From contig JAFSSM010000059.1 of assembly GCA_017451025.1 (NCBI GenBank), forward strand, positions 1 through 64,000: 64,000 nucleotides of DNA, written 5' to 3'. Positions within the stretch are counted from its first letter, which is position 1. Each line of letters starts with the position of its first letter. Below the pieces are notes generated by a model. The model was given only the letters and a program-made list of their open reading frames with translations. It was not told the origin of the DNA and did no database searches. This DNA comes from Synergistaceae bacterium. GTDB taxonomy: Bacteria; Synergistota; Synergistia; Synergistales; Aminobacteriaceae. Made by a program: the position numbers and the translations under genes. Positions 1 to 64,000 of the stretch are shown here, piece after piece.

Positions 1-14
1 CCCCCCCCCCCCCC
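1..14. repeat. Poly-C tract at the window edge inside the adenylation gene
   Basis: Fourteen C residues open the window and may continue beyond it. On the coding strand they encode a glycine run just after the VGSDWVKRD segment, where adenylation domains normally continue into the GRxD hinge region. The tract could be a length-variable homopolymer in the gene or an assembly artefact at a contig end. Confidence 0.7.
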
Positions 15-1085
15 TGTAGTATTACGTATTGACAGGTCGCGCTTCACCCAGTCCGAGCCGACAAAGTATCTCTTGCCGTCAATCTCGGTAAAGTGAGCCG
101 CTTCGTTGGTGTAGCCCCTGAAGTATGGCAGGTGTACGCAGATTACGCCTTCGTCGGAGGGTATGCCCTTTTCGTCGAGAAGGACTATATCGAGATTGCT
201 GACGTTGTATCCGGCTGGGGTAATGTCATAAGGCTTGTCGATTCGGAAAAGACAGATGCTCCCGGCTTCTGTTGAAGCGTACACGTTCACAATATCGCAA
301 TCTTCACTAAAGAGATTTGAAGAGGAATCTCCTCCCGTAAACACGGCCTTGAGGTCAAATCTTGGATCATCCTTTATCATCTGCAGCAGGTTCGTGGAGA
401 AACACCCGTAATGCAGGTTATTCTTCTCGAAATACTCTGCCAAAGCGTCAACATTTCTTATCGTTTCATGCGATACTTCATGCAATGTTCCCCTGCAGCC
501 TAATGCACCTAGCGTAATTATGACATTGCTTATGAAGGATGCTGGCATATCATCAGCACTTAGTAACGGTTCAGCCTCATTATACGGAGCGTAAAGTACA
601 AGGCCGTCATTCGTGAGCTTGTCGTAAAAACCATACTCCTGCAATACGCCTTTGGGGTAACCTGTACTGCCTGACGTGTACAGCATAAATGCCAGGTCGT
701 GAGGGTCAGGCTCGGCGATCTCGCGGCACTCTTCCATGTTCATTGCCTCGTTCCACTTCTCCATGTCGAAGACTACCTTGCACCCGCTGTCGTGAATGGC
801 GAAGTCTATTCTGTCCCTGCCCATAATGTCCTCAAGTCCGAGCCACGCCGCGCCGGACATGATGATTCCGATTCGTGTGGCGATGTACTCGAGCCCCTTA
901 GGGAAATATATTGCGGCTACGTCCTCGCGTCCGATGCCGTGAGTCCTCAGCCAGTTATTGACCTTGAAGGCGCAGGAGCAGAGTTCGGCGTAGGTGGTTG
1001 TGCGCGTTCCGTCCCGGTCGACGACTGCGGGCCTGTCGGGGTGTTCCCGGACGGTTGCGGTGAAAATTTCCAGAAACTTAATCAT
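1..1085 (-). CDS. Adenylation-domain protein (NRPS/acyl-CoA ligase superfamily), 3' part beyond the window
   Basis: About 361 codons are open from an ATG at 1085 to the window edge, so the C-terminus is missing. The protein would activate a carboxylic or amino acid as its acyl-adenylate. Visible motifs are the P-loop-like core YTSGSTGYPKG (from residue 136), the A2-like GAAWLGLEDIMGRDR, and YASTEAG (from residue 269), which matches the A5 motif. The domain starts directly at the N-terminus, with no condensation domain in front. In-frame stops lie just upstream of the ATG, so this is the only reasonable start; an AGGAG lies 11 bases before it. It follows a MATE exporter on the same strand by 67 bp, which suggests product and exporter may belong together. 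The reading frame ends in a run of 14 C (G in the coding strand). Substrate is unknown; a stand-alone amino-acid-activating or DltA-like enzyme is also possible. Confidence 0.8.
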   Translation of the reverse strand, partial: MIKFLEIFTATVREHPDRPAVVDRDGTRTTTYAELCSCAFKVNNWLRTHGIGREDVAAIYFPKGLEYIATRIGIIMSGAAWLGLEDIMGRDRIDFAIHDSGCKVVFDMEKWNEAMNMEECREIAEPDPHDLAFMLYTSGSTGYPKGVLQEYGFYDKLTNDGLVLYAPYNEAEPLLSADDMPASFISNVIITLGALGCRGTLHEVSHETIRNVDALAEYFEKNNLHYGCFSTNLLQMIKDDPRFDLKAVFTGGDSSSNLFSEDCDIVNVYASTEAGSICLFRIDKPYDITPAGYNVSNLDIVLLDEKGIPSDEGVICVHLPYFRGYTNEAAHFTEIDGKRYFVGSDWVKRDLSIRNTTGGGG

Positions 1086-1152
1086 GAAGCTATCATCTCC
1101 TCATTAGTGCGGGATGAAGCATTTTAGCATAACAGCAAAAACATAACACTCA

Positions 1153-2475
1153 TTACCTCCTCTTCTGCCACGCAAAATAGTACCAGACCGTTATTAGTGC
1201 ACATAATATCCAGCCAGCAGGATACCCAAAACCAACAATATACACATTTCCAGGAAAAAGCCCCGTCATCACAAAAAGATATATCTGCCTGAAAAATACA
1301 TGCGTGCTCAGCGTAATTATCATCGGCATTCTGGAATTTCCATCACCCCGCAAATATCCCGCCAATATCTGGTTAAAACAGGTTACCACCGCTACAGGCG
1401 TGCACATCCTGATAAATATTGCCCCGTACTTCACAACTTCAGGGTCTAGGCTGAACAGTTTAACCAGGACAGGCGCATACACGCACAGCGTCAACGCCAC
1501 TCCCGACGAAATAGCAATCATCATTGCCAATGCTGTCCACGTTCCGGACTTGGCCCGAGCGTTGCTTCCTGCTCCCAAATTCTGGCCGGCAAACACCGTT
1601 ACTGCCTGCCCCATGCTCTGAATCGGAATCATCATGTACTGATCCAGCTTCATGTACACTCCCCACCCGGCAATCACTGCTGTCCCGAACACGTTGATAT
1701 ATCCCTGCACAAATACATTCGAGAAAGCTACTATTGCCATCTGAATCCCAAAAGGCAGGCCGATTTTCAGTATGTTATCCGCAACCGCAGGGCTTATGTG
1801 CATATTCGCAAACGCCCCTGTGGACACAGCGACTGCCCTAATCACGAGTACAGCACTCAACGCCTGAGCAATTACCGTCGCAATCGCTACTCCGGCTATC
1901 CCCCAGCCCAAAGCCAGCACAAAAACCAGATCCAGCACTATGTTCAAGATGCTGCAGATTATCAGGAACACTAGAGGTCTGCGTGTATCTCCCATTGCCC
2001 TAAGAATTGCTCCGCCGACGTTGTAGAACAGCAGGCCCGCAATTCCCCCAAAGTAGATTTTCAGGTACAGGTCAGCCTGCGAAAATATTTCCGGAGGTGC
2101 TGAAGTTATCCTCAGGAACCATCCGGAAGAACTTATACCAAAAATTGTGAGCAGAACCGACGCTATTAACGTGAGAACTATCGTTGAACTTACAGCTTCC
2201 CTCAATTTTTCGCGGTCATGTGCCCCGAAAGAACGGCTTATCACTACTCCTGCTCCTGTTGCTGTGCCGTTGAAGAACCTGACCAGCATTCCCACAATGT
2301 GAGTCGTGGCACTTACGGCGGCGAGTGCGGACATTCCGACGAAGCGCCCGACTACTACGCTGTCCGCAGTGTTGTAGAGGAGCTGCAATGTGTTTTCGAG
2401 GAGAAGGGGCCAAGTGAACGCAAGAAGTACCGGCCAGATTTTTCCTTGTGTCATGTCAAGTTCACGATGTTTCAC
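1153..2475 (-). CDS. MATE family efflux transporter (first of two)
   Basis: This is a polytopic membrane exporter of the MATE family, which moves cationic drugs or metabolites out of the cell against Na+ or H+. The N-terminal region after MTQGKIW carries the typical LLYNTADSVVVGRFVG segment, and about twelve hydrophobic segments follow over 440 residues. I place the start at the GTG at 2475 because GGAGGT lies 10 bases upstream; a TTG 42 bases further out has no ribosome site. The second half repeats the first (FSNVFVQGYINVFG), as expected for this fold. The adenylation gene follows 67 bp downstream on the same strand. A clear paralogue lies at 25887-27245 and shares the QLYNT.DS.VVG.FVG block. 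The transported compound cannot be read from the sequence. Confidence 0.9.
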   Translation of the reverse strand: MKHRELDMTQGKIWPVLLAFTWPLLLENTLQLLYNTADSVVVGRFVGMSALAAVSATTHIVGMLVRFFNGTATGAGVVISRSFGAHDREKLREAVSSTIVLTLIASVLLTIFGISSSGWFLRITSAPPEIFSQADLYLKIYFGGIAGLLFYNVGGAILRAMGDTRRPLVFLIICSILNIVLDLVFVLALGWGIAGVAIATVIAQALSAVLVIRAVAVSTGAFANMHISPAVADNILKIGLPFGIQMAIVAFSNVFVQGYINVFGTAVIAGWGVYMKLDQYMMIPIQSMGQAVTVFAGQNLGAGSNARAKSGTWTALAMMIAISSGVALTLCVYAPVLVKLFSLDPEVVKYGAIFIRMCTPVAVVTCFNQILAGYLRGDGNSRMPMIITLSTHVFFRQIYLFVMTGLFPGNVYIVGFGYPAGWILCALITVWYYFAWQKRR

Positions 2476-2691
2476 GAAAAGTTCTACCTCCATGTATTTT
2501 TTCACGGTGTACAGCAAATTTTAGCAGAGGCAGATGTAATTATGGAGACAGCTCCATAAAAACAGTGCTCATCAACATTAACGGGGTATTTTTGTAGTTG
2601 TAAAAGTAGTTGTAAAAATGCGGTGGACTGTCCTTTTTGAGGAGGCATTAATGACATTATACATTACCTCACTTATAGCGCAAATTACGTA

Positions 2692-2719
2692 TTGCAAAAA
2701 TTTCATCTCAGCATAAAAT
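2692..2719 (+). promoter_or_regulatory. Possible sigma-70 promoter of clpB
   Basis: TTGCAA at 2692-2697 and TAAAAT at 2714-2719 are 16 bases apart in the 293-bp gap between the divergent MATE gene and clpB. No CIRCE-type inverted repeat is evident in this gap. Nothing else in the gap is recognisable. Confidence 0.4.
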
Positions 2720-2768
2720 TACCGGCGAAAATTTAGTCAGACTTAGTTAAAGGATGTGAAGCATTATT

Positions 2769-5360
2769 ATGGACATGAATAAATTGACTCGCAAAAGCCA
2801 GGAAGCATTAGCTCAAGCTCAGGCCACAGCCAGCGAATATAACCACCAGACCGTTGATGTCGGGCATGTGTTAGCCGCATTGCTCAGAGACTCTTCCGGG
2901 CTGATCGTACAGCTCCTGCAGAAAATGAACGTCAACGTTCCGGCACTCGAGCGCGCAGTTAATGATGAATTGTCGAAATTGCCCAGAGTTACAGGTTCAG
3001 GCACAGAACAGGGCAAAATTTACCTGACCCAGAGGCTCGACCGCGTGCTCAATCACGCCGCAGAAAGAGCTCAAACTCTCAAGGATGAATACATTTCCGT
3101 TGAGCACATATTTCTGGCAATGCTTGAGGACGACAAAAACAAACTCTTTGCCAGGTTCGGCATAACTGAGGAGAAATTCCTTAAGACGCTTAACGAAGTA
3201 AGAGGTTCACAGAGAGTCCAGAGCGCAGACCCCGAAGCAACATACGAGGCTCTCGCAAAATACGGCAGGGACTTGGTGGAGGCGGCAAAGAACGGAAAAC
3301 TTGACCCTGTTATCGGCAGAGACGACGAGATACGCAGAGTTATCCGCATACTCTCCAGAAAAACCAAGAACAACCCCGTCCTAATCGGAGACCCTGGAGT
3401 CGGGAAAACAGCAATCGTTGAAGGACTGGCCCAGAGAATCGTACGCGGTGATGTGCCCGAAGGACTGAAGGACAGGACAGTTTTTGCGCTCGATATGGGG
3501 TCTCTCATCGCCGGTGCAAAATTTCGCGGAGAGTTCGAGGAAAGATTGAAGGCAGTCTTGAACGAGGTCAAGAACAGCGACGGAAGAATACTGCTCTTCA
3601 TTGATGAGCTTCACACCATTGTGGGAGCAGGAGCGGCAGAAGGAGCAGTAGATGCCGGAAATATGTTGAAGCCCATGCTCGCGCGTGGAGAACTTCACTG
3701 CATCGGAGCTACTACCGTCGACGAATACAGAAAGTACATCGAGAAAGATGCTGCCTTAGCCAGAAGGTTCCAGCCCGTTGACGTTGAACAGCCAAGCGTT
3801 GAGGACACGATTTCGATTCTGAGGGGAATACGCGAAAAGTTGCAGGTGCATCACGGAGTCGTCATAAGGGATAATGCGCTGGTTTCGGCGGCTGTCCTGT
3901 CTAACAGGTATATCACCAACAGATTCCTTCCTGACAAGGCAATTGACCTTGTTGACGAAGCATGTGCAATGATCAGGACAGAAATAGACTCCCAGCCGTC
4001 AGAACTGGATGCGGCCTCGCGGAAAGTTATGCAGCTCGAAATTGAGGAGACAGCGTTAAAGCGTGAAGATGATGCGGCCTCTCAGGAACGCCTTAAAGTT
4101 CTTCAGAAGGAGCTTGCTGAAGCGAGGAACGAGGCAGATGCTCTCCGTGCACAGTACGATACGGAGAAGAAGGCAATTGCCGGGATAAGGGATATTCGCA
4201 GGAAGATTGATGAAGTGAAGGCGGAAATTGAGAAGGCGAAACGTGAATATGACCTGAACAAAGCCGCCGAACTTGAGTACGGAAAACTTAGGGAGCTTGA
4301 GGACGAATTAGCCGCAAAGGATAAGGTCAAGCAGGATAATTCGGCGGAGAAGAAACTGCTTCGTGAGGAAGTTACGGAGGATGAGATTGCTGACATAGTG
4401 AGCCGCTGGACCGGAATACCTGTTACACGGCTTCTCGAGGGCGAGCGAGAAAAGCTGCTCAATCTGGATAAAGTTCTGCACAAAAGAGTCGTCGGGCAGG
4501 ACGAGGCAGTAGAGAGCGTAGCTGATGCGGTAATCAGGGCACGAAGCGGCATTAAGGATCCGGGAAAGCCGATAGGGTCATTCATATTTCTTGGTCCGAC
4601 AGGTGTCGGAAAAACGGAGCTGGCCAAGACTCTGGCTGAGGCATTGTTCGATTCTGAGGAGAACATGATTCGCATAGACATGAGCGAGTACATGGAGAAG
4701 CATTCGGTCTCGCGCTTGGTGGGAGCACCTCCCGGATATATCGGCTATGACGAGGGAGGACAGCTCACAGAGGCAGTTAGGCGCAGACCCTACAGCGTGA
4801 TACTGTTCGACGAGATCGAGAAGGCACACCCGGATGTGTTCAACATTCTGCTGCAGGTTCTCGACGACGGCAGGATAACGGATTCACACGGGCACGTCGT
4901 GGACTTCAAGAACACGGTGATAATCATGACCAGCAATATCGGTTCGCAGAGTCTCATCGACGGCAACGTAAACGGGATCATCTCGCACGAAGCCCGCGAA
5001 GAAGTAATGCAGCAGCTCAGGGCATCGTTCAAGCCCGAGTTCCTGAACAGGGTAGACGATATAGTTTTCTTCAAGCCGCTTAGCATCGACGAGGTAAAGG
5101 CAATTGTGAGGATTATGCTCGGGCATTTGTCGGAGAGGCTGGAGGACCGCCAGATAACGCTGAACTTTACGGATGAGGCTGTAGGGTTTATCGCTGAGGC
5201 AGGGTATGATGCAGTGTACGGAGCACGTCCGTTAAAACGCTACATCACGCATAATCTGGAGACCAGGCTTGCGCGTGCAATGATTGCCGGAGGAGTTCAT
5301 GAGAAGGGTAAAGTGAACGTCGCACTGAAGAACGGAGCATTAACGTTCAATTTCGAGTAG
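2769..5360 (+). CDS. clpB: ClpB, ATP-dependent disaggregase
   Basis: ClpB is the hexameric cytoplasmic Hsp100 that threads aggregated proteins through its pore together with DnaK. The 863 residues match the usual length. In order one sees the Clp N-domain (first 145 residues), NBD1 with Walker A GDPGVGKT (206-213) and Walker [10 protein letters not shown], the long middle coiled coil rich in E, K and A (about 410-525), NBD2 with Walker A GPTGVGKT (609-616) and LFDEIEKAH, and the C-terminal domain. Both pore loops lie in well conserved contexts ([23 protein letters not shown]). The ribosome site is weak (AGGA 16 bases before the ATG). A clear hairpin terminator follows at 5378-5415, so the gene is probably monocistronic. 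Confidence 0.97.
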
Positions 5361-5377
5361 AGACCTGTTAATTTTGC

Positions 5378-5415
5378 GGGGACTTCCTGAATTTTTGGGG
5401 AAGTTCCTTTTTTTT
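5378..5415 (+). terminator. Rho-independent terminator after clpB
   Basis: GGGACTTCC (5379-5387) pairs with GGAAGTTCC (5399-5407) with one G-U pair, and eight T residues follow at 5408-5415. Confidence 0.85.
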
Positions 5416-5473
5416 AGGCCGTGAACAGGATAAAATAATTCGTGAAATTTCCCAAGAATGAAGGTGAAGAATA

Positions 5474-8400
5474 ATGAATGATCAAGACTCCAAGCCTGCA
5501 ATTGAAGACTTTTATTCGATGTCTGCAAATCTTGTGAGGCAGCTGGATAAAATATCCGGACTTCTGTCTTTAAGAAAGATACCTTCAGAAGCAGAATTTA
5601 GCTATGCGATTACAGAGCTTGAAGCTATGCGCAAAAATTTCAGCGGAATAGTCGAAAAAGCAGAAGTTATTTTCAGCGCGTTCGTCAACGTCAGAGCCAA
5701 ATCACAGGAATATGCTCAAGCATTGAAGGCATCGCAGAATGAAGCTCAAGCTATGCTGAGGAATATATCTGAAGTATGCATAGACGATATTATCCAGATG
5801 TCGGAAGTCTGTGAAGCATTTCTTTCCGCTATAAACATGGAGAATATTCCGTCGGACCTGGCACCGCTTGAACAGTATCCCGGCAAAGTTCTTGTAGGAG
5901 TGATCGGTCATCAGTATTACTTGGCCGACGCAGAACAGGAAACAGCTCCCGATGATGAAGAATACTTTATCCTGAAAATTGCGGATGAGCCGGCAATACA
6001 GCAGGAAACAGTGCAGGTAAAACCTGAACACAGCCAGATAACGGTTTACAGGCCGTCATTCATAAGTGATGATGAAGTAGAAGAAGTGCTTTTCCCTGTT
6101 AATCGCATAAAGACAGGAAAACCGAGTGCATCTTCCTTCAAAAACGATATGAAGAATCTGGCCATAGGGAACCGTTATATCAGGACGCTACTGCCTCTGC
6201 TCACGCATATTGGTGCAATGACTAAGGATCAGGCATATTTTTTCTGCTTATGCATGAACTGGATGCCCGATTCCGTTAGTGATAAGGCAAAGCTCGAAAC
6301 ATGCATAGATGTTCTTGCGCAGAAGGGCTATATCGCACACTATGAATACGGCGGCAAAGATATATACTGCCTGACTGTTTACACTTTCACGTGCATGGAG
6401 AAAAAGAGTATCGCTGAAAAAATGACCGGCTTTTGGAGATGCAGCTTCGGAGAAAATATTTTCGGAGGCAGGGACAGAATAAGCAGCTTTTTCCTGAAGT
6501 CAATGTGTGAGGCGAATTATGCACTGCTGCTATGCCTGCACTATGAAGTGGACAAATTGAACGAAATGGACTTCCATGCAGTAATGAACTCCATAAAATT
6601 CACGAGCGGTAATTATGATATTGACATAGTATATCAGGGAGAAATTTTCAGGTGTACTCTGCTGGTTGATCTATTCGAACTTCACAGTTTTGATGGTGCC
6701 AATGTCATAGTGATTTGCGGTGAAGGAGAACTGCCCGAGAAAATAAGCCCGAATATTCATGTACTATTTGTGCTGTCATTTGACAGAAACATGGTGCGTT
6801 ACAGCTGCCTTGACGGCGAGAAGGTCATGGTATCTCAGGATATACGTAGTGAGGTGCCTGATGATATAGACGACGACGAGACGTTTTTTAAGCTGAAGAA
6901 TGCGGATTTTGCTAAGTACCAGTCAGCAGAGAACGTTCCGGAAGATGTGCCCGCAATTGAGCTTAGTGCTTCTCCTCAGGCCAAGAAGACAGCCGGGATA
7001 AGAGGAGGCTGGCGCAAAATTAGTGATGACAGCCAGGCTATGACTCCAGGCACAGGCATAAAAAGCAAGGCCGTTGAAGTTCCGCTTGACCCTGCACCTG
7101 AAGACCCCACTCCTGTAGTTCCGCCGAGAAGAGGCAGAAGACGCAAAGCCGTTGACGCTCCGATTAACCCTGCACCTGAAGACCACACCCCTGCAGTTCC
7201 TCCAAGAAGAGGCAGAAGACGCAAAGCCGCCGAAGCTCCGCTCAATCCTGAGCCTGACGGCCAAGTTCCTGCGGCTTCTCCCGCCACCAGCACAGTTTAT
7301 GAATACCTGCAGACATTGCTGGAAGTCAGCGATGCACCTTCTGATGAGGCGTTCTGCTCAATTATCAACTATCTCCTGGACAGACAGGCCACGACATTTA
7401 ACGAACTCAGGTCTGTTATCGTGCAGTCAGTGCTCCTCGCAAATGGTGCCGCACTGGAAAAAGACCGCCCAATGGCTGAAAGTATCGCCTCTCAGCTCAA
7501 ACTGGCCTCACACCTCCTCACTGAAGATGCACCATACTCATCCGCACATCTCGCGTCCGTCTTCAATGACCCGGAAAAATCCAGGCCGGAATTTCTTCTG
7601 TCGGCCTACCTCCTCGCAATGCTCACTCCATCTGCTGAATATGACTATGGCCTTCAGGACCAGACCAGAATGTTCTTCACGAGATTCGACGACTACTTCG
7701 GCGCATTCCCGGCCTTCAAGCCGCTGTTCAGCAGGATGCTTTCCGTTGCAGAAGCATCAACTCGCGGATTCTCTGCCGCTGTGATTGCGATGATCGGAAG
7801 CGAAGCTGAAAAGGAAGCGTTTTTCGACAGCATGAAGTCCGAAGCAGAAAGTTACCTCAAGGTTCCGTCCCCTAAGACCAGAATGAAATCTCTGCCGCCT
7901 ATGTACAACAATTGCTTCGGGCCAGAAAGCGACCTGTATTCATGCATGAAGATAATTGCTGACGGCAAAAACGACACATCATCCGTTGAATTTGTCGAGG
8001 CAGTTCTTGACGAGTACTGCAAAAGGCAGAACGATACCTTCACACCGGACAGAAGCAGGCTCGATGCCCGCATTGATGAAGAGTGGGACAAAAATAACTC
8101 CGGGAACAAATTCAAGCTGACAGGCATAGCCCGTGAACACGCAATACGGCACTTCACGCTGAGGCTTGAGCTTATGGCACTATGGCACGAACAGACCGCC
8201 GCAATGGCCGGAAACAGCCGGAAGGATCTTTCCAAACTTCGCAGCCTGAAGCAGGAAATACTATCTCTGTGTTCCGATATTCAGGAAGAAAACGGAACAG
8301 AATATCCCAATATTCTGCTTTGGGTGCTGTCGTTCATTCAGAAGTACCTCAACGGAGAAATTTCCAGGCTCGGGATTTACTCGGAACTGCTTTTGACGGG

Positions 8401-10879
8401 AGCAATCCCCCTCAATGATGACGGTTCGCCCGACATAGATTCATCGATGGCCGAAATACGCTACTATGAGCCGTGGCGCAATGCACTGCGTCATATTCTT
8501 GCGGAGAAGAGAAGTCTTGAGGAGGTCAAGGCAGAAATTCTCGGCGACAACATCGACGACGACACACCCGGCCTGAAAGATAACCTGCACCAGCTGGAAA
8601 TGCTCGGGAAGATTACAGGCAGTACCGACGACGATTACGTTATCACCGAGTCCCAGCGCAAAGAGGCCGCAGATTCTGCCGATGAACGCGCCGAACACTT
8701 CAGGGATACTCTGGAACTTGCTTATACGTACAGCCAGATCAACGAGATCGAGAAGGAAAATCTTTCGGGCATAATGGCGAGATACAGGGACGATTTCTAT
8801 TCATCAATGAATTTTGCGGGCTGGAGATGTTTTCTTGAGGCACTGGAGAGGCAGATAAAGGAGTTCGCCGAAACGAGAAAATCCGTGCTCGAGTTCGGAC
8901 TCGATGCAAGGCTTGCGAAAAATCCTGACTCGGAACTGCTCCGCGAAGCTGAAAGGCTGCTCATGGAAGATATGAACTTGGCTGTAGCAGAAGAATATCT
9001 TAACCGCTATGATGCAGGCGAGACAAAAATTGATGAGGGTGTTCTTCACGAGAACGATTACTTTGCGGATTTTCTGGCTAAGGAAAATTTTGACAGGCTG
9101 CTTCAGGAATGCAGGCGCAATGAAGGACGCGCACTCAAAAATTTTGGCTGGAAGTATCTTGAACGCAATTTCCCGAAGGACTGGACGAGCAAGCACCGCG
9201 ACAACAGCAAAAAACTCATTGAGAGCTGGCCTTCTCGCAAGGACACAGCCAGCACCGAACAGATAAAGACTCTTTTCACGTGTCTGGGCTTCAAGGTTAC
9301 GAATGTCCTCAAGAAGATTGGCAGCAAGGAAGAAATATTCCAGATTACCGCCGAGCCCGAGCCTAAGAGCAAGGCAGATTACCGTCATCCTATCGCGGCT
9401 TTCGGGACTCAGCTCAAATCTCCCGTGAACGTGATTATTCTGTACGGCAACTTCATGGAGAAACAGCTTGTTGATACCGTGTCGTCGCTTGACTTGGGCG
9501 GAATATCAATAGTCCTCGTTGACACCCCGATAGAGGCGGCAAGACGGCGGCTTATCGGAGAAATTTTCCACACCCAGACCTCAGGACAGAACAGGTTCCT
9601 ATTGATAGATCAGGTACTTTTCCTTTATCTTGCGTGCCATCAGGACACCGAAAGACTGCCTGCACTTCTGGAATGCACTCTGCCTTACACAACATATCAG
9701 CCTTTCGTCAGGGACGGCGGAGCTACTGCGGACGAAATGTTCTTCGGACGGACTCAGGAACTCGCTACGCTGATAGACCCCAACGGTGCGTGCGTGGTGT
9801 ACGGAGGCCGCCAGCTCGGCAAGACAGCACTGCTTGAACGTGTCGCCAGCAGGTGTTCGAAGCCCGAAGAGAGGGCTTTTGCGGTGTACTCTTCGATCGT
9901 GAAGATAACCGACGAAGCCGAAGTAGTCTCAGAACTTATTGACGGCATCGCCAGAAAAACAGAAGGCACAATCACCCTCAACAAGTGTTCAACGCTCAAG
10001 GAAATGTGTGCTCAGCTCAGCAATATGTTCATGAAAGGAAAAATAGTCTCTATGCATCTGCTGATAGATGAAGTTGATTCCTTCATTGATGCAATTTCAG
10101 ACCAGGCATACAGACCTCTTCAGCCTCTTGTTGACCTGAAACGTGAGACCAAGAACAACTTCAAGTTCGTGATTGCCGGGCTTCACAATGTCTGCAGGGC
10201 AAGGAATGCCACACGCGAAAACGGAATATTCGGCCAGCTCGGTACGCCTTTGTGCATAAGGCCGCTCTCTCCGACTGATGCGTTCAGGCTGTTATCGAGA
10301 CCGCTCAAGTATCTCGGGTTCCAGATAGGCCGCTACTCACACCTTGAGACCATCCTTACCAACACCAATTACTACCCCGGGATAGTCCAGTTCTTCGGGT
10401 ATATGCTTGTACAGACGCTCAACGGCCAGTACTCGAAGTATTACCATGCCGCCGACGGGAATCCGCCCTTTATGCTTCAGAATGAGCATCTCGGTTCCGT
10501 CATGAACTCGTCGGACCTGAACAAGAGCATCAAGGACAAATTCCGGTGGTCTCTTGAGCTTGACCGGCGTTACTTTATGCTGGCACGGTGCATTGCTGTG
10601 CTCTATCACTGCTACTTGAGCGATATATATTCTGGCAGCTGGCTGGGCTTCAAGACTCAGGACATTATCGACACCGCCGAAGCCTACGGTATACACTGCC
10701 TGAAAAACATATCGTACGACGATTATGTGAGCCTGCTCGACGAAATGGAAGAGATGGGTATTCTGAGCCGGCCGGAAACCGGAATGTACCGTCTTCGCAG
10801 AAGTTCATTTGTGGACATAATCGGCGAGAATATCGATGTGCTGGAACATGATATTGCTGCTGAGAATTTGGAGGGCTAG
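5474..10879 (+). CDS. Very large multidomain ATPase (STAND/Orc-like P-loop module), candidate defence sensor
   Basis: This 1801-aa protein is not one I can assign to a named family. Only its C-terminal quarter is clear: an FFGRTQEL entry box, Walker A GGRQLGKT (1444-1451), Walker B HLLIDEVD (1528-1535), a sensor-like FVIAGLHN strand, and a C-terminal winged-helix-like region ending in GMYRLRR. This order is typical of STAND/Orc1-type AAA switches. The N-terminal part starts with a helical region and a winged-helix-like segment (about 220-320). Residues 534-603 are a proline-rich linker of 26-aa repeats, each full copy ending in the basic PPRRGRRRKA. The middle 800 residues are helix-rich and featureless by eye. 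No membrane segment is seen. The partner gene starts 3 bp after the stop. Size, switch ATPase and the HEPN-like partner make a conflict or defence role the best guess, but this is inference. Confidence 0.75.
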   Translation: MNDQDSKPAIEDFYSMSANLVRQLDKISGLLSLRKIPSEAEFSYAITELEAMRKNFSGIVEKAEVIFSAFVNVRAKSQEYAQALKASQNEAQAMLRNISEVCIDDIIQMSEVCEAFLSAINMENIPSDLAPLEQYPGKVLVGVIGHQYYLADAEQETAPDDEEYFILKIADEPAIQQETVQVKPEHSQITVYRPSFISDDEVEEVLFPVNRIKTGKPSASSFKNDMKNLAIGNRYIRTLLPLLTHIGAMTKDQAYFFCLCMNWMPDSVSDKAKLETCIDVLAQKGYIAHYEYGGKDIYCLTVYTFTCMEKKSIAEKMTGFWRCSFGENIFGGRDRISSFFLKSMCEANYALLLCLHYEVDKLNEMDFHAVMNSIKFTSGNYDIDIVYQGEIFRCTLLVDLFELHSFDGANVIVICGEGELPEKISPNIHVLFVLSFDRNMVRYSCLDGEKVMVSQDIRSEVPDDIDDDETFFKLKNADFAKYQSAENVPEDVPAIELSASPQAKKTAGIRGGWRKISDDSQAMTPGTGIKSKAVEVPLDPAPEDPTPVVPPRRGRRRKAVDAPINPAPEDHTPAVPPRRGRRRKAAEAPLNPEPDGQVPAASPATSTVYEYLQTLLEVSDAPSDEAFCSIINYLLDRQATTFNELRSVIVQSVLLANGAALEKDRPMAESIASQLKLASHLLTEDAPYSSAHLASVFNDPEKSRPEFLLSAYLLAMLTPSAEYDYGLQDQTRMFFTRFDDYFGAFPAFKPLFSRMLSVAEASTRGFSAAVIAMIGSEAEKEAFFDSMKSEAESYLKVPSPKTRMKSLPPMYNNCFGPESDLYSCMKIIADGKNDTSSVEFVEAVLDEYCKRQNDTFTPDRSRLDARIDEEWDKNNSGNKFKLTGIAREHAIRHFTLRLELMALWHEQTAAMAGNSRKDLSKLRSLKQEILSLCSDIQEENGTEYPNILLWVLSFIQKYLNGEISRLGIYSELLLTGAIPLNDDGSPDIDSSMAEIRYYEPWRNALRHILAEKRSLEEVKAEILGDNIDDDTPGLKDNLHQLEMLGKITGSTDDDYVITESQRKEAADSADERAEHFRDTLELAYTYSQINEIEKENLSGIMARYRDDFYSSMNFAGWRCFLEALERQIKEFAETRKSVLEFGLDARLAKNPDSELLREAERLLMEDMNLAVAEEYLNRYDAGETKIDEGVLHENDYFADFLAKENFDRLLQECRRNEGRALKNFGWKYLERNFPKDWTSKHRDNSKKLIESWPSRKDTASTEQIKTLFTCLGFKVTNVLKKIGSKEEIFQITAEPEPKSKADYRHPIAAFGTQLKSPVNVIILYGNFMEKQLVDTVSSLDLGGISIVLVDTPIEAARRRLIGEIFHTQTSGQNRFLLIDQVLFLYLACHQDTERLPALLECTLPYTTYQPFVRDGGATADEMFFGRTQELATLIDPNGACVVYGGRQLGKTALLERVASRCSKPEERAFAVYSSIVKITDEAEVVSELIDGIARKTEGTITLNKCSTLKEMCAQLSNMFMKGKIVSMHLLIDEVDSFIDAISDQAYRPLQPLVDLKRETKNNFKFVIAGLHNVCRARNATRENGIFGQLGTPLCIRPLSPTDAFRLLSRPLKYLGFQIGRYSHLETILTNTNYYPGIVQFFGYMLVQTLNGQYSKYYHAADGNPPFMLQNEHLGSVMNSSDLNKSIKDKFRWSLELDRRYFMLARCIAVLYHCYLSDIYSGSWLGFKTQDIIDTAEAYGIHCLKNISYDDYVSLLDEMEEMGILSRPETGMYRLRRSSFVDIIGENIDVLEHDIAAENLEG
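7073..7282 (+). repeat. 78-bp tandem repeat coding a basic proline-rich linker
   Basis: Two full 78-bp units (7073-7150, 7151-7228) and a partial third encode 26-residue repeats with the pattern PLDPAPED...PPRRGRRRKA. The RRGRRRK cores resemble AT-hook or nucleic-acid-binding basic patches. The repeats join the N-terminal and central parts of the large ATPase. Confidence 0.85.
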
Positions 10880-10882
10880 TGA

Positions 10883-11977
10883 ATGTCATTTTCTGCATGG
10901 GATGAATTTTGGTGGAACAACATCACAGGGCCCCGTACTGCTGTAACCAGGATTGCCGAAGCTGTTTTAGAAGGCAGGAGCGTTGTCCTTTCTATCCCCG
11001 AAAATTTGGCGTGGAAGGCATCTATGAGGGGAGCAGTGCATAATTTCTCGCGGGACAGGCTGAATAACGATGATATTGTGATTGAGACCGTAGATGCGGC
11101 GTATGACATTCCGGATAGTGCAGAGCCTGGCAGATTCATTCTGTCCAGGTTCGCCTCCGGGCCTGTAAGCAGGGGATACCGTGAGAAATCGCGAGTGTCA
11201 GTTCAGGATTACATCAGGGCGAAAAACGTAATCAGGAATCGTGTTGTGTGGGTCAAGGGTCTTAACAGCAAGAATGCTGATCTGTGGCTGAAGTTCTGTC
11301 GCGGATTTGCGAACAAGTCGTTGAAGGATGGAGTGTTCGTGCTGGAAATTGAGGGTGAACTGCGTGAAAATGATTGCAGGCCGTTGACGCTTGTGGACTT
11401 CGGGGATTTTATCAGCAGCTATGATGTACAGCTTTTCAGCAGTTTAGTCCTTGATGAACAGGACAAATATCCTGACACATGGAAGAAATATATTGCGGCA
11501 TTAGCGGCTTCGGTATGCGGCATCAACGCGGAGACAGCAGATGAGCTTATAGAGACGGTTGATTTCACCGCACGGTCTGCAGCGGAAGCCATAAGGGATA
11601 TATCCGGACTGCCTTACTCAGAACTTGAACATATGGTATGGAGTGCGCAAGTTCAGGTATTATTCCCGCTGATTGAGATGGAACGTGTAAGCATTGTCGC
11701 GAAATGGCGTGAAATAATACAGCAGGCACTTGATGAGAATTACGTAGCACAGTACGGCGAACGTATTACGGATGCCTGCGATGCGGAACTGGGTACTTTG
11801 TGCAGTATGATGAAGTGGCGGACGGAAGAAGGTCTGTATGTGCTGTACATTCCTGACGAGAAAGAACGGTTACGTATTTCATTTCTGCACAATTGCCGGA
11901 ACAAGATTGCACATGCATCTTGCTGCAGTACTTATGATATTGCGATACTTTTGGGAGGTGATGGAATAGTCAGGTGA
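10883..11977 (+). CDS. ATPase-module partner with C-terminal HEPN-type RNase motif
   Basis: This 364-aa protein is coupled to the large ATPase gene: three bases separate them and GGAGGG lies 6 bases before the ATG. The N-terminus (ITGPRTAVTRIAEAVLEGRSV) resembles the entry into a P-loop domain, but where Walker A should be there is SIPENLAWK, so nucleotide binding may be lost. The C-terminal helical region contains CRNKIAH, that is R339-N-x3-H344. Arg followed by a polar residue and His four positions later is the catalytic pattern of HEPN RNases. By analogy the protein may be a toxin or effector released by the ATPase. No named family is recognised. The stop codon lies 5 bp from the 3' end of tRNA-Glu on the opposite strand. 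Confidence is high that the gene is real and moderate for HEPN. Confidence 0.75.
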   Translation: MSFSAWDEFWWNNITGPRTAVTRIAEAVLEGRSVVLSIPENLAWKASMRGAVHNFSRDRLNNDDIVIETVDAAYDIPDSAEPGRFILSRFASGPVSRGYREKSRVSVQDYIRAKNVIRNRVVWVKGLNSKNADLWLKFCRGFANKSLKDGVFVLEIEGELRENDCRPLTLVDFGDFISSYDVQLFSSLVLDEQDKYPDTWKKYIAALAASVCGINAETADELIETVDFTARSAAEAIRDISGLPYSELEHMVWSAQVQVLFPLIEMERVSIVAKWREIIQQALDENYVAQYGERITDACDAELGTLCSMMKWRTEEGLYVLYIPDEKERLRISFLHNCRNKIAHASCCSTYDIAILLGGDGIVR

Positions 11978-11982
11978 ATTAG

Positions 11983-12058
11983 TGGCGGTCCCAGCGGGAT
12001 TCGAACCCGCGTCGCAGCCTTGAAAGGGCTGTGTCCTGGGCCTCTGGACGATGGGACC
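11983..12058 (-). tRNA. tRNA-Glu (UUC), CCA encoded
   Basis: The acceptor stem GGTCCCA/TGGGACC closes the cloverleaf (12058-12052 with 11993-11987). The anticodon stem CAGCC/GGCTG holds the loop CTTTCAA with anticodon TTC, and the T arm has GGTTCGAATCC. The discriminator is G and a 3' CCA is encoded. The 3' end faces the accessory module at 5474-11977. Confidence 0.96.
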
Positions 12059-12067
12059 CGTTTTTAT

Positions 12068-12143
12068 TGGTGAATCGCGCGGGACTTGAACCCGCGACAC
12101 CCGGATTAAAAGTCCGGTGCTCTACCGACTGAGCTAGCGATTC
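12068..12143 (-). tRNA. tRNA-Lys (UUU), CCA encoded
   Basis: The acceptor stem GAATCGC/GCGATTC, a D arm with AGCTCAGTCGGTAGAGC, the loop CTTTTAA with anticodon TTT, and a T arm with GGTTCAAGTCC form a normal cloverleaf, followed by an encoded CCA. It precedes tRNA-Glu by 9 bp and the two are probably one transcript. Confidence 0.96.
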
Positions 12144-12240
12144 GGAAAAGCAACAGGGGCTATTATATTCTCACAACCCCAAAAATGCAAACTAACATGC
12201 TATTATTATCAACACTACACAGAATCAGGAGGCAGGTATT

Positions 12241-13152
12241 ATGTTCAGGAAAGCAGAAAGACGCAAAGCCAAGCTCAGACTCGCAATCACCGGCCCTGCA
12301 GGCAGCGGCAAGACCTACGGTGCACTAACACTCGCGCAGGGACTCGGCGGACGCATAGCCATGATCGACACCGAAAACGGCAGCGGAGATCTCTACGCCG
12401 ACATGTGCGACTATGACGTTGAGACCCTCTCGGCTCCTTATTCCATCCAGAAATACTTGGCCGCAATTCACGAAGCAGAAGCATCCGGCTATGACGTGCT
12501 CATTATCGACTCACTGTCTCATGCTTGGGCGGGCGAAGGCGGACTGCTTGACGTTCACCAGCACCTCACACAAAGCATGAAGAGCGGCAACAGTTACGCG
12601 GCCTGGAACAAAATTACTCCGATGCACAACAAGCTGATCGAGACGATGCTTGCCTCAAGCTGCCACATAATCGGCACGATGAGGAGCAAGACAGATTATG
12701 CCCAGCTGCAGAACGACAAGGGCCGCTCGGAAATTCGCAAGGTAGGACTCGCCCCGGTTCAGCGCGACGGAATGGATTACGAGTTCACCGTAGTGTTTGA
12801 CCTCAGTATGGATCACAGCGTTACGGTCTCTAAGGACAGGACAGGACTTTTCGACGGACAAATATTCCAGATAACGCAGGACACAGGAAAAATCCTGAAG
12901 GGCTGGCTGAACTCCGGAGCAGAATCTATTCCGAATGCTCAGGACATCAGGAACACGATTAACCGACTGTATTACGGGTACATGGAGCTTTTCGGGCAGG
13001 ATCAGACTGCGGCACAGTCGGCAATGCAGGCAATAACTGACGGGAGACCTTCGCGTGAATGGACACAGGATGACATGAAGAGGCTTAGTGAAGATTTGGC
13101 GTTGCGGTTTCAGAAAAAGGGAGTTATGGACGAAATGGGCGAGCCTGTCTAG
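12241..13152 (+). CDS. Phage-type RecA-like AAA ATPase (AAA_24/Sak4-like)
   Basis: The 303-aa protein has Walker A GPAGSGKT near residue 19, followed by the MIDTENGSGDLYAD segment and a Walker B VLIIDSLSHAW, the layout of the RecA-fold ATPases found in phage recombination cassettes (AAA_24, Sak4-type). Such proteins act with single-strand annealing or replication factors. AGGAGG lies 8 bases before the ATG. The C-terminal 70 residues (after GAESIPNA) are a helical tail. No other phage gene is adjacent. Its position beside two tRNA genes suggests a remnant of an integrated element or a domesticated gene. Confidence 0.8.
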   Translation: MFRKAERRKAKLRLAITGPAGSGKTYGALTLAQGLGGRIAMIDTENGSGDLYADMCDYDVETLSAPYSIQKYLAAIHEAEASGYDVLIIDSLSHAWAGEGGLLDVHQHLTQSMKSGNSYAAWNKITPMHNKLIETMLASSCHIIGTMRSKTDYAQLQNDKGRSEIRKVGLAPVQRDGMDYEFTVVFDLSMDHSVTVSKDRTGLFDGQIFQITQDTGKILKGWLNSGAESIPNAQDIRNTINRLYYGYMELFGQDQTAAQSAMQAITDGRPSREWTQDDMKRLSEDLALRFQKKGVMDEMGEPV

Positions 13153-13155
13153 GAA

Positions 13156-13201
13156 CAAAAAACGGCAGGAGAAGCTATTTTTATTGTGCTGTTCCTGCCG
13201 T
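13156..13201 (-). terminator. Terminator between convergent genes
   Basis: ACGGCAGGA (13162-13170) pairs perfectly with TCCTGCCGT (13193-13201). Read on the minus strand, a T-run follows the stem directly, so it mainly ends transcription of the protease-lipoprotein unit. It may also slow transcripts from the ATPase gene. Confidence 0.7.
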
Positions 13202-13211
13202 ATCGTTACGT

Positions 13212-13913
13212 TTAACCGTCAAGGTATTCTTCCCAGCACATTCGGGTTACTCTGTCCACGTTATCGCGGTCGCTCTTGTACTCGAACGTCAGCACCTCAA
13301 CAGGCGAAATCTCATAGGTAAAGCGGCTGTTCTTGCTGGATGCCGGTTTCCCCAGAGTATCCAGCACAATCTGCATCGCCTCGCCTATCTCAATTTCTCC
13401 GAATGCATATCCCTTTTTCGTAACTTCAACACGCGTTATTTTGCCTTCAGTGAAAGATATGGTGAAGCCGGGATAAGTCAGAATCTCCCGCGTGTAATTC
13501 TTCTGCGCAGGGTCAAAGAAGAACTTTGTGCGCTCGGTTTCACTTGGCCGCCCGAAAATCATTCGTGCCTTCTTCGGAGTCATTCCGAAGTTCATACGCA
13601 CAGCTAGTGCCGTCCTGAACACAGCATCTCCGTCCCGCTTTTCGACATACCGCCCGGAAATCCACGCTTCTCCGTCGTCGAACGGATTATCGGCCCTGTA
13701 CCAGGTATCGCTCTTGACCCTTCGCTCACCGAGAAGCACTAACTGCTGGTAGGCGTTGACCTTCCCGAGAATCTTCGAGCTTGTGCCGGGAGACTCACGC
13801 AGTCTCACTCCGTCGCCGGTGCAAATTCCCAGTGCAGGATACTCCGGCGAGGCATAAACACACCCCGCCAGAGCAGTCACTATTAATGCAGAAAGAACAG
13901 CTATGCGCTTCAT
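13212..13913 (-). CDS. Lipoprotein with SH3-like domain
   Basis: The start is placed at the ATG at 13913 (MKRIAVLSALIV), where GAGGAAAG lies 5 bases upstream. The N-terminus is a lipoprotein signal with lipobox TALAGC. Residues that follow (GICTGDGVRLRESPGTSSKILGKVNAYQQLVLLGERR) match a bacterial SH3 domain, which usually binds peptidoglycan or peptide cross-bridges. The second half (FGMTPKKARMIFGRP and onwards) resembles small outer-membrane assembly-type domains but is not assignable. The gene lies 16 bp after the secreted metallopeptidase gene on the same strand, so the two may act together at the cell surface. Confidence 0.75.
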   Translation of the reverse strand: MKRIAVLSALIVTALAGCVYASPEYPALGICTGDGVRLRESPGTSSKILGKVNAYQQLVLLGERRVKSDTWYRADNPFDDGEAWISGRYVEKRDGDAVFRTALAVRMNFGMTPKKARMIFGRPSETERTKFFFDPAQKNYTREILTYPGFTISFTEGKITRVEVTKKGYAFGEIEIGEAMQIVLDTLGKPASSKNSRFTYEISPVEVLTFEYKSDRDNVDRVTRMCWEEYLDG

Positions 13914-13929
13914 GCGAACTTTCCTCTCA

Positions 13930-16900
13930 CTAAACATCGGGCTCATCAGCAACAATTGTGTTGATGTCCTTGCGCACACCCTTATTGTTGATTGAAAAAA
14001 CATTCCAGTACTGGCCGTTGGAGTCCGTGTCAGGAAGATCATACTTCTTTAAGTATCTGCCCTTGTGGAAAATAACTACTCTGGCATACTGGCTGTTCCA
14101 GTCAACATCGCTGGTGCTCTCCCACTTCACATAGAACGCATAAGAACTCCTTTTGAAATCCGTGAACGTTATCCACCTGTACCTGCTCCAGTAATATTCA
14201 CCGTAAGATGCAGCCTGCCTTCCGTTGGGGGCATTTGCCGTAGGATTGTCCTTGTCCACATGAATCTTAGTCCCGCCAAGATTTGCCTTCAGGTTGGGAT
14301 AAAGTGCAATGTAGCTCCTCCCGTCAAGGTCAAGCACTGCCTTATACAGCCAGTTCGTTTTTGTGTAAAGGTACTTCGCAACTCTGGCCGTCTCTGACGG
14401 AGGCACTGTGAACGTATATTTGCTGCTGTCGTAACCTGACTTCGAGACGTTCAGGGTGTAATAGCCCGACGCAAGATTCCTGAACACATAGCTGCCGCTG
14501 CTGTCAGTTGTACCGGACACAGAAGCCTTCGTCAAATCGTTGACGAGAGTCAGAGATGCACCGCTGAGGTTGTTTCCGCTGTCGTAATCCACAATGCGGA
14601 CATCAGCACTTCCCGTCCCTGTTTTCACCATAGCCGCACGGATATACACTTCATCACCATCGTTGACGACTGATGCACGGGTCTGGAACTGCCTGTAGCT
14701 TCCGAAAGTTGCTCCGACCTGCACGGTGTAATTGCCGGTGTCTACGTTGAACGAGAACGTTCCGTCCGGGCTGACTATCCCGCTGGTCTCAACGAGTCCT
14801 GCACCGCCGCGAATGACTACGCTGGCTCCGCCCTGCTCAAGTCCTCCGCCTGTTGCGTAATCACTTACACGGCCCCTGATCGTTCCTCTGTGGCCGTAGA
14901 TTCCTACCGCGTCGAAAGCATGTCTGATTGAGCGCAGTTTGGCGTTCGACAGCCCTATCTGCTGGGCGGCACGAAGAACGTTGCGCCTGACCGTCTGGAA
15001 GTCCGAAGTTGCGTCTAGTCCCATGAAGAGCGACTTGTACCACACGCGTTGAGTCTCATACCACGAGAGGCCGTTTGTTGCGCCGGCGGAATCCCGGTGC
15101 ATCAGGTACGAGGCGTGAGCGATAAGTCTGCTGTACGTGTGAACGCCGTTATGGTCATTGCCTCTCGTCTGAGGTACGGTCTTGTAGTGGTTGTAGAGAG
15201 CCGGAACATCCGCAAGAGTTCCGTTTGAGAGAGCCGAGACGCTTGTATCTGCGGCAATATCACGCAGGCACTTGCTCTTGTCGAAGTACAGCGTTGTGCT
15301 GTCGGAAACCCTGCGGCCAATCTGCCATTCTTCATCGTACATGCACCCGAAAACATCAGCATATGCCTCGTTGATTGCTCCTGTGGCGTTCTCGTAGGGG
15401 AATGTTCCGCCGGTTATGTAGTAGATGACTCCGTGTGTCGATTCGTGAGCCAGAACGTCAGGTACTACCGCAAACGAATGCTCATACTCGGTGCTGTTCG
15501 CTCCTACGTCGCACATAAAGATACCTTCGCTCCCGTCTGACCAGTAGGCATTATCGCTCCAGTTGTTTTTGCGTTCGTGGGCTACCAGTTTCACCTTCAT
15601 TCCCTTGTTGTCCAGAGAATTGCGGCCGAACTTATCCTTCCACCACTTTATTACCGGCCTCATGTTCGCGTAGAACGAAATCTGCTGAGGATCATTCCAT
15701 GTGCTGCCGGACTTCTTCACGAGGTTTTCGTGTTCAAGCGTGTTCTGGTACATGATAACTTCGGGGCTTCCGCTGTCCTTCATCTTGGTCTCAATCGTAA
15801 CAGAGAGCCATTTCCAGCTTTTCGTTACCGGGAATGTCCGCCTGTTTCCTAGTTCGTCGTTGCCGCTGTCATTCACAGTCCAGTCGGCATTGTTGGAGAT
15901 GACGCGGATTATGGAGAGGTCAACTCCGCTGACTATCACCGTGTCATCAACCGCATCACCATTTCCGAGCTGTCCTGTAACTCTGACCGTGAAGGCAATA
16001 ACCGGACGCTGTTCATAATCTTCCAGCGAGTAGATTACTTTCTGGGTGTCTGCGGAGACAACCGCAACCGAACCGCCAGCATAATTTCTCATAGCGGCAT
16101 CTTCTGCCATATCTGCGGTGTACTGGGAATACAGGTTGCCCATTCTCTCAGTTGGCAGGTAGTTTGAGGTCAGGAAGTCAGTTTCTCCGGAAGAGTTGGC
16201 CGAGACCATGAGAGTCCTTCCGTAAACGGGGATCTCTTCCTCATTGTCTACAGTTCCCATCGTGGCATCTGCCATCTGGTGCACCTGCCTGAAGGAGTAT
16301 TGCGCTCCGTATTCGTCCTTCGCGACGTTAAGGAGCTGTGATTCCGAGTAGGGGTCATCAATGCCCAGCATCTCGTGGACACTCTGCACTGCGTCAAGTG
16401 CATCTTCGGCGTTCTCAACCTTTACGTCCGAAAACTTGCCTTCAACTGCACGTACAACATCACTTGATGTGTCGTAGTCAATCTCGAAATGATCATTGCT
16501 TTCGTTCATAAGCTCAATATCGGCTATATCAACAGAAGCTATTGCTTGAACTGTATGTGCTTTTATGACGGTAAGGTCAAAACTCTTCGAGGCCTCGAAA
16601 TCTCCGCTTACTGCCTTAGCCGTGAGAAGGACTTTTGCTGTTGCTGATGGTCTGGTTACACTCCCTGCAGCAGAGATTACGCCGGGGTTATTGCTCGTCC
16701 AGGTTAGGGGCAGACCCTCAGAATTAGCTGGAAGTCCCAAGTTCTGAGTAACATAGTCCTGGTTGTCGCCCTCAGCATATGTGATTTCGACTCCTGCCAT
16801 AGCGTCATCGACAGCGAAGCCCGCCGGATCGTCGTCAATCCACTGCGCATAAAGTGTAGTGGTGCTGTTCACTTTGTCGCCGTTTGCGCCGAAAACGAAA

Positions 16901-17529
16901 GGCTCATTGAATGCGGAGTCCTTGTACCAGCCGACGAAGATATTTCCGGTTTTCGTGGGGTCTTCTGGCTGAGTAAGAGTGCTGTCCGCGCTGACGGTGA
17001 TACTCGCGACATTGCTTCCGCCGTTCGAGTTGAAGGTTACGGTGTATCCCGAAGCAACTGGAGCGGGATTGTCCGGGCTTGCCGGGACTGGAGCGGGGTT
17101 GTCGGGGCTCGCCGGGACTGGGGCTGGATTGTCCGGGCTGTCTGGTGCCGGCAGAGGAGCAGGGTTATCCGGGCTGTCTGGTGTCGGGACAGGAACAGGG
17201 TTATCCGGACTTTCGGGTATAGGAGCGGGATTGTCGGGACTGTCCGGAACAAGAACAGGCACGGGGTTATCCGGGCTGTCTGGTGTAGGTGCAGGAGATG
17301 GAGTGTCCGGATTTTCCGGGTCAGTCGGAACATCAGGTGTCGGTGCAGGATTATCCGGGGTATCCGGAGTTGGTGCAGGAACGTCCTGGCTGTTCACCGG
17401 ATTATTCGGGTCAACGAGACTCTGTGTAGAATCTCCTCCGCCTCCTCCGCCTCCGCATCCAGAACTGAAAACAGCTAGGAACACTAGCGACAAAGCGCAC
17501 ATCAGTACGCAAAACTTTCTGTTACTCAT
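13930..17529 (-). CDS. Secreted M4-family (thermolysin-like) metallopeptidase lipoprotein with repeat stalk
   Basis: This 1199-aa protein starts with a lipoprotein signal (SSGC lipobox followed by seven Gly). Residues about 45-160 are a stalk of PDSPDNPAP-type repeats. Then come a Listeria-Bacteroides (InlB-like) repeat (YTVTFNSNGGS to LYAQW), an Ig-like region, and a propeptide-like region. The M4 catalytic domain has zinc site H695-E-S-T-H699, third ligand E721 in GAINEAYADVFG, and the active-site His near 797 in NGVHTYSRLIAHASYLM. Two carboxypeptidase-regulatory or CNA-B-like beta domains follow from about 883, then a C-terminal beta domain. All catalytic residues are present. It is probably an anchored, surface-displayed protease. 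A purine-rich AAGGGGG lies about 10 bases before the ATG. Confidence 0.9.
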   Translation of the reverse strand: MSNRKFCVLMCALSLVFLAVFSSGCGGGGGGGDSTQSLVDPNNPVNSQDVPAPTPDTPDNPAPTPDVPTDPENPDTPSPAPTPDSPDNPVPVLVPDSPDNPAPIPESPDNPVPVPTPDSPDNPAPLPAPDSPDNPAPVPASPDNPAPVPASPDNPAPVASGYTVTFNSNGGSNVASITVSADSTLTQPEDPTKTGNIFVGWYKDSAFNEPFVFGANGDKVNSTTTLYAQWIDDDPAGFAVDDAMAGVEITYAEGDNQDYVTQNLGLPANSEGLPLTWTSNNPGVISAAGSVTRPSATAKVLLTAKAVSGDFEASKSFDLTVIKAHTVQAIASVDIADIELMNESNDHFEIDYDTSSDVVRAVEGKFSDVKVENAEDALDAVQSVHEMLGIDDPYSESQLLNVAKDEYGAQYSFRQVHQMADATMGTVDNEEEIPVYGRTLMVSANSSGETDFLTSNYLPTERMGNLYSQYTADMAEDAAMRNYAGGSVAVVSADTQKVIYSLEDYEQRPVIAFTVRVTGQLGNGDAVDDTVIVSGVDLSIIRVISNNADWTVNDSGNDELGNRRTFPVTKSWKWLSVTIETKMKDSGSPEVIMYQNTLEHENLVKKSGSTWNDPQQISFYANMRPVIKWWKDKFGRNSLDNKGMKVKLVAHERKNNWSDNAYWSDGSEGIFMCDVGANSTEYEHSFAVVPDVLAHESTHGVIYYITGGTFPYENATGAINEAYADVFGCMYDEEWQIGRRVSDSTTLYFDKSKCLRDIAADTSVSALSNGTLADVPALYNHYKTVPQTRGNDHNGVHTYSRLIAHASYLMHRDSAGATNGLSWYETQRVWYKSLFMGLDATSDFQTVRRNVLRAAQQIGLSNAKLRSIRHAFDAVGIYGHRGTIRGRVSDYATGGGLEQGGASVVIRGGAGLVETSGIVSPDGTFSFNVDTGNYTVQVGATFGSYRQFQTRASVVNDGDEVYIRAAMVKTGTGSADVRIVDYDSGNNLSGASLTLVNDLTKASVSGTTDSSGSYVFRNLASGYYTLNVSKSGYDSSKYTFTVPPSETARVAKYLYTKTNWLYKAVLDLDGRSYIALYPNLKANLGGTKIHVDKDNPTANAPNGRQAASYGEYYWSRYRWITFTDFKRSSYAFYVKWESTSDVDWNSQYARVVIFHKGRYLKKYDLPDTDSNGQYWNVFSINNKGVRKDINTIVADEPDV
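17037..17400 (-). repeat. Degenerate short tandem repeat coding the PDSPDNPAP stalk
   Basis: Units of 24-36 bp encode variants of P(D/A)SPDNPAP/VP. Near-identical neighbouring copies suggest recent copy-number change. The region separates the lipid anchor from the folded domains of the metallopeptidase. Confidence 0.8.
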
Positions 17530-17610
17530 AAAAAACAGGCCCCCTTAAATTCTTAGGATGGCCTGATTGTATTTACACTTAGCGCGAAAATCAAGTTTAT
17601 TGTGCGGGAA

Positions 17611-18573
17611 TTATACTAATTTCTTGGCCCAAGCCCTAACCGCCGCAGTCGGATGCGACTCCAATTCACCGAGCCTCTTTTTGTACTGTGCGGCACTTTG
17701 CGGAAAATTTGAACCTATTAGCGACAACAACGGCACAAGTATTCTTGCATCATTTGCCTCGAGGAGGTTGCGCATAATTCCGGCGTTCATAACTTTTCCG
17801 GCGGGCCAGCGTCTGAGCAGTGCCGCATAATCTTCCGGCCTAATGTGCATGAGCATACCCTCTATTACGTCAGCGTCATTTCCCGCAAGGCTGAGTAACA
17901 GTCCGGAAGGTAAACTGCCCACATTGTTAAGAATATCCATAGCGATTAGTTTCCTTGTCATGTCCTCAAACGGGAAGGAAGCAATGATTTTTGCACAAGC
18001 CTCGTCAATATCAGGACGTTTCAGTAGTTCAACAAGTGCTCTGCGGAAATCCGTCTTGTTTGCTAGGTGAGCAGAGTGCTTCAGAATTGCGCGTATTGCT
18101 TTGGGATTTTTGGACTTCATGCGGAGGATTACTGCACTGATGTCCGGAGAACCTGCACGTGCACGTCCTGCGTAATACTCCTTGAGTTCGCGCTCGTATT
18201 TGTCTAAGACAACATCAATCTTCTCTGCGGTTTTCGCTCTGGCTTCGGCTTCCGCCTGAGCTTTAGCCTGCTTCTGGCGTTCTGCCCTGAGGTAATCGTA
18301 GACAGGATTATTCGCCGCGATTGCCTGCAGTTCTTCAGCGGTGAGGCCTTTAACGGCGTTGTAGGCAGTGGTTATCAGCTTAAAGCGGAAGTCGCTTTTC
18401 TGGCCGGTAACGTCAGGATGAAATTCCCGGGCTAATTTCCTGAAGGCAGAGCGTATATCATCAGGTGTTGCGCCCGCATCGAGCCCAAGTGCTTTTAGGT
18501 GGTTAATTATCTCTGAATGTTCTATTGTTCTGTTTCCTCCGTGAGAATAGATGACTAAATTATAGCGCAGCAA
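17611..18573 (-). CDS. J-domain (DnaJ-like) protein
   Basis: The N-terminal 60 residues form a J domain: IRSAFRKLAREFHPDVTG contains the essential HPD tripeptide that stimulates DnaK. A charged Ala/Glu/Lys-rich helix follows, then a helical C-terminal region of HEAT-like character (about residues 135-320). No zinc finger or substrate-binding domain of canonical DnaJ is present, so this is a type III J protein. The start is uncertain. The frame is open from a TTG at 18573, which has no ribosome site, whereas GGAGG sits at 18540-18536 and points to an ATA codon at 18525, exactly where the J domain begins. No ATG, GTG or TTG lies nearer. Confidence 0.8.
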   Translation of the reverse strand: MLRYNLVIYSHGGNRTIEHSEIINHLKALGLDAGATPDDIRSAFRKLAREFHPDVTGQKSDFRFKLITTAYNAVKGLTAEELQAIAANNPVYDYLRAERQKQAKAQAEAEARAKTAEKIDVVLDKYERELKEYYAGRARAGSPDISAVILRMKSKNPKAIRAILKHSAHLANKTDFRRALVELLKRPDIDEACAKIIASFPFEDMTRKLIAMDILNNVGSLPSGLLLSLAGNDADVIEGMLMHIRPEDYAALLRRWPAGKVMNAGIMRNLLEANDARILVPLLSLIGSNFPQSAAQYKKRLGELESHPTAAVRAWAKKLV

Positions 18574-18598
18574 ATCCGGAGGGCAAATGCACTAAAAA

Positions 18599-18627
18599 TC
18601 CCTCTCCCCATTTTTTGAGGAGAGGGA
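18599..18627 (-). terminator. Strong hairpin upstream of the J-domain gene
   Basis: TCCCTCTCC (18599-18607) pairs fully with GGAGAGGGA (18619-18627). On the minus strand the stem is followed by ATTTTTAGTG, a weak terminator or attenuator in the leader of the J-domain gene. Confidence 0.5.
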
Positions 18628-18682
18628 CAATGTTTTTCTGCAGTGCTCCGAGTTTTGAGCATGATTTCAGGGTACAAAAAAC

Positions 18683-18708
18683 TTGGACAAGAAAATATAT
18701 GCTATAAT
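18683..18708 (+). promoter_or_regulatory. Extended -10 promoter of the PglD-like gene
   Basis: TATAAT at 18703-18708 is preceded by TGC, an extended -10 element. TTGGAC at 18683-18688 is only 14 bases away, so the extended -10 probably does most of the work. Transcription from here would give a leader of about 145 bases before the start codon at 18861. Confidence 0.6.
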
Positions 18709-18730
18709 ACCATTTGCGAATTAATTACCA

Positions 18731-18828
18731 GCACATGACTATTTGAGCGTGTGCTCTTTTGTCGTATCTTGTCCTGTGGTTATTATAACACAGCCGGGAT
18801 AGGACTGTGTTAGTTGTGTGTTTTTTTT
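18731..18828 (+). promoter_or_regulatory. Structured 5' leader, candidate attenuator
   Basis: The leader holds a 7-bp hairpin GCACATG/CGTGTGC (18731-18737, 18748-18754). CTGTG (18774-18778) can pair with CACAG (18789-18793). The same CACAG block can instead pair with CTGTG (18805-18809) or, as AACACA (18787-18792), with TGTGTT (18817-18822) directly at a run of eight T (18821-18828). Mutually exclusive pairing ending in a T-run is the layout of a transcription attenuator. It matches no riboswitch class I recognise. Confidence 0.45.
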
Positions 18829-18860
18829 ACCTATTTTTTCAGGAATGGAGAAACTTTCAG

Positions 18861-19520
18861 ATGAGCACAGCAGCAAAATACATATACGGTATCGGCGGAG
18901 TTGCCCGCGAAATTGCGGACATCTTCAGCCGCATGAACGACAACATAGCCGGTTTTGTGATCGATGCTGAATACATCGCAGACAGTCCCGCAAAAATTAT
19001 GAACATCCCTGTGATTTCTTTCGATGATTACGCTGAAATCAGCAGGCATACACAAACATCAATCACAGTCTCACTTGGTGAACCCGTTTACCGGAAAATG
19101 CTATCAGAAAAACTCACAAGCCGCAATCTCATTGAAGGCACTATAATTTTGGGCGATTATCTGGCTTCTGATTCCAGTGTAGGAGCTGGTACGATTCTTC
19201 ATGCAGGCTCTGTTGTTTCGTCGAAGTGCTCCGTCGGTAAAAGCTGCCTAATCAATAAGAGAGTCATACTTGGGCACGACAGCACGATAGGGAATTATTC
19301 CGTACTGAGTCCGAATGTTACAGTTGGCGGGCATGTTTCGATCGGGAACAACTGCTTTGTGGGGCTGGGAGCCTGCATCAGGGACAGAGTGAAGATTGGT
19401 TATGATGTTATCGTCGGAATGGGAGCAGTAGTTACACGCGACATAGAGGACGAAGTTGTAGTTTACGGCAATCCCGCGAGAATAATCCGCAGGAACGAGA
19501 TGCATAAAGTATTCAGGTAA
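18861..19520 (+). CDS. PglD/NeuD-type sugar O/N-acyltransferase
   Basis: This 219-aa protein joins an N-terminal Rossmann-like sugar-nucleotide-binding part (YIYGIGGVAREIADIF) to a left-handed beta-helix of hexapeptide repeats (SVGAGTILHAGSVVSSKCSVGKSC and onwards), as in PglD and NeuD acetyltransferases. These enzymes acetylate amino sugars for glycan or glycoprotein biosynthesis. The start is the ATG at 18861: GGAG lies 10 bases before it, and the frame upstream is T-rich leader. It stands alone here, with no neighbouring aminotransferase or dehydratase for the same sugar. Confidence 0.85.
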   Translation: MSTAAKYIYGIGGVAREIADIFSRMNDNIAGFVIDAEYIADSPAKIMNIPVISFDDYAEISRHTQTSITVSLGEPVYRKMLSEKLTSRNLIEGTIILGDYLASDSSVGAGTILHAGSVVSSKCSVGKSCLINKRVILGHDSTIGNYSVLSPNVTVGGHVSIGNNCFVGLGACIRDRVKIGYDVIVGMGAVVTRDIEDEVVVYGNPARIIRRNEMHKVFR

Positions 19521-19560
19521 GAATCATGTATAATTTCTCCTGGAAGGGAGGCAGAGTGTT

Positions 19561-20076
19561 ATGGCGGAAAATGTATCGGACATGATGAGGATTGAGCTGT
19601 TGTTGCGTGAACACTTTGCGCGTACGGACAAGCAGCTTGCGGAGATGCGGGCGGAGAACGCAGAATTTCGAGCAACAATGCTGAAGGAGTTCAACGCGTT
19701 AGAGAATAGGCTTAACGCTAGGCTTGACAACTTCGAGGAGAAAATCAACACTAGGATTGACAACTTCGAGGAGAAAGTCAACACTAGGATTGACAACTTC
19801 GAGAAGAAAGTCAACACTAGGCTTGACAACTTCGAGGCAAAAACGGATTCGAGGTTTGATAAACTAGAAGCCTCAGTCGGTGTGATGCAGAATGATATTA
19901 CCGGCCTCAAACATGACGTAGCCGGGCTATATCACTGGGATTATTGGCTGTTATCGATAATACTTGTGGTGTTCGCAATGCCTCAGATTGTGGCAGGAAT
20001 AAAATCATTATTCACCGCAATTGCTGAAGGTGTATCCCTAGTTGCTAATGCTTTCCGCAGGAAAAACATTCCATAA
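19561..20076 (+). CDS. Coiled-coil protein with 11-residue repeats and C-terminal membrane segment
   Basis: The 171-aa protein has four tandem 11-residue repeats (RLDNFEEKINT-type), giving a hendecad coiled coil over about residues 25-100. A hydrophobic C-terminal segment (WLLSIILVVFAMPQIVAGI) anchors it in the membrane. The layout resembles Bdr/DUF1640-like tail-anchored coiled coils of unknown role. GGGAGG lies 9 bases before the ATG. It follows the PglD-like gene by 40 bp and ends at a bidirectional terminator. Confidence 0.75.
   Translation: MAENVSDMMRIELLLREHFARTDKQLAEMRAENAEFRATMLKEFNALENRLNARLDNFEEKINTRIDNFEEKVNTRIDNFEKKVNTRLDNFEAKTDSRFDKLEASVGVMQNDITGLKHDVAGLYHWDYWLLSIILVVFAMPQIVAGIKSLFTAIAEGVSLVANAFRRKNIP
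19720..19851 (+). repeat. Four 33-bp in-frame tandem repeats
   Basis: Units start at 19720, 19753, 19786 and 19819 and differ by a few bases each. Each codes for one 11-residue coiled-coil turn. The high identity between units points to recent slippage or recombination. Confidence 0.9.
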
Positions 20077-20083
20077 AAAAACA

Positions 20084-20112
20084 CCCTCCGCATTTCGTGG
20101 AGGGATATTTTT
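20084..20112. terminator. Bidirectional terminator between convergent genes
   Basis: CCCTCC (20084-20089) pairs with GGAGGG (20099-20104), extended inward by G-U and C-G pairs. A T-run follows on the plus strand and an A-run precedes it, serving the minus-strand liv operon. Confidence 0.85.
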
Positions 20113-20115
20113 TCT

Positions 20116-20847
20116 TCAGCCGCCTAAATATGCAGCACGTACCTTCGGGTCATTCAGCAGTTCTTGGCCGGTTCCTGAAAGACTTATTGCACCAACCTCG
20201 AGCACGTACGCACGATGTGCCGCCTTCAGTGCCGCAAATGCATTCTGCTCAACAAGAAGTATCGTCCTTCCCTGAGCGTTAATCTCCCGGATAATCCCGA
20301 AAACTTCGTCGACCAGAATCGGAGCAAGTCCCAAGCTAGGCTCATCCAGCATCAGCAGGTCAGGCCGGCTCATCAATGCCCTGCCCACTGCGAGCATCTG
20401 CTGTTCTCCTCCGGAAAGAGTACTTCCCTTCTGCCTGTGCCTCTCCTTCAAGCGCGGGAACAGCGAGTACACATACTCCATATCTTCGGCTATTCCCTGC
20501 TTGTCGTCGCGGATATATGCCCCCAGCGCAAGATTCTCTTCCACCGTCAACTGCGGAAGTATACGGCGGCCTTCTGGGCTTAACGATATTCCCAGCTTCA
20601 CGTGGTCTTCGGCAGGACGGCCCTGAATGCTCACGGCCCTTCCGTCGCGCGGTGAAGTGTAGGTCATCTCTTCTGCTTTGCCCTTCACCAGACCCATTAT
20701 CGCACGGATTACGCTCGACTTGCCTGCACCATTCGCACCGATAAGCGTAACTATCTCGCCTTTGTTGATGCTCAATGACACATCACGAACCGCATGTATC
20801 GCCCCGTAATTCACGTTGAGCTTCTCGATTTTCAGCATAGCTTCCAT
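20116..20847 (-). CDS. livF: LivF, branched-chain amino acid ABC transporter ATPase
   Basis: This 243-aa ATPase of the high-affinity branched-chain amino acid importer has Walker A GANGAGKSS, signature LSGGEQQ and Walker B LLMLDEPSLGLAP; the SLGLAP segment is typical of LivF rather than LivG. It hydrolyses ATP together with the LivG domain to drive import through LivH/LivM. The ATG directly follows the stop codon of the fused livMG gene, so translation is coupled. It is the last gene of the operon. Confidence 0.95.
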   Translation of the reverse strand: MEAMLKIEKLNVNYGAIHAVRDVSLSINKGEIVTLIGANGAGKSSVIRAIMGLVKGKAEEMTYTSPRDGRAVSIQGRPAEDHVKLGISLSPEGRRILPQLTVEENLALGAYIRDDKQGIAEDMEYVYSLFPRLKERHRQKGSTLSGGEQQMLAVGRALMSRPDLLMLDEPSLGLAPILVDEVFGIIREINAQGRTILLVEQNAFAALKAAHRAYVLEVGAISLSGTGQELLNDPKVRAAYLGG

Positions 20848-22674
20848 TTAGGCCGCCCCCTTCCCCAAATATGCCTCAATCACTCGCGGATTTGCCCGTA
20901 TTTCGTCGGGCGTTCCCTGCGCAATGTGTACTCCCTGATCCAGCACGTGAATGTAGTCGCACACATTCATCACTACCTTCATATCGTGCTCAATCAGCAA
21001 TATAGTTAGGTCAAATTCATCACGCAGTCTCCGAATGAATTTGAGGAGTTCTTCTGACTCTTGCGGGTTCATTCCTGCGGCCGGCTCATCGAGAAGCAGG
21101 AACTTCGGGCGGGTCGCAAGTGCACGGGCAATCTCGAGTCTTCTCTGAGCACCATACGGAAGGCTTGAGGCTGTCTCTTCGGCCAAGTCAGCAAGCCCCA
21201 ATTGTCCGAGAAGGTCTAGTGCCTGCGCCCTGACTGCGGCATCTTCACGTAGCACATCCGTGAACACAAACGGCAGCAACGACATCCACCAGTGATAGCC
21301 CTGACGGATTCGTGCTCCGGTCATTACGTTCTGAAGGACTGTCTCGTGCCCGAAGAGGCGGATATTCTGGAAAGTCCTGCTCATTCCCGCTTTGCAGACC
21401 TCATCAGGACTCAGACCTCCTATCGATTTTCCCAAGAACTTTATGCTCCCTGATGTAGGCTTGTAGAAACCGCTTATTACGTTAAACGCGCTGGTCTTGC
21501 CTGCACCGTTAGGGCCGATTAGTCCCATAATCTGCCCGTGCTTTATGTCGAAAGTCAGCGTGTCTATCGCCGTAAGTCCTCCGAACTTCAGCATTACGTC
21601 CTTCACCTCAAGCACAGTGTCAGAATCTTCATGTGTCTCTTTGGGCTTGGCCGACTTCTTAGGGAAAAATATATCCCACGAAAATTCGCGCATACCCATT
21701 ATGCCCTCGCGCCTGAAGATGATTACGACAATCAACAACAGCGAGAATATCACCATTCGCATACCAGGTATGCCCGGAATGTTTATGCTCCCAATCGTTA
21801 TGGGGTTCTCGACAATTCGGAGCCATTCCAGCATCGTCGTAACCAGCACCGAACCAATTAACGATCCTGTAACGCTCCCAAGTCCTCCAACGACAATAAT
21901 CATGAGGATGTTGTAGGTCTGGGTAATCATGAACATTCGCGGGTCAATCGTGGTTATGAGGTTGCCCATCAGTGCACCGCCAAGTCCTCCGCCGAAGCAA
22001 CCGAGAGTGAAAGCGATAACCTTAACCTTGAACGTGTTGATGCCCATCATTCTGGCCGCAACTTCGTCATCGCGCACAGCCCGCAACACTCCGCCGAAAT
22101 TGCTCCGCAACATGCAGACCATGCACAGCAGGACGACTCCCAAGCATCCCCAGCTCATGAAAAGCGTTGTGTGAGCAGGAATACCTTTCAGGCCAAGTGA
22201 ACCGTTGGTGAGCCGTGCAGTGTTGGTGATGAGAATCCTTATTATTTCCGCGAACCCTAACGTAGCAATTCCGAGATAGTCCCCGCCTAAACGAAGAACT
22301 GGGAGAGCAACAAGCAGACCGAAGAACGCTGCCGCAAGTCCAGCAAGAACCAGCGACACGATGAACGGAGTGTTGACGTTCAGCAGCCACGGATAAATGT
22401 CCTCGAGAATCCACATCGCATTTTTCTGCGCAGGAGTGAGGATCAGCAACGCAGACACATATGCGCCTATCGCCATAAACCCGGCGTGTCCGAGTGAGAA
22501 CATTCCGGTTATTCCGTAAATCAGGTTGAGCGAGAGGGCAAGTATCGCGTTAATCGCTATGAGGTTCAGGATTCTCTGCCAGTAGCCATTGAGAAGTTCG
22601 GGAGCTTTGTCGAGGAAAAATGCGAACAATACCACAGCCGCAACAGTCAGCAGCAAATTACGTGTACGCTTCAT
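20848..22674 (-). CDS. LivM-LivG fusion (permease plus ATPase)
   Basis: One 608-aa chain holds both components. Residues 1-345 are the LivM permease (LNLIYGITGMFSLGHAGFMAIGAY; EARRMMG-like AARMMGIN; VVGGLGSVTGSLIG). Residues 355-608 are the LivG ATPase, with Walker A GPNGAGKTS, the LivG-type signature LPYGAQRRLEIARAL and Walker B LLLDEPAAGMNP. A charged linker (PKKSAKPKETHEDSDT) joins them. In most bacteria these are separate genes. The start overlaps the livH stop by one base (TAATG). The transporter therefore probably assembles as LivH, LivMG and LivF with the binding protein LivJ. Confidence 0.95.
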   Translation of the reverse strand: MKRTRNLLLTVAAVVLFAFFLDKAPELLNGYWQRILNLIAINAILALSLNLIYGITGMFSLGHAGFMAIGAYVSALLILTPAQKNAMWILEDIYPWLLNVNTPFIVSLVLAGLAAAFFGLLVALPVLRLGGDYLGIATLGFAEIIRILITNTARLTNGSLGLKGIPAHTTLFMSWGCLGVVLLCMVCMLRSNFGGVLRAVRDDEVAARMMGINTFKVKVIAFTLGCFGGGLGGALMGNLITTIDPRMFMITQTYNILMIIVVGGLGSVTGSLIGSVLVTTMLEWLRIVENPITIGSINIPGIPGMRMVIFSLLLIVVIIFRREGIMGMREFSWDIFFPKKSAKPKETHEDSDTVLEVKDVMLKFGGLTAIDTLTFDIKHGQIMGLIGPNGAGKTSAFNVISGFYKPTSGSIKFLGKSIGGLSPDEVCKAGMSRTFQNIRLFGHETVLQNVMTGARIRQGYHWWMSLLPFVFTDVLREDAAVRAQALDLLGQLGLADLAEETASSLPYGAQRRLEIARALATRPKFLLLDEPAAGMNPQESEELLKFIRRLRDEFDLTILLIEHDMKVVMNVCDYIHVLDQGVHIAQGTPDEIRANPRVIEAYLGKGAA

Positions 22675-23570
22675 TATATTTTGTCCTCCAGTTTCTCGCC
22701 CAAAAGTCCCGTCGGCCGGAAGAGCAGTATCATGATTAACAGCAGGAACGCAAATGCATCCTTATAGCCCGAGAGTGTCGGGAAGAATGCTACCGACATA
22801 ATCTCGACGAAGCCCAGAATCAGCCCGCCGATCATTGCGCCAGGCACAGAACCGATTCCGCCGCACACCGCCGCAATGAATGCCTTGATGCCCGGTGTCA
22901 TTCCCATAAACGGCTCAACGCGCGGATAACGCAGTGCCCACATTATGCCCGCGACCGCCGCCAACGCAGACCCAAGTCCGAACGCAAGAGCAATGATTCT
23001 GTTCACCGATACTCCCATCATTCGCGTTGCCTCAATGTCAAACGAGATTGCGCGCATTGCGAGACCGGGCTTTGTGCAGTACAACAGCCACAACAGCGCA
23101 CCGACGAGCACGAACGACACCACCGGCACAAGAATCCCCAGCGGAATTAAGCGCACACCTCCGGAAAGCTCGATAGGCTTCATGAGAATAGGGGGCTGAA
23201 CGACAGGGCGGGGCATCCCCGTAAACACTACAACCGCAAAGTTCTCGATGAAGAATGACACGCCGATTGCGCTTATCAGTGCGGAAATTCTGGGAGCTTC
23301 GCGCAGGGGCTTGTAGGCTATCCGGTCAACCAGAAGGCCGCAAATTGTGGTGAGGATTATTGCAATGACGACTCCGATAAACCAGTTGAGTTTATACACT
23401 ATTGTTGCGAAGTAGACGAAGTAAGCTCCGAGCATGAATATATCTCCGTGAGCAAAGTTAATGAGCCTGAGTATTCCGTAGACCATTGTGTAGCCGACAG
23501 CGACCAGTCCGTAAAGCGAGCCTAGACTCAGAGCGTTAATGAAGTGCTGGACAAAAATATTGAGGTTCAA
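22674..23570 (-). CDS. livH: LivH, branched-chain amino acid ABC permease
   Basis: This 298-aa inner-membrane permease shows the LivH pattern: NALSLGSLYGLVAVGYTMVYGILRLINFAHGDIFMLGAY at the N-terminus and ISFDIEATRMMGVSVNRII at the cytoplasmic loop that docks with the ATPases. It pairs with the LivM half of the fusion protein downstream. An 82-bp gap with a hairpin separates it from the binding-protein gene, so it is probably expressed at a lower level than livJ. Confidence 0.95.
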   Translation of the reverse strand: MNLNIFVQHFINALSLGSLYGLVAVGYTMVYGILRLINFAHGDIFMLGAYFVYFATIVYKLNWFIGVVIAIILTTICGLLVDRIAYKPLREAPRISALISAIGVSFFIENFAVVVFTGMPRPVVQPPILMKPIELSGGVRLIPLGILVPVVSFVLVGALLWLLYCTKPGLAMRAISFDIEATRMMGVSVNRIIALAFGLGSALAAVAGIMWALRYPRVEPFMGMTPGIKAFIAAVCGGIGSVPGAMIGGLILGFVEIMSVAFFPTLSGYKDAFAFLLLIMILLFRPTGLLGEKLEDKI

Positions 23571-23599
23571 TGTGCAATCACAACCTTTCTGTGTGTACG

Positions 23600-23633
23600 A
23601 AAAAGGGGAAGGGCCGTAAATCCACCCTCCCCC
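23600..23633 (-). terminator. Leaky hairpin between livJ and livH
   Basis: On the minus strand GGGGGAGGG (23633-23625) pairs with CCCTTCCCC (23613-23605), with one mismatch, and TTTTT follows. Such a partial terminator would let the binding protein be made in excess over the permease genes. Confidence 0.6.
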
Positions 23634-23652
23634 GAAAAATTCATGTTAATGC

Positions 23653-24783
23653 TTACACTTCAGGTACAACGATTCCGACGAAGGTCTTTGCGCCGTTGCG
23701 GATTTCAACGATGCCCATATCTTTTTCTGCGTCATGGGTAGCGTTGATTGTGGTCATGCCTGTAACTGTCGGAAGGTTTTTCGTGGTCTCGAGTGCATCA
23801 CGGATTTTCGCGGGGTCTGCACTGCCAGCGCGCTCGATTGCGTCCTTCAGCATGATGTAGCAGTCATAGCCAAGTGCACAGTTGACGTTGGGGGCCTTGT
23901 CGGGGTGAATCTTGTTCCACTCCTCAGTGAAAGCCTTTGCGGTCTCGTTCATCTCAGGCATTGACGGATCATAGGCAAAGGTTGTGTGCATGAAGCCCTC
24001 TACTGCGTCGCCGCCGAGCGTAACTATCTCGGGGTTGTCCATTGCGTCAGCACCGATGAAGCGGAAGGTTGCGCCAAGCTCTTTGGCCTGCTTGAGGACG
24101 ATTGCGCCCTCTGCGAAATACGCAGGAAGGAACACGATATCCGGGCCTGCTTCCATTAAGCTGGTGAGCTGTGCGGTAAAATCTGTGTCGCCTGTCTGGT
24201 ACATGAGGCTTGCTACGATTTCTCCGCCCATTTTCTTGTAGGAATCCCTGAAGAATTTTCCGAGTCCCACGCTGTAGTCGTTGGACATGTCTACGAGTGT
24301 AGCTGCCTTCTTGAATCCGAGATTGCGGAAAGCGTAAGTAGCTGCGCCTGCGCCCTGGAATGGGTCAATGAAGCACACTCTGAAGTAGAATTTCTTGTCG
24401 AGAGTAACGAGCGGGTTGGTGCATGACGTTCCGATTACGGGTATTCCGGCTTTCTCTGCAACTTCTCCGCCGGCCATAGCAAGGGATGAACCGTAGGTGC
24501 CGATGATTGCGTTGACCTTGTCGTTCTCGATGAGACGAGTTACTGCGTTTGCGGCCTCTACCTTGTCGCTCTTGTTGTCCACGATTACGAGTTCAACCTT
24601 CTTGCCGAGAATTTCGGGGAAGAGCTGGTGAGCTAACTGTGTGCCCTCGAGTTCAAGCTGTCCGCCGAAAGCGTTCTGGCCTGTTAGGCAGTTGAAGATA
24701 CCTACTTTGATTACGTCGTCGTCAGCGGCGGCAACAGTTGCGAGCATGAGCACGAGCATCAATGCCGCTAGAAACTTACGCAT
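23653..24783 (-). CDS. livJ: LivJ/LivK-type periplasmic amino-acid-binding protein
   Basis: The protein is a type I periplasmic binding protein (Peripla_BP_6) with signal peptide MRKFLAALMLVLMLATVAAA, then IKVGIFNCLTGQNAFGG, the canonical first strand and loop. GTYGSSLAMAGGEVAEKAGIPVIGTSCTNP and FAYDPSMPEM match the family core. It captures branched-chain or related amino acids for LivHMGF. The start is the ATG at 24783, 9 bases after AGGAG. It heads the operon behind an extended -10 promoter. Confidence 0.93.
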   Translation of the reverse strand: MRKFLAALMLVLMLATVAAADDDVIKVGIFNCLTGQNAFGGQLELEGTQLAHQLFPEILGKKVELVIVDNKSDKVEAANAVTRLIENDKVNAIIGTYGSSLAMAGGEVAEKAGIPVIGTSCTNPLVTLDKKFYFRVCFIDPFQGAGAATYAFRNLGFKKAATLVDMSNDYSVGLGKFFRDSYKKMGGEIVASLMYQTGDTDFTAQLTSLMEAGPDIVFLPAYFAEGAIVLKQAKELGATFRFIGADAMDNPEIVTLGGDAVEGFMHTTFAYDPSMPEMNETAKAFTEEWNKIHPDKAPNVNCALGYDCYIMLKDAIERAGSADPAKIRDALETTKNLPTVTGMTTINATHDAEKDMGIVEIRNGAKTFVGIVVPEV

Positions 24784-24821
24784 GAATAACAACTCCTTTA
24801 TATACGGGAAAAATTTAGAAG

Positions 24822-24830
24822 ATTATAGCA
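24822..24830 (-). promoter_or_regulatory. Extended -10 promoter of the liv operon
   Basis: On the minus strand TGCTATAAT (24830-24822) forms an extended -10 box about 40 bases before the livJ start. No good -35 is visible. A second TATAAT on the plus strand at 24861-24866 probably serves the divergent glycosyltransferase gene. Confidence 0.55.
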
Positions 24831-24908
24831 TAATGTTTTTTGCCGAAATCAGAAGGGTGTTATAATGTGAAGCATTCATGAAAAATTCGTGAAAGGACTT
24901 GATGAGTT

Positions 24909-25831
24909 ATGATTGAGGCTGTACATTCTTCAGCAAGCAAGCAAGCAAGCAGGCCATTCTTATTATAGCACATGAGGTAAACTCTGTATTCACATCCCTT
25001 CTTCAAATGCTGGATCACCCCAAAATTGACATCTTCATACACATGGACGCGAAGAATAGATCATACAATCCTGCTGAGACTTTGAAGCTCACGAAGTACA
25101 GCAGGATTTTTCATGCCCCGCGCATAAAAGTATCTTGGGGAGGTTACAGCCAGATTAATGCCGAATTGATATTGCTTGAGGCTGCAACTTCTCAGGGACA
25201 TTATGAACATTATCATCTGCTTTCTGGTGCAGATTTGCCCATACAGAAACGGGAAGACATTATCAAGTTCTTCGAGGAACATCATGGCATTGAGTTTGTG
25301 CATTCATCTACTGTGCCGATAAAGGATACAGATGAAGTTTTCATGAGGATGAAATATTACCATCTGCTTCAAGATTTACATGGAAGGCCTGCCAGAAAAA
25401 ACATAATCATGCGTATTTTGCGAAAAACAGAAAGGACTCTTCTGCACCTTCAGAAGCTCATACATATATCCAGGAACAAAGGCATAAATTTTTACTGGGG
25501 CAGTAACTGGTTCAGCATAACCGATGAACTCGCACGCTATGTTCTGACAAAAAGGGAATGGATACACAGAACATTTCATAACACTTTGTGCTGTGATGAG
25601 TTCTTTTTGCAGACAATAGCAATGGAGTCCAAATTTCAGTGTAACCTTTTCAGAATAAACGGCAACCAGCCCGGAAATGTTAGGCTGATTGACTGGAAGC
25701 GAGGAGAACCGTATACGTTCAGGCTCTCAGACATTGAGGAGTTAAAGGCCTCAAAAGCAATGTTTGCACGTAAGTTTTCCCCTTCTGCAGATAGAGAAGT
25801 AATAGAGAAAATCAGAGAGCTTTATTCATGA
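24909..25831 (+). CDS. GT14 (core-2/I-branching) glycosyltransferase, currently out of frame at a tetranucleotide repeat
   Basis: The body of the gene (KIDIFIHMDAKNRSYNPAE; HYHLLSGADLPIQ; GSNWFSITDELARYV; CCDEFFLQTIAM) matches the Branch domain of GT14 enzymes, which add sugars to surface glycans. The best start is the ATG at 24909, 10 bases after AAAGGAC, but its frame closes at a TAG 57 bases later. The frame that encodes the family N-terminus (AILIIAHEVNSVFTSLLQMLDHP) joins it only if the (AGCA)5 tract at 24932-24951 gains one unit or loses two. As sequenced, translation could begin only at the internal ATG at 25007, which removes the first beta strand. This looks like a phase-variable gene in its OFF state. 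Confidence 0.8.
24932..24951 (+). repeat. (AGCA)5 simple-sequence repeat in a coding start
   Basis: Five perfect AGCA units lie 23 bases after the probable start codon of the GT14 gene. A four-base unit shifts the frame with each gain or loss. Six or three units would place the start codon in frame with the enzyme; five do not. Confidence 0.95.
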
Positions 25832-25840
25832 AAGACTGCA

Positions 25841-25873
25841 AAGGGGGAATTGTGAAAGCATATCTTCCCCCTT
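25841..25873. terminator. Hairpin between the GT14 gene and the second MATE gene
   Basis: AAGGGGGAA (25841-25849) pairs fully with TTCCCCCTT (25865-25873) between two convergent genes. A smaller stem CTGAC/GTCAG with six T (25877-25896) follows on the plus strand. Confidence 0.65.
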
Positions 25874-25886
25874 GTGCTGACTTGGG

Positions 25887-27245
25887 TCAGTTTTTTCCGA
25901 GTGCTGCTATTTTTTTCTCCCAGCCCGCCAGCTTTATGTGCATGGTCATCAACGCGGTGCACACCATCCACCCCAGCGGATAGCCTATCGCGATAAAGTA
26001 CACCGACTCCGTCAGTCTGGAAATCACGAACAGGTATATCTGCCTGAACACCACAAACGACATCAGCATAATTATCATCGGGGTCCGAGAATCTCCCACA
26101 CCACGCAATGCTCCCGCCTCAATCTGGTTAGTTGCGTTGACAGGGTCGAAAAGGCTGTTGAGCCTGATGAATAATACTGCGAAGCCCAGCACCGCCGCAT
26201 CCTGGTTGAACATCGAGGCAATATATGGTGCGAAAATGTACAGACAAGTGATTATGCACGCCGAAATTCCCCACGAAATGAACAATCCCTGAAGAAGTCC
26301 CTTGTGGATTCTGTCGGGCCTTCTTGCTCCTGCGTTCTGTCCCACAAAAGTAGTTGTCGCCATAGCCATGCTCTGCGTCGGCAGAATCACGAACGCATCA
26401 ACTCGCGCGTATATTCCCCAGCCTGCAGTGCTCGCCGCACCGTAAGAGTTGATATATGCCTGCACAAACACATTCGAGAACGACGTAACAGCCATCTGGA
26501 ATCCGGCAGGAAAACCTATCGCGATAATGCGTTTCAATATTGCTCCGTCTATCTTCATTTCGCGCCAGCTCAGGCTGTGCATTTCGTGACTCCTGAAGAG
26601 AAGCCAGAAGATTATTATTCCCGAGACGAACTGCGAAATTATCGTTGCATAAGCTACTCCGGCTACTCCTGACTCAAATTTGATGACGAACAGCAAATCC
26701 AGAAATATATTCAGGATTGAGGCGAGTATCAGGAAATAGAGAGGACGCTTTGAGTCGCCTACGGCCCGCAGAATTGCACTGCCCATGTTGTACATGATTG
26801 TTCCGGTCAGGCCAAGCGAGAATATCCGCAGGTAGACGACAGCCTCACGGAAAACTGACTCGGGAGTGTTCATCATCCGCAAAAGGCCCGGCGTAGCAAA
26901 ATACCCTGTTGTTGCGAAGACAAGGGACAGCAGGAACATTGAGGCTGTAGCTGTGTGGGTAGATCTGCGCAAATTCTCGGTGTCCTTCGCGCCGAAGTAC
27001 TGGGAGATTACTACGCTGGCTCCCATTGTGAAGCCGATAGCCAGGCCAATTAATGTTATGACTATGGGGATCGTCGAGGTTACTGCACCGAGAGCGTCTG
27101 CTCCGACAAAATTTCCGACTACTATGCTGTCTACGGTGTTATAGAGCTGCTGAAATATATTGCCAATGAACAGAGGGAAGGCAAATTTTACTAGGTGTTT
27201 CCAGATTGTGCCTTCGGTCATATCGTTTACGGTTGAGCGCGGCAA
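25887..27245 (-). CDS. MATE family efflux transporter (second of two)
   Basis: This 452-aa polytopic exporter has the MATE hallmark QLYNTVDSIVVGNFVGADALGAV and the matching repeat FSNVFVQAYINSYG in the second half. It is a paralogue of the protein at 1153-2475, sharing most signature blocks but differing in the C-terminal tail. The start is probably the TTG at 27245, since AAGGGGGT lies 7 bases upstream; the internal ATG (MTEGTIW) has no ribosome site. It ends against the GT14 gene. No regulator is adjacent, and the substrate is unknown. Confidence 0.9.
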   Translation of the reverse strand: MPRSTVNDMTEGTIWKHLVKFAFPLFIGNIFQQLYNTVDSIVVGNFVGADALGAVTSTIPIVITLIGLAIGFTMGASVVISQYFGAKDTENLRRSTHTATASMFLLSLVFATTGYFATPGLLRMMNTPESVFREAVVYLRIFSLGLTGTIMYNMGSAILRAVGDSKRPLYFLILASILNIFLDLLFVIKFESGVAGVAYATIISQFVSGIIIFWLLFRSHEMHSLSWREMKIDGAILKRIIAIGFPAGFQMAVTSFSNVFVQAYINSYGAASTAGWGIYARVDAFVILPTQSMAMATTTFVGQNAGARRPDRIHKGLLQGLFISWGISACIITCLYIFAPYIASMFNQDAAVLGFAVLFIRLNSLFDPVNATNQIEAGALRGVGDSRTPMIIMLMSFVVFRQIYLFVISRLTESVYFIAIGYPLGWMVCTALMTMHIKLAGWEKKIAALGKN

Positions 27246-27303
27246 AAAAATTACCCCCTTTTTTTCACAGATTGTAGGCTATGAATCAAGGGGGGTCAAA
27301 TAT

Positions 27304-28132
27304 TTATACCCACTCGCTGATATCCCGCTCTGAACGATGCCACTTGATTTTTCGCGATGACTCCGTGAACCTTCCGCCTGAACAATATTTGCACGCAGGG
27401 ATAGGCTGAGCTAATTTCTCCAGCACTTTATCTCCGCCTGAGGCATTATAGATGTCTATGCAGTCGGCCTCAGTTATGGGGATGTCAATTCCGAAATATT
27501 TGCTGAAATGGTTGACGTGAGCAGTAAATGCACATGGGTAGAGTTTCCCGTGCTTAAGGGTTATGCATTTATTTGGGTCATGGCAGAACGCAAAACTCTT
27601 CACAATGTCCCCTGAACCGGAAATGTCTATAGGGTTCACTATAAATGATGCATCCATAATAGCCGCGTCAGTCGCTGATGTCCATGCAAGAGTTACCCCG
27701 AACTTTTTCACAGCGTTCTTGATTGCCTGAACGTCAAGTTTTATCGGGTAAGCAGTGATCATTATCCTGATATTATTATCATGACACGACTGCCAGAAAG
27801 TAGAGTCCATCTTCGATAAAAGAATTCCGTTAGTGTATATGGCTATGAGGGTTTCAGGAAAGGCAGAACGGGCAATTTCCATGAGCTTCACAATTTGGGG
27901 GGGGTAAGCGGAGGTTCTCCGCCCATAAGAAAAATGCGTTCGCATTCATGGTTGAAGAGTTCAGGTTCGGCAATAGGAGAAAAATGTGAACATCCTGCAC
28001 AGTTCAAGTTGCAGTGTTCAGCCATATGAATCTCCATCTGTATTTTGCTACGTTTTTTTTCTTGGCGGAAGGTGCAACATCAGTCTCAATCTGATATAGA
28101 GGTGTTCCAAATATTTTGTTGTTGTACAACAT
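27304..28132 (-). pseudogene. Radical SAM protein gene with two frameshifts and a probable internal deletion
   Basis: Three pieces in different frames together encode one radical SAM enzyme. Piece one starts at an ATG at 28132 (MLYNNKIFGTPLYQIETD) and runs to a run of eight A (28060-28053). Piece two carries the cluster motif HCNLNCAGCSHFSP (CxxxCxxC) and LMGGEPPL. After a run of eight C (27904-27897) the third piece, 27945-27304, continues with PQIVKLMEIARSAFPETLIAIYTNG and a Cys-containing C-terminus (CHDPNKC; CKYCSGG). One more A in the first run and one more C in the second would restore the frame. Between AEPELFN and ECERIFLMGGEP about 20 residues usual for the family seem absent, which argues for decay rather than a simple switch. 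Confidence 0.75.
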
Positions 28133-28147
28133 ATCACCATAAATAAT

Positions 28148-28173
28148 AAGCCTGACCTTTTACAGCCAGACTT
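28148..28173 (-). terminator. Terminator-like hairpin after the lipid A operon
   Basis: On the minus strand AAGTCTGGCT (28173-28164) pairs with GGTCAGGCTT (28157-28148) with three G-U pairs, followed by ATTATTT. It lies about 70 bp after the stop of the lpxK-lpxB fusion. Confidence 0.5.
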
Positions 28174-28240
28174 GTTTATGTTATATGTGCCGGAAATCCC
28201 TAGCCTCCTCATATCCTTATCTAGGCCACTTCAACATCAC

Positions 28241-30433
28241 TCAATTTTTCCACAGATTCAGCCTGGTATACACACGCTCACGCATTCTCCATCCCAGAAC
28301 CTCACACCCATACTCCGCCATGTCCTCACACGCTCCAGGACTACCCATTCTCTCGCGTCCCGCCCTGCTCATCTTCCCGTAAAGCTCCGCATCACGCAAA
28401 ACCCTCAACGCACATTCCGCCAGTGCATGACCATCTGCCTCAACCAACAGCTCAGAATCCCCCAGCAGCTTCTTCTGCACTCTCTTTCCCTTCTCGTCAA
28501 TGCTGATTACCGGAATACCAAGCCCGGCGCACAACTGATTCGCTGTTCCTCCAAGCCCGATAAGAATCTTCACTCCTTCCGACGCAGAAGCTACACCCTC
28601 ACGCGTTAAGTCTATACTCACTCTTCCACGCAAAAGCCTTCCGTCATTAACCCTCCAGCCATAAGACAAGCACGCTTCCAGAAATTCAGCGTCAGGCAGT
28701 GTCGGAGCAAGCACCATCCTGAATTTTTCCTCACCCGAAATACTCAGCTCTTCCGCCGCATCAAGCAATAACTTCACATCCTTGCACGCCCTCATTCTCG
28801 AGCCAGGCAGAAGCAGTATCACTTCCCCCTTCACATAGTTATGTTCACCGAGCAAATCCATCACTGGACTTCCCGAATACACAGCCCTCTTCCCTAGCTG
28901 TTCCGCACTCTTCGCATCGCGCGTCCATGTCCTCAGCGTAAAACGGTTAATCAGTGCCCGCTCAATTCGCCAGTGTCCGGAAAGATACACCGTCTTGGCC
29001 GTCGCGCAGAACATAGGCCGGGCACCAGACCCCCACAGAGTATGAAGCAGCAAATACACATCCCCCACACAAACAGGAGTCCTCACAGTCCGCGCAATCT
29101 TCTTCCAGTCCGCAAGCTGTGCACGTACATGCTTCAAGAGTCCAGCCCGCATATCTCCCCACAAATCTTTAAGCGAATATTTCAGCACCCCGCCTGACGG
29201 AGTTACCGACGGAGCAGACTTCACAGGGAATCCGGCCTGAATATATGCATCACCTTTCCCGACAAGAGGAAACGCGCAAATTTCCGAAGCAGGCAGTTTT
29301 TCACGGAGCTTCTGCGCCAGCGTTACGCCTATTGCGTCCTCACCGTAACCGTTCGAGGCAATTACTATTCTGGGCTTCAGGCAGTCGGTGAGCACTGCGA
29401 AAAAACGTTCAGGCTCATTTACGGCGGCCCTGACCTTCGGAATAACCAGAGGCACAGGGAATTTTAGTGAGGTCATCTGCGGAAGGTTGTACAGGTCTTT
29501 TTCTGTGCAGGCTATGAAGCCGGAATGTCCAGATATTGCCAGACTGCCAAGTTCCTCTATGTCCCGCGATGAATACCTGTGATGATCCGTGAACTGTTTA
29601 TGCCCGGAGATAACGAACCCCCACTCGGTGAGTGAACGCCTGAAGCTGTCGGGACTGCCTATCGCAGAAAATGCGAATACCCTTGCTCCGGATTCAGGAG
29701 GTGTGTCCGTTCCGTAAAGAAGCCAGCCGTCATGTTCAAGCCTTGCCGTGAAAATGCGCTCTTCAGGCACGTACTCAGCAACACGTTTGCGCAGTGAAGC
29801 CAGTTCTTCATGGCTGACCTGCTCAGACTTTGTGAGCACAACTATATCTGCTCGTGAGAGTGCCGAAACTTGTTCGCGCATAATTCCGTCCGGAATCAGA
29901 TTGCCAGAACCGAACGGGCACATCGCATCAATCAGCACTATATCGACATCACGGCCAAGTGCTTTGTGCTGGAATGCATCGTCTGCAATCACAAGTTCTG
30001 CTCCGGCTTCGCGCAGTGCCTTCACCCCGTCTATTCTGTGCCTAGCTACTGCTACAGGGATACCTGGAAGTTCTCGCGACAGCATAAGCGGCTCATCGCC
30101 GGTAACTTCACGGTCTCCATTTCCGCCAAGAATCAGCGCAACATTCCGGGTATGACCGGTGTAGCCTCGAGTAACTATTCCTGCACTAATTCCGCATTCT
30201 CCTGCGAACTTGGCCAGCATCTCAACGAATGGTGTCTTGTTCGTCCCGCCGTAGGTGATATTTCCGACGCTGATTAACGGGAGCGGAGGTTCTTCGGTTT
30301 TGAGGAGGCCGTGTGCTCTCAGAAAGTCCAGCAGGGCAATTACCCAGCCGCTAACCCATGCCAGCGGCTTAAAGAGAAGTCCGAGCAGGAAGTTACGCTT
30401 TGTGCCCCTGACATGATGCATGTAGATTTTCAT
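28241..30433 (-). CDS. LpxK-LpxB-like fusion: lipid A 4'-kinase plus disaccharide-synthase-related domain
   Basis: Residues 1-350 match tetraacyldisaccharide 4'-kinase LpxK: a membrane-proximal N-terminal helix, the P-loop region SVGNITYGGTNKTPF (56-69), DDAFQHKALGRDVDIVLID and ACTEKDLYNLP. The P-loop reads GGTNKT where LpxK normally has GGTGKT, so Asn replaces a Gly at residue 65. Residues from about 352 (IVIASNGYGEDAIG) match the lipid-A-disaccharide-synthase-related family, with GSRMRACKDVKLLLDAAE and GLGGTANQLCAGLGIPVI. Two adjacent lipid A steps are thus in one chain. The ATG overlaps the HNH gene stop (ATGA). It ends the operon that also holds msbA and a second LpxB-like gene. Confidence 0.85.
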   Translation of the reverse strand: MKIYMHHVRGTKRNFLLGLLFKPLAWVSGWVIALLDFLRAHGLLKTEEPPLPLISVGNITYGGTNKTPFVEMLAKFAGECGISAGIVTRGYTGHTRNVALILGGNGDREVTGDEPLMLSRELPGIPVAVARHRIDGVKALREAGAELVIADDAFQHKALGRDVDIVLIDAMCPFGSGNLIPDGIMREQVSALSRADIVVLTKSEQVSHEELASLRKRVAEYVPEERIFTARLEHDGWLLYGTDTPPESGARVFAFSAIGSPDSFRRSLTEWGFVISGHKQFTDHHRYSSRDIEELGSLAISGHSGFIACTEKDLYNLPQMTSLKFPVPLVIPKVRAAVNEPERFFAVLTDCLKPRIVIASNGYGEDAIGVTLAQKLREKLPASEICAFPLVGKGDAYIQAGFPVKSAPSVTPSGGVLKYSLKDLWGDMRAGLLKHVRAQLADWKKIARTVRTPVCVGDVYLLLHTLWGSGARPMFCATAKTVYLSGHWRIERALINRFTLRTWTRDAKSAEQLGKRAVYSGSPVMDLLGEHNYVKGEVILLLPGSRMRACKDVKLLLDAAEELSISGEEKFRMVLAPTLPDAEFLEACLSYGWRVNDGRLLRGRVSIDLTREGVASASEGVKILIGLGGTANQLCAGLGIPVISIDEKGKRVQKKLLGDSELLVEADGHALAECALRVLRDAELYGKMSRAGRERMGSPGACEDMAEYGCEVLGWRMRERVYTRLNLWKN

Positions 30434-31230
30434 GAACGCCGAAATTTTCTGTCATTCCCTTCTGTTCTGCGTCTCATGATGTATTCGCTGTCCTCATCAG
30501 AGACGTATATTTTCCCGTCGTGTATCTTGTTGTGGCACAGCACACATAACACCTGCAGATTCTCAGGCCGTATATCGCTCTTAACGTGATTTCTGTGGTG
30601 AACATGAAGGAGGCCGGGCTTTTCGTGAAGTTTCGCTCCGCACAGACTGCACCGCCAGTGATTGAGTTCGCGCATCACCTGAGATATAGCCTTCCAGTTA
30701 GCGGGGTATTCGTCCGGCAGAATCACTCCCATCCTGACGCGGTCTATATATTCTCGCGGCAAATTCCCCTTTGTGCGTTCAACCAGGCTGGATATGCTGA
30801 AAGGTTCAGGGTATTTCCAGGCCTTCAGGCAGTTCTGGCACACATCAAGCTCCCTTGATGAACCGTCGGACATAACGAATAATCCTGATGTGTCGCTGGT
30901 CAGCCGGAACCTCTCGAGCCTTCCGTTCTTCTCCATCGCCTTAATCGTCGAGCAGAGCATGAAGTGAAATTTGGGCAGAGTTCCGTACATCTTGAAACCG
31001 TTTACTGACGGAATATACAGCAGGAATAATCCCGAATACTTGTCGATTGTGAATAGCCCTGAAGGATTGTGCAGGATATTTTGTGCGGCCTGAACTTTTT
31101 TTGCGCTGTCGATGTCCAGCGTAATAACTGGTTTAGGCATCGGCACAAGATCATATTCCACCTGCGGAGCGTTAATTCTCTGCTGAAGCCTGAGCAGCGG
31201 TGCAAATATTCTTTCAGTGTCCAGCTTCAT
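30430..31230 (-). CDS. HNH endonuclease, third gene of a Zorya-like set
   Basis: The C-terminal part (about residues 190-237) is an HNH nuclease: CSLCG, then HVHHRNH, then PENLQVLCVLCHNKIH, giving two CxxC zinc-binding pairs and the His-Asn-His catalytic pattern. Upstream residues include another CQNC pair and a beta-rich N-terminal region of unknown fold. I choose the ATG at 31230 because GGAGG lies 5 bases before it; the frame upstream begins at a TTG without a site. The start lies inside the OmpA-like gene (17-bp overlap) and the stop overlaps the lpxK start. The pairing with MotA- and MotB-like genes recalls ZorE in type II Zorya. It is too small and differently organised to be sure. Confidence 0.85.
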   Translation of the reverse strand: MKLDTERIFAPLLRLQQRINAPQVEYDLVPMPKPVITLDIDSAKKVQAAQNILHNPSGLFTIDKYSGLFLLYIPSVNGFKMYGTLPKFHFMLCSTIKAMEKNGRLERFRLTSDTSGLFVMSDGSSRELDVCQNCLKAWKYPEPFSISSLVERTKGNLPREYIDRVRMGVILPDEYPANWKAISQVMRELNHWRCSLCGAKLHEKPGLLHVHHRNHVKSDIRPENLQVLCVLCHNKIHDGKIYVSDEDSEYIMRRRTEGNDRKFRRS

Positions 31231-31840
31231 CTTTTCCTCCAAGTATCTCCTCTATGCTGCTGTCAGAGTCTATGCGTACACGAAATTCCACACGTCGCGA
31301 CAGTTCCGGATTCTCCTTACCATCAGGATTCAGAATAAGCCTTCCTGATGACATTCCGTTAGCCGTGATCGTGCGCATTGCCCAGTCGAGATACTCCGAA
31401 ACTTCAAGCAGGTTAAGGCTGTACTGCAAAACTGTCCTGGCTCTTTCCTGAGAAAGTTTCATGTTGTTGAAATATGCCTCCAGTTTGTCAGGCGCATCTT
31501 TCCACTCTGAAGAAGTATGACCCTCGATTCTGACTTCGGCGATATGGTCACGATAGCGGTCAAGAATGTTTATGTAGCGCGGGAAAAAATCATCAAGTAC
31601 CAGCTTGAAACCCGGCGTCAATATTGAACTCCCGGCACCAAAGAAAACAGACGGCTCCCTGAACCTCACTGCCAAAGTTTCACGGTCGATATATGCCTGC
31701 CATTCCTGAAGGTTACGGCTAAATTCCGTCTGCAGGTCATCAAAGAGTCTGTTACCGGTCTCCTGCCACGCCAAAGCTATATCCTCTACCTTCTGCCTGG
31801 CAGCTTCAGCCTGAGCTTTGGCTTTCGTTACGCTGTTCAT
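31214..31840 (-). CDS. OmpA/MotB-like protein without a membrane segment
   Basis: This 208-aa protein begins with a charged coiled-coil helix (residues 1-55). An OmpA/MotB C-terminal domain follows: a beta strand with FGAGSSIL, IEGHTSS, then NNMKLSQERARTVLQY and LSRRVEFRV. OmpA domains usually read GHTD; here the Asp that binds diaminopimelate is Ser, while the Arg in the following helix is kept. MotB and ZorB have an N-terminal transmembrane helix that completes the ion channel, and none is visible here. The ATG overlaps the stop of the channel gene by four bases (ATGA), so they are translationally coupled. The role is probably structural or peptidoglycan-linked sensing. Confidence 0.8.
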   Translation of the reverse strand: MNSVTKAKAQAEAARQKVEDIALAWQETGNRLFDDLQTEFSRNLQEWQAYIDRETLAVRFREPSVFFGAGSSILTPGFKLVLDDFFPRYINILDRYRDHIAEVRIEGHTSSEWKDAPDKLEAYFNNMKLSQERARTVLQYSLNLLEVSEYLDWAMRTITANGMSSGRLILNPDGKENPELSRRVEFRVRIDSDSSIEEILGGKDEAGH

Positions 31841-32640
31841 GGACGGCCTGCCTTGCGTGATGCTTCACTCAGTGCTTCGAGCCTGTGAGTTATTGTGCTG
31901 ATGTCCTCAATCAGTTTTTCGTCAATCGATGCCAGATTGTTTGCCATAGTCTGGAGTGCTTCTGCCAGTGCCAGCTGTGTGTGGTACTCGAGCTGTTCCA
32001 TCCTGTTCGTTATAGTCCTCCCGATAGCTGCGTTTGCATTGTTGAATGTGCTCTCTACGTTTTGCATTCCCTGCTTAAGAATCGCCTCAAGGTTCAGCGT
32101 AATATTTTGTATGTGTCTGGCCTGACTATCTGCTGATTTTTCGACAGAAGCCGCAAAAGTTCCGAGACTCCCTGCCAGCCGCTTCACCAATCCTGCAGAC
32201 TCATTGAGGGACTTGGCCGACTCCTCAACAGCCGCAGAAAATTTCTCAATTGCGTTGCCAATGTCAGGGATAGAAGCTCTAGTCTCACTGACGGGTGAAT
32301 ATATTTTCATTAAGTAATGCGTCAAATTTATGAAGGCCGCGTAGAACATTCCGAGTATGCTCGTCCAGAATGCCAGCTTCAGCCCCTCAAGCAACACAGG
32401 TATGCTCGCGTCAATGTTGCGTGAATCAAAGCCTCCAAGTCCTACAGCTGCTCCCCAGAACGTCCCGAATAATCCTAACGATGTAAGGAGACCAGGTGCA
32501 CGCGAAACTATCCAGACCCGTTTTTCCTGTTTCCTGTCAGACAGCAACGCCACAATTGACAGCGCAAAGACCAGACTTATCGCCATTGTGAACGCAAAAG
32601 CCGTCGCTGTTCCGAACAAACCATCAATTATTATTCTCAT
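31837..32640 (-). CDS. MotA/TolQ/ExbB-family channel protein with coiled-coil tail (ZorA-like)
   Basis: The 267-aa protein has three hydrophobic segments (about 8-32, 50-72, 84-110). The family core sits in PGLLTSLGLFGTFWGAAVGLGGF and LLEGLKLAFWTSILGMFYAAF, the pattern of proton-channel subunits MotA, TolQ, ExbB and ZorA. Residues 118-267 form a long heptad-rich cytoplasmic tail, as in ZorA but much shorter. It starts 2 bp after the msbA stop. With the OmpA-like and HNH genes downstream it forms a three-gene set, co-directional and overlapping. A general Tol/Exb role in envelope energy coupling is the main alternative. Confidence 0.85.
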   Translation of the reverse strand: MRIIIDGLFGTATAFAFTMAISLVFALSIVALLSDRKQEKRVWIVSRAPGLLTSLGLFGTFWGAAVGLGGFDSRNIDASIPVLLEGLKLAFWTSILGMFYAAFINLTHYLMKIYSPVSETRASIPDIGNAIEKFSAAVEESAKSLNESAGLVKRLAGSLGTFAASVEKSADSQARHIQNITLNLEAILKQGMQNVESTFNNANAAIGRTITNRMEQLEYHTQLALAEALQTMANNLASIDEKLIEDISTITHRLEALSEASRKAGRP

Positions 32641-32642
32641 GA

Positions 32643-34370
32643 TTACCCTTCCCCGAACTGCATCCTGTACAGCTCAGCGTAAAGCCCTCCTGACTTCATC
32701 AGCTCATCGTGTGTCCCTGATTGCGTGAAATGCCCGCCCTCAAGCACTAATATCCTGTCCGCCTCACGAATCGTCGTCAACCTGTGCGCAATGATGAATG
32801 ATGTCCTGCCACGCATTGCACGGTTAATCGCCCCCTGCACTGCACGTTCAACAGCAATATCCAGCGAACTCGTAGCCTCATCCAGAATCAGGATTCTCGG
32901 GTCTCTAATCACTGCACGGGCTATCGCAATTCTCTGACGCTGGCCCCCTGACAAAGTTACGCCACGCTCTCCGACTTCGGTATCATATTTTTCCGGCAGG
33001 GACTCGATGAACTCCCTGATGTCCGCAATTTCCGCCGCATCTATCACACGCTGAATGTCAACGTTATCCAGACCGTAGCCTATGTTGAACGCAATACTTC
33101 CCTTCATGAGCACGCATTCCTGCGGCACAATCCCTATCTGGCGGCGAAGTTCCCGCAGTGAAAGTGTCCGTATATCCTGGCCGTCAATCAGGATTTTTCC
33201 TGCTGTAGGGTCATAGAATCTGGGGATAAGGTCCGCAAACGTCGACTTCCCTGAACCAGTAGCACCGACTATTGCGATTTTCTCTCCGGCCTTAACGTCA
33301 AGGTCTATTCCGCTCAGAATCTCCTGTCCTTCCTCGTACCAGAATGAAACACCCTCAAACTTCACAGCTCCCTTCAGACGACCGGGATTAACGCCTTCTG
33401 TTCCCTGCGAGTTCTCGACGGGCATCAACAGCATATCCTGAATCCTCTCCGCACTCGCAATTCCGGTCTGCAGAGTTCCCATGTTGTTCATCACTGAACG
33501 TATAGGCTGAACCATGAACGCAATATACCCCACAAACGATATAAGCTCGCCGGGCGTAAGGCTTCCGTCGATGACGTTATGCCCTCCGAACCAGAACACA
33601 ACAGCCAGCGCAATTATCAGGAACACCTCAATCACTCCGGCCAATATTCCCTGAATTGAGACTGCCTGCATTAAGGCCGTATAGTTCTCCGCATTTGCCT
33701 TCTTGAACCGTTCAAGCTCCATATCCTCCGTCGCAAATGAACGGACGACTCGAATTGCACTGAAGGCTTCTTGAGCCGTCGCCGTTATGTCCGCCAAATG
33801 TTCCTGCACGTTGTGGCCGGCCCTGCGCAGTTTCTTCGAGGCAAACGACAGCAGAAATCCCACAACAGGAAGCACCAGAACGATTAACAGCGTCAGTCTC
33901 CAGTTGATATAGACGATGAACGCGAACATTCCCAAGAACGTAACGAGATTGAACAGAAGCTCTACGATTGTGCTGGTTACTATGTTCTGCAGGACTGCAA
34001 CATCTCCGGTAATGCGGCTCATCAGTTCTCCGATTCGGGAAGCGTAAATTTTCTGCAGGCTCATTCTCTGCATGTGGTCGTACAGCTCCGTACGAATATC
34101 CATCACCACAGACTGCCCCGCCTCGTTCATCAGGTAACGCTGGTAGTACGTAGTTATCGCCTTAAGCCCGAAAATCACGACGATTGAGACGCATATTACG
34201 TTGAGCATGAAGATATTGCGCGAGATGAGCACATCGTCAACGATATTCTTGAACAGGTAGGGCGGAAGGACATTCAGCGCAGAAGAAGCCAGCATGAACA
34301 TCATCGCCAGAAAGATTTTGAGGGAGTATTTGCGTGTCCTGGAGAGCAGGAATCTTATCGGCTGGTTCAT
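32643..34370 (-). CDS. msbA: MsbA-type lipid flippase ABC transporter
   Basis: This 575-aa exporter has six N-terminal membrane helices and one ATPase domain with Walker A GATGSGKST, signature LSGGQRQR and Walker B ILILDEATSSLD. Sequence and context (between two lipid A genes) fit MsbA, which flips lipid A-core across the inner membrane and works as a homodimer. The start is the ATG at 34370, which overlaps the stop of the LpxB-like gene by four bases. An in-frame extension upstream encodes only basic residues from the shadow of that gene and is not real. Confidence 0.9.
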   Translation of the reverse strand: MNQPIRFLLSRTRKYSLKIFLAMMFMLASSALNVLPPYLFKNIVDDVLISRNIFMLNVICVSIVVIFGLKAITTYYQRYLMNEAGQSVVMDIRTELYDHMQRMSLQKIYASRIGELMSRITGDVAVLQNIVTSTIVELLFNLVTFLGMFAFIVYINWRLTLLIVLVLPVVGFLLSFASKKLRRAGHNVQEHLADITATAQEAFSAIRVVRSFATEDMELERFKKANAENYTALMQAVSIQGILAGVIEVFLIIALAVVFWFGGHNVIDGSLTPGELISFVGYIAFMVQPIRSVMNNMGTLQTGIASAERIQDMLLMPVENSQGTEGVNPGRLKGAVKFEGVSFWYEEGQEILSGIDLDVKAGEKIAIVGATGSGKSTFADLIPRFYDPTAGKILIDGQDIRTLSLRELRRQIGIVPQECVLMKGSIAFNIGYGLDNVDIQRVIDAAEIADIREFIESLPEKYDTEVGERGVTLSGGQRQRIAIARAVIRDPRILILDEATSSLDIAVERAVQGAINRAMRGRTSFIIAHRLTTIREADRILVLEGGHFTQSGTHDELMKSGGLYAELYRMQFGEG

Positions 34371-35473
34371 TGTGCTGTAACTATGTCGCAAAGTCTCGAG
34401 GCAGCTCCGGACTTGCCCGAAAGACTCAGCAGTTCTTCCCGCGTCTTGCGGAGTCCCTCCGTGTCGGCGAGGCGTTCGCATATTTCTTCGGCGGCATCTT
34501 CCGGCGTAATATCTCCCCACATTTCGGCCATAACCTTATGCGGTGCAATCCTGTTCGGCAGAGAAATATACCCTCCCCAGCGTTTTATGACCCTGAGCGT
34601 CCCGATTCGGCGGAGCTTCAGTCCAAGAAGAGGAATATTCGCCAAAATCCCCAGCACTCCTGAAACAGGCACGAACCGCAGGAATTTTTCGGGAGCAGCA
34701 ACCAGCGCAGGAAGCCCGCAGTGCATCAGCTCAAAGTTATTTGTGCCCGGCTGAGTCAGAGCATAGTCGGCTTCACGCATAGCGACACCTGCTCCGGCAC
34801 GTACAGGGTTTAGCCCTGCCTTCTGCCACGACGAAAACTCCGACTCGGGCATGAACTGCGAGAATAGAGTCCTGACCCTTACAGATGGCATTCTGGCTTT
34901 CAGGGCATCATGTGCTTCCGCTAGCCAAGACAGAGCAGGTTTCCGGATAGCCGGACGCGAGCCAGGCAGAAAGAGTATGCGCGGAGAAGATGCATCTTTC
35001 GGCCAGTTCCACATAGACACCCCCGAAGGAGTTATGTCCATCGCCACAGCATCCTTCACCAGATCCCCGATTGCCTCAACATTCGGAATGTCGCCTGCTT
35101 GAGCTTCGTATGCGGTCAGGGTTTTTGCGCCTTGAATGAATTTTCGCGGGCCGTATGTGTAGCATGTCAACGGGGCATCAGTTTTTTCCGACATTCTGAG
35201 GCCGAATGCAATATCTCCTCCAAGCTGAATAATTCTGTCAGTCCGTTCTTCGGCAATATCCCGCCATATTCTGGAGGCGTTAGCCGGGCCTTCCAGCTTG
35301 TCCACTCCCAAAAGGGAAGCGGCTTCGCGTTCATGGCCGGAAGCAAACTGACAGGGCAATATCCATAAAGATATGGTGTGTCCTCTTTTGCGTAATTCCG
35401 AAGCAACAGGTCGAACCCATCCCCATAATTCGCCGGGCCCGTTAGTGAGAATAGTAATCCGCAAGAAATTCAC
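34367..35473 (-). CDS. Lipid-A-disaccharide-synthase-related glycosyltransferase
   Basis: The 368-aa protein opens with RITILTNGPGELWGWVRPVASELRKRGH, typical of the LpxB-related family, and contains FLPGSRPAIRKPALSWL and ALTQPGTNNFELMHCGLPALV, the nucleotide-sugar end of the GT-B fold. It is the first gene of the operon that continues with msbA. It is a second LpxB-like protein beside the C-terminal half of the LpxK fusion, so either one carries the true LpxB reaction or the two differ in substrate. The frame begins at a GTG at 35473; a TTG three codons later is better spaced (9 bases) from AGGGAT and may be the true start. Confidence 0.8.
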   Translation of the reverse strand: MNFLRITILTNGPGELWGWVRPVASELRKRGHTISLWILPCQFASGHEREAASLLGVDKLEGPANASRIWRDIAEERTDRIIQLGGDIAFGLRMSEKTDAPLTCYTYGPRKFIQGAKTLTAYEAQAGDIPNVEAIGDLVKDAVAMDITPSGVSMWNWPKDASSPRILFLPGSRPAIRKPALSWLAEAHDALKARMPSVRVRTLFSQFMPESEFSSWQKAGLNPVRAGAGVAMREADYALTQPGTNNFELMHCGLPALVAAPEKFLRFVPVSGVLGILANIPLLGLKLRRIGTLRVIKRWGGYISLPNRIAPHKVMAEMWGDITPEDAAEEICERLADTEGLRKTREELLSLSGKSGAASRLCDIVTAQ

Positions 35474-35550
35474 ATCCCTGCAATAGAATTTTTAGTGATG
35501 AATGAAATTATAATATGCTCTGACAATTTCAACAGGAGAATCAGACAATC

Positions 35551-37275
35551 ATGTACACGAAATTATTTGCCAGCATACGCGAATATAAGAGGCCGTCGCT
35601 CGAAGCTCCGGTTTACGTATCGCTCGAGGTAGTGATGGAGTGCCTTATTCCGTTTATCGTTGCGCGTCTGGTGAATCAGGTCAGAGCAGGCTGTTCGTTG
35701 GGTGAACTTTTCCGGGACGGCGGAATACTTGTAGTGATGGCGTTTATGTCGCTGTGGTTCGGGATATTGGCGGGGAATGCGTGCTCTACAGCTTCGTGCG
35801 GGTTCGCCAGGAATTTGCGCAGTGATATGTTCCGTGCCGTACAGAAATTCTCGTTCGCGAACATCGACAAGTTTTCGGCGGCCTCACTCATTACCCGAAT
35901 CACAACTGATGTAGCGAATGTTCAGCAGGCTTACATGATGCTCGTCCGGACGGTTATACGCGGGCCGTTGATGGTGGTGTTTGCGTGCGTGATGGCGTTC
36001 GTGATGGGCGGACGTACTGCGTGGGTGTACTTGGGAGTTGTTCCGTTTCTTGCGCTTGGCCTGTTCGGAATAGCCAGGTACGCAATGCCGGTGTTCCGCC
36101 GCTTGTTCGTGAAGTATGACAGGTTAAACGAGTCTATTCAGGAAAATGTGCAGGGTGTCAGAGTGGTGAAGGCGTTTGTGCGTGAGGATTTCGAGAAGGA
36201 GAAATTTGCGCGTGCCGCTGGAGAATTGTGCGGGGATTTTACGCGGGCGGAAAGGGTATTAGCCTTCAACAACCCTATAATGCAGTTGAGCATGTACACG
36301 GTTACGCTGTTCATACTCTATTACGGGACATACAGAGTAGTAGTTTCGAGGGGGCTTGACCTGAACGTCGGACAGATTTCCGCCTTGATGACCTACGGGG
36401 TGCAGATTTTGGGAAGCCTAATGCGTATGTCGATGGTGTTCGTGATGGTAACCTTAGCGCGTGAATCTGCGGTGAGGATTGTGGAAGTTCTGGAGGAAGT
36501 TCCGGAAATAACGAGTCCTGCTGACGGATTGAGTGAGGTTGCGGACGGGAGCATAGAGTTCGAGCACGTGAGCTTTTCTTATGGCGAAGGAACATTTGCT
36601 CTTCATAACGTGAACATCAGGATAGCTTCGGGCGAGACAGTAGGAATTATCGGCGGGACCGGCTCATCAAAGACTACGCTGGTACAGTTAATCCCCAGAC
36701 TGTATGACGCTTCACAGGGAGTTGTGAGAGTCGGCGGACATGACGTGAGAAATTACGACATTGAGGCACTCAGGAACAACGTAGCTGTTGTGCTGCAGAA
36801 GAACGAATTATTCTCGGGAACTATCCGTGAAAATCTGCTGTGGGGCAACAAAAACGCAACTGACGCAGAAATTCGGGAGGTATGCAGGATTGCTTGTGCT
36901 GATGAGTTCATCGATAGACTGCCCCAGAAATTGGACACGTGGACAGAACAGAACGGCACAAACTTATCCGGCGGACAGAAACAGAGGCTGTGTTTGGCGC
37001 GGGCACTCCTGAAGAAGCCGAAGGTGCTTATTCTGGACGATTCGACCAGCGCAGTTGACACTCACACCGACGCAAAAATTCGCTCAGGACTTCGCGAATA
37101 CATGCCAGGTGCAACGAAGATAATAATTGCCCAGCGCATTCTGTCAGTTCAGGACGCGGACAGAATAATAGTCATGGATAAAGGGGAGGTAGATGCTGTA
37201 GGTACACACGAAGAACTGCTAAAGTCATGTGAAATTTACGGCGAAATTTATGCATCACAGAACAGGGAGTTTTAG
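35551..37275 (+). CDS. ABC exporter half-transporter with non-consensus Walker B
   Basis: This 574-aa protein has a type IV ABC exporter layout: six membrane helices (residues 15-310) and an ATPase domain with Walker A GGTGSSKTT, signature LSGGQKQR and Walker B VLILDDSTSAVD. The catalytic Glu after Walker B is Asp, as in the degenerate subunit of heterodimeric exporters (TM287-type). Such subunits normally sit beside a partner with a Glu, but the next gene is unrelated. The partner may lie elsewhere or the protein may work as a slow homodimer. A TATAAT at 35509-35514 and AGGAG 12 bases before the ATG support expression. It is divergent from the lipid A operon. Confidence 0.9.
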   Translation: MYTKLFASIREYKRPSLEAPVYVSLEVVMECLIPFIVARLVNQVRAGCSLGELFRDGGILVVMAFMSLWFGILAGNACSTASCGFARNLRSDMFRAVQKFSFANIDKFSAASLITRITTDVANVQQAYMMLVRTVIRGPLMVVFACVMAFVMGGRTAWVYLGVVPFLALGLFGIARYAMPVFRRLFVKYDRLNESIQENVQGVRVVKAFVREDFEKEKFARAAGELCGDFTRAERVLAFNNPIMQLSMYTVTLFILYYGTYRVVVSRGLDLNVGQISALMTYGVQILGSLMRMSMVFVMVTLARESAVRIVEVLEEVPEITSPADGLSEVADGSIEFEHVSFSYGEGTFALHNVNIRIASGETVGIIGGTGSSKTTLVQLIPRLYDASQGVVRVGGHDVRNYDIEALRNNVAVVLQKNELFSGTIRENLLWGNKNATDAEIREVCRIACADEFIDRLPQKLDTWTEQNGTNLSGGQKQRLCLARALLKKPKVLILDDSTSAVDTHTDAKIRSGLREYMPGATKIIIAQRILSVQDADRIIVMDKGEVDAVGTHEELLKSCEIYGEIYASQNREF

Positions 37276-37307
37276 CAATAGCAATCATTCAGGGAGGAGC
37301 AGTGATT

Positions 37308-38597
37308 ATGATGCGTAAAAGTTTTTGGGCAGTGATTGTTGTGGTGGCGGTGTTTGGCGCAGGTTCGCTAAGAGCTGAGGCTTCAGACTGGACCGGTTAC
37401 TTCAAAGTTGACTGGGACGCTGTGGGAGATTACGCCTCCGAAAAGTGGAACGACGCTTCGAATTACGTTAGCGGATGGTTCTCGGGGAACAAAGAGGAAG
37501 TTACGGCGAAAGCATCAGGGGATAATCTGCCTCCTGCTGTTGCGTCGGGATGGGACAGACTCACAGGAACCCTCACCGATGCACTGACACTCAGGGACAA
37601 ACAGGAGACCCTTCCTCATAGCAGCTGGATACCCTTTCGTGAGGATCAGGCCAGCAATGCCAAGAAGATTAACGCTCTGCTTGATACTGCGCTGGGATTT
37701 CTGGTGAACGGAGAGGCCGGAGAGATTCGGAAGAACGCTTCACAGCTTCGCGACGCAATCGCAAAACAGCGTACAGAACTGGACAGCCTGCGCAACCAGA
37801 GAATAACTGCTCCGGAAAAATCCAGCCTGCCCTGGAAGCTCACGAAGGGCAAAGCCGACGAGAGGATAGCACGCCTTCAGGAGGAGATAGCCGACAGCGA
37901 GGAGAGGCTCAACACGATAAACGCAGAACTTGCCGGAGCACTCAAGGAGATTGGGCTTGAGCTTGACGGCTCTCAAGTGGAAATTCTGCTTAACTCAGTA
38001 ACCGGCGATGACCTGATGCAGAACACAATAGTCTTCTCGAACGTGAAGGCAGTTGTGGCGAAACTTGAGGAGCTTGCGCAGAACGACACCAACACTCTGG
38101 ACATAACCCGCCGCTACACCGGAATGTACTTAGTGTTGAACGATATGCTGATACATACGCAGGAAGAGTTAGTGAGGAAGATTGATGATGAGTACAAACC
38201 GAAGCTGAAGGGGATAATTTCTGAGGCAGAGGCAATCCGCAAGGAAGCAATGACCCGGAGCAATCAGGACATCTACAGTGTGGAACAGCGGAAGGGTTTT
38301 GCGGCGAATGCACAGTCGAACGCACTGACGATTCAGGTTGCTAATCTCTACACTGAGCTTCTGGACAGACAGAGGGCCGGAACTATGGACAGCATAAAGA
38401 GCTTGAGGCTTAACCGGGACTTGGCGGAGAACACGTACAAGACTGTGCGGAGTTCTTGGGAGCTTAGGGGGTTAATTCACACGGGGCTGAAGGTGTTTGA
38501 CGCTGTGGGTACGCTGAAGATGCCTGAGCTGAAGGTGTTTGAGAGCGGAGTAATGAGGTTAGAATTTGAGGAGATTAACCGGAGACTTAGAGATTAG
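37308..38597 (+). CDS. Exported coiled-coil protein of unknown function
   Basis: The N-terminus is a signal peptide (MMRKSFWAVIVVVAVFGAGSLRAEA). The mature part is helix-rich, with a strongly charged coiled coil at about 150-230 (KADERIARLQEEIADSEERLNTINAEL) and long helices to the end. I do not recognise the family. GGAGG lies before three possible starts (GTG 37302, ATG 37308, ATG 37311); the ATG at 37308 has the best spacing. It follows the ABC exporter by 32 bp, so the two may be co-transcribed, and an imperfect terminator follows. Confidence 0.75.
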   Translation: MMRKSFWAVIVVVAVFGAGSLRAEASDWTGYFKVDWDAVGDYASEKWNDASNYVSGWFSGNKEEVTAKASGDNLPPAVASGWDRLTGTLTDALTLRDKQETLPHSSWIPFREDQASNAKKINALLDTALGFLVNGEAGEIRKNASQLRDAIAKQRTELDSLRNQRITAPEKSSLPWKLTKGKADERIARLQEEIADSEERLNTINAELAGALKEIGLELDGSQVEILLNSVTGDDLMQNTIVFSNVKAVVAKLEELAQNDTNTLDITRRYTGMYLVLNDMLIHTQEELVRKIDDEYKPKLKGIISEAEAIRKEAMTRSNQDIYSVEQRKGFAANAQSNALTIQVANLYTELLDRQRAGTMDSIKSLRLNRDLAENTYKTVRSSWELRGLIHTGLKVFDAVGTLKMPELKVFESGVMRLEFEEINRRLRD

Positions 38598-38631
38598 GAG
38601 TTAGGGGGTAGGAGTTAGGGAGAGAGAATGA

Positions 38632-38675
38632 AACCGCCGGGGTTGGGTGAAAACAGCCCTGACGGTTATTTTTTT
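38632..38675 (+). terminator. Terminator between convergent genes
   Basis: AACCG (38632-38636) pairs with CGGTT (38663-38667), with inner GGG/CCC pairs, and a run of T follows. It lies between the coiled-coil gene and flgJ. Confidence 0.65.
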
Positions 38676-38679
38676 GCCC

Positions 38680-39045
38680 TTACGCCTGAACGTCAAGCAT
38701 CGATGCTTCCTCATTTGCTTTGCGGAGATTTTCTGCGTCGTGGTCAGCCGCTATCTTGCCTATCATGCTGTCGTAGAGCATCTTCCACAGACCAGCTCCG
38801 CCAGACCCCTCCACAAGGTCATCACTGGCCATCTCAAGAGAAAGCTCCTCCATCTGCTTGTAGGGTCTCTCCTTGTCCGAACCGCTTATAGCCATTGCGG
38901 AATTGCGCATATCCTTCCACAGTTTTGACCACAATATGCTCTCGAACTGCTGGCACGACTCCTTGAGCTTCTGTGCGTCCTCCGTTTGGTGAATCTCCGG
39001 CGGAACATCCCGCACTATCCGTGAACTGCTTATCCCGTTAATCAT
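38680..39045 (-). CDS. flgJ: FlgJ-like rod-binding protein
   Basis: This 121-aa protein matches the N-terminal rod-binding domain of FlgJ (LKESCQQFESILWSKLWKDMRNS; LSLEMASDDLVEGSGGAGLWKMLYDSM). It lacks the muramidase domain found in proteobacterial FlgJ, as is usual outside that group, so it acts as a rod cap or chaperone in the periplasm. It lies 2 bp after the glycosyltransferase stop and closes the flagellar series. Confidence 0.85.
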   Translation of the reverse strand: MINGISSSRIVRDVPPEIHQTEDAQKLKESCQQFESILWSKLWKDMRNSAMAISGSDKERPYKQMEELSLEMASDDLVEGSGGAGLWKMLYDSMIGKIAADHDAENLRKANEEASMLDVQA

Positions 39046-39047
39046 GA

Positions 39048-40148
39048 TTACCTGTCTCCTTCACAAAGTCTCTCTATTGCGCACTTGGCCGCGTCCACAT
39101 CACCGCAAGCCGCAACACATGAATCTTCCCTGTGCACTGTCTCGGGGGCTCCTCCCGCATCGTACGTTACAACAGGAGTCCCGCACGCCTCAGCCTCAAG
39201 GTTCACAGTGGGGTAGTTGTCCTCATACGTGGGGTTGAACAGAACATCAGAGGCCGAGTAAATCTGTGCAAGTTCCTGCTGGTTGTTCGTGCGCGGAATA
39301 TGCAGAATACCTTCCGGCAATGCGTCTTCCTTCCTTCCGACGAGCACTATCTGGAACTTCTCGGGGTCAAGCAGTCCCGCAAGCCTCACAAAATCCTTGA
39401 GTCCCTTTCGCGGCTCCCACCTGTTCGCAACACCGAGCACTATCTTCTTCCCAGCGAGTCCGTACCTCTCACGAAAATCACCCTGCACTGGCCGGAATAT
39501 GCTCCTGTCTATCTCGTTGTGCCTGACCTCGCAGGGATATTCACGCAGGAAACTCTGGCCCGCCAAATCTGCCAGCCATTGCGACGGAGTTATCAGGGTC
39601 ATATCCTTCACGCCGGTGAACAGCCTCCGTTTGTCCTCATAGTTCCTGTAACTGCAATCAACGAAACTTGCAGGGTATGCGTGCCTCTGCGGACAGTTCC
39701 CGCAATGCGTCCTCCATTTTTCGCACTCTGCGAACGTGAAGTACGCGCAGTGCCCGGTGAACGCCCAGCAGTCATGAAGAGTCCAGTATACTTTCATTTG
39801 AGGGCGGGACTTTATCCACGTGAACAGCAGCTCGATGTTGATGTAGTAGCCGTGAATGTTGTGAAGCCACAGCAGAGCGGGGTTGTACTCGTCAGCCCAA
39901 GCCAGAAAACGCCGTGTTGCTCCGCGCGAAAAGAACCCGTGCCTGTCGGTCAGCCTCGTCATCAGAGCGTGAAGGTACACATCAGCAACAGACCCTATCT
40001 TTACGGCGTAATCGCTGTGAGTGTGGGGTTCTCTGCTGTAGGCTATCCTGACCTCGTGCCCATTCCGTACGAACTCCTCAGCCTGACCCGCCGCAATCTT
40101 CCCATGACTGCCTGCTCCGCACTGCACATTTATGAACAGTATACGCAT
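39048..40148 (-). CDS. GT4-type glycosyltransferase inside the flagellar operon
   Basis: The protein has a GT-B fold: RILFINVQCGAGSHGKIAAGQAEEFVRNGHEVRI at the N-terminus and GVANRWEPRKGLKDFVRLAGLL with FNPTYEDNYPTVNLEAEACGTPVVTYDAGG at the nucleotide-sugar end (E-x7-E pattern). A Cys-rich stretch (CEKWRTHCGNCPQ) in the middle is common in WcaI/capsule-type enzymes of this family. The start is the ATG at 40148, which overlaps the flgI stop (TGATG). Such tight coupling to flgI and flgJ suggests it modifies flagellar or co-expressed envelope proteins, though it may be a passenger. Confidence 0.85.
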   Translation of the reverse strand: MRILFINVQCGAGSHGKIAAGQAEEFVRNGHEVRIAYSREPHTHSDYAVKIGSVADVYLHALMTRLTDRHGFFSRGATRRFLAWADEYNPALLWLHNIHGYYINIELLFTWIKSRPQMKVYWTLHDCWAFTGHCAYFTFAECEKWRTHCGNCPQRHAYPASFVDCSYRNYEDKRRLFTGVKDMTLITPSQWLADLAGQSFLREYPCEVRHNEIDRSIFRPVQGDFRERYGLAGKKIVLGVANRWEPRKGLKDFVRLAGLLDPEKFQIVLVGRKEDALPEGILHIPRTNNQQELAQIYSASDVLFNPTYEDNYPTVNLEAEACGTPVVTYDAGGAPETVHREDSCVAACGDVDAAKCAIERLCEGDR

Positions 40149-41275
40149 CACATCGTAACCAGCTCTCCGTGAAGTGCGCCTGCCTTGCTTATCGCCTGCA
40201 GTATCTCGATAATGTCCCGCGGCTTCGCCCCGACAGAGTTAAGCACCCTCACCAAATCCCTCACCGTCGTTGTTGCCGGCATCGCTATTAAACTTCCGCC
40301 GTCCTCGTCCGCAGTGATGTCCGTCCTGTTCTCGACGGCAGTTACTCCGCCGCTCATGCTCTCCGGCTGGACTATCGTCGGAGCCTCGCCTATCGTTACC
40401 GTCAAGTTCCCGTGCGCAACTCCTACGCTCGAAATCTTGACGTTCCCGCCCAAAACTACAGTTCCTGAGCGTTCATTCACAGCAACTTTCGCTGTAGTGT
40501 CCGGCTCAATCTCAATGTTGCCTGCATTCGCCAAAAATGCCGCCGGTGCCTGCAAATACGGTCCGGGCAAATTCACGTCAACACGCCCCGCGTCCGAAGC
40601 ATAGGCTACCACTCCGTACACACGGTTAATCGCATCAGCAATTCTCTGTGCCGTCGTGAAGTCAGGGTCTCTCAACAAAAACGCTACCTGCCCGCCCATC
40701 GTCCAGTCCGTCGGAACTTCACGCTCAACTATTGCTCCGCCCGGCACCCTTCCGGCTGTAGGGATATTTTGTGTGCGTGAGGCTCCTGCTCCCTGCGCAG
40801 AACTTCCACCGACAATTACAGGCCCTTGCGCAACCGCATAGACCTTACCGTCAGCGGCACGAAGCGGCGACTGAATCAGCATTCCTCCCTGAAGGCTCGA
40901 GGCATTGCCCATCGTGGAGACGTTCACGTCAATGTTCTGGCCGTTGCGGACATACGGAGGCAGTGTCGCAGTCAGCGATACCACTGCAATATTTCTTGTC
41001 CTTACCGAACGTGCATCAAGAGTTACCCCGAAATTTCGCATCATGTTCCGCATCATCTGCACCGCCATCTGCGAGTTATCCCCTGTTCCGTTCAGCCCGG
41101 TAACCAGTCCGATTCCTGTGAGCTGGTTGCTCCGTGCTCCCTCAACCTCCGTTATGTCCTTAATGCGTACGCTGGGATTAACTCGCGAGAAGTCCATATC
41201 CTGAAGATTGACCGCACCAAAAACTGCTGCCTGTGCAAAAATCACAAGCACTACCGCACATAGTATCTTTCTCAT
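40148..41275 (-). CDS. flgI: FlgI, flagellar P-ring protein
   Basis: FlgI forms the P-ring in the peptidoglycan layer around the flagellar rod. The 375-aa precursor has a signal peptide (LCAVVLVIFAQAAVFG) and family blocks VRIKDITEVEGARSNQLTGIGLVTGLNGTGD, VSLTATLPPYVRNGQNIDV and LVRVLNSVGAKPRDIIEILQAISKAGALHGELV. It depends on FlgA, encoded two genes upstream. It starts 1 bp after the flgH stop. Confidence 0.97.
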   Translation of the reverse strand: MRKILCAVVLVIFAQAAVFGAVNLQDMDFSRVNPSVRIKDITEVEGARSNQLTGIGLVTGLNGTGDNSQMAVQMMRNMMRNFGVTLDARSVRTRNIAVVSLTATLPPYVRNGQNIDVNVSTMGNASSLQGGMLIQSPLRAADGKVYAVAQGPVIVGGSSAQGAGASRTQNIPTAGRVPGGAIVEREVPTDWTMGGQVAFLLRDPDFTTAQRIADAINRVYGVVAYASDAGRVDVNLPGPYLQAPAAFLANAGNIEIEPDTTAKVAVNERSGTVVLGGNVKISSVGVAHGNLTVTIGEAPTIVQPESMSGGVTAVENRTDITADEDGGSLIAMPATTTVRDLVRVLNSVGAKPRDIIEILQAISKAGALHGELVTM

Positions 41276-41276
41276 T

Positions 41277-41849
41277 CTAGAACACCGTCTGCAATATTTG
41301 CGTGATTACTCCAACCTTCTGCGTCCTGGAGATCATTCCGCGCCCCTTAACCGAAATTTCCGCGTTAGCAACAAGCTGGCTGTTAATCTGGTTGTCCGCA
41401 GTAACATCTTGAGGACGAATTACTCCTACGAGCTGAAGCTGAAGCATCTCCTCGCTCGTGCGAATATCCCTTGTGCCCTCAATCACCAAATTTCCGTTAG
41501 GCAGAACTTCCGTAACAAGACATGCAAGCGTTGCTGTTGCGTGGTGCTTGCGTTCTGCGGAACCGTCTCCTGCTGAGGAGTTCGTCGTCGTGAACGTCAG
41601 CCCGCGAATAAACTTCAGGATGCCTATTCCGTCCTGTCCGCCGTTGATGTTATTGTTGCTGGACTTGCTTACGTCAAGGGTGGCTTCGTCTTTTGCGTCA
41701 GTCTGTTCGTTGACGAGGACGGTAACTATGTCGCCGACTCTGCTTGGGCGTTCGTCCGCGTACCAGTTGTTATTGTCGTTCCAGAGCGAACCTGCACAAG
41801 CACAGCCCGCCCACGCTAAGACTATTGCCGCAACAAAAAACTTCTTCAT
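41277..41849 (-). CDS. flgH: FlgH, flagellar L-ring protein
   Basis: FlgH forms the outer-membrane L-ring, which confirms a diderm cell. The protein has a signal peptide (MKKFFVAAIVLAWAGC), then SLWNDNNNWYADERPSRVGDIVTVLVNEQTDAKDEA and the C-terminal LQLVGVIRPQDVTADNQINSQLVANAEISVKGRG typical of the family. A Cys follows Ala-Gly in the signal region as in lipoproteins, but Trp at -3 makes a poor lipobox. GAGGAGG lies about 9 bases before the ATG at 41849; upstream in-frame codons overlap flgA and are unlikely to be used. Confidence 0.95.
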   Translation of the reverse strand: MKKFFVAAIVLAWAGCACAGSLWNDNNNWYADERPSRVGDIVTVLVNEQTDAKDEATLDVSKSSNNNINGGQDGIGILKFIRGLTFTTTNSSAGDGSAERKHHATATLACLVTEVLPNGNLVIEGTRDIRTSEEMLQLQLVGVIRPQDVTADNQINSQLVANAEISVKGRGMISRTQKVGVITQILQTVF

Positions 41850-41863
41850 CACAAAAAACCTCC

Positions 41864-42814
41864 TCACTCTACCTGAACTTCTACTGTGTTCTCGTTGATG
41901 ATTCTTGCCCTGAGAGTTACGCGCTTATCGTCTGCTCTGCGGACCTTCACCCAGTCGCCGGGCCTTCCGTCCTCCATCAATATACCGTCCGCCGAAACAT
42001 TCACTCCGCCCAATCGCGCAATTATTCTGACCTGACGGCCTCTCTTCACGATGCTCGAGCTGGTCAGGTTACGCAGGAGCACAGGTTCACCCTGCTTGAT
42101 GTTGCGGTCAGCGATGAAGCCTGCAATCTCCGACACGTTAGACGCATAAGCCCCTGGCCTAGTTATCTTCATCGGACGAACAATAAGGTTACCTGCTGTG
42201 ATTCTGTCGCCCTTCTTGATGTTGCGCGAGGCTATAACTACGTTCTGAGTCCAAGTCAGCCTGACTCCTAATGACCGTACGCGCCCTGTGTTATCCCTGA
42301 ACCTGAGAGTAGCCGCCGCAGTACCCGGCACAATGCTTGCGGGGTCAACCAGTTCACCGTCAGGAACGGGGGACCCTGCGCTGACCTCAACGTCTCCGTT
42401 CCACGAAGCGAGGGCCTTAATTATGGGTGCGAGGCTTTGGGCTGTGCGAACCTGGGGTGCTGAAGTTTCGGTGAAGTTTCCCTCAAAATCCGGAGCCTCA
42501 ATGCGGGAAAAAGCGGGCATGTACAGCTCAATTCTGGCATCGCTGGCGCCGCTCTCCTCGATTGCACGCAGGACCTCAGTGCGTGAAAGCCTGCCTCTGT
42601 CAACGTCAGCAAAGACCTGAATTTCCGTCAATGCATTCCTGGTTCTGAGCTTGCCGCCTGTAATTCTCGCAATCTGGCCAAGCGTGAACGAATCACCGTT
42701 TGCGTAAATCACTTCGGGGATCTCTATCTTGATGCTTTGAGCCGCCTGTGCCTCAAGCATACAACAAAGCAGGAGCATCACAACAAGACACCCCTGCCGC
42801 AAAAACTTATTCAT
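41864..42814 (-). CDS. flgA: FlgA, P-ring assembly chaperone
   Basis: FlgA is the periplasmic chaperone for FlgI. After a signal peptide, the C-terminal half carries the SAF-like domain (VVIASRNIKKGDRITAGNLIVRPMKITRPGAY; NIKQGEPVLLRNLTSSSIVKRGRQVRIIARLGGVNVSADG). At 316 residues it is longer than the 220-aa enterobacterial protein, with an extra N-terminal domain. It starts 6 bp after flgG and precedes flgH and flgI in the order of ring assembly. Confidence 0.95.
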   Translation of the reverse strand: MNKFLRQGCLVVMLLLCCMLEAQAAQSIKIEIPEVIYANGDSFTLGQIARITGGKLRTRNALTEIQVFADVDRGRLSRTEVLRAIEESGASDARIELYMPAFSRIEAPDFEGNFTETSAPQVRTAQSLAPIIKALASWNGDVEVSAGSPVPDGELVDPASIVPGTAAATLRFRDNTGRVRSLGVRLTWTQNVVIASRNIKKGDRITAGNLIVRPMKITRPGAYASNVSEIAGFIADRNIKQGEPVLLRNLTSSSIVKRGRQVRIIARLGGVNVSADGILMEDGRPGDWVKVRRADDKRVTLRARIINENTVEVQVE

Positions 42815-42820
42815 GATGCA

Positions 42821-43612
42821 TTAACGCTTGAGGCCGTTGGCGATTCTCAGAAGGTCATCCGCCGTCTGGATACCTTTAGAGTTAGCCTCATATGCTCTCT
42901 GCGCAACTATCATTTCGACCATTTCCTCGACGACCTGAACGTTCGACATCTCGATAACGTTCTGGCGTACTTGGGGCATACCGTCCTCGCCCGGAATACC
43001 GGTAATCGGTTCGCCGCTCGCGTCTGTCTGCACAAAGAGCCTGTCGCCTACAGCCCGAAGTCCTGTCGGATTGATGAAGCGTGCAAGCTCAATCTGCCCG
43101 AGTTCCTGAAGGGCAGTTTCTCCGGCAATCCTGACGCTGACGACTCCTGTGGGCGAAAGCTGAATCTCCTGAGCGTTATTCGGGATGGTGATAGCGGGTT
43201 CAAGGAGATAGCCGTCCTCGTTGACGATCTGGCCCTGGTCGTCAATCTGCCAGGCACCTCCGCGCGTGTAGCCTATGTCGCCGTTTCCGAGAGTAACCTG
43301 AAAGAATCCGTTATCGTCGATAATGGCCCAGTCAAGAGGGCCGTCTGTAATCTGGAAATTGCCCTGAACCATGAAGCTGGGTGTTGCTGTAACTCTTGCG
43401 CCGAGTCCGACCTGGACACCAGTCGGGACGACGCTGCCTCCTTCAATTGGAGCACCAGGTTCGCGGTAAATCTGGTACATCAAGTCCTCGAAGTCAGCGC
43501 GTCTTTTCTTGTAGCCCTGTGTGTTGACGTTAGCGAGGTTGTGAGTAACCACGTCTAAGTGTGTCTGCTGGGCGATCATTCCTGATGCGCTCGTCCACAA
43601 TGAACGTAACAT
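42821..43612 (-). CDS. flgG: FlgG, distal rod protein
   Basis: The 263-aa protein has the rod N-terminal motif (SASGMIAQQTHLDVVTHNLANVNTQGYKKRRADFEDLMYQ) and the matching C-terminal helix (MSNVQVVEEMVEMIVAQRAYEANSKGIQTADDLLRIA) of flagellar rod and hook proteins. Length and the DFEDLMYQ segment fit FlgG, the distal rod. AGGAGG lies 12 bases before the ATG. It is separated from flgF by 130 bp of palindromic DNA. Confidence 0.95.
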   Translation of the reverse strand: MLRSLWTSASGMIAQQTHLDVVTHNLANVNTQGYKKRRADFEDLMYQIYREPGAPIEGGSVVPTGVQVGLGARVTATPSFMVQGNFQITDGPLDWAIIDDNGFFQVTLGNGDIGYTRGGAWQIDDQGQIVNEDGYLLEPAITIPNNAQEIQLSPTGVVSVRIAGETALQELGQIELARFINPTGLRAVGDRLFVQTDASGEPITGIPGEDGMPQVRQNVIEMSNVQVVEEMVEMIVAQRAYEANSKGIQTADDLLRIANGLKR

Positions 43613-43659
43613 GAGAGTATTATTCCTCCTTGTCTAGATTTTTGGGGGCGGGTGGGGCA

Positions 43660-43725
43660 ACGACAATTGATTGTCGTGCGCGACGCCGGGCACGGTTAAA
43701 CGCGACGGCATGCCGAGCGTTTAAC
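43660..43725. repeat. Cluster of strong palindromes between flgF and flgG
   Basis: ACGACAAT and ATTGTCGT form an 8-bp inverted repeat with a 2-base centre (43660-43677). GTTAAACGC (43695-43703) pairs with GCGTTTAAC (43717-43725) and encloses CGGCATGCCG (43706-43715), itself a palindrome, so a 31-base near-perfect cruciform is possible. A third, weaker pair GTGC/GCAC lies between. The rest of the 130-bp gap is GC-rich. This may be a REP-like element or an RNA-processing or attenuation site. Confidence 0.8.
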
Positions 43726-43742
43726 ACATACACTGCGCACCT

Positions 43743-44549
43743 TTACCCTCTGCTGAATGATGTTATTAGTCTGCTGGTCATATCGTCGTGGGTCATCAGT
43801 GCCTTCGATGCTCCCTCGTAGATTCTCTGTGCCTCAATCATTCGCGTCATTTCCGTAACTACCTCGACGTTCGACATTTCGAGAGCACCCGACCATATCC
43901 TTACGTTCTCGGCTGCTTCTGCTTCGCCGGACTGCTCTGTAGGAACCAGGAGATTACGCGCGGCGTGGCGCATATACGTCGGGTTCTCGAAGTTGAAGAC
44001 CGCTACTTTGCCAGCTACCTCACCGTCAGCGATGAACTGGCCTGTGGGGTTGACTTCGAGCGTAGAAGCATTGCCGACATTTATCGGACCGCCTTCACCC
44101 TGAAGCATCATGCCGTTGGGTGTAACTATGTTTCCGTTGCCGTCGAGCACAAAGTTACCGGAGCGTGTGTAGAACGTGTTGCCCGCTTCGTCAGCTACGG
44201 AGAAGAAGCCCGGCCCGTCTATCGCAATGTCTAGCGGGCTCTCTGTAGTTTTGAGCACTCCGGGAAAAGTGTCCATAACGTCCTCCGAGAATATAGCGGC
44301 AAGCGACAGCCCGCCGATGATTTCGCGTCCCTTGAAGGGCATATCAGCGGGAAGGACTGTTGTAATTTTGGTTTCACCGTCTTCGCTGACCTTCTCGATT
44401 CTGTCCATGAGGGCGGAAAAATCGGATGTTGCGGAAATCCTGCGCTTGTAGCCTGGTGTGTCAACGTTAGCAAGGTTGTTAGTGATAACGTCAAGGTGTG
44501 TCTCCTGGACGAGCATACCTGACGCGGCTTCGTAAATACCTCTATTCAT
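43743..44549 (-). CDS. flgF: FlgF-like rod protein
   Basis: The 268-aa protein carries the rod-protein N-terminus (AASGMLVQETHLDVITNNLANVDTPGYKRR) and C-terminus (MSNVEVVTEMTRMIEAQRIYEGASKALMTHDDMTSRL). Its position before flgG and the DIAIDGPGFFSV block identify it as the proximal rod protein FlgF. AAGGGGAAG lies 4 bases before the ATG. It follows mreB by 55 bp, in which a G-quadruplex motif lies. Confidence 0.92.
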   Translation of the reverse strand: MNRGIYEAASGMLVQETHLDVITNNLANVDTPGYKRRISATSDFSALMDRIEKVSEDGETKITTVLPADMPFKGREIIGGLSLAAIFSEDVMDTFPGVLKTTESPLDIAIDGPGFFSVADEAGNTFYTRSGNFVLDGNGNIVTPNGMMLQGEGGPINVGNASTLEVNPTGQFIADGEVAGKVAVFNFENPTYMRHAARNLLVPTEQSGEAEAAENVRIWSGALEMSNVEVVTEMTRMIEAQRIYEGASKALMTHDDMTSRLITSFSRG

Positions 44550-44581
44550 TGTTCTTCCCCTTCTATTCTGTTTTTACTATT

Positions 44582-44605
44582 CCCTACTCCCTAACCCCTA
44601 CCCCC
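44582..44605 (-). promoter_or_regulatory. G-quadruplex motif between mreB and flgF
   Basis: On the minus strand four G-runs of 5, 4, 3 and 3 are separated by TA, TTA and AGTA, fitting the G3+N1-7 rule. The first run includes the last base of the mreB stop codon, so the motif lies in the mRNA between mreB and flgF. Confidence 0.7.
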
Positions 44606-45651
44606 TAGTAATGCCTGCGGCTCGAACGCTTCAAGTTCACCAGCATTGAGCTTCGCCCGGAACTCTTGAGCTTGTCTATTTCAGCGAGAGCTTTTCCTGT
44701 TCCGAGTGCTACGCTTTCCATTGGATTCTCTGCGGTGAAACAGTTTATGCCGGTCTGCTGTGCAATAAGCTCCGGCAGTCCGCGCAGCAACGCTCCGCCT
44801 CCTGTCAGAACTATTCCTCTGTCAATTATGTCGGCGGATAATTCCGGCGGAGTTAGCTCCAGAACGTTGCGTATTCCGTCAACTAGTGTCTGTATCATTT
44901 CGCCGATTGCCATGTTTACTGCTGAACTGGTTACGTCAATTTGTCTGGGCAGTCCCTGCACCAAATCGCGCCCCTTCACCAGCATGTGCTGGTCTTCTTC
45001 CATCGGAATGCATGTGCCGATCATTATCTTCAAGTTCTCGGCTGTCTGGTCGCCGATCGCCAAGTTATACTGCCGGCGCAAATACCGCACAATTCCCTCA
45101 TCGAACTTATCGCCGCCAAGCCTGAGGGACTTAGACACCACGACACCGCCCAGCGAAATAACGGCAATATCCGTTGTGCCTCCGCCGATGTCCACGAGCA
45201 TTTTTCCACGTGCTTCCTCAACGTCCAGATTTGCACCGATTGCGGCAGCCATAGGTTCCTCGATAAGATATGCCTCGCGCGCACCTACCTCAAGCGCGGC
45301 CTCAAGCACTGCACGACGTTCAACATCAGTTGCCCCTGACGGTACGCATATCATCGTCCTGTTCCGGAAAAATCTCTGCGATCCCTTCGTGACTCTCCGC
45401 ATGAAGTGCTGAAGCATTGCCTCAGTCATTGCGTAATTGGCGATAACTCCGTCCCGAAGCGGTCGCACAGAAATTATGCTGCCTGGTGTTCTGCCGACCA
45501 TGCTCTTGGCCTCATAGCCCACAGCCAGAATATCGCCTGTATCCTGGTCTACTGCAACTACCGACGGTTCACGCAGAACTACTCCGTGATTTTTCTCGTA
45601 GATGAGTACCGTAGCAGTTCCTAAGTCTATTCCTATATCAGTTCCAAACAA
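44605..45651 (-). CDS. mreB: MreB, rod-shape actin homologue
   Basis: MreB forms membrane-associated filaments that guide cell wall elongation. The 348-aa protein has the actin-fold phosphate and adenosine motifs: IGIDLGTATVLIYEKN, LVDIGGGTTDIAVISLGG and GIVLTGGGALLRGLPELI. It starts with a TTG at 45651, supported by GGGGTG at a suitable distance, and its start lies inside the 3' end of the preceding gene (14-bp overlap). No mreC or mreD follows; flagellar rod genes come directly after. Confidence 0.95.
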   Translation of the reverse strand: MFGTDIGIDLGTATVLIYEKNHGVVLREPSVVAVDQDTGDILAVGYEAKSMVGRTPGSIISVRPLRDGVIANYAMTEAMLQHFMRRVTKGSQRFFRNRTMICVPSGATDVERRAVLEAALEVGAREAYLIEEPMAAAIGANLDVEEARGKMLVDIGGGTTDIAVISLGGVVVSKSLRLGGDKFDEGIVRYLRRQYNLAIGDQTAENLKIMIGTCIPMEEDQHMLVKGRDLVQGLPRQIDVTSSAVNMAIGEMIQTLVDGIRNVLELTPPELSADIIDRGIVLTGGGALLRGLPELIAQQTGINCFTAENPMESVALGTGKALAEIDKLKSSGRSSMLVNLKRSSRRHY

Positions 45652-46291
45652 TTTTTTTCACCCCTGCATACACTAATAGCAGCATCAACGCTCCAAACCC
45701 GGAGTTACATCCGCTGTCTGTCTCTTCTTCGAGTGCCGGCATTTTTGTGCCTGCTTTCCAGAATGCACAGTCAGAATTTATCTCTACTCCGCTTATCTCG
45801 TCGAAGTCTATTATGCCCGTTATTCTGACCTTGCCGGATTCTGAGGAAGTCAGCGTTACCTGATAGGTCAAGCCTTCGTTCTCAATGGCTATCGGGAGCG
45901 TGTAGGGCATTTCCTTTGACGGGGCCATCTCCGGAAGAGGAACGGGAACTCTGATTCCGTTGGGGATGTGGTCTTTCCACGCTGTAATGCCTGCAGTTGT
46001 TGCTGAGATTTTCAGGTTAATATCGTAAGCTGTCAGAAATTTCAAGTCGCCGCTCAACAGATCATCACTCACCAAATCCCGGCTGACTACATTATCCTTG
46101 ACCTCCTGAGTCGTTGCTGTCGTCAGGGTCATATCTCCGTCAAGCTCGAGGCTTATTCGCAGAAAACTCTTCTCGACAAAACCTGTACCCTTGATGTTCC
46201 AGAGTCCGGCAACTTCATAATCTTCTGCAATAACAGACTGACAGCACAACACAACCATTGCACAGGCCAGCAGAATTTTCTTCACGGTCAT
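45638..46291 (-). CDS. Exported protein with C-terminal Synerg-CTERM sorting tail
   Basis: The 217-aa protein has a signal peptide (MTVKKILLACAMVVLCCQSVIA), a beta-rich middle with no recognised domain, and the tail SGCNSGFGALMLLLVYAGVKKIVWN. A Gly/Ser-Cys motif, a hydrophobic helix and basic residues at the C-terminus form the Synerg-CTERM signal known from Synergistota, thought to mark proteins for surface processing and anchoring. The mature protein is probably envelope-anchored. Both ends overlap neighbours: its ATG overlaps the larB stop (ATGA) and its end overlaps mreB. Confidence 0.85.
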   Translation of the reverse strand: MTVKKILLACAMVVLCCQSVIAEDYEVAGLWNIKGTGFVEKSFLRISLELDGDMTLTTATTQEVKDNVVSRDLVSDDLLSGDLKFLTAYDINLKISATTAGITAWKDHIPNGIRVPVPLPEMAPSKEMPYTLPIAIENEGLTYQVTLTSSESGKVRITGIIDFDEISGVEINSDCAFWKAGTKMPALEEETDSGCNSGFGALMLLLVYAGVKKIVWN

Positions 46292-47058
46292 TGAGTTTTG
46301 CTCTCTCCTTCCGTCCTTATCCTGTTAATCATTCCGGCCAAGTACCCGGCTCCAAATCCATTGTCGATGTTCACGACGCTTACACCGCTTGCGCACGAAT
46401 TGAGCATAGCCAGCAGAGCAGACACTCCTCCGAACGACGCACCATACCCTACGCTTGTAGGGACGGCAATAACCGGACAATCCGCGAGACCTCCGAGAAC
46501 GCTGGCGAGTGCTCCTTCCATTCCTGCAACGGCAATAATCACGCTGGCACTCATAATTTCGTCGATATGTGCCAAGACTCTGTGAAGCCCTGCAACTCCA
46601 ACGTCATAGAGTCTCTTTACGCGATTCCCGAGAACTTCTGCGGTGAGTGCTGCTTCTTCTGCGACTGGAATATCGCTTGTCCCTCCGCTTGCCACCACAA
46701 TAAAGCTCTGTCCTTCTGGTTCGGGAATGCTGCCCGCAACTCCGGCTTGGGCTTCCGGATAATAATTCACTTCGCACCCAAGACGGCCAAGTTCTGCGTA
46801 TGCTTCCGGTGAAAGCCTCGTTATGAGAATAGCCTTCTGGTGATGTGAACGCATTACGTTGATGATTGCGGCGATCTGTTCGGGAGTTTTGCCTGCACCG
46901 TAAATCACTTCGGAGACACCTTGCCGCAATTTCCTGTGCAGGTCTACTTTGGCAAAGCCTATATCCTCAAACGGAGCTTCTTTCAGTTTGAGGTATGCTT
47001 CATCTATAGTTATTGTGTCATTCTTGAAGTCGTGAAGTATCTGCTTTATTTCATTCAT
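46288..47058 (-). CDS. larB: LarB, nickel-pincer cofactor biosynthesis carboxylase/hydrolase
   Basis: LarB carboxylates the pyridinium ring of nicotinic acid adenine dinucleotide and hydrolyses the product, the first step toward the nickel pincer nucleotide of LarA-type racemases. The 256-aa protein is full length, with the PurE-like core IVVASGGTSDIPVAEEAALTAEVLG and VAGMEGALASVLGGLADCPVIAVPTSVGYGASFGGVSALLAML. Neither larC, larE nor larA is in this window, so they would have to lie elsewhere. GAGGTGAG lies 11 bases before the ATG. Confidence 0.93.
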   Translation of the reverse strand: MNEIKQILHDFKNDTITIDEAYLKLKEAPFEDIGFAKVDLHRKLRQGVSEVIYGAGKTPEQIAAIINVMRSHHQKAILITRLSPEAYAELGRLGCEVNYYPEAQAGVAGSIPEPEGQSFIVVASGGTSDIPVAEEAALTAEVLGNRVKRLYDVGVAGLHRVLAHIDEIMSASVIIAVAGMEGALASVLGGLADCPVIAVPTSVGYGASFGGVSALLAMLNSCASGVSVVNIDNGFGAGYLAGMINRIRTEGESKTQ

Positions 47059-47110
47059 GAAAAATTTTTCTCACCTCTGGGTAGTGCAAATGATAACACA
47101 CCCAAAAAAC

Positions 47111-47413
47111 TTAATACACCGGCCCGAAATAAGTCTCGTCCTGTTTGACTCGTTCCCTGTAGAAAATTACCTGTTTGACGACGGCCATGCTTGGCCCTTG
47201 CCGCAATTTTTCCTTCATCTCGTTGACGCATTCAGGCACTCCCTGAAACACTACTTCGACGCGTCCGTCAGGCAAATTCTCAACGCTTCCGGTCAAACCT
47301 AATCTTTCTGCGTGCTCGAACGCCCAGTAGCGATAGCCCACATGCTGAACCCTTCCTGATACTAGAGCGCGTACTCTGATGTAATTACTCTTGTCGTCAT
47401 AATTCATTGCCAT
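47111..47413 (-). CDS. acyP: Acylphosphatase
   Basis: Acylphosphatase hydrolyses acyl phosphates such as carbamoyl phosphate and 1,3-bisphosphoglycerate. The 98-100 aa protein has the family pattern: VSGRVQHVGYRYW with the phosphate-binding Arg and GSVENLPDGRVEVVFQG with the catalytic Asn. The usual VQGV reads VQHV here. Two starts are possible, the ATG at 47413 and the one at 47407; the second is better spaced from GGGGGT. The gene overlaps the uracil-DNA glycosylase gene. Confidence 0.9.
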   Translation of the reverse strand: MAMNYDDKSNYIRVRALVSGRVQHVGYRYWAFEHAERLGLTGSVENLPDGRVEVVFQGVPECVNEMKEKLRQGPSMAVVKQVIFYRERVKQDETYFGPVY

Positions 47414-48129
47414 ACCCCCGAATCTATTAGCTGGCTCGTAACTTTTCCTGCCCAGTCCTGATTGCTTGCTGGTGATGCCGGACTGGGATGCAATATCCTC
47501 ACAATCTTCACACCCTTCAAGGCTTCCTGTGCTCTCTTCTCCGCAAAAGCCCCAACACCTACGACAACTTCAGGCTTAAGTTCAGCTATTACTTGCCTCA
47601 AGCATTCATCACACAATGCAAAGAGTTTTTCCCTGTCAGGTTTTGCCAGTTTGTCGGGAGTGAGGTTGCCTGCTCTGCCGTCAGGACTTTTCTTCAGGAA
47701 CAGGAGCGGGCAGTAATTCAGGACGATATGTTCTCTGAAGAAATTTTCTGCTGTGCCGAAACGATCTCTGAAAAGTCCCCAGAGTCTTTTTCCGCTGACT
47801 TCTGAACGAGAGCACTCTAAACCTTTCACAGGATAAGCAGGATGTGTATTTTCAGGTGGTGTAATGCTGATTTTGTGGATGCCGAGAAAATTTCTGACTG
47901 CTCCGACTTCGCCGAAAGGGACTCCTGTTTGGGTCATTCCCCACGGTCCTGGATTCATGCCCAGAAAGACGACGCGGGGATTATCCGGACACATAGCGGT
48001 GTATTGTGAGAAGCCGTGCCAGGCGTAACGCAGAGGATTATATGTGCGTGAAACAGGAGGCAGAAAGGTTAGGGTATCTGCCTTTTCGCGAAGATTCCTG
48101 TAAAGTTCAAGAAAGAGTGAATTAGTCAT
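47404..48129 (-). CDS. SMUG1-type uracil-DNA glycosylase
   Basis: The protein resembles single-strand-selective uracil-DNA glycosylases (SMUG1 family), which remove uracil and related lesions from DNA. The active-site block FLGMNPGPWGMTQTGVPFGE and the C-terminal LHPSPASPASNQDWA (His of the catalytic loop) are clear. The start is taken at the ATG at 48129 (MTNSLFLELYR); an in-frame TTG at 48162 lies in a run of A and C and is less likely. It overlaps acyP downstream. Confidence 0.88.
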   Translation of the reverse strand: MTNSLFLELYRNLREKADTLTFLPPVSRTYNPLRYAWHGFSQYTAMCPDNPRVVFLGMNPGPWGMTQTGVPFGEVGAVRNFLGIHKISITPPENTHPAYPVKGLECSRSEVSGKRLWGLFRDRFGTAENFFREHIVLNYCPLLFLKKSPDGRAGNLTPDKLAKPDREKLFALCDECLRQVIAELKPEVVVGVGAFAEKRAQEALKGVKIVRILHPSPASPASNQDWAGKVTSQLIDSGVWQ

Positions 48130-48212
48130 GATGAGCAATATTTTACACGGAAGAGGGGGCAAAAAAAATTCCCCCCCAGTTTTTCGTCTGGAGGTGTGCG
48201 CGGTTGGGGAAA

Positions 48213-48929
48213 TTATATGTGGCAGACAGCCGCTACGCTTCCTCCAAATGGGAAAGAGACTGAAGGCACAAAGAACGCCTCGAGCGAATATATCTCTGTG
48301 AATATCCTATTCAGTCCGAAGCCTGGTATTCCTGAACCGCTCAGGTTGAATGCTCGTGCAAGTGCCATGAGCGGGAAGAGAAATGTATTTATGTATCCGG
48401 AATAATCTACGCTAAATCCATGCGAGGCAAGAAGCCCTGTAAGCATTTTCCTCGTGTAGCGTCTGTAATGTCCTAATTTCACGTCATGAGCACTGAACAT
48501 CCACTGATATGCAGGAACTGTAATGAACATACACCCTCCGTGTGCAATATAAGGCTTCAGTGCTTCGAGTGCCAATCCTTCATCTGCTATATGTTCCAGT
48601 ACATCGAACATGCAGATAAGGCTGAAAGTTTCCCTTTGAATTTCGTCAAGGCCATCGGGAAGCCAGCCTTTGACCTTAGTTATTGATGGAGTGCCCTGTA
48701 TATTTTTGCGGGCATAGTCATCAAGTTCCATTGCTGTAACATGTCCGTATTTAGATAATATGCCCAAATTTGAGCCTGTTCCGCTGCCTATTTCCAGTAT
48801 TCGGGAATTTTTGTGAAGGGATATTGCCTTGTGTTTGCGTATAATGCTGTCAATAACTCTGCGTTTTCCTTCAAACCACCAGTGTATATTTTGAGTAGTG
48901 AGCATCTCCTCAAAATCACTGCGGTTCAT
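48213..48929 (-). CDS. Class I SAM-dependent methyltransferase
   Basis: The 238-aa protein has the SAM-binding motif ILEIGSGTGSNL, the acidic MELDD strand end and the motif IV-like SLICMFDVLEHIAD. It resembles methyltransferases of surface glycan or lipid modification clusters (YTRKMLTGLLASHGFS). The target is not clear. Its start lacks a strong ribosome site. A 7-bp tandem repeat lies immediately upstream (48957-49012). Confidence 0.85.
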   Translation of the reverse strand: MNRSDFEEMLTTQNIHWWFEGKRRVIDSIIRKHKAISLHKNSRILEIGSGTGSNLGILSKYGHVTAMELDDYARKNIQGTPSITKVKGWLPDGLDEIQRETFSLICMFDVLEHIADEGLALEALKPYIAHGGCMFITVPAYQWMFSAHDVKLGHYRRYTRKMLTGLLASHGFSVDYSGYINTFLFPLMALARAFNLSGSGIPGFGLNRIFTEIYSLEAFFVPSVSFPFGGSVAAVCHI

Positions 48930-48956
48930 TGCGTGTTCTTTAGGGCATAGTTCGTC

Positions 48957-49012
48957 CTGATTCCTGAGTCCTGAGTCCTGAGTCCTGAGTCATGAGTCCT
49001 GAGTCCTGAGTC
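48957..49012. repeat. CTGAGTC heptamer tandem repeat
   Basis: Eight consecutive 7-bp units of CTGAGTC, with a CTGATTC variant first and an ATGAGTC variant inside, fill the 5' side of the methyltransferase gene in the 214-bp divergent gap before leuS. A TATAAT at 49093-49098 on the leuS side is a possible -10 box. Confidence 0.95.
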
Positions 49013-49143
49013 AATTATGATGCTCATTTCGGATTTGTCAACCTCTCTTTTATGGATTTGTGTAAATTATATCAGAGACTTTCCGCCTGTTGTATAATTC
49101 CTGCATTCATTACAAATTTATTGTTGGAGGTATGAATCTCTGA

Positions 49144-51636
49144 ATGCCTTATAACTTTGCTGACATAGAATCCAAATGGCAGAAACGCTGGAATGAGTCT
49201 CACTGCTTCGAATCTCACACAGACCCAAGCCACGAAAAATTCTTCTGCCTCGAAATGTTCCCCTATCCTTCCGGTGCCCTCCACATGGGACATATCCGCA
49301 ACTACTCAATCGGCGACGTGTTAGCCCGCTTCCTCCGCAAGAACGGCAGGAACGTCCTCTACACCATCGGCTTCGACTCATTCGGTATGCCCGCAGAAAA
49401 TGCCGCCATAAAGTTCAAGACCAAGCCACACGACTGGACGCTCTCCAACATCGCCTACATGACCGAACAGCTAAAGCGCATGGGATACAGCTACGACTGG
49501 CGGCGTGAAGCTATCACCTGTCTTCCAGAATATTACCGGTGGAATCAGTGGATATTCCTCCAGATGTACAAGAAGGGCATCGTCTACCAGAAAGAAGCTC
49601 CCGTCAATTGGTGCGACACCTGCGGTACCGTCCTCGCCAACGAGCAGGTAGTTGACGGCGGATGCTGGAGGTGCGGAAGCCCTGTCCACAAAAAGAACCT
49701 TAAGCAGTGGTTCATCAAGATCACTGACTACGCACAGGAATTGCTTGACGACATCGAGAAGGATTTAGACGGCTGGCCAAGAAGAGTCAGAATCATGCAA
49801 ACCAACTGGATCGGACGTTCTGAGGGAGCAAGACTGTCCTTCAAGATTCCTGAGCTTAACTATGAGCTTGAGGCATTCACCACACGTTTCGACACAATTT
49901 ACGGCGTAACGTTCATTGCCCTTGCACCCGAACACGAACTCGTCAAGAAAATGCAGGCCGCAATGAACCCAGAAGATGCGGCCAAGCTCGCGGATTTCGT
50001 CAAGCAGGTATCCTCTCAGTCATCGATTGAACGTTCCGACGCAGGAGCGGAGAAACTCGGCTTTAAGACTCCATTTTTCGGCGTGAACCCTGTAACCGGC
50101 AAGCAAATACCTATATGGATTGCTAACTACATTCTGATTGATTACGGCACCGGCGCAATTATGGGAGTCCCTGCTCATGACTCGAGGGACTTCGACTTCG
50201 CCAGCAAATACGGCATTCAGATTATTCCTGTCATCAATCCCGAAGACGGCACAGTCTTAGACGGAGCAACTATGACCAAGTCCTTCGACGATGACGGAAT
50301 AGTCTGCAACTCGGGACAGTTCAACGGAATGAAGACTGCCGACGCAATTCCTGCAATGATTGATTGGGGAGAGAAAGAAGGGTACTGCAAGCGCGAGGTC
50401 AACTTCAAGCTGAGGGACTGGCTCATCTCCCGTCAAAGATACTGGGGGACTCCGATTCCTTTCGTGTATTGCGACAAGTGCGGAGTCGTACCTGTCCCTG
50501 AAGACCAGCTCCCGGTAAAACTCCCTGAAGATGTCGAGGTTAAAGAGGTAGGACATTCTCCGCTGCTCGACCTGCCTGACTTCCTCAACACTACATGCCC
50601 TCACTGCGGAGGACCGGCGAGGCGCGAGGCTGACACTATGGATACGTTCTTCTGCTCGTCGTGGTATTTCGACAGGTATTGTTCGCCTGGCTGTGAGGAC
50701 GCTCCGTTTAAGAAGGAAGATGTGGATTACTGGATGCCCGTTGACCAATATATAGGAGGGATTGAGCACGCGTGCCTTCACCTGATTTACGCCCGCTTCT
50801 TCGCTAAATTCCTGACCGATATAGGCCTCACAGAATACAGAGAGCCGTTTACCCGCCTTCTGACTCAGGGAATGGTCATCAAGGACGGCGCGAAAATGTC
50901 CAAGTCTCTCGGAAACACCGTAGACCCCACCGAAATGGTCAAGAAGTTCGGTGCAGACACAATCAGGCTGTTCATTCTGTTTGCCGCTCCGCCGAATAAT
51001 GACCTTGAGTGGTCAGACAGAAACGTTGAGGGTGCTCACAGATTCCTTAATCGTGTTTGGCGTTACGTCGAGGAAAATTCGGATAGCCTCAGGAAATACG
51101 GCGCAAAGGTTATCCCGATGAATGAGCTGAAGGATTCTGCGTTGAGGGACCTCAAGCGCAAGATTCACACAACAATTCGGGACGTAACTCACGACATTTA
51201 CGACGAAAAGCAGTTCAACACGGCAATAGCCCGCTTGATGGAACTGACCAACGCAATTTACGGAGTTAGCGGTGATTCTCCGGAAGCGTGGGAGCTTAAG
51301 CGTGAGGCAGTAGACGTTCTGCTGAACTGCTTATCCCCGTTCTGCCCGCACATCACAGAAGAACTCTGGGAGATGCTCGGCCACACGGATATGCTCTGCA
51401 CTGAGGCTTGGCCGGTCGCCGACGAAGCATCGCTCACGAAGGACAGCGTAACGATTGTCGTGCAGGTCAACGGCAAAGTTCGCGGAAAATTCGAGCGTCC
51501 TGCGGGAATGAGCCGCGAGGAACTGCAGGCCGACATAATGAACGAAGCCTATATCGCCGAAAAGATTGCGGGCAAGGAAATTGTGAAGGTAATTATTGTG
51601 CCGGATAAGCTCGTGAACATTGTCGTTAAGGGTTAA
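49144..51636 (+). CDS. leuS: Leucyl-tRNA synthetase
   Basis: LeuS charges tRNA-Leu. The 830-aa class I synthetase shows HMGH (47-50) in place of HIGH and KMSKS (584-588), with the CP1 editing domain between them. Zinc-type Cys pairs are present (WCDTCG ... CWRCG and CDKCG ... CPHCG). The C-terminal anticodon-binding and LeuS-specific domains are complete. GGAGG lies 13 bases before the ATG, rather far. No T-box leader is seen upstream. Confidence 0.97.
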
Positions 51637-51651
51637 TTGCGTAACATCTAT

Positions 51652-51682
51652 CTCCTGCTCAAAAAGGGCAGGGGATTTTTTT
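51652..51682 (+). terminator. Rho-independent terminator after leuS
   Basis: CTCCTGC (51652-51658) pairs with GCAGGGG (51668-51674), including one G-U, followed by seven T at 51676-51682. Confidence 0.85.
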
Positions 51683-51744
51683 ATTGCGATAGTATAATGT
51701 GATTCAAATTCCCAAATGCATAATGATAAAAGGAGGAGCTGCGA

Positions 51745-52341
51745 ATGATTCGCAAAGGATTTACATTGATTGAGCTTCTTATTGTGATTGTCGTTATCGG
51801 AATTCTTACGGCAATGATGTATATGTCATCTTCAGAAGCAGTTACGACAGCCAATGCCACGAGGATTGTGAATGACCTTCGTATGCTTTCAACTGCAGCA
51901 CAGCACTGGTATTTTGACAATGAAAGGGGCCTTCAATACGTAGGGAAGGACGGCTATCATTTCGTTATCGACGGCAAGGAAGTAAAACTTCATGATGCAC
52001 TGCTCGCGAATGGTTATGGGGTGAAAAAATACATCAGCAATCAGAGCTTCCCGCTTAACACCGGCAAGAAGGACGATTACCAGAATATGTATGTAGCTGT
52101 TGGAGGATATTCTGTCTATCTAGGATTTGGAAACACTGTATGCTATGTTGTGTACAGAATTTCAGGAGATAACAAAATGAAAGATTATGCAAGACTCAGA
52201 GAAAAGCTCAAGGGCAGGAGAAACGCAGCAAAACTTGTTTATTATAATTACGGCAAGCAGACAGAAACCCCTTATAACGGAGAAAATTTTGTGTGCATTA
52301 GGGTATTCGCATTAGACACAGCAAAAATCAAGAGCAAATAA
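51745..52341 (+). CDS. Type IV pilin/pseudopilin-like protein
   Basis: The N-terminus MIRKGFTLIELLIVIVVIGIL is a class I prepilin signal: cleavage before Phe and a conserved Glu at +5 are expected. The 190-residue mature part is a soluble head with two Cys (residues about 133 and 186). AGGAGG lies 6 bases before the ATG and a TATAAT at 51693-51698 may be its promoter. No pilus assembly genes are adjacent, so the export machinery must be elsewhere. Confidence 0.85.
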   Translation: MIRKGFTLIELLIVIVVIGILTAMMYMSSSEAVTTANATRIVNDLRMLSTAAQHWYFDNERGLQYVGKDGYHFVIDGKEVKLHDALLANGYGVKKYISNQSFPLNTGKKDDYQNMYVAVGGYSVYLGFGNTVCYVVYRISGDNKMKDYARLREKLKGRRNAAKLVYYNYGKQTETPYNGENFVCIRVFALDTAKIKSK

Positions 52342-52355
52342 TATAAAGGAGAGTT

Positions 52356-53285
52356 ATGCCGCACATAACAGCAATCGGATACTCTGAATCGCAGAGAAGA
52401 CAGCTCAGCGAAAAGCTCTCAGACCTCGCAAAAAAAGGCTGGCCTCTCTCTGGAAAATATGAAGCCCAGACTTTTCCGTCGTGGCAGGATCTCTTCAGCA
52501 CGGTCATTCAGCCCGGACTTTTTGCTGAACGTGAAGCATTTGTGATTGAGGGGGCCGAATCTCTGGGAGCATTTCCCGAAAAACTCTCTTCCATCATCGA
52601 GGACGACAAGGCAGACACACAGATTATTCTAGTTTTCTCTGGCGACACCAAGACCCTGAAATCTATAGCTGAGTCAATTACGATCATCAAGCCCGAAGCA
52701 CAAGTTCCGTTCTGGAAGCGTCAGGAGTGGCTGATGAACTTGGCCAAGTCCGCAAAAATAAAGATAGGGGCTGAAGCGGTGCAGCTACTCTGCGACAGCA
52801 TAGAGTCTCAGGAGGAGTTACGTAATGAGCTGTCCAAGCTGGCGTTCTACACTGAAGGCCGGGAGATAGTAAGGGCAGATGTAGAGGCGTTGTCGTTCGA
52901 TGAGGGCGGGCGTTCACTGGTTATGTTTCTGGACGGAATATGCGACCGCAAACCCGGGGATGTTGCGCGTGCGATGAAGTATCTGCGCGGAGATTCTATC
53001 CTGCCTGCACTCTCCGCAATCGTCAACAGGCTTCGGCCCGCGCTGATTCTCGCTGCTTTTCCTAAAAGTGTTCAGGAAGAAGCCCTCAAGGTGACGGACA
53101 ATGATCCAGCCAGGAATAAACACGCTTTCGGAAAAGCCAGCAATGCCCTCAAGAATTATGGGGCTGAAGACATCAAACGCTTCATACTCGGAGCAATACG
53201 GCTGTCGTTTCTGGAGAAGACCGGCAGGGCTGAAGGCTGGGAAGGCTTCGAGACGATAATTTGGGAACTTATGATGAAACTTTAG
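52356..53285 (+). CDS. holA: DNA polymerase III delta subunit-like (HolA)
   Basis: The 309-aa protein fits the delta subunit of the clamp loader: an N-terminal ATPase-like domain without Walker motifs (FPSWQDLFSTVIQPGLFAEREAFVIEGAE) and a C-terminal helical domain (DIKRFILGAIRLSFLEKT). HolA opens the beta clamp. Sequence divergence is normal for this family. It has a good ribosome site (AAAGGAG) and lies 14 bp after the pilin gene. Confidence 0.75.
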   Translation: MPHITAIGYSESQRRQLSEKLSDLAKKGWPLSGKYEAQTFPSWQDLFSTVIQPGLFAEREAFVIEGAESLGAFPEKLSSIIEDDKADTQIILVFSGDTKTLKSIAESITIIKPEAQVPFWKRQEWLMNLAKSAKIKIGAEAVQLLCDSIESQEELRNELSKLAFYTEGREIVRADVEALSFDEGGRSLVMFLDGICDRKPGDVARAMKYLRGDSILPALSAIVNRLRPALILAAFPKSVQEEALKVTDNDPARNKHAFGKASNALKNYGAEDIKRFILGAIRLSFLEKTGRAEGWEGFETIIWELMMKL

Positions 53286-53300
53286 GCAGGAGGAATTTTC

Positions 53301-54263
53301 GTGAAAAGTCTGATTTATGCTGTGATTGGTGTAATGGCTGTGTGTTCAGCGTCGTTTTCGGCGGAATACATCGGTGTAGTTTCGCCAGCGAGCTGCATCA
53401 ACAGGGACGAGATCGAAGCCGCAATAAGGCTTCTGGAAGCACATGACTACAAGGTGAAATTGGGAGAGTATGTTTTCGCGGAGAACGGTTACTTGGCCGG
53501 GACAGACCAGCAGAGAGCCGACGACATAAACGCAATGTTCCGTGATGACGAGGTGAAAATGATTCTCTGTACACGCGGAGGTTATGGTGCGGCGAGAATA
53601 CTTGACCTTCTGGATTACGAGATGATTGCGCAAAATCCCAAGCCGTTAATCGGTTACAGCGACATTACTGCCCTGCATATAGTTTTGGGCGAAAAATGCG
53701 GCCTGACTACGATTCACGGGCCTATGCTGCCGTCATTGCTGCGTCCTAATCTCGCTTCGGATTACACCGTCGAAAATTTCTTCAGGGGGATTGCCGGAGA
53801 ATATCCATCTGGGGAAATTCCTATGCCTGAAGGAAAAACGCTCAAGGCAGTTGTTCCAGGCAGAGCAGAAGGAATAATCAGGGGCGGCAACCTCACACTG
53901 ATAGCTTCTCTCGTGGGAACTCCGTATGAACTGAGAGGGGACGGTGCACTGTTATTTCTTGAGGAAGTCGGAGAAAAACCATACAGGATTGACCGAATGC
54001 TCAATCAGTTATGGCAGAGCGGGTTGTTCGACAGGGTAAACGGTATTCTGCTGGGAGATTTCGTGAACTGTGAAGCACCTGAAGGAGTGGCTGGAACTTT
54101 CAGCCTCGAAGATGTTCTGAAGCATTACGCCGAACTTTCGGGAAAGCCAGTGCTGAGTGGAATACCTGCCGGGCATGGAGAGTACAACATGTTTTTGCCG
54201 CTGGGAGTTTATGCCCGAATGGAAGCGTCCGAAGATGGAAGTGGAATGCTGGAGATTGATTAG
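53301..54263 (+). CDS. S66-family LD-carboxypeptidase, exported
   Basis: The enzyme trims the terminal D-Ala from muropeptide tetrapeptides in wall recycling (LdcA/MccF family). The expected triad is visible: nucleophile S120 in GYSDITALH, Glu at 221-222 in FLEEVGEKPYR, and H292 in AGHGEYN. CTRGGYGAARIL is the usual preceding block. A signal peptide (MKSLIYAVIGVMAVCSASFSA) would place it in the periplasm, whereas LdcA of enterobacteria is cytoplasmic. The start is a GTG with AGGAGG upstream. MccF-like detoxification is an alternative. Confidence 0.9.
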   Translation: MKSLIYAVIGVMAVCSASFSAEYIGVVSPASCINRDEIEAAIRLLEAHDYKVKLGEYVFAENGYLAGTDQQRADDINAMFRDDEVKMILCTRGGYGAARILDLLDYEMIAQNPKPLIGYSDITALHIVLGEKCGLTTIHGPMLPSLLRPNLASDYTVENFFRGIAGEYPSGEIPMPEGKTLKAVVPGRAEGIIRGGNLTLIASLVGTPYELRGDGALLFLEEVGEKPYRIDRMLNQLWQSGLFDRVNGILLGDFVNCEAPEGVAGTFSLEDVLKHYAELSGKPVLSGIPAGHGEYNMFLPLGVYARMEASEDGSGMLEID

Positions 54264-54314
54264 CACGAATTTCTAGTATAATTATGCTGACTATAAACAA
54301 GGAGGTGTAAAGTC

Positions 54315-55223
54315 ATGCAGGTAACATCGATGCTGTCAGCTGGTTATCTTGAGCCTATGATGCAGGGAACTTCGCGCGTTCAGTCTGCAAAAAAGACTCA
54401 GGAAGTAGACCAGTACAGGCAGGCCAAAGAACAGGAGATACTCGCCGAAGAACAGAATCTCAAGGCAAAACTCGGGAGCAGTGCAGAAGTTCACACGGTG
54501 TACCAGTACACAATCGGGACAGACGGCCGCAGGTATATCACCGGTGCGTCAATCACTATGAAGGGTACCGAAGAACAGTTGAACCGCGTGAACGGAGGAG
54601 TAGCCACTGAGGACATCAAGGCAAATCTTCAGGAGACTCGGGACAAGGAAGACCGCGAGTCCAAGAACAGCCATAGTATCATCAAGCAGGAGTCAGAAAA
54701 GCAGTCAGCCTCGCGCAAAGAAGACAGGGCTGACAACGAGAAGGAAGCCCAGATTCGTGAGCTGAAGAAGACCGAGCGTGAAGTTATCGCTCACGAGGCG
54801 GCACATCAGGCGGCGGCAGGAGAGTTCGGCGGAGCGGTAAGCTACACCTACACCGAAGGCCCGGACGGGAAACGCTACATCACCGGCGGAGAAGTTCCCA
54901 TCAAGATGAAGCAGGGAGCAACTCCCGAAGAGACCGTGCGCAACATGCAGAAAGTGCAGGCGGCGGCAAATGCTCCGGCGGATCCGTCAGGGCAGGACAG
55001 GCAGGTTGCGGCTAAAGCTGCGGCAATTGCGGCGAAAGCCAGAGCACAGGAAGCAAGCGAGGACGACGAGGAAGACGAGGAGCGGGCTTCTACGGTAGCG
55101 AAGGGCACTCCGATTTTCGAGGGGGCTGACGACGAAGAACAGGATCCGGTAAAAAACGGTGTCGCCTCAGTTCTGGCAGAAGTGAAAGAATATCAGTTAC
55201 AGGGACTTCTTCCCGCAGCATGA
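54315..55223 (+). CDS. SprA-family putative metalloprotease
   Basis: The central segment LKKTEREVIAHEAAHQAAAG gives a zinc motif H160-E-A-A-H164, followed by GAVSYTYTEGPDGKRYITGGEVPI, the signature of the SprA-related family of putative metalloproteases. A second, partial copy of the YITGG block lies at residues 63-80 (YQYTIGTDGRRYITGASI), so the protein has an internal duplication. The flanks are charged and helical, with a DDEEDEE acidic stretch. No signal peptide is present. AAGGAGG lies 8 bases before the ATG. Confidence 0.8.
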   Translation: MQVTSMLSAGYLEPMMQGTSRVQSAKKTQEVDQYRQAKEQEILAEEQNLKAKLGSSAEVHTVYQYTIGTDGRRYITGASITMKGTEEQLNRVNGGVATEDIKANLQETRDKEDRESKNSHSIIKQESEKQSASRKEDRADNEKEAQIRELKKTEREVIAHEAAHQAAAGEFGGAVSYTYTEGPDGKRYITGGEVPIKMKQGATPEETVRNMQKVQAAANAPADPSGQDRQVAAKAAAIAAKARAQEASEDDEEDEERASTVAKGTPIFEGADDEEQDPVKNGVASVLAEVKEYQLQGLLPAA

Positions 55224-55256
55224 CACAATGAGAAAGATAATTTTGTACGGATAAGA

Positions 55257-55304
55257 ATCCTTCCGGTTTACCAAAAGCTCGCGCTTAACCGGGAGGATTT
55301 TTTT
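55257..55304 (+). terminator. Strong rho-independent terminator after the SprA-like gene
   Basis: ATCCTTCCGGTT (55257-55268) pairs with AACCGGGAGGAT (55287-55298) over 12 bp with one G-U, followed by a T-run to 55304. Confidence 0.92.
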
Positions 55305-55327
55305 GTATAACAGGAGGTGCGCAATCA

Positions 55328-56239
55328 ATGAGCGTATTTGACAGGATGCTAAACACTCAGGCCTTGATGTTCATCTATGTAGTTACGGGAATCATCATGG
55401 CCAAGACAAAAATACTCAAGCACGAAGGACGTTCCAGCTTCATCAATCTTCTTTTGGATATAACGCTTCCCTGCATGATTCTGAACTCGTTTAACGTGGA
55501 CATAAACATTGAAGAGCTTATAGCCGCCGGAGAAATTATGGTTATCTCGTCAGTGTTGACGCTGATAGCGTGGTTGCTGTGCAAAGTTTTCTGGCGCAAA
55601 GAGCCTCCGAACCGCAGGGCAGTTCTGGATTTTGCGACCCTGTTCTCCAACGCAGGAAATGCCGGAATGCCGATTGTTGCGTCTGTCTTCGGTGCGCAGG
55701 GAGTGTTTTATGCGTCGTTCTATCTTTTGCCGGTGAGGGTGTTAATCTGGACGCTTGGGCTGTCTCTGTTTGTGAATGAGGGCAACGCTAAGGAAAGAAT
55801 GATGATTCTGGCGAAGACTCCCAGTCTTGTTGTTGTGTTTATCGGGATTGCGCTAATGTTCATGCCGTTCAAGCTGCCAGGAGTTTTGAGTGTAGCGATA
55901 AAGAATATGGGAGATATGACCGGACCGCTGTCGATGATGATAATCGGTGCGGTACTTGGGGAGTCAGATATTCGCTCGGCGTTCGATATTGATGCGTTCA
56001 GACTGACGGCGGTAAGGCTTGGGGTTCTGCCAATAATCTACATGGTATTGCTGAGGCTTGCGGGAGTAGAGACGATATTGTGGCAGGTAGCGGTGGTGCT
56101 GACTGCGATGCCTGCGGCGGCGAACACGGAGATTATTGCGGAGATGTATGGCAAGGACTATCAGTTTGCGGCACGGTGTGTTGTTGTGTCGACGATCGTA
56201 TCTCTGGTGAGCGTGCCGTTACTGACGCTATTATTTTAA
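55328..56239 (+). CDS. AEC-family (auxin efflux carrier-like) transporter
   Basis: The 303-aa membrane protein has ten hydrophobic segments and the AEC family pattern (NAGNAGMPIVASVFGAQGVFYASFY; MTGPLSMMIIGAVLG; AMPAAANTEIIAEMYG). AEC members include malonate and dicarboxylate carriers. No cognate metabolic gene lies beside it. CAGGAGG lies 10 bases before the ATG. The LRR gene starts 12 bp downstream and may be co-transcribed. Confidence 0.9.
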   Translation: MSVFDRMLNTQALMFIYVVTGIIMAKTKILKHEGRSSFINLLLDITLPCMILNSFNVDINIEELIAAGEIMVISSVLTLIAWLLCKVFWRKEPPNRRAVLDFATLFSNAGNAGMPIVASVFGAQGVFYASFYLLPVRVLIWTLGLSLFVNEGNAKERMMILAKTPSLVVVFIGIALMFMPFKLPGVLSVAIKNMGDMTGPLSMMIIGAVLGESDIRSAFDIDAFRLTAVRLGVLPIIYMVLLRLAGVETILWQVAVVLTAMPAAANTEIIAEMYGKDYQFAARCVVVSTIVSLVSVPLLTLLF

Positions 56240-56251
56240 GGAGGAGTTTTC

Positions 56252-57865
56252 ATGAGAAGTAGGTTGTGGATTACGGTTGTTTGTCTGTTCCTGTCTTGCG
56301 GTGCTGCTTACGGCGAAGCTGTCATAGGCGAAGCTGCCTTTCCTGATGCAGTCTTCAGGGAATACGTCCGAGTCTTTGACGTGAACGGAGACGGAGAACT
56401 GAGCGATACTGAACTGGAGGCTGTGGCCAGCATTGACGTGCAAAACATGTCTATAACTTCGCTGAATGGGATTGAGTATTTCACGAAGCTTCATGAGCTG
56501 AACTGCAGGAACAACAACTTGCAGGCTCTCGATGTTTCTGGAAACTTAGCACTGACTATCCTACGATGCGATTATAATGGCTTGACTGATCTCAACGTAA
56601 GCAAGAATAGGGTTCTTGAGCTTCTTTCCTGCAGCGTCAACTATCTGGAGGCTCTCGACATTTCCAGCAACCAGGCACTGAATGTACTGTTTTGTGCTGA
56701 CAATAAATTAAAAGCACTTAACGTTCAGGGAAATCCAAATATCACAAGATTCAATTGCGAAATTAACCGTCTGACCACCCTCGATGTCAGCTATAACGAT
56801 GTCTTGATCTTCCTCCAATGCAGCGGCAATAACTTAACCACACTCAATGTTAGCAATAACCATCTACTAGAGATACTTGATTGTTCTTCCAACCAGTTGG
56901 ATATTCTCGATGTTTCCGGCATTCAGGCATTGACAGAGCTATATTGCCACAGTAATGACTTGACTGCCCTTGATGTAGGCAACAACCCTGCACTAGAAAT
57001 CCTTTCTTGTGGATGCAATCATTTGGGCATTCTCGATGTTTCCAGAAATCAGACACTAACCAAGTTATACTGCCGTAGCAATGACTTGATCGTTCTTGAT
57101 GTCAGCAACAATGAGGCATTGACCTCACTCGAATGCGGCAAAAATAGCTTAACCGTTCTTGATGTGCGCAATAACCGTGCTCTAACAGAGCTATCCTGTG
57201 GTTACAACCCGCTTAGTGCTCTCGATGTTTCCAGTAATTCGGCACTAACCGAGCTACGTTGCTACAGCACTGACTTAACCGCCCTCGATGTCAGCCATAA
57301 CGAGGCATTGACCTTTCTCCAATGCGGCAAAAATAGCTTGACTGCTATCAACGTCAGTAATAATCAAGCACTTAACGAACTAGCCTGCAGCTTCAACCAG
57401 CTGGGCACGCTAGATGTTTCCAGAAATCAGGCACTGACCAAGCTATACTGCTACAGCACTGACTTAACTGCCATCGATGTCAGCAACAACCCTGCACTAG
57501 AAATCCTTTCTTGCAGCTTCAACAAGTTGGGTACGCTAGATGTTTCCAGAAATCAGGCACTAACCGAACTATACTGCTACAGTGCTGACTTAACTGCCCT
57601 CGATGTCAGCAACAACCCTGCACTAGAAATCCTTTCTTGTGGATACAATCATCTGGGCATTCTCAACGTTTCCAGCAATCAGTTACTTACCGGGCTATAC
57701 TGCTACAACACTGACTTAACCGCCCTCGATGTTAGCAATAACCCTGCACTTGTGGCTCTCTTCTGCTACGACAACGAGATTGCGGAAATCGATACCTCTG
57801 GCAACCCCAAACTTCATACTTTCCTGCGCAAACAACCAGCTCAAGGATTTGGACGTTACTCATAA
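56252..57865 (+). CDS. Leucine-rich-repeat surface protein, N-terminal part (frameshifted)
   Basis: The protein begins with a signal peptide (MRSRLWITVVCLFLSCGAAYG) and a calcium-type EF-hand or dockerin-like loop DVNGDGELSDTE (43-54). About 21 leucine-rich repeats of 21 residues follow (LTALDVSNNPALEILSCGYNH pattern) with a conserved Cys. The frame closes at 57865, but the repeat pattern continues in the next frame from 57822 onward. Loss of two bases (CT) near 57821-57825 explains this: KLHTF then SCANNQLKDLDVTHN. AAGGAGG lies before the ATG. The full gene would be an extracellular or anchored protein-binding LRR. Confidence 0.85.
   Translation: MRSRLWITVVCLFLSCGAAYGEAVIGEAAFPDAVFREYVRVFDVNGDGELSDTELEAVASIDVQNMSITSLNGIEYFTKLHELNCRNNNLQALDVSGNLALTILRCDYNGLTDLNVSKNRVLELLSCSVNYLEALDISSNQALNVLFCADNKLKALNVQGNPNITRFNCEINRLTTLDVSYNDVLIFLQCSGNNLTTLNVSNNHLLEILDCSSNQLDILDVSGIQALTELYCHSNDLTALDVGNNPALEILSCGCNHLGILDVSRNQTLTKLYCRSNDLIVLDVSNNEALTSLECGKNSLTVLDVRNNRALTELSCGYNPLSALDVSSNSALTELRCYSTDLTALDVSHNEALTFLQCGKNSLTAINVSNNQALNELACSFNQLGTLDVSRNQALTKLYCYSTDLTAIDVSNNPALEILSCSFNKLGTLDVSRNQALTELYCYSADLTALDVSNNPALEILSCGYNHLGILNVSSNQLLTGLYCYNTDLTALDVSNNPALVALFCYDNEIAEIDTSGNPKLHTFLRKQPAQGFGRYS
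56500..57780 (+). repeat. 63-bp tandem repeats of the LRR gene
   Basis: About twenty 63-bp units encode the LRRs. Several pairs are nearly identical over more than 60 bp (segments near 56970, 57480 and 57605 repeat almost exactly). This indicates recent duplication in steps of two units (126 bp). Confidence 0.85.
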
Positions 57866-59816
57866 TCCGTCCCTCTTCTCTCTGGAGTTCAGCGGAAACT
57901 ATCTCACAGGTATTGATCTAACGCAGAACAAAATCCTGAACCACCTTCACTGCAGGGTTACCTACCTTAAGGAGCTTGACCTCTCGAGAAACCTGTTTCT
58001 AAAAGTCCTCAACTGTTCGAGCACGGACATCAAGGCCCTCGACCTCAGCCACAATTCCCAACTGCGAGTCCTCAGCTGTGATGGCTTGATGCTCTCCTCA
58101 ATTCTCAGCGTTGACGTTTCCGGGCGTGAAGATTATCCCTACAAAATTAACCTCAATGAATACTTGGAAGGCAACTACAATATCAACTTTTTGGGTGCAT
58201 TCGACAAAAACTTTGGGCCTATAGGATGTACAATCGACGACGAATTCAACGGCACAATATATTGCGCGTCCAGCCCTGTTTATGCTTCCTACAGCTATCC
58301 GACCGGTTACACAGGCGAGGCAGAAATTCAGGACAGCATTGTTGTCATCCTGCACATTCCGACGCGGAGCTGGATATACCTTCCCCGAGTTGAGCCTGAG
58401 GTAAAAGACCCCTCCGACGATATGCGTGTAGCGGGCAGCGAAAACTCATCCGTAGAGATTGAGCGGGGCAAAGTCTACCAGAGAGATAACAGCGAGTTCA
58501 TACCTATGGCAATAACGCCAGGTTCAGAAGAGGTGCAGGCATCCGGAGGCAGTTCCGGCGGGTGCAATTCAGGACTTGGGATTCTGGCAGTCCTCGCTTT
58601 GATTTTCGGGAAGAAACGCAAATTTCTTGTGATATGCCTCATTATTGCAATCGCCTCCAGTGTTCAGGCAAACATCAGGGCTTCGGATTATGTATTGCCA
58701 ATCCAAATTGATAGATATACTCCGGCAGGAACTTGGACAACAGATTTCGAGATGTCTCCTGCTCTTGTTGGTGCAGTCGCAGAAAAAGCAGGAGTCAGTG
58801 CCGAAAATGTGCACTCATATTCCGAGATAATCTCGGCTGGAACATGGAACTTCAGGGCACAGGACATAGCCTACCTCGCCAACAACGGAATGTATGGAGG
58901 AGTGCTTCTTCCTGTTGCAGAACCGGTCGAAAGCAATGATGTATACGTCATCAAGTGCACGTTCAGCAATGATATTCAGCCTGGCGAACTCATTGCAGGG
59001 ATCAGTGCTACACAAGTAGATGCTTTATCTGGAAAATCATACCCTGATGAGACGAAATCCTACCTGACCAGTTGCAGCGCATTCGACGAAAATTTCCGTG
59101 AGGTTGATTCTGTCCCGCAAAGTAGAACTATATATCTTGCTGTATTTATCCTTCACACAAACACAGGCATACTTTCCATAGTGAGGGGCAGATACGTTGA
59201 GGAGGAAGACCCTCTGCTGCGTCTTGACGATGATGTTGCTCAGAGCATAGCTGATGAACTAGGGATAGCCAGCTCTGACCTGAAATACCTTACCCGCGCG
59301 AATTTCGGTCTGCCAGTCGAAGCAACAGAGGCCATGAAGATTTACGTCAAGAGCGACGACCACGAAATTATTGCAGACCTTCCGACAATCAGCGTTGATG
59401 AGGAAGGGATATACGTTGTGCCGATGACTCTTTCCTATGATGTGTGGGAGATGCTCAAGGACCAGGACATCAGCGAGTACAAATTCTATGCCCTTAATGA
59501 CTCAGATTTGGGCAGCGGACAAATGCGCACCGCGTTCATCAACGGACTGCTAGGTACATGGGAAATATTCAGCATGACCGGCGAAAAACTGGAGAAGTTC
59601 GGTGTGCGTGAGTTCCTGATGGTTGGATTCCTGGAGGCAGGAAAACCCTTCAGCCTCTATTTGGGAAAATTGCTGCTCGCTCTGCTGATGGGAGGGTGCA
59701 CTTCCGGATTCGCTGGAGCGACTCTTGTGGTAGTATTCTTGTCTCTGACAATTTTCATCAGGAGGAATACACCAGTTGACCGACGCAATAACCATCAGGG
59801 GCGCAAGAGAACATAA
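57822..59816 (+). CDS. LRR C-terminal part fused in frame to a second exported protein, each with a Synerg-CTERM tail
   Basis: After the frameshift four more LRRs follow, then a beta-rich region and the sorting tail GGCNSGLGILAVLALIFGKKRK (ends near 58620). No stop follows. The chain runs directly into a signal-peptide-like segment (FLVICLIIAIASSVQA) and a second mature region (NIRASDYVLPIQ onward), which ends in another Synerg-CTERM-like tail (MGGCTSGFAGATLVVVFLSLTIFIRR, near 59690-59775). The basic end of the first tail doubles as the basic start of the second signal. Either two genes have fused by stop loss or an internal start is used. The end overlaps the uvrA start by 41 bp. Confidence 0.75.
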   Translation, partial: SCANNQLKDLDVTHNPSLFSLEFSGNYLTGIDLTQNKILNHLHCRVTYLKELDLSRNLFLKVLNCSSTDIKALDLSHNSQLRVLSCDGLMLSSILSVDVSGREDYPYKINLNEYLEGNYNINFLGAFDKNFGPIGCTIDDEFNGTIYCASSPVYASYSYPTGYTGEAEIQDSIVVILHIPTRSWIYLPRVEPEVKDPSDDMRVAGSENSSVEIERGKVYQRDNSEFIPMAITPGSEEVQASGGSSGGCNSGLGILAVLALIFGKKRKFLVICLIIAIASSVQANIRASDYVLPIQIDRYTPAGTWTTDFEMSPALVGAVAEKAGVSAENVHSYSEIISAGTWNFRAQDIAYLANNGMYGGVLLPVAEPVESNDVYVIKCTFSNDIQPGELIAGISATQVDALSGKSYPDETKSYLTSCSAFDENFREVDSVPQSRTIYLAVFILHTNTGILSIVRGRYVEEEDPLLRLDDDVAQSIADELGIASSDLKYLTRANFGLPVEATEAMKIYVKSDDHEIIADLPTISVDEEGIYVVPMTLSYDVWEMLKDQDISEYKFYALNDSDLGSGQMRTAFINGLLGTWEIFSMTGEKLEKFGVREFLMVGFLEAGKPFSLYLGKLLLALLMGGCTSGFAGATLVVVFLSLTIFIRRNTPVDRRNNHQGRKRT

Positions 59817-62607
59817 CCTCAAAAATATTAACCTGGACCTTCCGCGCGGAAAGTTAATCGTAATTACCGGGCCTTCAGGTTCAGGAAAATCATCATTGGC
59901 ATTCGACACACTTTACGCTGAGGGACAAAGAAGATACGTCGAGAGTCTCTCAGCATATGCCCGCCAGTTCTTGGGAGTCCAGAAGAAGCCGGACGTTGAT
60001 GAAATTTCCGGCCTCTCTCCAGCAATCTCCATTGAGCAGAAAGGCACAGGCCACAACCCCCGCTCAACTGTCGGAACTGTTACGGAAATTTACGACTACT
60101 TCAGGCTGTTATTCGGCAGAATCGGAATCCCTCATTGCCCGAAATGCGGAAAGCCTGTGCAGAGACACTCTATCGACGAAATTCTGGGCTACATTCTGGA
60201 ACATGAGGACGGGTTGCGCGTAGAGATTCTTTCTCCGCTCGTAAGGGGCAAAAAGGGTGAGTTCAAAAACCTCTTCAGCAAAACCAGAGAGCAGGGATAT
60301 ACCAGAGCCAGAGTTGACGGAACGACATACTACCTCGAAGAAGAAATCTCCATAGACAAGAACAAACGCCACACCATCGAGATCGTGATAGACAGGCTCA
60401 AAATCGCTCAGGACAAACGCTCAAGACTAGCCGAGAGCGTGGAGTCTGCGTTGAAACTTTCGGACGGCTACGTGCTTATCGCCCCCGAAGGCAGGGACGA
60501 ATACACGATGACCGAGAACTACTCATGCCCTGACTGCGAAATATCCATGCCTGAAATTGAGCCTGCATTGTTCTCGTTCAACGTCCCGAAGGGAGCGTGT
60601 CCGGACTGCGGAGGACTGGGAAGCCACGAGCATTTTTCGCGCGACCTTACGATTGACCCGGAACGTTCGGTGCTGGACGGCGCAATAATAGCTTTCCGCA
60701 CACGTCCGTACATGATGGAAAAACTGAAGCTGTTTGCGCAAAAACACGGCTGGGACTTGGCCGTACCCTACAAGGAATTAGCCCCAGACGTTCAAGACTT
60801 CATATGGAACGGCAGCGGCGACGAAAAAGTCCCTATGATATTTGACGAGAAGGGAATTGCACGCAGTTACATGGGGCGTTATGAGGGTGTCGCCAACTGG
60901 CTTGAACATCATGCGCAGATAAGCGAGAACGAAACCTTTTTAGAGGAGGTAGCGTCTTACCGTGAGGAGGACGTGTGCAAAACCTGCGGAGGGTTGCGAT
61001 TGCGGCAGGAAGCCCTCAACGTCAAAGTGTCTGGCTATGGCATCGGAGACCTCCTCACCATGCCCGTCGAAAAACTCCTAACAGTCATGAAGTCCCTAAC
61101 TCTCACGAAAGGTGAAACGGCAATTATCGGCCAAGTGATGAGCGAAATCCTCAAGAGGCTGGAGTTCCTTGTTGACGTTGGCGTTGGGTATCTGTCGCTG
61201 TTGCGCAGGGCAGACACTCTTTCGGGCGGCGAGACCCAGAGAATCAGACTCGCAACACAGATCGGCTCGAACTTGAGCGGAGTCCTTTACGTCCTCGATG
61301 AGCCGACGATAGGGCTGCACTCGCGCGACACGGAGAAGCTGATACGCTCCTTGAAGTCAATCCGCGAACTTGGGAACACCGTAGTAGTTGTTGAGCACGA
61401 CAGGGAGACTATGCAGGCCGCAGATGAGCTAATCGAGCTTGGCCCGGAAGCCGGAGAGAACGGCGGCGAGATTCTGTACGCCGGGAGCTACGACGAAGTG
61501 CTGAAGACTGACGGACAGACAGCCAGATATTTGCGCGGCGAAGCCTCCGGAATCGTAAGGAAGGAGTCGCGCCGCAAACCTTCGGGATGGTTCACGGTGA
61601 AGGGAGCAGCTCACAACAACCTCAAGAATATTGACGTGAAGATTCCTGCGGGAGTGTTTACGTGCATTTCGGGAGTGTCAGGCTCAGGAAAAAGCTCGCT
61701 GGTCTATGATGTGCTGTACAAGGGAATGCGCAGAATGCTTGACCTGGATTATCGGGAGCGTCCCGGAAAATTCCGTGCAATCGAGGGAGCGGAAGCCTTC
61801 GACAATATTGTTCTGGTTGACCAGTCGCCAATCGGGAGGACTCCGCGCTCGAACCCGGCAACATACACGGGGCTGTTCTCGCTGATCCGTGAGTTCTTCG
61901 CACAATTGCCGGAGTCCAGAGTCAGGGGCTACAACGCAGGAAGATTCAGCTTCAACGTCAAGGGCGGCCGCTGTGAGGCGTGCGGAGGAGCGGGAAGCGT
62001 GAAGACCTCGATGCTGTTCCTGCCGGACATATATTCTGACTGCGAAGTGTGCAAGGGATCGCGCTACAACCACGAGACTCTGGAGGTTCGCTTCAAGGGA
62101 AAAAATATCGCTGAAGTTTTGGCAATGACGGTCGATGAAGCAGGAGAGTTTTTCGCGGAGATTCCGAAGATTGCGGGCAAACTGAAGGTGATTCAGGACG
62201 CAGGATTAGGGTATATTCAGCTTGGGCAGTCCGCGCTGACATTGTCGGGCGGTGAGGCTCAGAGGGTGAAGCTGGCTAAGGAACTGTCCAAGAAATTTGG
62301 GGGAAGGACGCTGTATCTGCTGGATGAGCCGACGACTGGGCTGTACTACACGGACGTGAAGAAGCTGCTGCAGATTGTGCACAGGATGATCGACAAGAAC
62401 GGGTGCACGGTGATATTCATTGAGCATAATCTTGATGTGCTGATGTCTGCGGACTACATAATAGACCTGGGACCGGATGGCGGCGAGGCAGGAGGAAAAA
62501 TAGTAACCTGCGGTACACCTGAAGAGGTCATCAAAAGCGGGAAAGGGTATACGTCAAAATTTCTGTCAGGATACGTCATGCAAGCCGGAAACTCTGTGCT
62601 AGAATGA
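59776..62607 (+). CDS. uvrA: UvrA, excision nuclease subunit A
   Basis: UvrA finds bulky DNA lesions and loads UvrB. The 943-aa protein has two ABC ATPase modules: Walker A GPSGSGKS (32-39) and GVSGSGKS (from about 633), with two LSGGE signatures (LSGGETQRIRLA, LSGGEAQRVKLA) and both DEPT boxes. The zinc finger is intact (C733xxC736, C756xxC759) and a second CPKCG pair lies in the N-terminal insertion. The post-Walker segment reads TTGLYYTD, whereas most UvrA have TTGLHFxD. The start is a TTG with AGGAGG 10 bases upstream. Confidence 0.97.
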   Translation: MTDAITIRGAREHNLKNINLDLPRGKLIVITGPSGSGKSSLAFDTLYAEGQRRYVESLSAYARQFLGVQKKPDVDEISGLSPAISIEQKGTGHNPRSTVGTVTEIYDYFRLLFGRIGIPHCPKCGKPVQRHSIDEILGYILEHEDGLRVEILSPLVRGKKGEFKNLFSKTREQGYTRARVDGTTYYLEEEISIDKNKRHTIEIVIDRLKIAQDKRSRLAESVESALKLSDGYVLIAPEGRDEYTMTENYSCPDCEISMPEIEPALFSFNVPKGACPDCGGLGSHEHFSRDLTIDPERSVLDGAIIAFRTRPYMMEKLKLFAQKHGWDLAVPYKELAPDVQDFIWNGSGDEKVPMIFDEKGIARSYMGRYEGVANWLEHHAQISENETFLEEVASYREEDVCKTCGGLRLRQEALNVKVSGYGIGDLLTMPVEKLLTVMKSLTLTKGETAIIGQVMSEILKRLEFLVDVGVGYLSLLRRADTLSGGETQRIRLATQIGSNLSGVLYVLDEPTIGLHSRDTEKLIRSLKSIRELGNTVVVVEHDRETMQAADELIELGPEAGENGGEILYAGSYDEVLKTDGQTARYLRGEASGIVRKESRRKPSGWFTVKGAAHNNLKNIDVKIPAGVFTCISGVSGSGKSSLVYDVLYKGMRRMLDLDYRERPGKFRAIEGAEAFDNIVLVDQSPIGRTPRSNPATYTGLFSLIREFFAQLPESRVRGYNAGRFSFNVKGGRCEACGGAGSVKTSMLFLPDIYSDCEVCKGSRYNHETLEVRFKGKNIAEVLAMTVDEAGEFFAEIPKIAGKLKVIQDAGLGYIQLGQSALTLSGGEAQRVKLAKELSKKFGGRTLYLLDEPTTGLYYTDVKKLLQIVHRMIDKNGCTVIFIEHNLDVLMSADYIIDLGPDGGEAGGKIVTCGTPEEVIKSGKGYTSKFLSGYVMQAGNSVLE

Positions 62608-62644
62608 ACGCAATCCATCAATCAATTTCTCAGGAGGTAATGAA

Positions 62645-63475
62645 ATGAAAAAGTTAGTTGTTTTCCTTCTCGCAGTGTGCCTTATGGCCGGAAGCGCGTA
62701 CTCAGCTGACCGCAACATAATAGGCCACTTGTCCAAGCTGAACATGACTCCCGAAGAGTTCATGCAGTTCAACGACTCCAATGTTGCACAGGGAAAAATT
62801 GCTGTCTTTACCGGCGGCGGAGACCCCAGCATACAGTACAAGCACGTGTTCTATGATTCTCTGCTGTCAATGCAGATGGCATTGAATGCCGGTGAAGTCG
62901 ATGCAATCTCCCTGCCTGAAGCGGTCGGCGAATATTTCCTCAACGTCAACGACGGCTACAAGATAGTATCAATCGTTCGCACCCTGCCTTCATCGCTGTC
63001 ATTCGGCTTCCGCGCAAACGATGACCCTGCACTCCGCAACAGGTTCAACGAAGCTCTGCTCTCAATGAAGGCTGACGGTACGCTGGCAATCCTCAGGGCA
63101 AAGTACATCGACGAGCCTGGACTCGATGAGCCTGAACCCGTGAAGTTCGACGTTTACGAGAATATTGACACAAAGATTAAGGTAGCAGTTACGGGCGACC
63201 TTCCTCCAATAGACTTTGTAGCTGCTGACGGAAAGCCTGCAGGTTTCAACACTGCTGTACTCGCAGAAATTGCTCGTCGTCTGAAGGTGAACATCGAGCT
63301 TGTGAACATAGACTCGGGTGCTCGTGCGGCGGCTTTGGCATCCGGGAGAGCTGATGCGGTTTTCTGGTTCCAGTTCCAGAAGGGAGCGGAGAAACAGGCA
63401 GATATTCCCGAAGGTATAACGCTGTCAGAATCATATTACGGCTGGAACGAAGTCCTTAACATCGGAAAGAAGTAA
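62645..63475 (+). CDS. Periplasmic substrate-binding protein with reversed lobe order
   Basis: A signal peptide (MKKLVVFLLAVCLMAGSAYS) precedes 256 mature residues related to SBP_bac_3 amino-acid-binding proteins. The order of the halves is unusual. Residues about 22-150 resemble lobe 2 plus the C-terminal tail (DSLLSMQMALNAGEVDAISLPEAVGEYFL; NRFNEALLSMKADGTLAILRAKYI). Residues about 160-276 resemble lobe 1, the normal N-terminal part (KVAVTGDLPPIDFVAADGKPAGFNTAVLAEIARRLKVNIELV; ALASGRADAVF). This looks like a circular permutation. No permease or ATPase is adjacent. GGAGG lies 8 bases before the ATG. Confidence 0.8.
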   Translation: MKKLVVFLLAVCLMAGSAYSADRNIIGHLSKLNMTPEEFMQFNDSNVAQGKIAVFTGGGDPSIQYKHVFYDSLLSMQMALNAGEVDAISLPEAVGEYFLNVNDGYKIVSIVRTLPSSLSFGFRANDDPALRNRFNEALLSMKADGTLAILRAKYIDEPGLDEPEPVKFDVYENIDTKIKVAVTGDLPPIDFVAADGKPAGFNTAVLAEIARRLKVNIELVNIDSGARAAALASGRADAVFWFQFQKGAEKQADIPEGITLSESYYGWNEVLNIGKK

Positions 63476-63492
63476 TAATTTCGAAATCACCG

Positions 63493-63519
63493 CCCTCCTG
63501 AGAAATCGGGAGGGTTTTT
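63493..63519 (+). terminator. Rho-independent terminator before ahcY
   Basis: CCCTCCTGA (63493-63501) pairs with TCGGGAGGG (63506-63514) around a GAAA tetraloop, followed by five T. Confidence 0.92.
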
Positions 63520-63571
63520 GCTATACTATTGCGCATCTCACAGCAAACAATTTACAGGAGGCTCAAAATTT

Positions 63572-64000
63572 ATGGCAGATTATGAAGTCGCTGACATTGA
63601 GTTAGCACAGCGCGGACAGAACAAAATCGATTGGGCGTGGCAGTACATGCCCTCCCTTCAGTTCCTCTACAACAAATACCGCAACGACCAGCCCTTCAAG
63701 GGTGCAGTCATCGCCGCCTGCCTTCACCTCGAGGCCAAGACCGCCAATCTCCTAATCACCCTTAAGAAGTTAGGTGCACGTGTCGCCGCCTGCGGAAGCA
63801 ACCCTCTTTCAACGCAGGACGACATCTGCGCGGCCCTCGCAAAGAACGGCGTACATGTCTACAGCCGTCGCGGCATGTCCACCGACGAATACTTCTCGAA
63901 CGTCCGCAAAGTTCTCAACTACAAGCCCAACGTCATCATCGACGACGGTGCGGATCTGGTCGCCACTGTCCACACCGAAATGCAGGACTTAATCCCGAAC
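63572..64000 (+). CDS. ahcY: S-adenosylhomocysteine hydrolase, N-terminal part (runs off the window)
   Basis: The 143 visible codons read MADYEVADIELAQRGQNKIDWAWQYMPSL and FKGAVIAACLHLEAKTANLLITLKKLGARVAACGSNPLSTQDDICAAL, which is the AdoHcy hydrolase substrate-binding domain with its conserved HLExKTA and SNPLSTQDD blocks. The enzyme splits S-adenosylhomocysteine to adenosine and homocysteine and so protects methyltransferases from product inhibition. AGGAGG lies 10 bases before the ATG. The NAD-binding half lies beyond the window. Confidence 0.96.
   Translation, partial: MADYEVADIELAQRGQNKIDWAWQYMPSLQFLYNKYRNDQPFKGAVIAACLHLEAKTANLLITLKKLGARVAACGSNPLSTQDDICAALAKNGVHVYSRRGMSTDEYFSNVRKVLNYKPNVIIDDGADLVATVHTEMQDLIPN

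What the first reader, a model, noticed from the sequence alone, without database searches (positions are those of the whole stretch)
30430..32640. Reduced Zorya-like three-gene set (channel, OmpA-like, HNH nuclease) inside the lipid A operon
Seen: a MotA/TolQ-type channel protein with a coiled-coil tail, an OmpA/MotB-type protein and an HNH endonuclease are translationally coupled (ATGA and 17-bp overlaps), between msbA and an lpxK fusion. Known: type II Zorya consists of ZorA (MotA-like), ZorB (MotB-like) and ZorE (HNH). Odd: the channel tail is short, the OmpA-like protein has no visible membrane helix and has GHTS in place of GHTD. This could be a minimal or new Zorya variant, or an envelope-tension sensor that triggers a nuclease.
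Basis: partly seen in the sequence, partly recalled or inferred. Interest (0 to 1): 0.77.

Follow-up and report, generated by a model that had tools for sequence, protein, structure and literature searches.

The report
Zorya II defence operon, truncated ZorB
Inside a lipid A operon of a Synergistaceae bacterium sits a three-gene type II Zorya anti-phage system whose anchor protein ZorB has lost exactly its membrane helix and ion-coupling residue, so it is probably a disabled copy of a known defence; related species carry a motor-less gene pair that looks new.

Summary
The trio is real and is type II Zorya by homology: PADLOC ZorA2 9e-30, ZorB2 1.4e-69, ZorE2 3e-37; a model of ZorB best matches the solved type II ZorB 8VVI. 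It is not lipid A machinery: ZorB occurs in 2/43 genomes of the genus and 8/83 of the family, and the msbA-lpxK junction is empty in most relatives. GHTS is normal for ZorB2 (52/62). ZorA's tail is short, but its nearest relative also has only 284 residues.

The real oddity is ZorB. It starts at the Met that follows the membrane helix in its nearest relative; helix and conserved Asp are gone, while all 62 relatives checked keep the helix. The gene start looks like a deletion between two ATGAA copies. Published work finds every component, ion flow and peptidoglycan binding important, so I predict a motor-dead allele.

In passing: several congeners carry a ZorE-like nuclease behind a single-helix coiled-coil protein, mostly ending in a ZorA-like tail tip, with no ZorB or ZorA core. 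This possible motor-less relative was seen only in this genus among 188 Synergistota genomes and is the most novel lead.

The parts
31837..32640 (-). zorA: type II ZorA, 267 aa, MotA/ExbB-type membrane core plus short cytoplasmic coiled-coil tail
   Evidence: PADLOC ZorA2 9.1e-30; 8VVI chain F 3.6e-16; C-terminus aligns with that of the 284-aa nearest relative
31873..32073 (-). ZorA tail-tip module (about residues 190-256), conserved in type II ZorA and in the coiled-coil proteins of the motor-less pairs
   Evidence: residues 208-256 align with 8VVI chain F 322-370; tip profile tests
31214..31840 (-). zorB: type II ZorB, 208 aa, OmpA-like peptidoglycan-binding domain complete, N-terminal membrane helix and ion-coupling Asp missing
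   Evidence: PADLOC ZorB2 1.4e-69 from profile position 42 on; alignment A2 lacks the first 39 columns; model matches 8VVI, TM 0.80
31834..31842 (-). inferred deletion junction: one ATGAAC where the nearest relative has a native start ATGAA and, 105 nt on, an internal ATGAAC
   Evidence: DNA comparison with L097; missing segment not found elsewhere in the genome
30430..31230 (-). zorE: HNH nickase-type effector, 266 aa
   Evidence: PADLOC ZorE2 3.2e-37; residues invariant in the ZorE alignment, including the HNH Cys and His, are present
30517..30651 (-). HNH domain of ZorE
   Evidence: Pfam HNH 1.1e-4, above its cut-off
28241..34520 (-). insertion context: msbA-type exporter (ORF 32643-34520) and lpxK fusion (28241-30433) flanking the trio
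   Evidence: Pfam; junction empty (-5 to +34 nt) in most genus members examined; G003 carries both an empty and a zorE-bearing allele

Best explanation
The locus is a type II Zorya operon (zorA-zorB-zorE) that entered a lipid A operon between msbA and lpxK and is probably co-transcribed with it. In working Zorya II, five ZorA and two ZorB form an ion-driven motor that binds peptidoglycan; infection activates it, ZorAB recruits the ZorE nickase to the membrane, and DNA is nicked (published, PMC11890865). In this genome an in-frame deletion of about 105 nt, probably slippage between two ATGAA copies, removed about the first 35 residues of ZorB: its only membrane helix and the conserved Asp. What remains is a peptidoglycan-binding domain that should stay in the cytosol, reaching neither ZorA's pore nor the wall. 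I therefore predict that the motor and phage-triggered ZorE recruitment are lost while ZorA and ZorE are still encoded. Shown here: homology, the missing helix, its presence in all 62 relatives checked, absence of the segment elsewhere in the assembly. Inferred: slippage, loss of function, co-transcription.
For: Profile hits to all three type II Zorya components; 8VVI by sequence and fold. Window ZorB starts at MNSVTKAK, which in the nearest relative directly follows the helix ...DMMSGLMIIFLFISVAY. All 62 relatives have the helix. No helix in another frame or elsewhere in the genome. Window ZorB evolves faster than its nearest relative against Synergistota outgroups (five of six tests significant), ZorA core and ZorE do not; branch 0.68 against 0.17. 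Deletion of each component, the ZorB Asp mutant, and loss of the peptidoglycan domain or ZorA tail were tested in PMC11890865 and reported as important.
Against: All three frames are open and all 35 residues invariant among 17 ZorBs are kept, so there is no further decay. With distant outgroups the ZorB acceleration is not significant in single comparisons and ZorE also looks fast. The genome is a draft in 62 contigs and no reads were available.
Confidence: 0.7

Rival explanations
1. Reduced but functional variant: ZorA, held in the membrane by its own helices, presents its tail to ZorE without a working motor; ZorB is vestigial or acts in the cytosol. The window would be a step towards the motor-less pairs seen in the same genus.
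For: ZorA and ZorE are intact and, against near outgroups, not accelerated while ZorB is. Congeners carry coiled coil plus ZorE pairs without ZorB. ZorE can contribute to defence without ZorAB in one reported setting (PMC13192584).
Against: Every ZorB relative checked keeps its helix, and the E. coli type II system needed each component against T7 (PMC11890865). The window ZorB keeps all invariant residues, unexpected for a long-vestigial protein. ZorE is also fast against distant outgroups.
Confidence: 0.15
2. Assembly or strain-mixture artefact: the real genome has an intact ZorB and the contig misses about 105 nt.
For: Draft assembly; a congener (G003) shows two alleles at this very site, so strain mixtures occur.
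Against: The repeats at the junction are only about 5 nt, too short to collapse an assembly graph, so some real molecules probably carry the deletion (inference). The segment is absent from the rest of the assembly.
Confidence: 0.13
3. Envelope housekeeping genes belonging to the lipid A operon.
For: Location between msbA and lpxK only.
Against: Specific Zorya profile hits, sporadic occurrence, empty junction in most relatives, other contexts of Zorya in relatives.
Confidence: 0.01

Closest known systems
Zorya type II (ZorA2-ZorB2-ZorE; E. coli ATCC 8739, Sulfuricurvum kujiense 8VVI)
   Same: Gene order and content, profile matches for all three proteins, ZorB domain fold, HNH motif, conserved ZorA tail tip
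   Different: ZorB lacks its membrane helix and Asp; ZorA tail shorter (267 aa against 378 and 550 residues); located in a lipid A operon
Intact Zorya II of the congener G013 (L004/L011)
   Same: 56% identity in the ZorA core, 60% in ZorB, 35% in ZorE; short ZorA (284 aa)
   Different: ZorB complete with helix; located next to a tyrosine-phosphatase-like gene, not in the lipid A operon
Coiled coil plus ZorE pairs of the same genus
   Same: ZorE-like nuclease; ZorA-like tail tip in most
   Different: One membrane helix only, no MotA-type core, no ZorB
MotAB/PomAB stators
   Same: ZorB domain fold (PomB and MotS hits); channel superfamily
   Different: No flagellar link; nuclease partner; only distant similarity

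Membership tests
Zorya type II | Adjacent zorA, zorB and zorE matching type II profiles | tested here: met
   (9.1e-30, 1.4e-69, 3.2e-37)
Zorya type II | ZorA: MotA-type core plus cytoplasmic tail | tested here: met
   tail short; C-terminus aligns with that of the relative
Zorya type II | ZorB: N-terminal membrane helix with conserved Asp | tested here: not met
   absent here, helix present in 62 of 62 relatives
Zorya type II | ZorB: peptidoglycan-binding OmpA-like domain | tested here: met
   Pfam OmpA 1.7e-7; model matches 8VVI; binding itself not tested
Zorya type II | ZorE: HNH nuclease | tested here: met
   nicking activity not tested
Zorya type II | Ion flow and phage defence | not testable with these tools
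   needs experiment; predicted lost
Conserved lipid A operon genes | Present at msbA-lpxK across the genus | tested here: not met

The most novel reading that the evidence does not exclude
In this genus the Zorya rod and nickase work without the motor: a single-pass membrane coiled-coil protein ending in a ZorA-like tail tip, paired with ZorE, forms a two-gene defence system. The tip would be the ZorE docking site, and the window trio, with its helix-less ZorB, would be a step on the way from Zorya II.
Probability: 0.25. Interest if true: 0.72.

Novelty: new variant of a known kind. Interest (0 to 1): 0.42.

Why it matters
The window allele is a natural ZorB helix deletion: it can test whether ZorA plus ZorE keep any function without the motor. 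The congeneric motor-less pairs, if they defend, would show that ZorE recruitment by a membrane coiled coil is separable from ion-driven rotation, and would point to the ZorA tail tip as the nuclease docking site, which I did not find settled in the papers read. If instead the allele is simply dead, this is ordinary defence-gene turnover.

Tried and rejected
Lipid A housekeeping role: rejected by the empty junctions. GHTS as an anomaly: rejected, it is the norm. Helix in another frame: no. Helix elsewhere in the genome: no. Repeat-bounded insertion: no flanking repeats of note. Defence island around it: 8 of 9 neighbouring proteins had no PADLOC hit; the mad3 hit of the protein at 20848-22674 was not pursued. 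Same zorB start in IMG/VR: no match. Tail-tip similarity as mere coiled-coil composition: tested with mid-tail controls and heptad-preserving shuffles; best control 13.9 bits, best shuffle or reversal 10.5, real tips 14-29 bits, with G033 and one of the two G034 copies showing none.

Full report
What is there. Three minus-strand genes lie between an msbA-type exporter and an lpxK-containing gene: zorA 32640-31837, zorB 31840-31214 and zorE 31230-30430, overlapping by 4 and 17 nt; zorE overlaps lpxK by 4 nt. PADLOC profiles identify ZorA2 (9.1e-30), ZorB2 (1.4e-69) and ZorE2 (3.2e-37). NCBIfam's type II Zorya models are also the best hits for all three, though below their strict cut-offs. Sequence search of the PDB gives the type II ZorAB complex 8VVI for ZorB (2.6e-39) and ZorA (3.6e-16). 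A model of the window ZorB (mean pLDDT 88) matches 8VVI best (TM 0.80).

Distribution and site. ZorB is found in 2 of 43 genomes of the genus and 8 of 83 of the family, the window's own included. In most congeners examined msbA and lpxK are adjacent, with gaps of -5 to +34 nt. G003 holds two alleles: contig C91 joins msbA directly to lpxK, and contig C114 has a ZorE C-terminal part (68% identical to the window's over 101 residues) in front of lpxK; the first 160 nt of lpxK differ at 2 positions. G030 has a ZorE-like gene before lpxK, preceded by the end of a coiled coil, where the contig stops. So msbA-lpxK is a recurrent, polymorphic site for ZorE-bearing cassettes. No flanking repeats of note and no clear defence island were seen.

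The oddities. GHTS is normal: 52 of 62 ZorB relatives have it. The ZorA tail is short, but the nearest relative has 284 residues and the C-termini align, so the tail is not cut. ZorB is the real anomaly. In the nearest relative the protein reads MKIKFKNFKPDDSWAHISDMMSGLMIIFLFISVAY-MNSVTKAK; the window starts at MNSVTKAK. The missing part holds the only membrane helix and the near-invariant Asp of the SD[LM]M motif, which lines up with the motif of S. kujiense ZorB, whose ion-coupling Asp is D21 (PMC11890865). All 62 relatives have a hydrophobic N-terminal helix. The window's frame meets a stop eight codons upstream, and the segment is not elsewhere in the assembly. In L097 both the native start and the internal Met read ATGAA; in the window a single ATGAAC follows the ZorA end, as expected after a deletion between short repeats (the mechanism is inferred).

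Is the deletion old? With Synergistota outgroups, ZorB changes are 39:11, 36:9, 28:7, 32:13, 18:11 and 27:10 (window:L097), significant in five of six; ZorE (46:40, 51:37, 29:26, 36:32, 38:34) and the ZorA core are balanced. The ZorB tree gives branches of 0.68 and 0.17, with moderate support (81) for the pairing; ZorA gives 0.69 and 0.46. With distant outgroups the ZorB comparisons lean the same way but are not significant singly, and ZorE also appears fast (for example 23:9 against L097); in the ZorE tree L097 is not clearly the sister of the window. I read this as suggestive of relaxed constraint on ZorB, not as proof. All 35 residues invariant in 17 ZorBs are kept.

Mechanism. Published for Zorya II: a ZorA5B2 motor with the ZorB Asp facing a Ser/Thr ring; peptidoglycan binding, ion flow and the ZorA tail important; ZorE a nickase sent to the membrane by ZorAB on infection (PMC11890865). 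Without the helix, ZorB should neither sit in the ZorA pore nor be placed in the periplasm; its N-terminus is not hydrophobic. The prediction is a motor-dead allele with ZorA and ZorE still encoded. ZorE acting without ZorAB has been reported in synergy with Druantia III (PMC13192584).

Motor-less pairs. A ZorE search found further ZorE-like nucleases in the genus without ZorB hits. In G001, G018, G025, G033, G034, G041 and G042 the gene directly upstream encodes a coiled coil, with a single N-terminal helix in all of these (in G034 seen in the complete copy, L151; the other copy is cut short); G017 is fragmentary. In G018, G025, G034, G041 and G042 the nuclease side carries a second copy of the N-terminal FHFM...C..C module, in G018 as a separate ORF. 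The nucleases of five pairs score ZorE2 at 4e-21 to 5e-42. A profile of ZorA tail tips matches six of the coiled coils, and the G030 fragment, in one register near the C-terminus at 14.1-28.7 bits; the best mid-tail control reaches 13.9 and the best heptad shuffle or reversal 10.5; G033 and one of the two G034 copies show no match. The lowest scores are hardly above the best control, so the homology is well supported only for G018, G025, G041 and G030. That profile includes Synergistota ZorA tips; without them the separation from controls is weaker. That the tip docks ZorE is inference. In 188 Synergistota genomes the pair was seen only in this genus; G105 and G146, elsewhere in the order, carry zorA, zorB with its helix, and zorE. 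I did not find the pair described in the papers searched; other phyla were not surveyed.

Verdict. A type II Zorya operon by homology, in an unusual and polymorphic location, with a ZorB that fails a defining feature of a working Zorya motor: most likely a degenerate derivative. Filed as a variant rather than a full member for that reason. The related motor-less pairs are the part worth following.

Noticed in passing
L140:5323-6693; L141:3264-4909; L142:4095-6023; L144:3957-5973; L145:5583-7707; L147:5004-7619; L143:57-1665 and L151:1-1772: Congeners carry a two-gene unit: single-helix coiled-coil protein followed by a ZorE-like HNH nuclease, often with a doubled N-terminal module, without ZorB or a ZorA core. 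Possible motor-less relative of Zorya II.
   Followed up: partly
L106:4090-4248 and L107:1378-1680 (genome G003): One assembly holds two alleles of the msbA-lpxK junction, one empty and one with the end of zorE, indicating presence/absence polymorphism of the cassette.
   Followed up: partly
L089:2432-3316 (genome G030): ZorE-like gene directly upstream of lpxK, preceded by the end of a coiled coil matching the ZorA tip profile; contig ends there, so Zorya or motor-less pair cannot be told apart.
   Followed up: partly
L146:4192-5509 (genome G017): Broken copy of the coiled coil plus ZorE pair between purine biosynthesis genes.
   Followed up: no
window 5474-10879 (+): 1801-aa protein after a ClpB-type ATPase (2769-5360) with no Pfam match at 1e-5.
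   Followed up: no
L021, L022, L026-L029, L035: Bacteroidales loci have ZorA/ZorB relatives followed by a 590-714-aa protein instead of a 260-300-aa ZorE; its identity was not examined.
   Followed up: no
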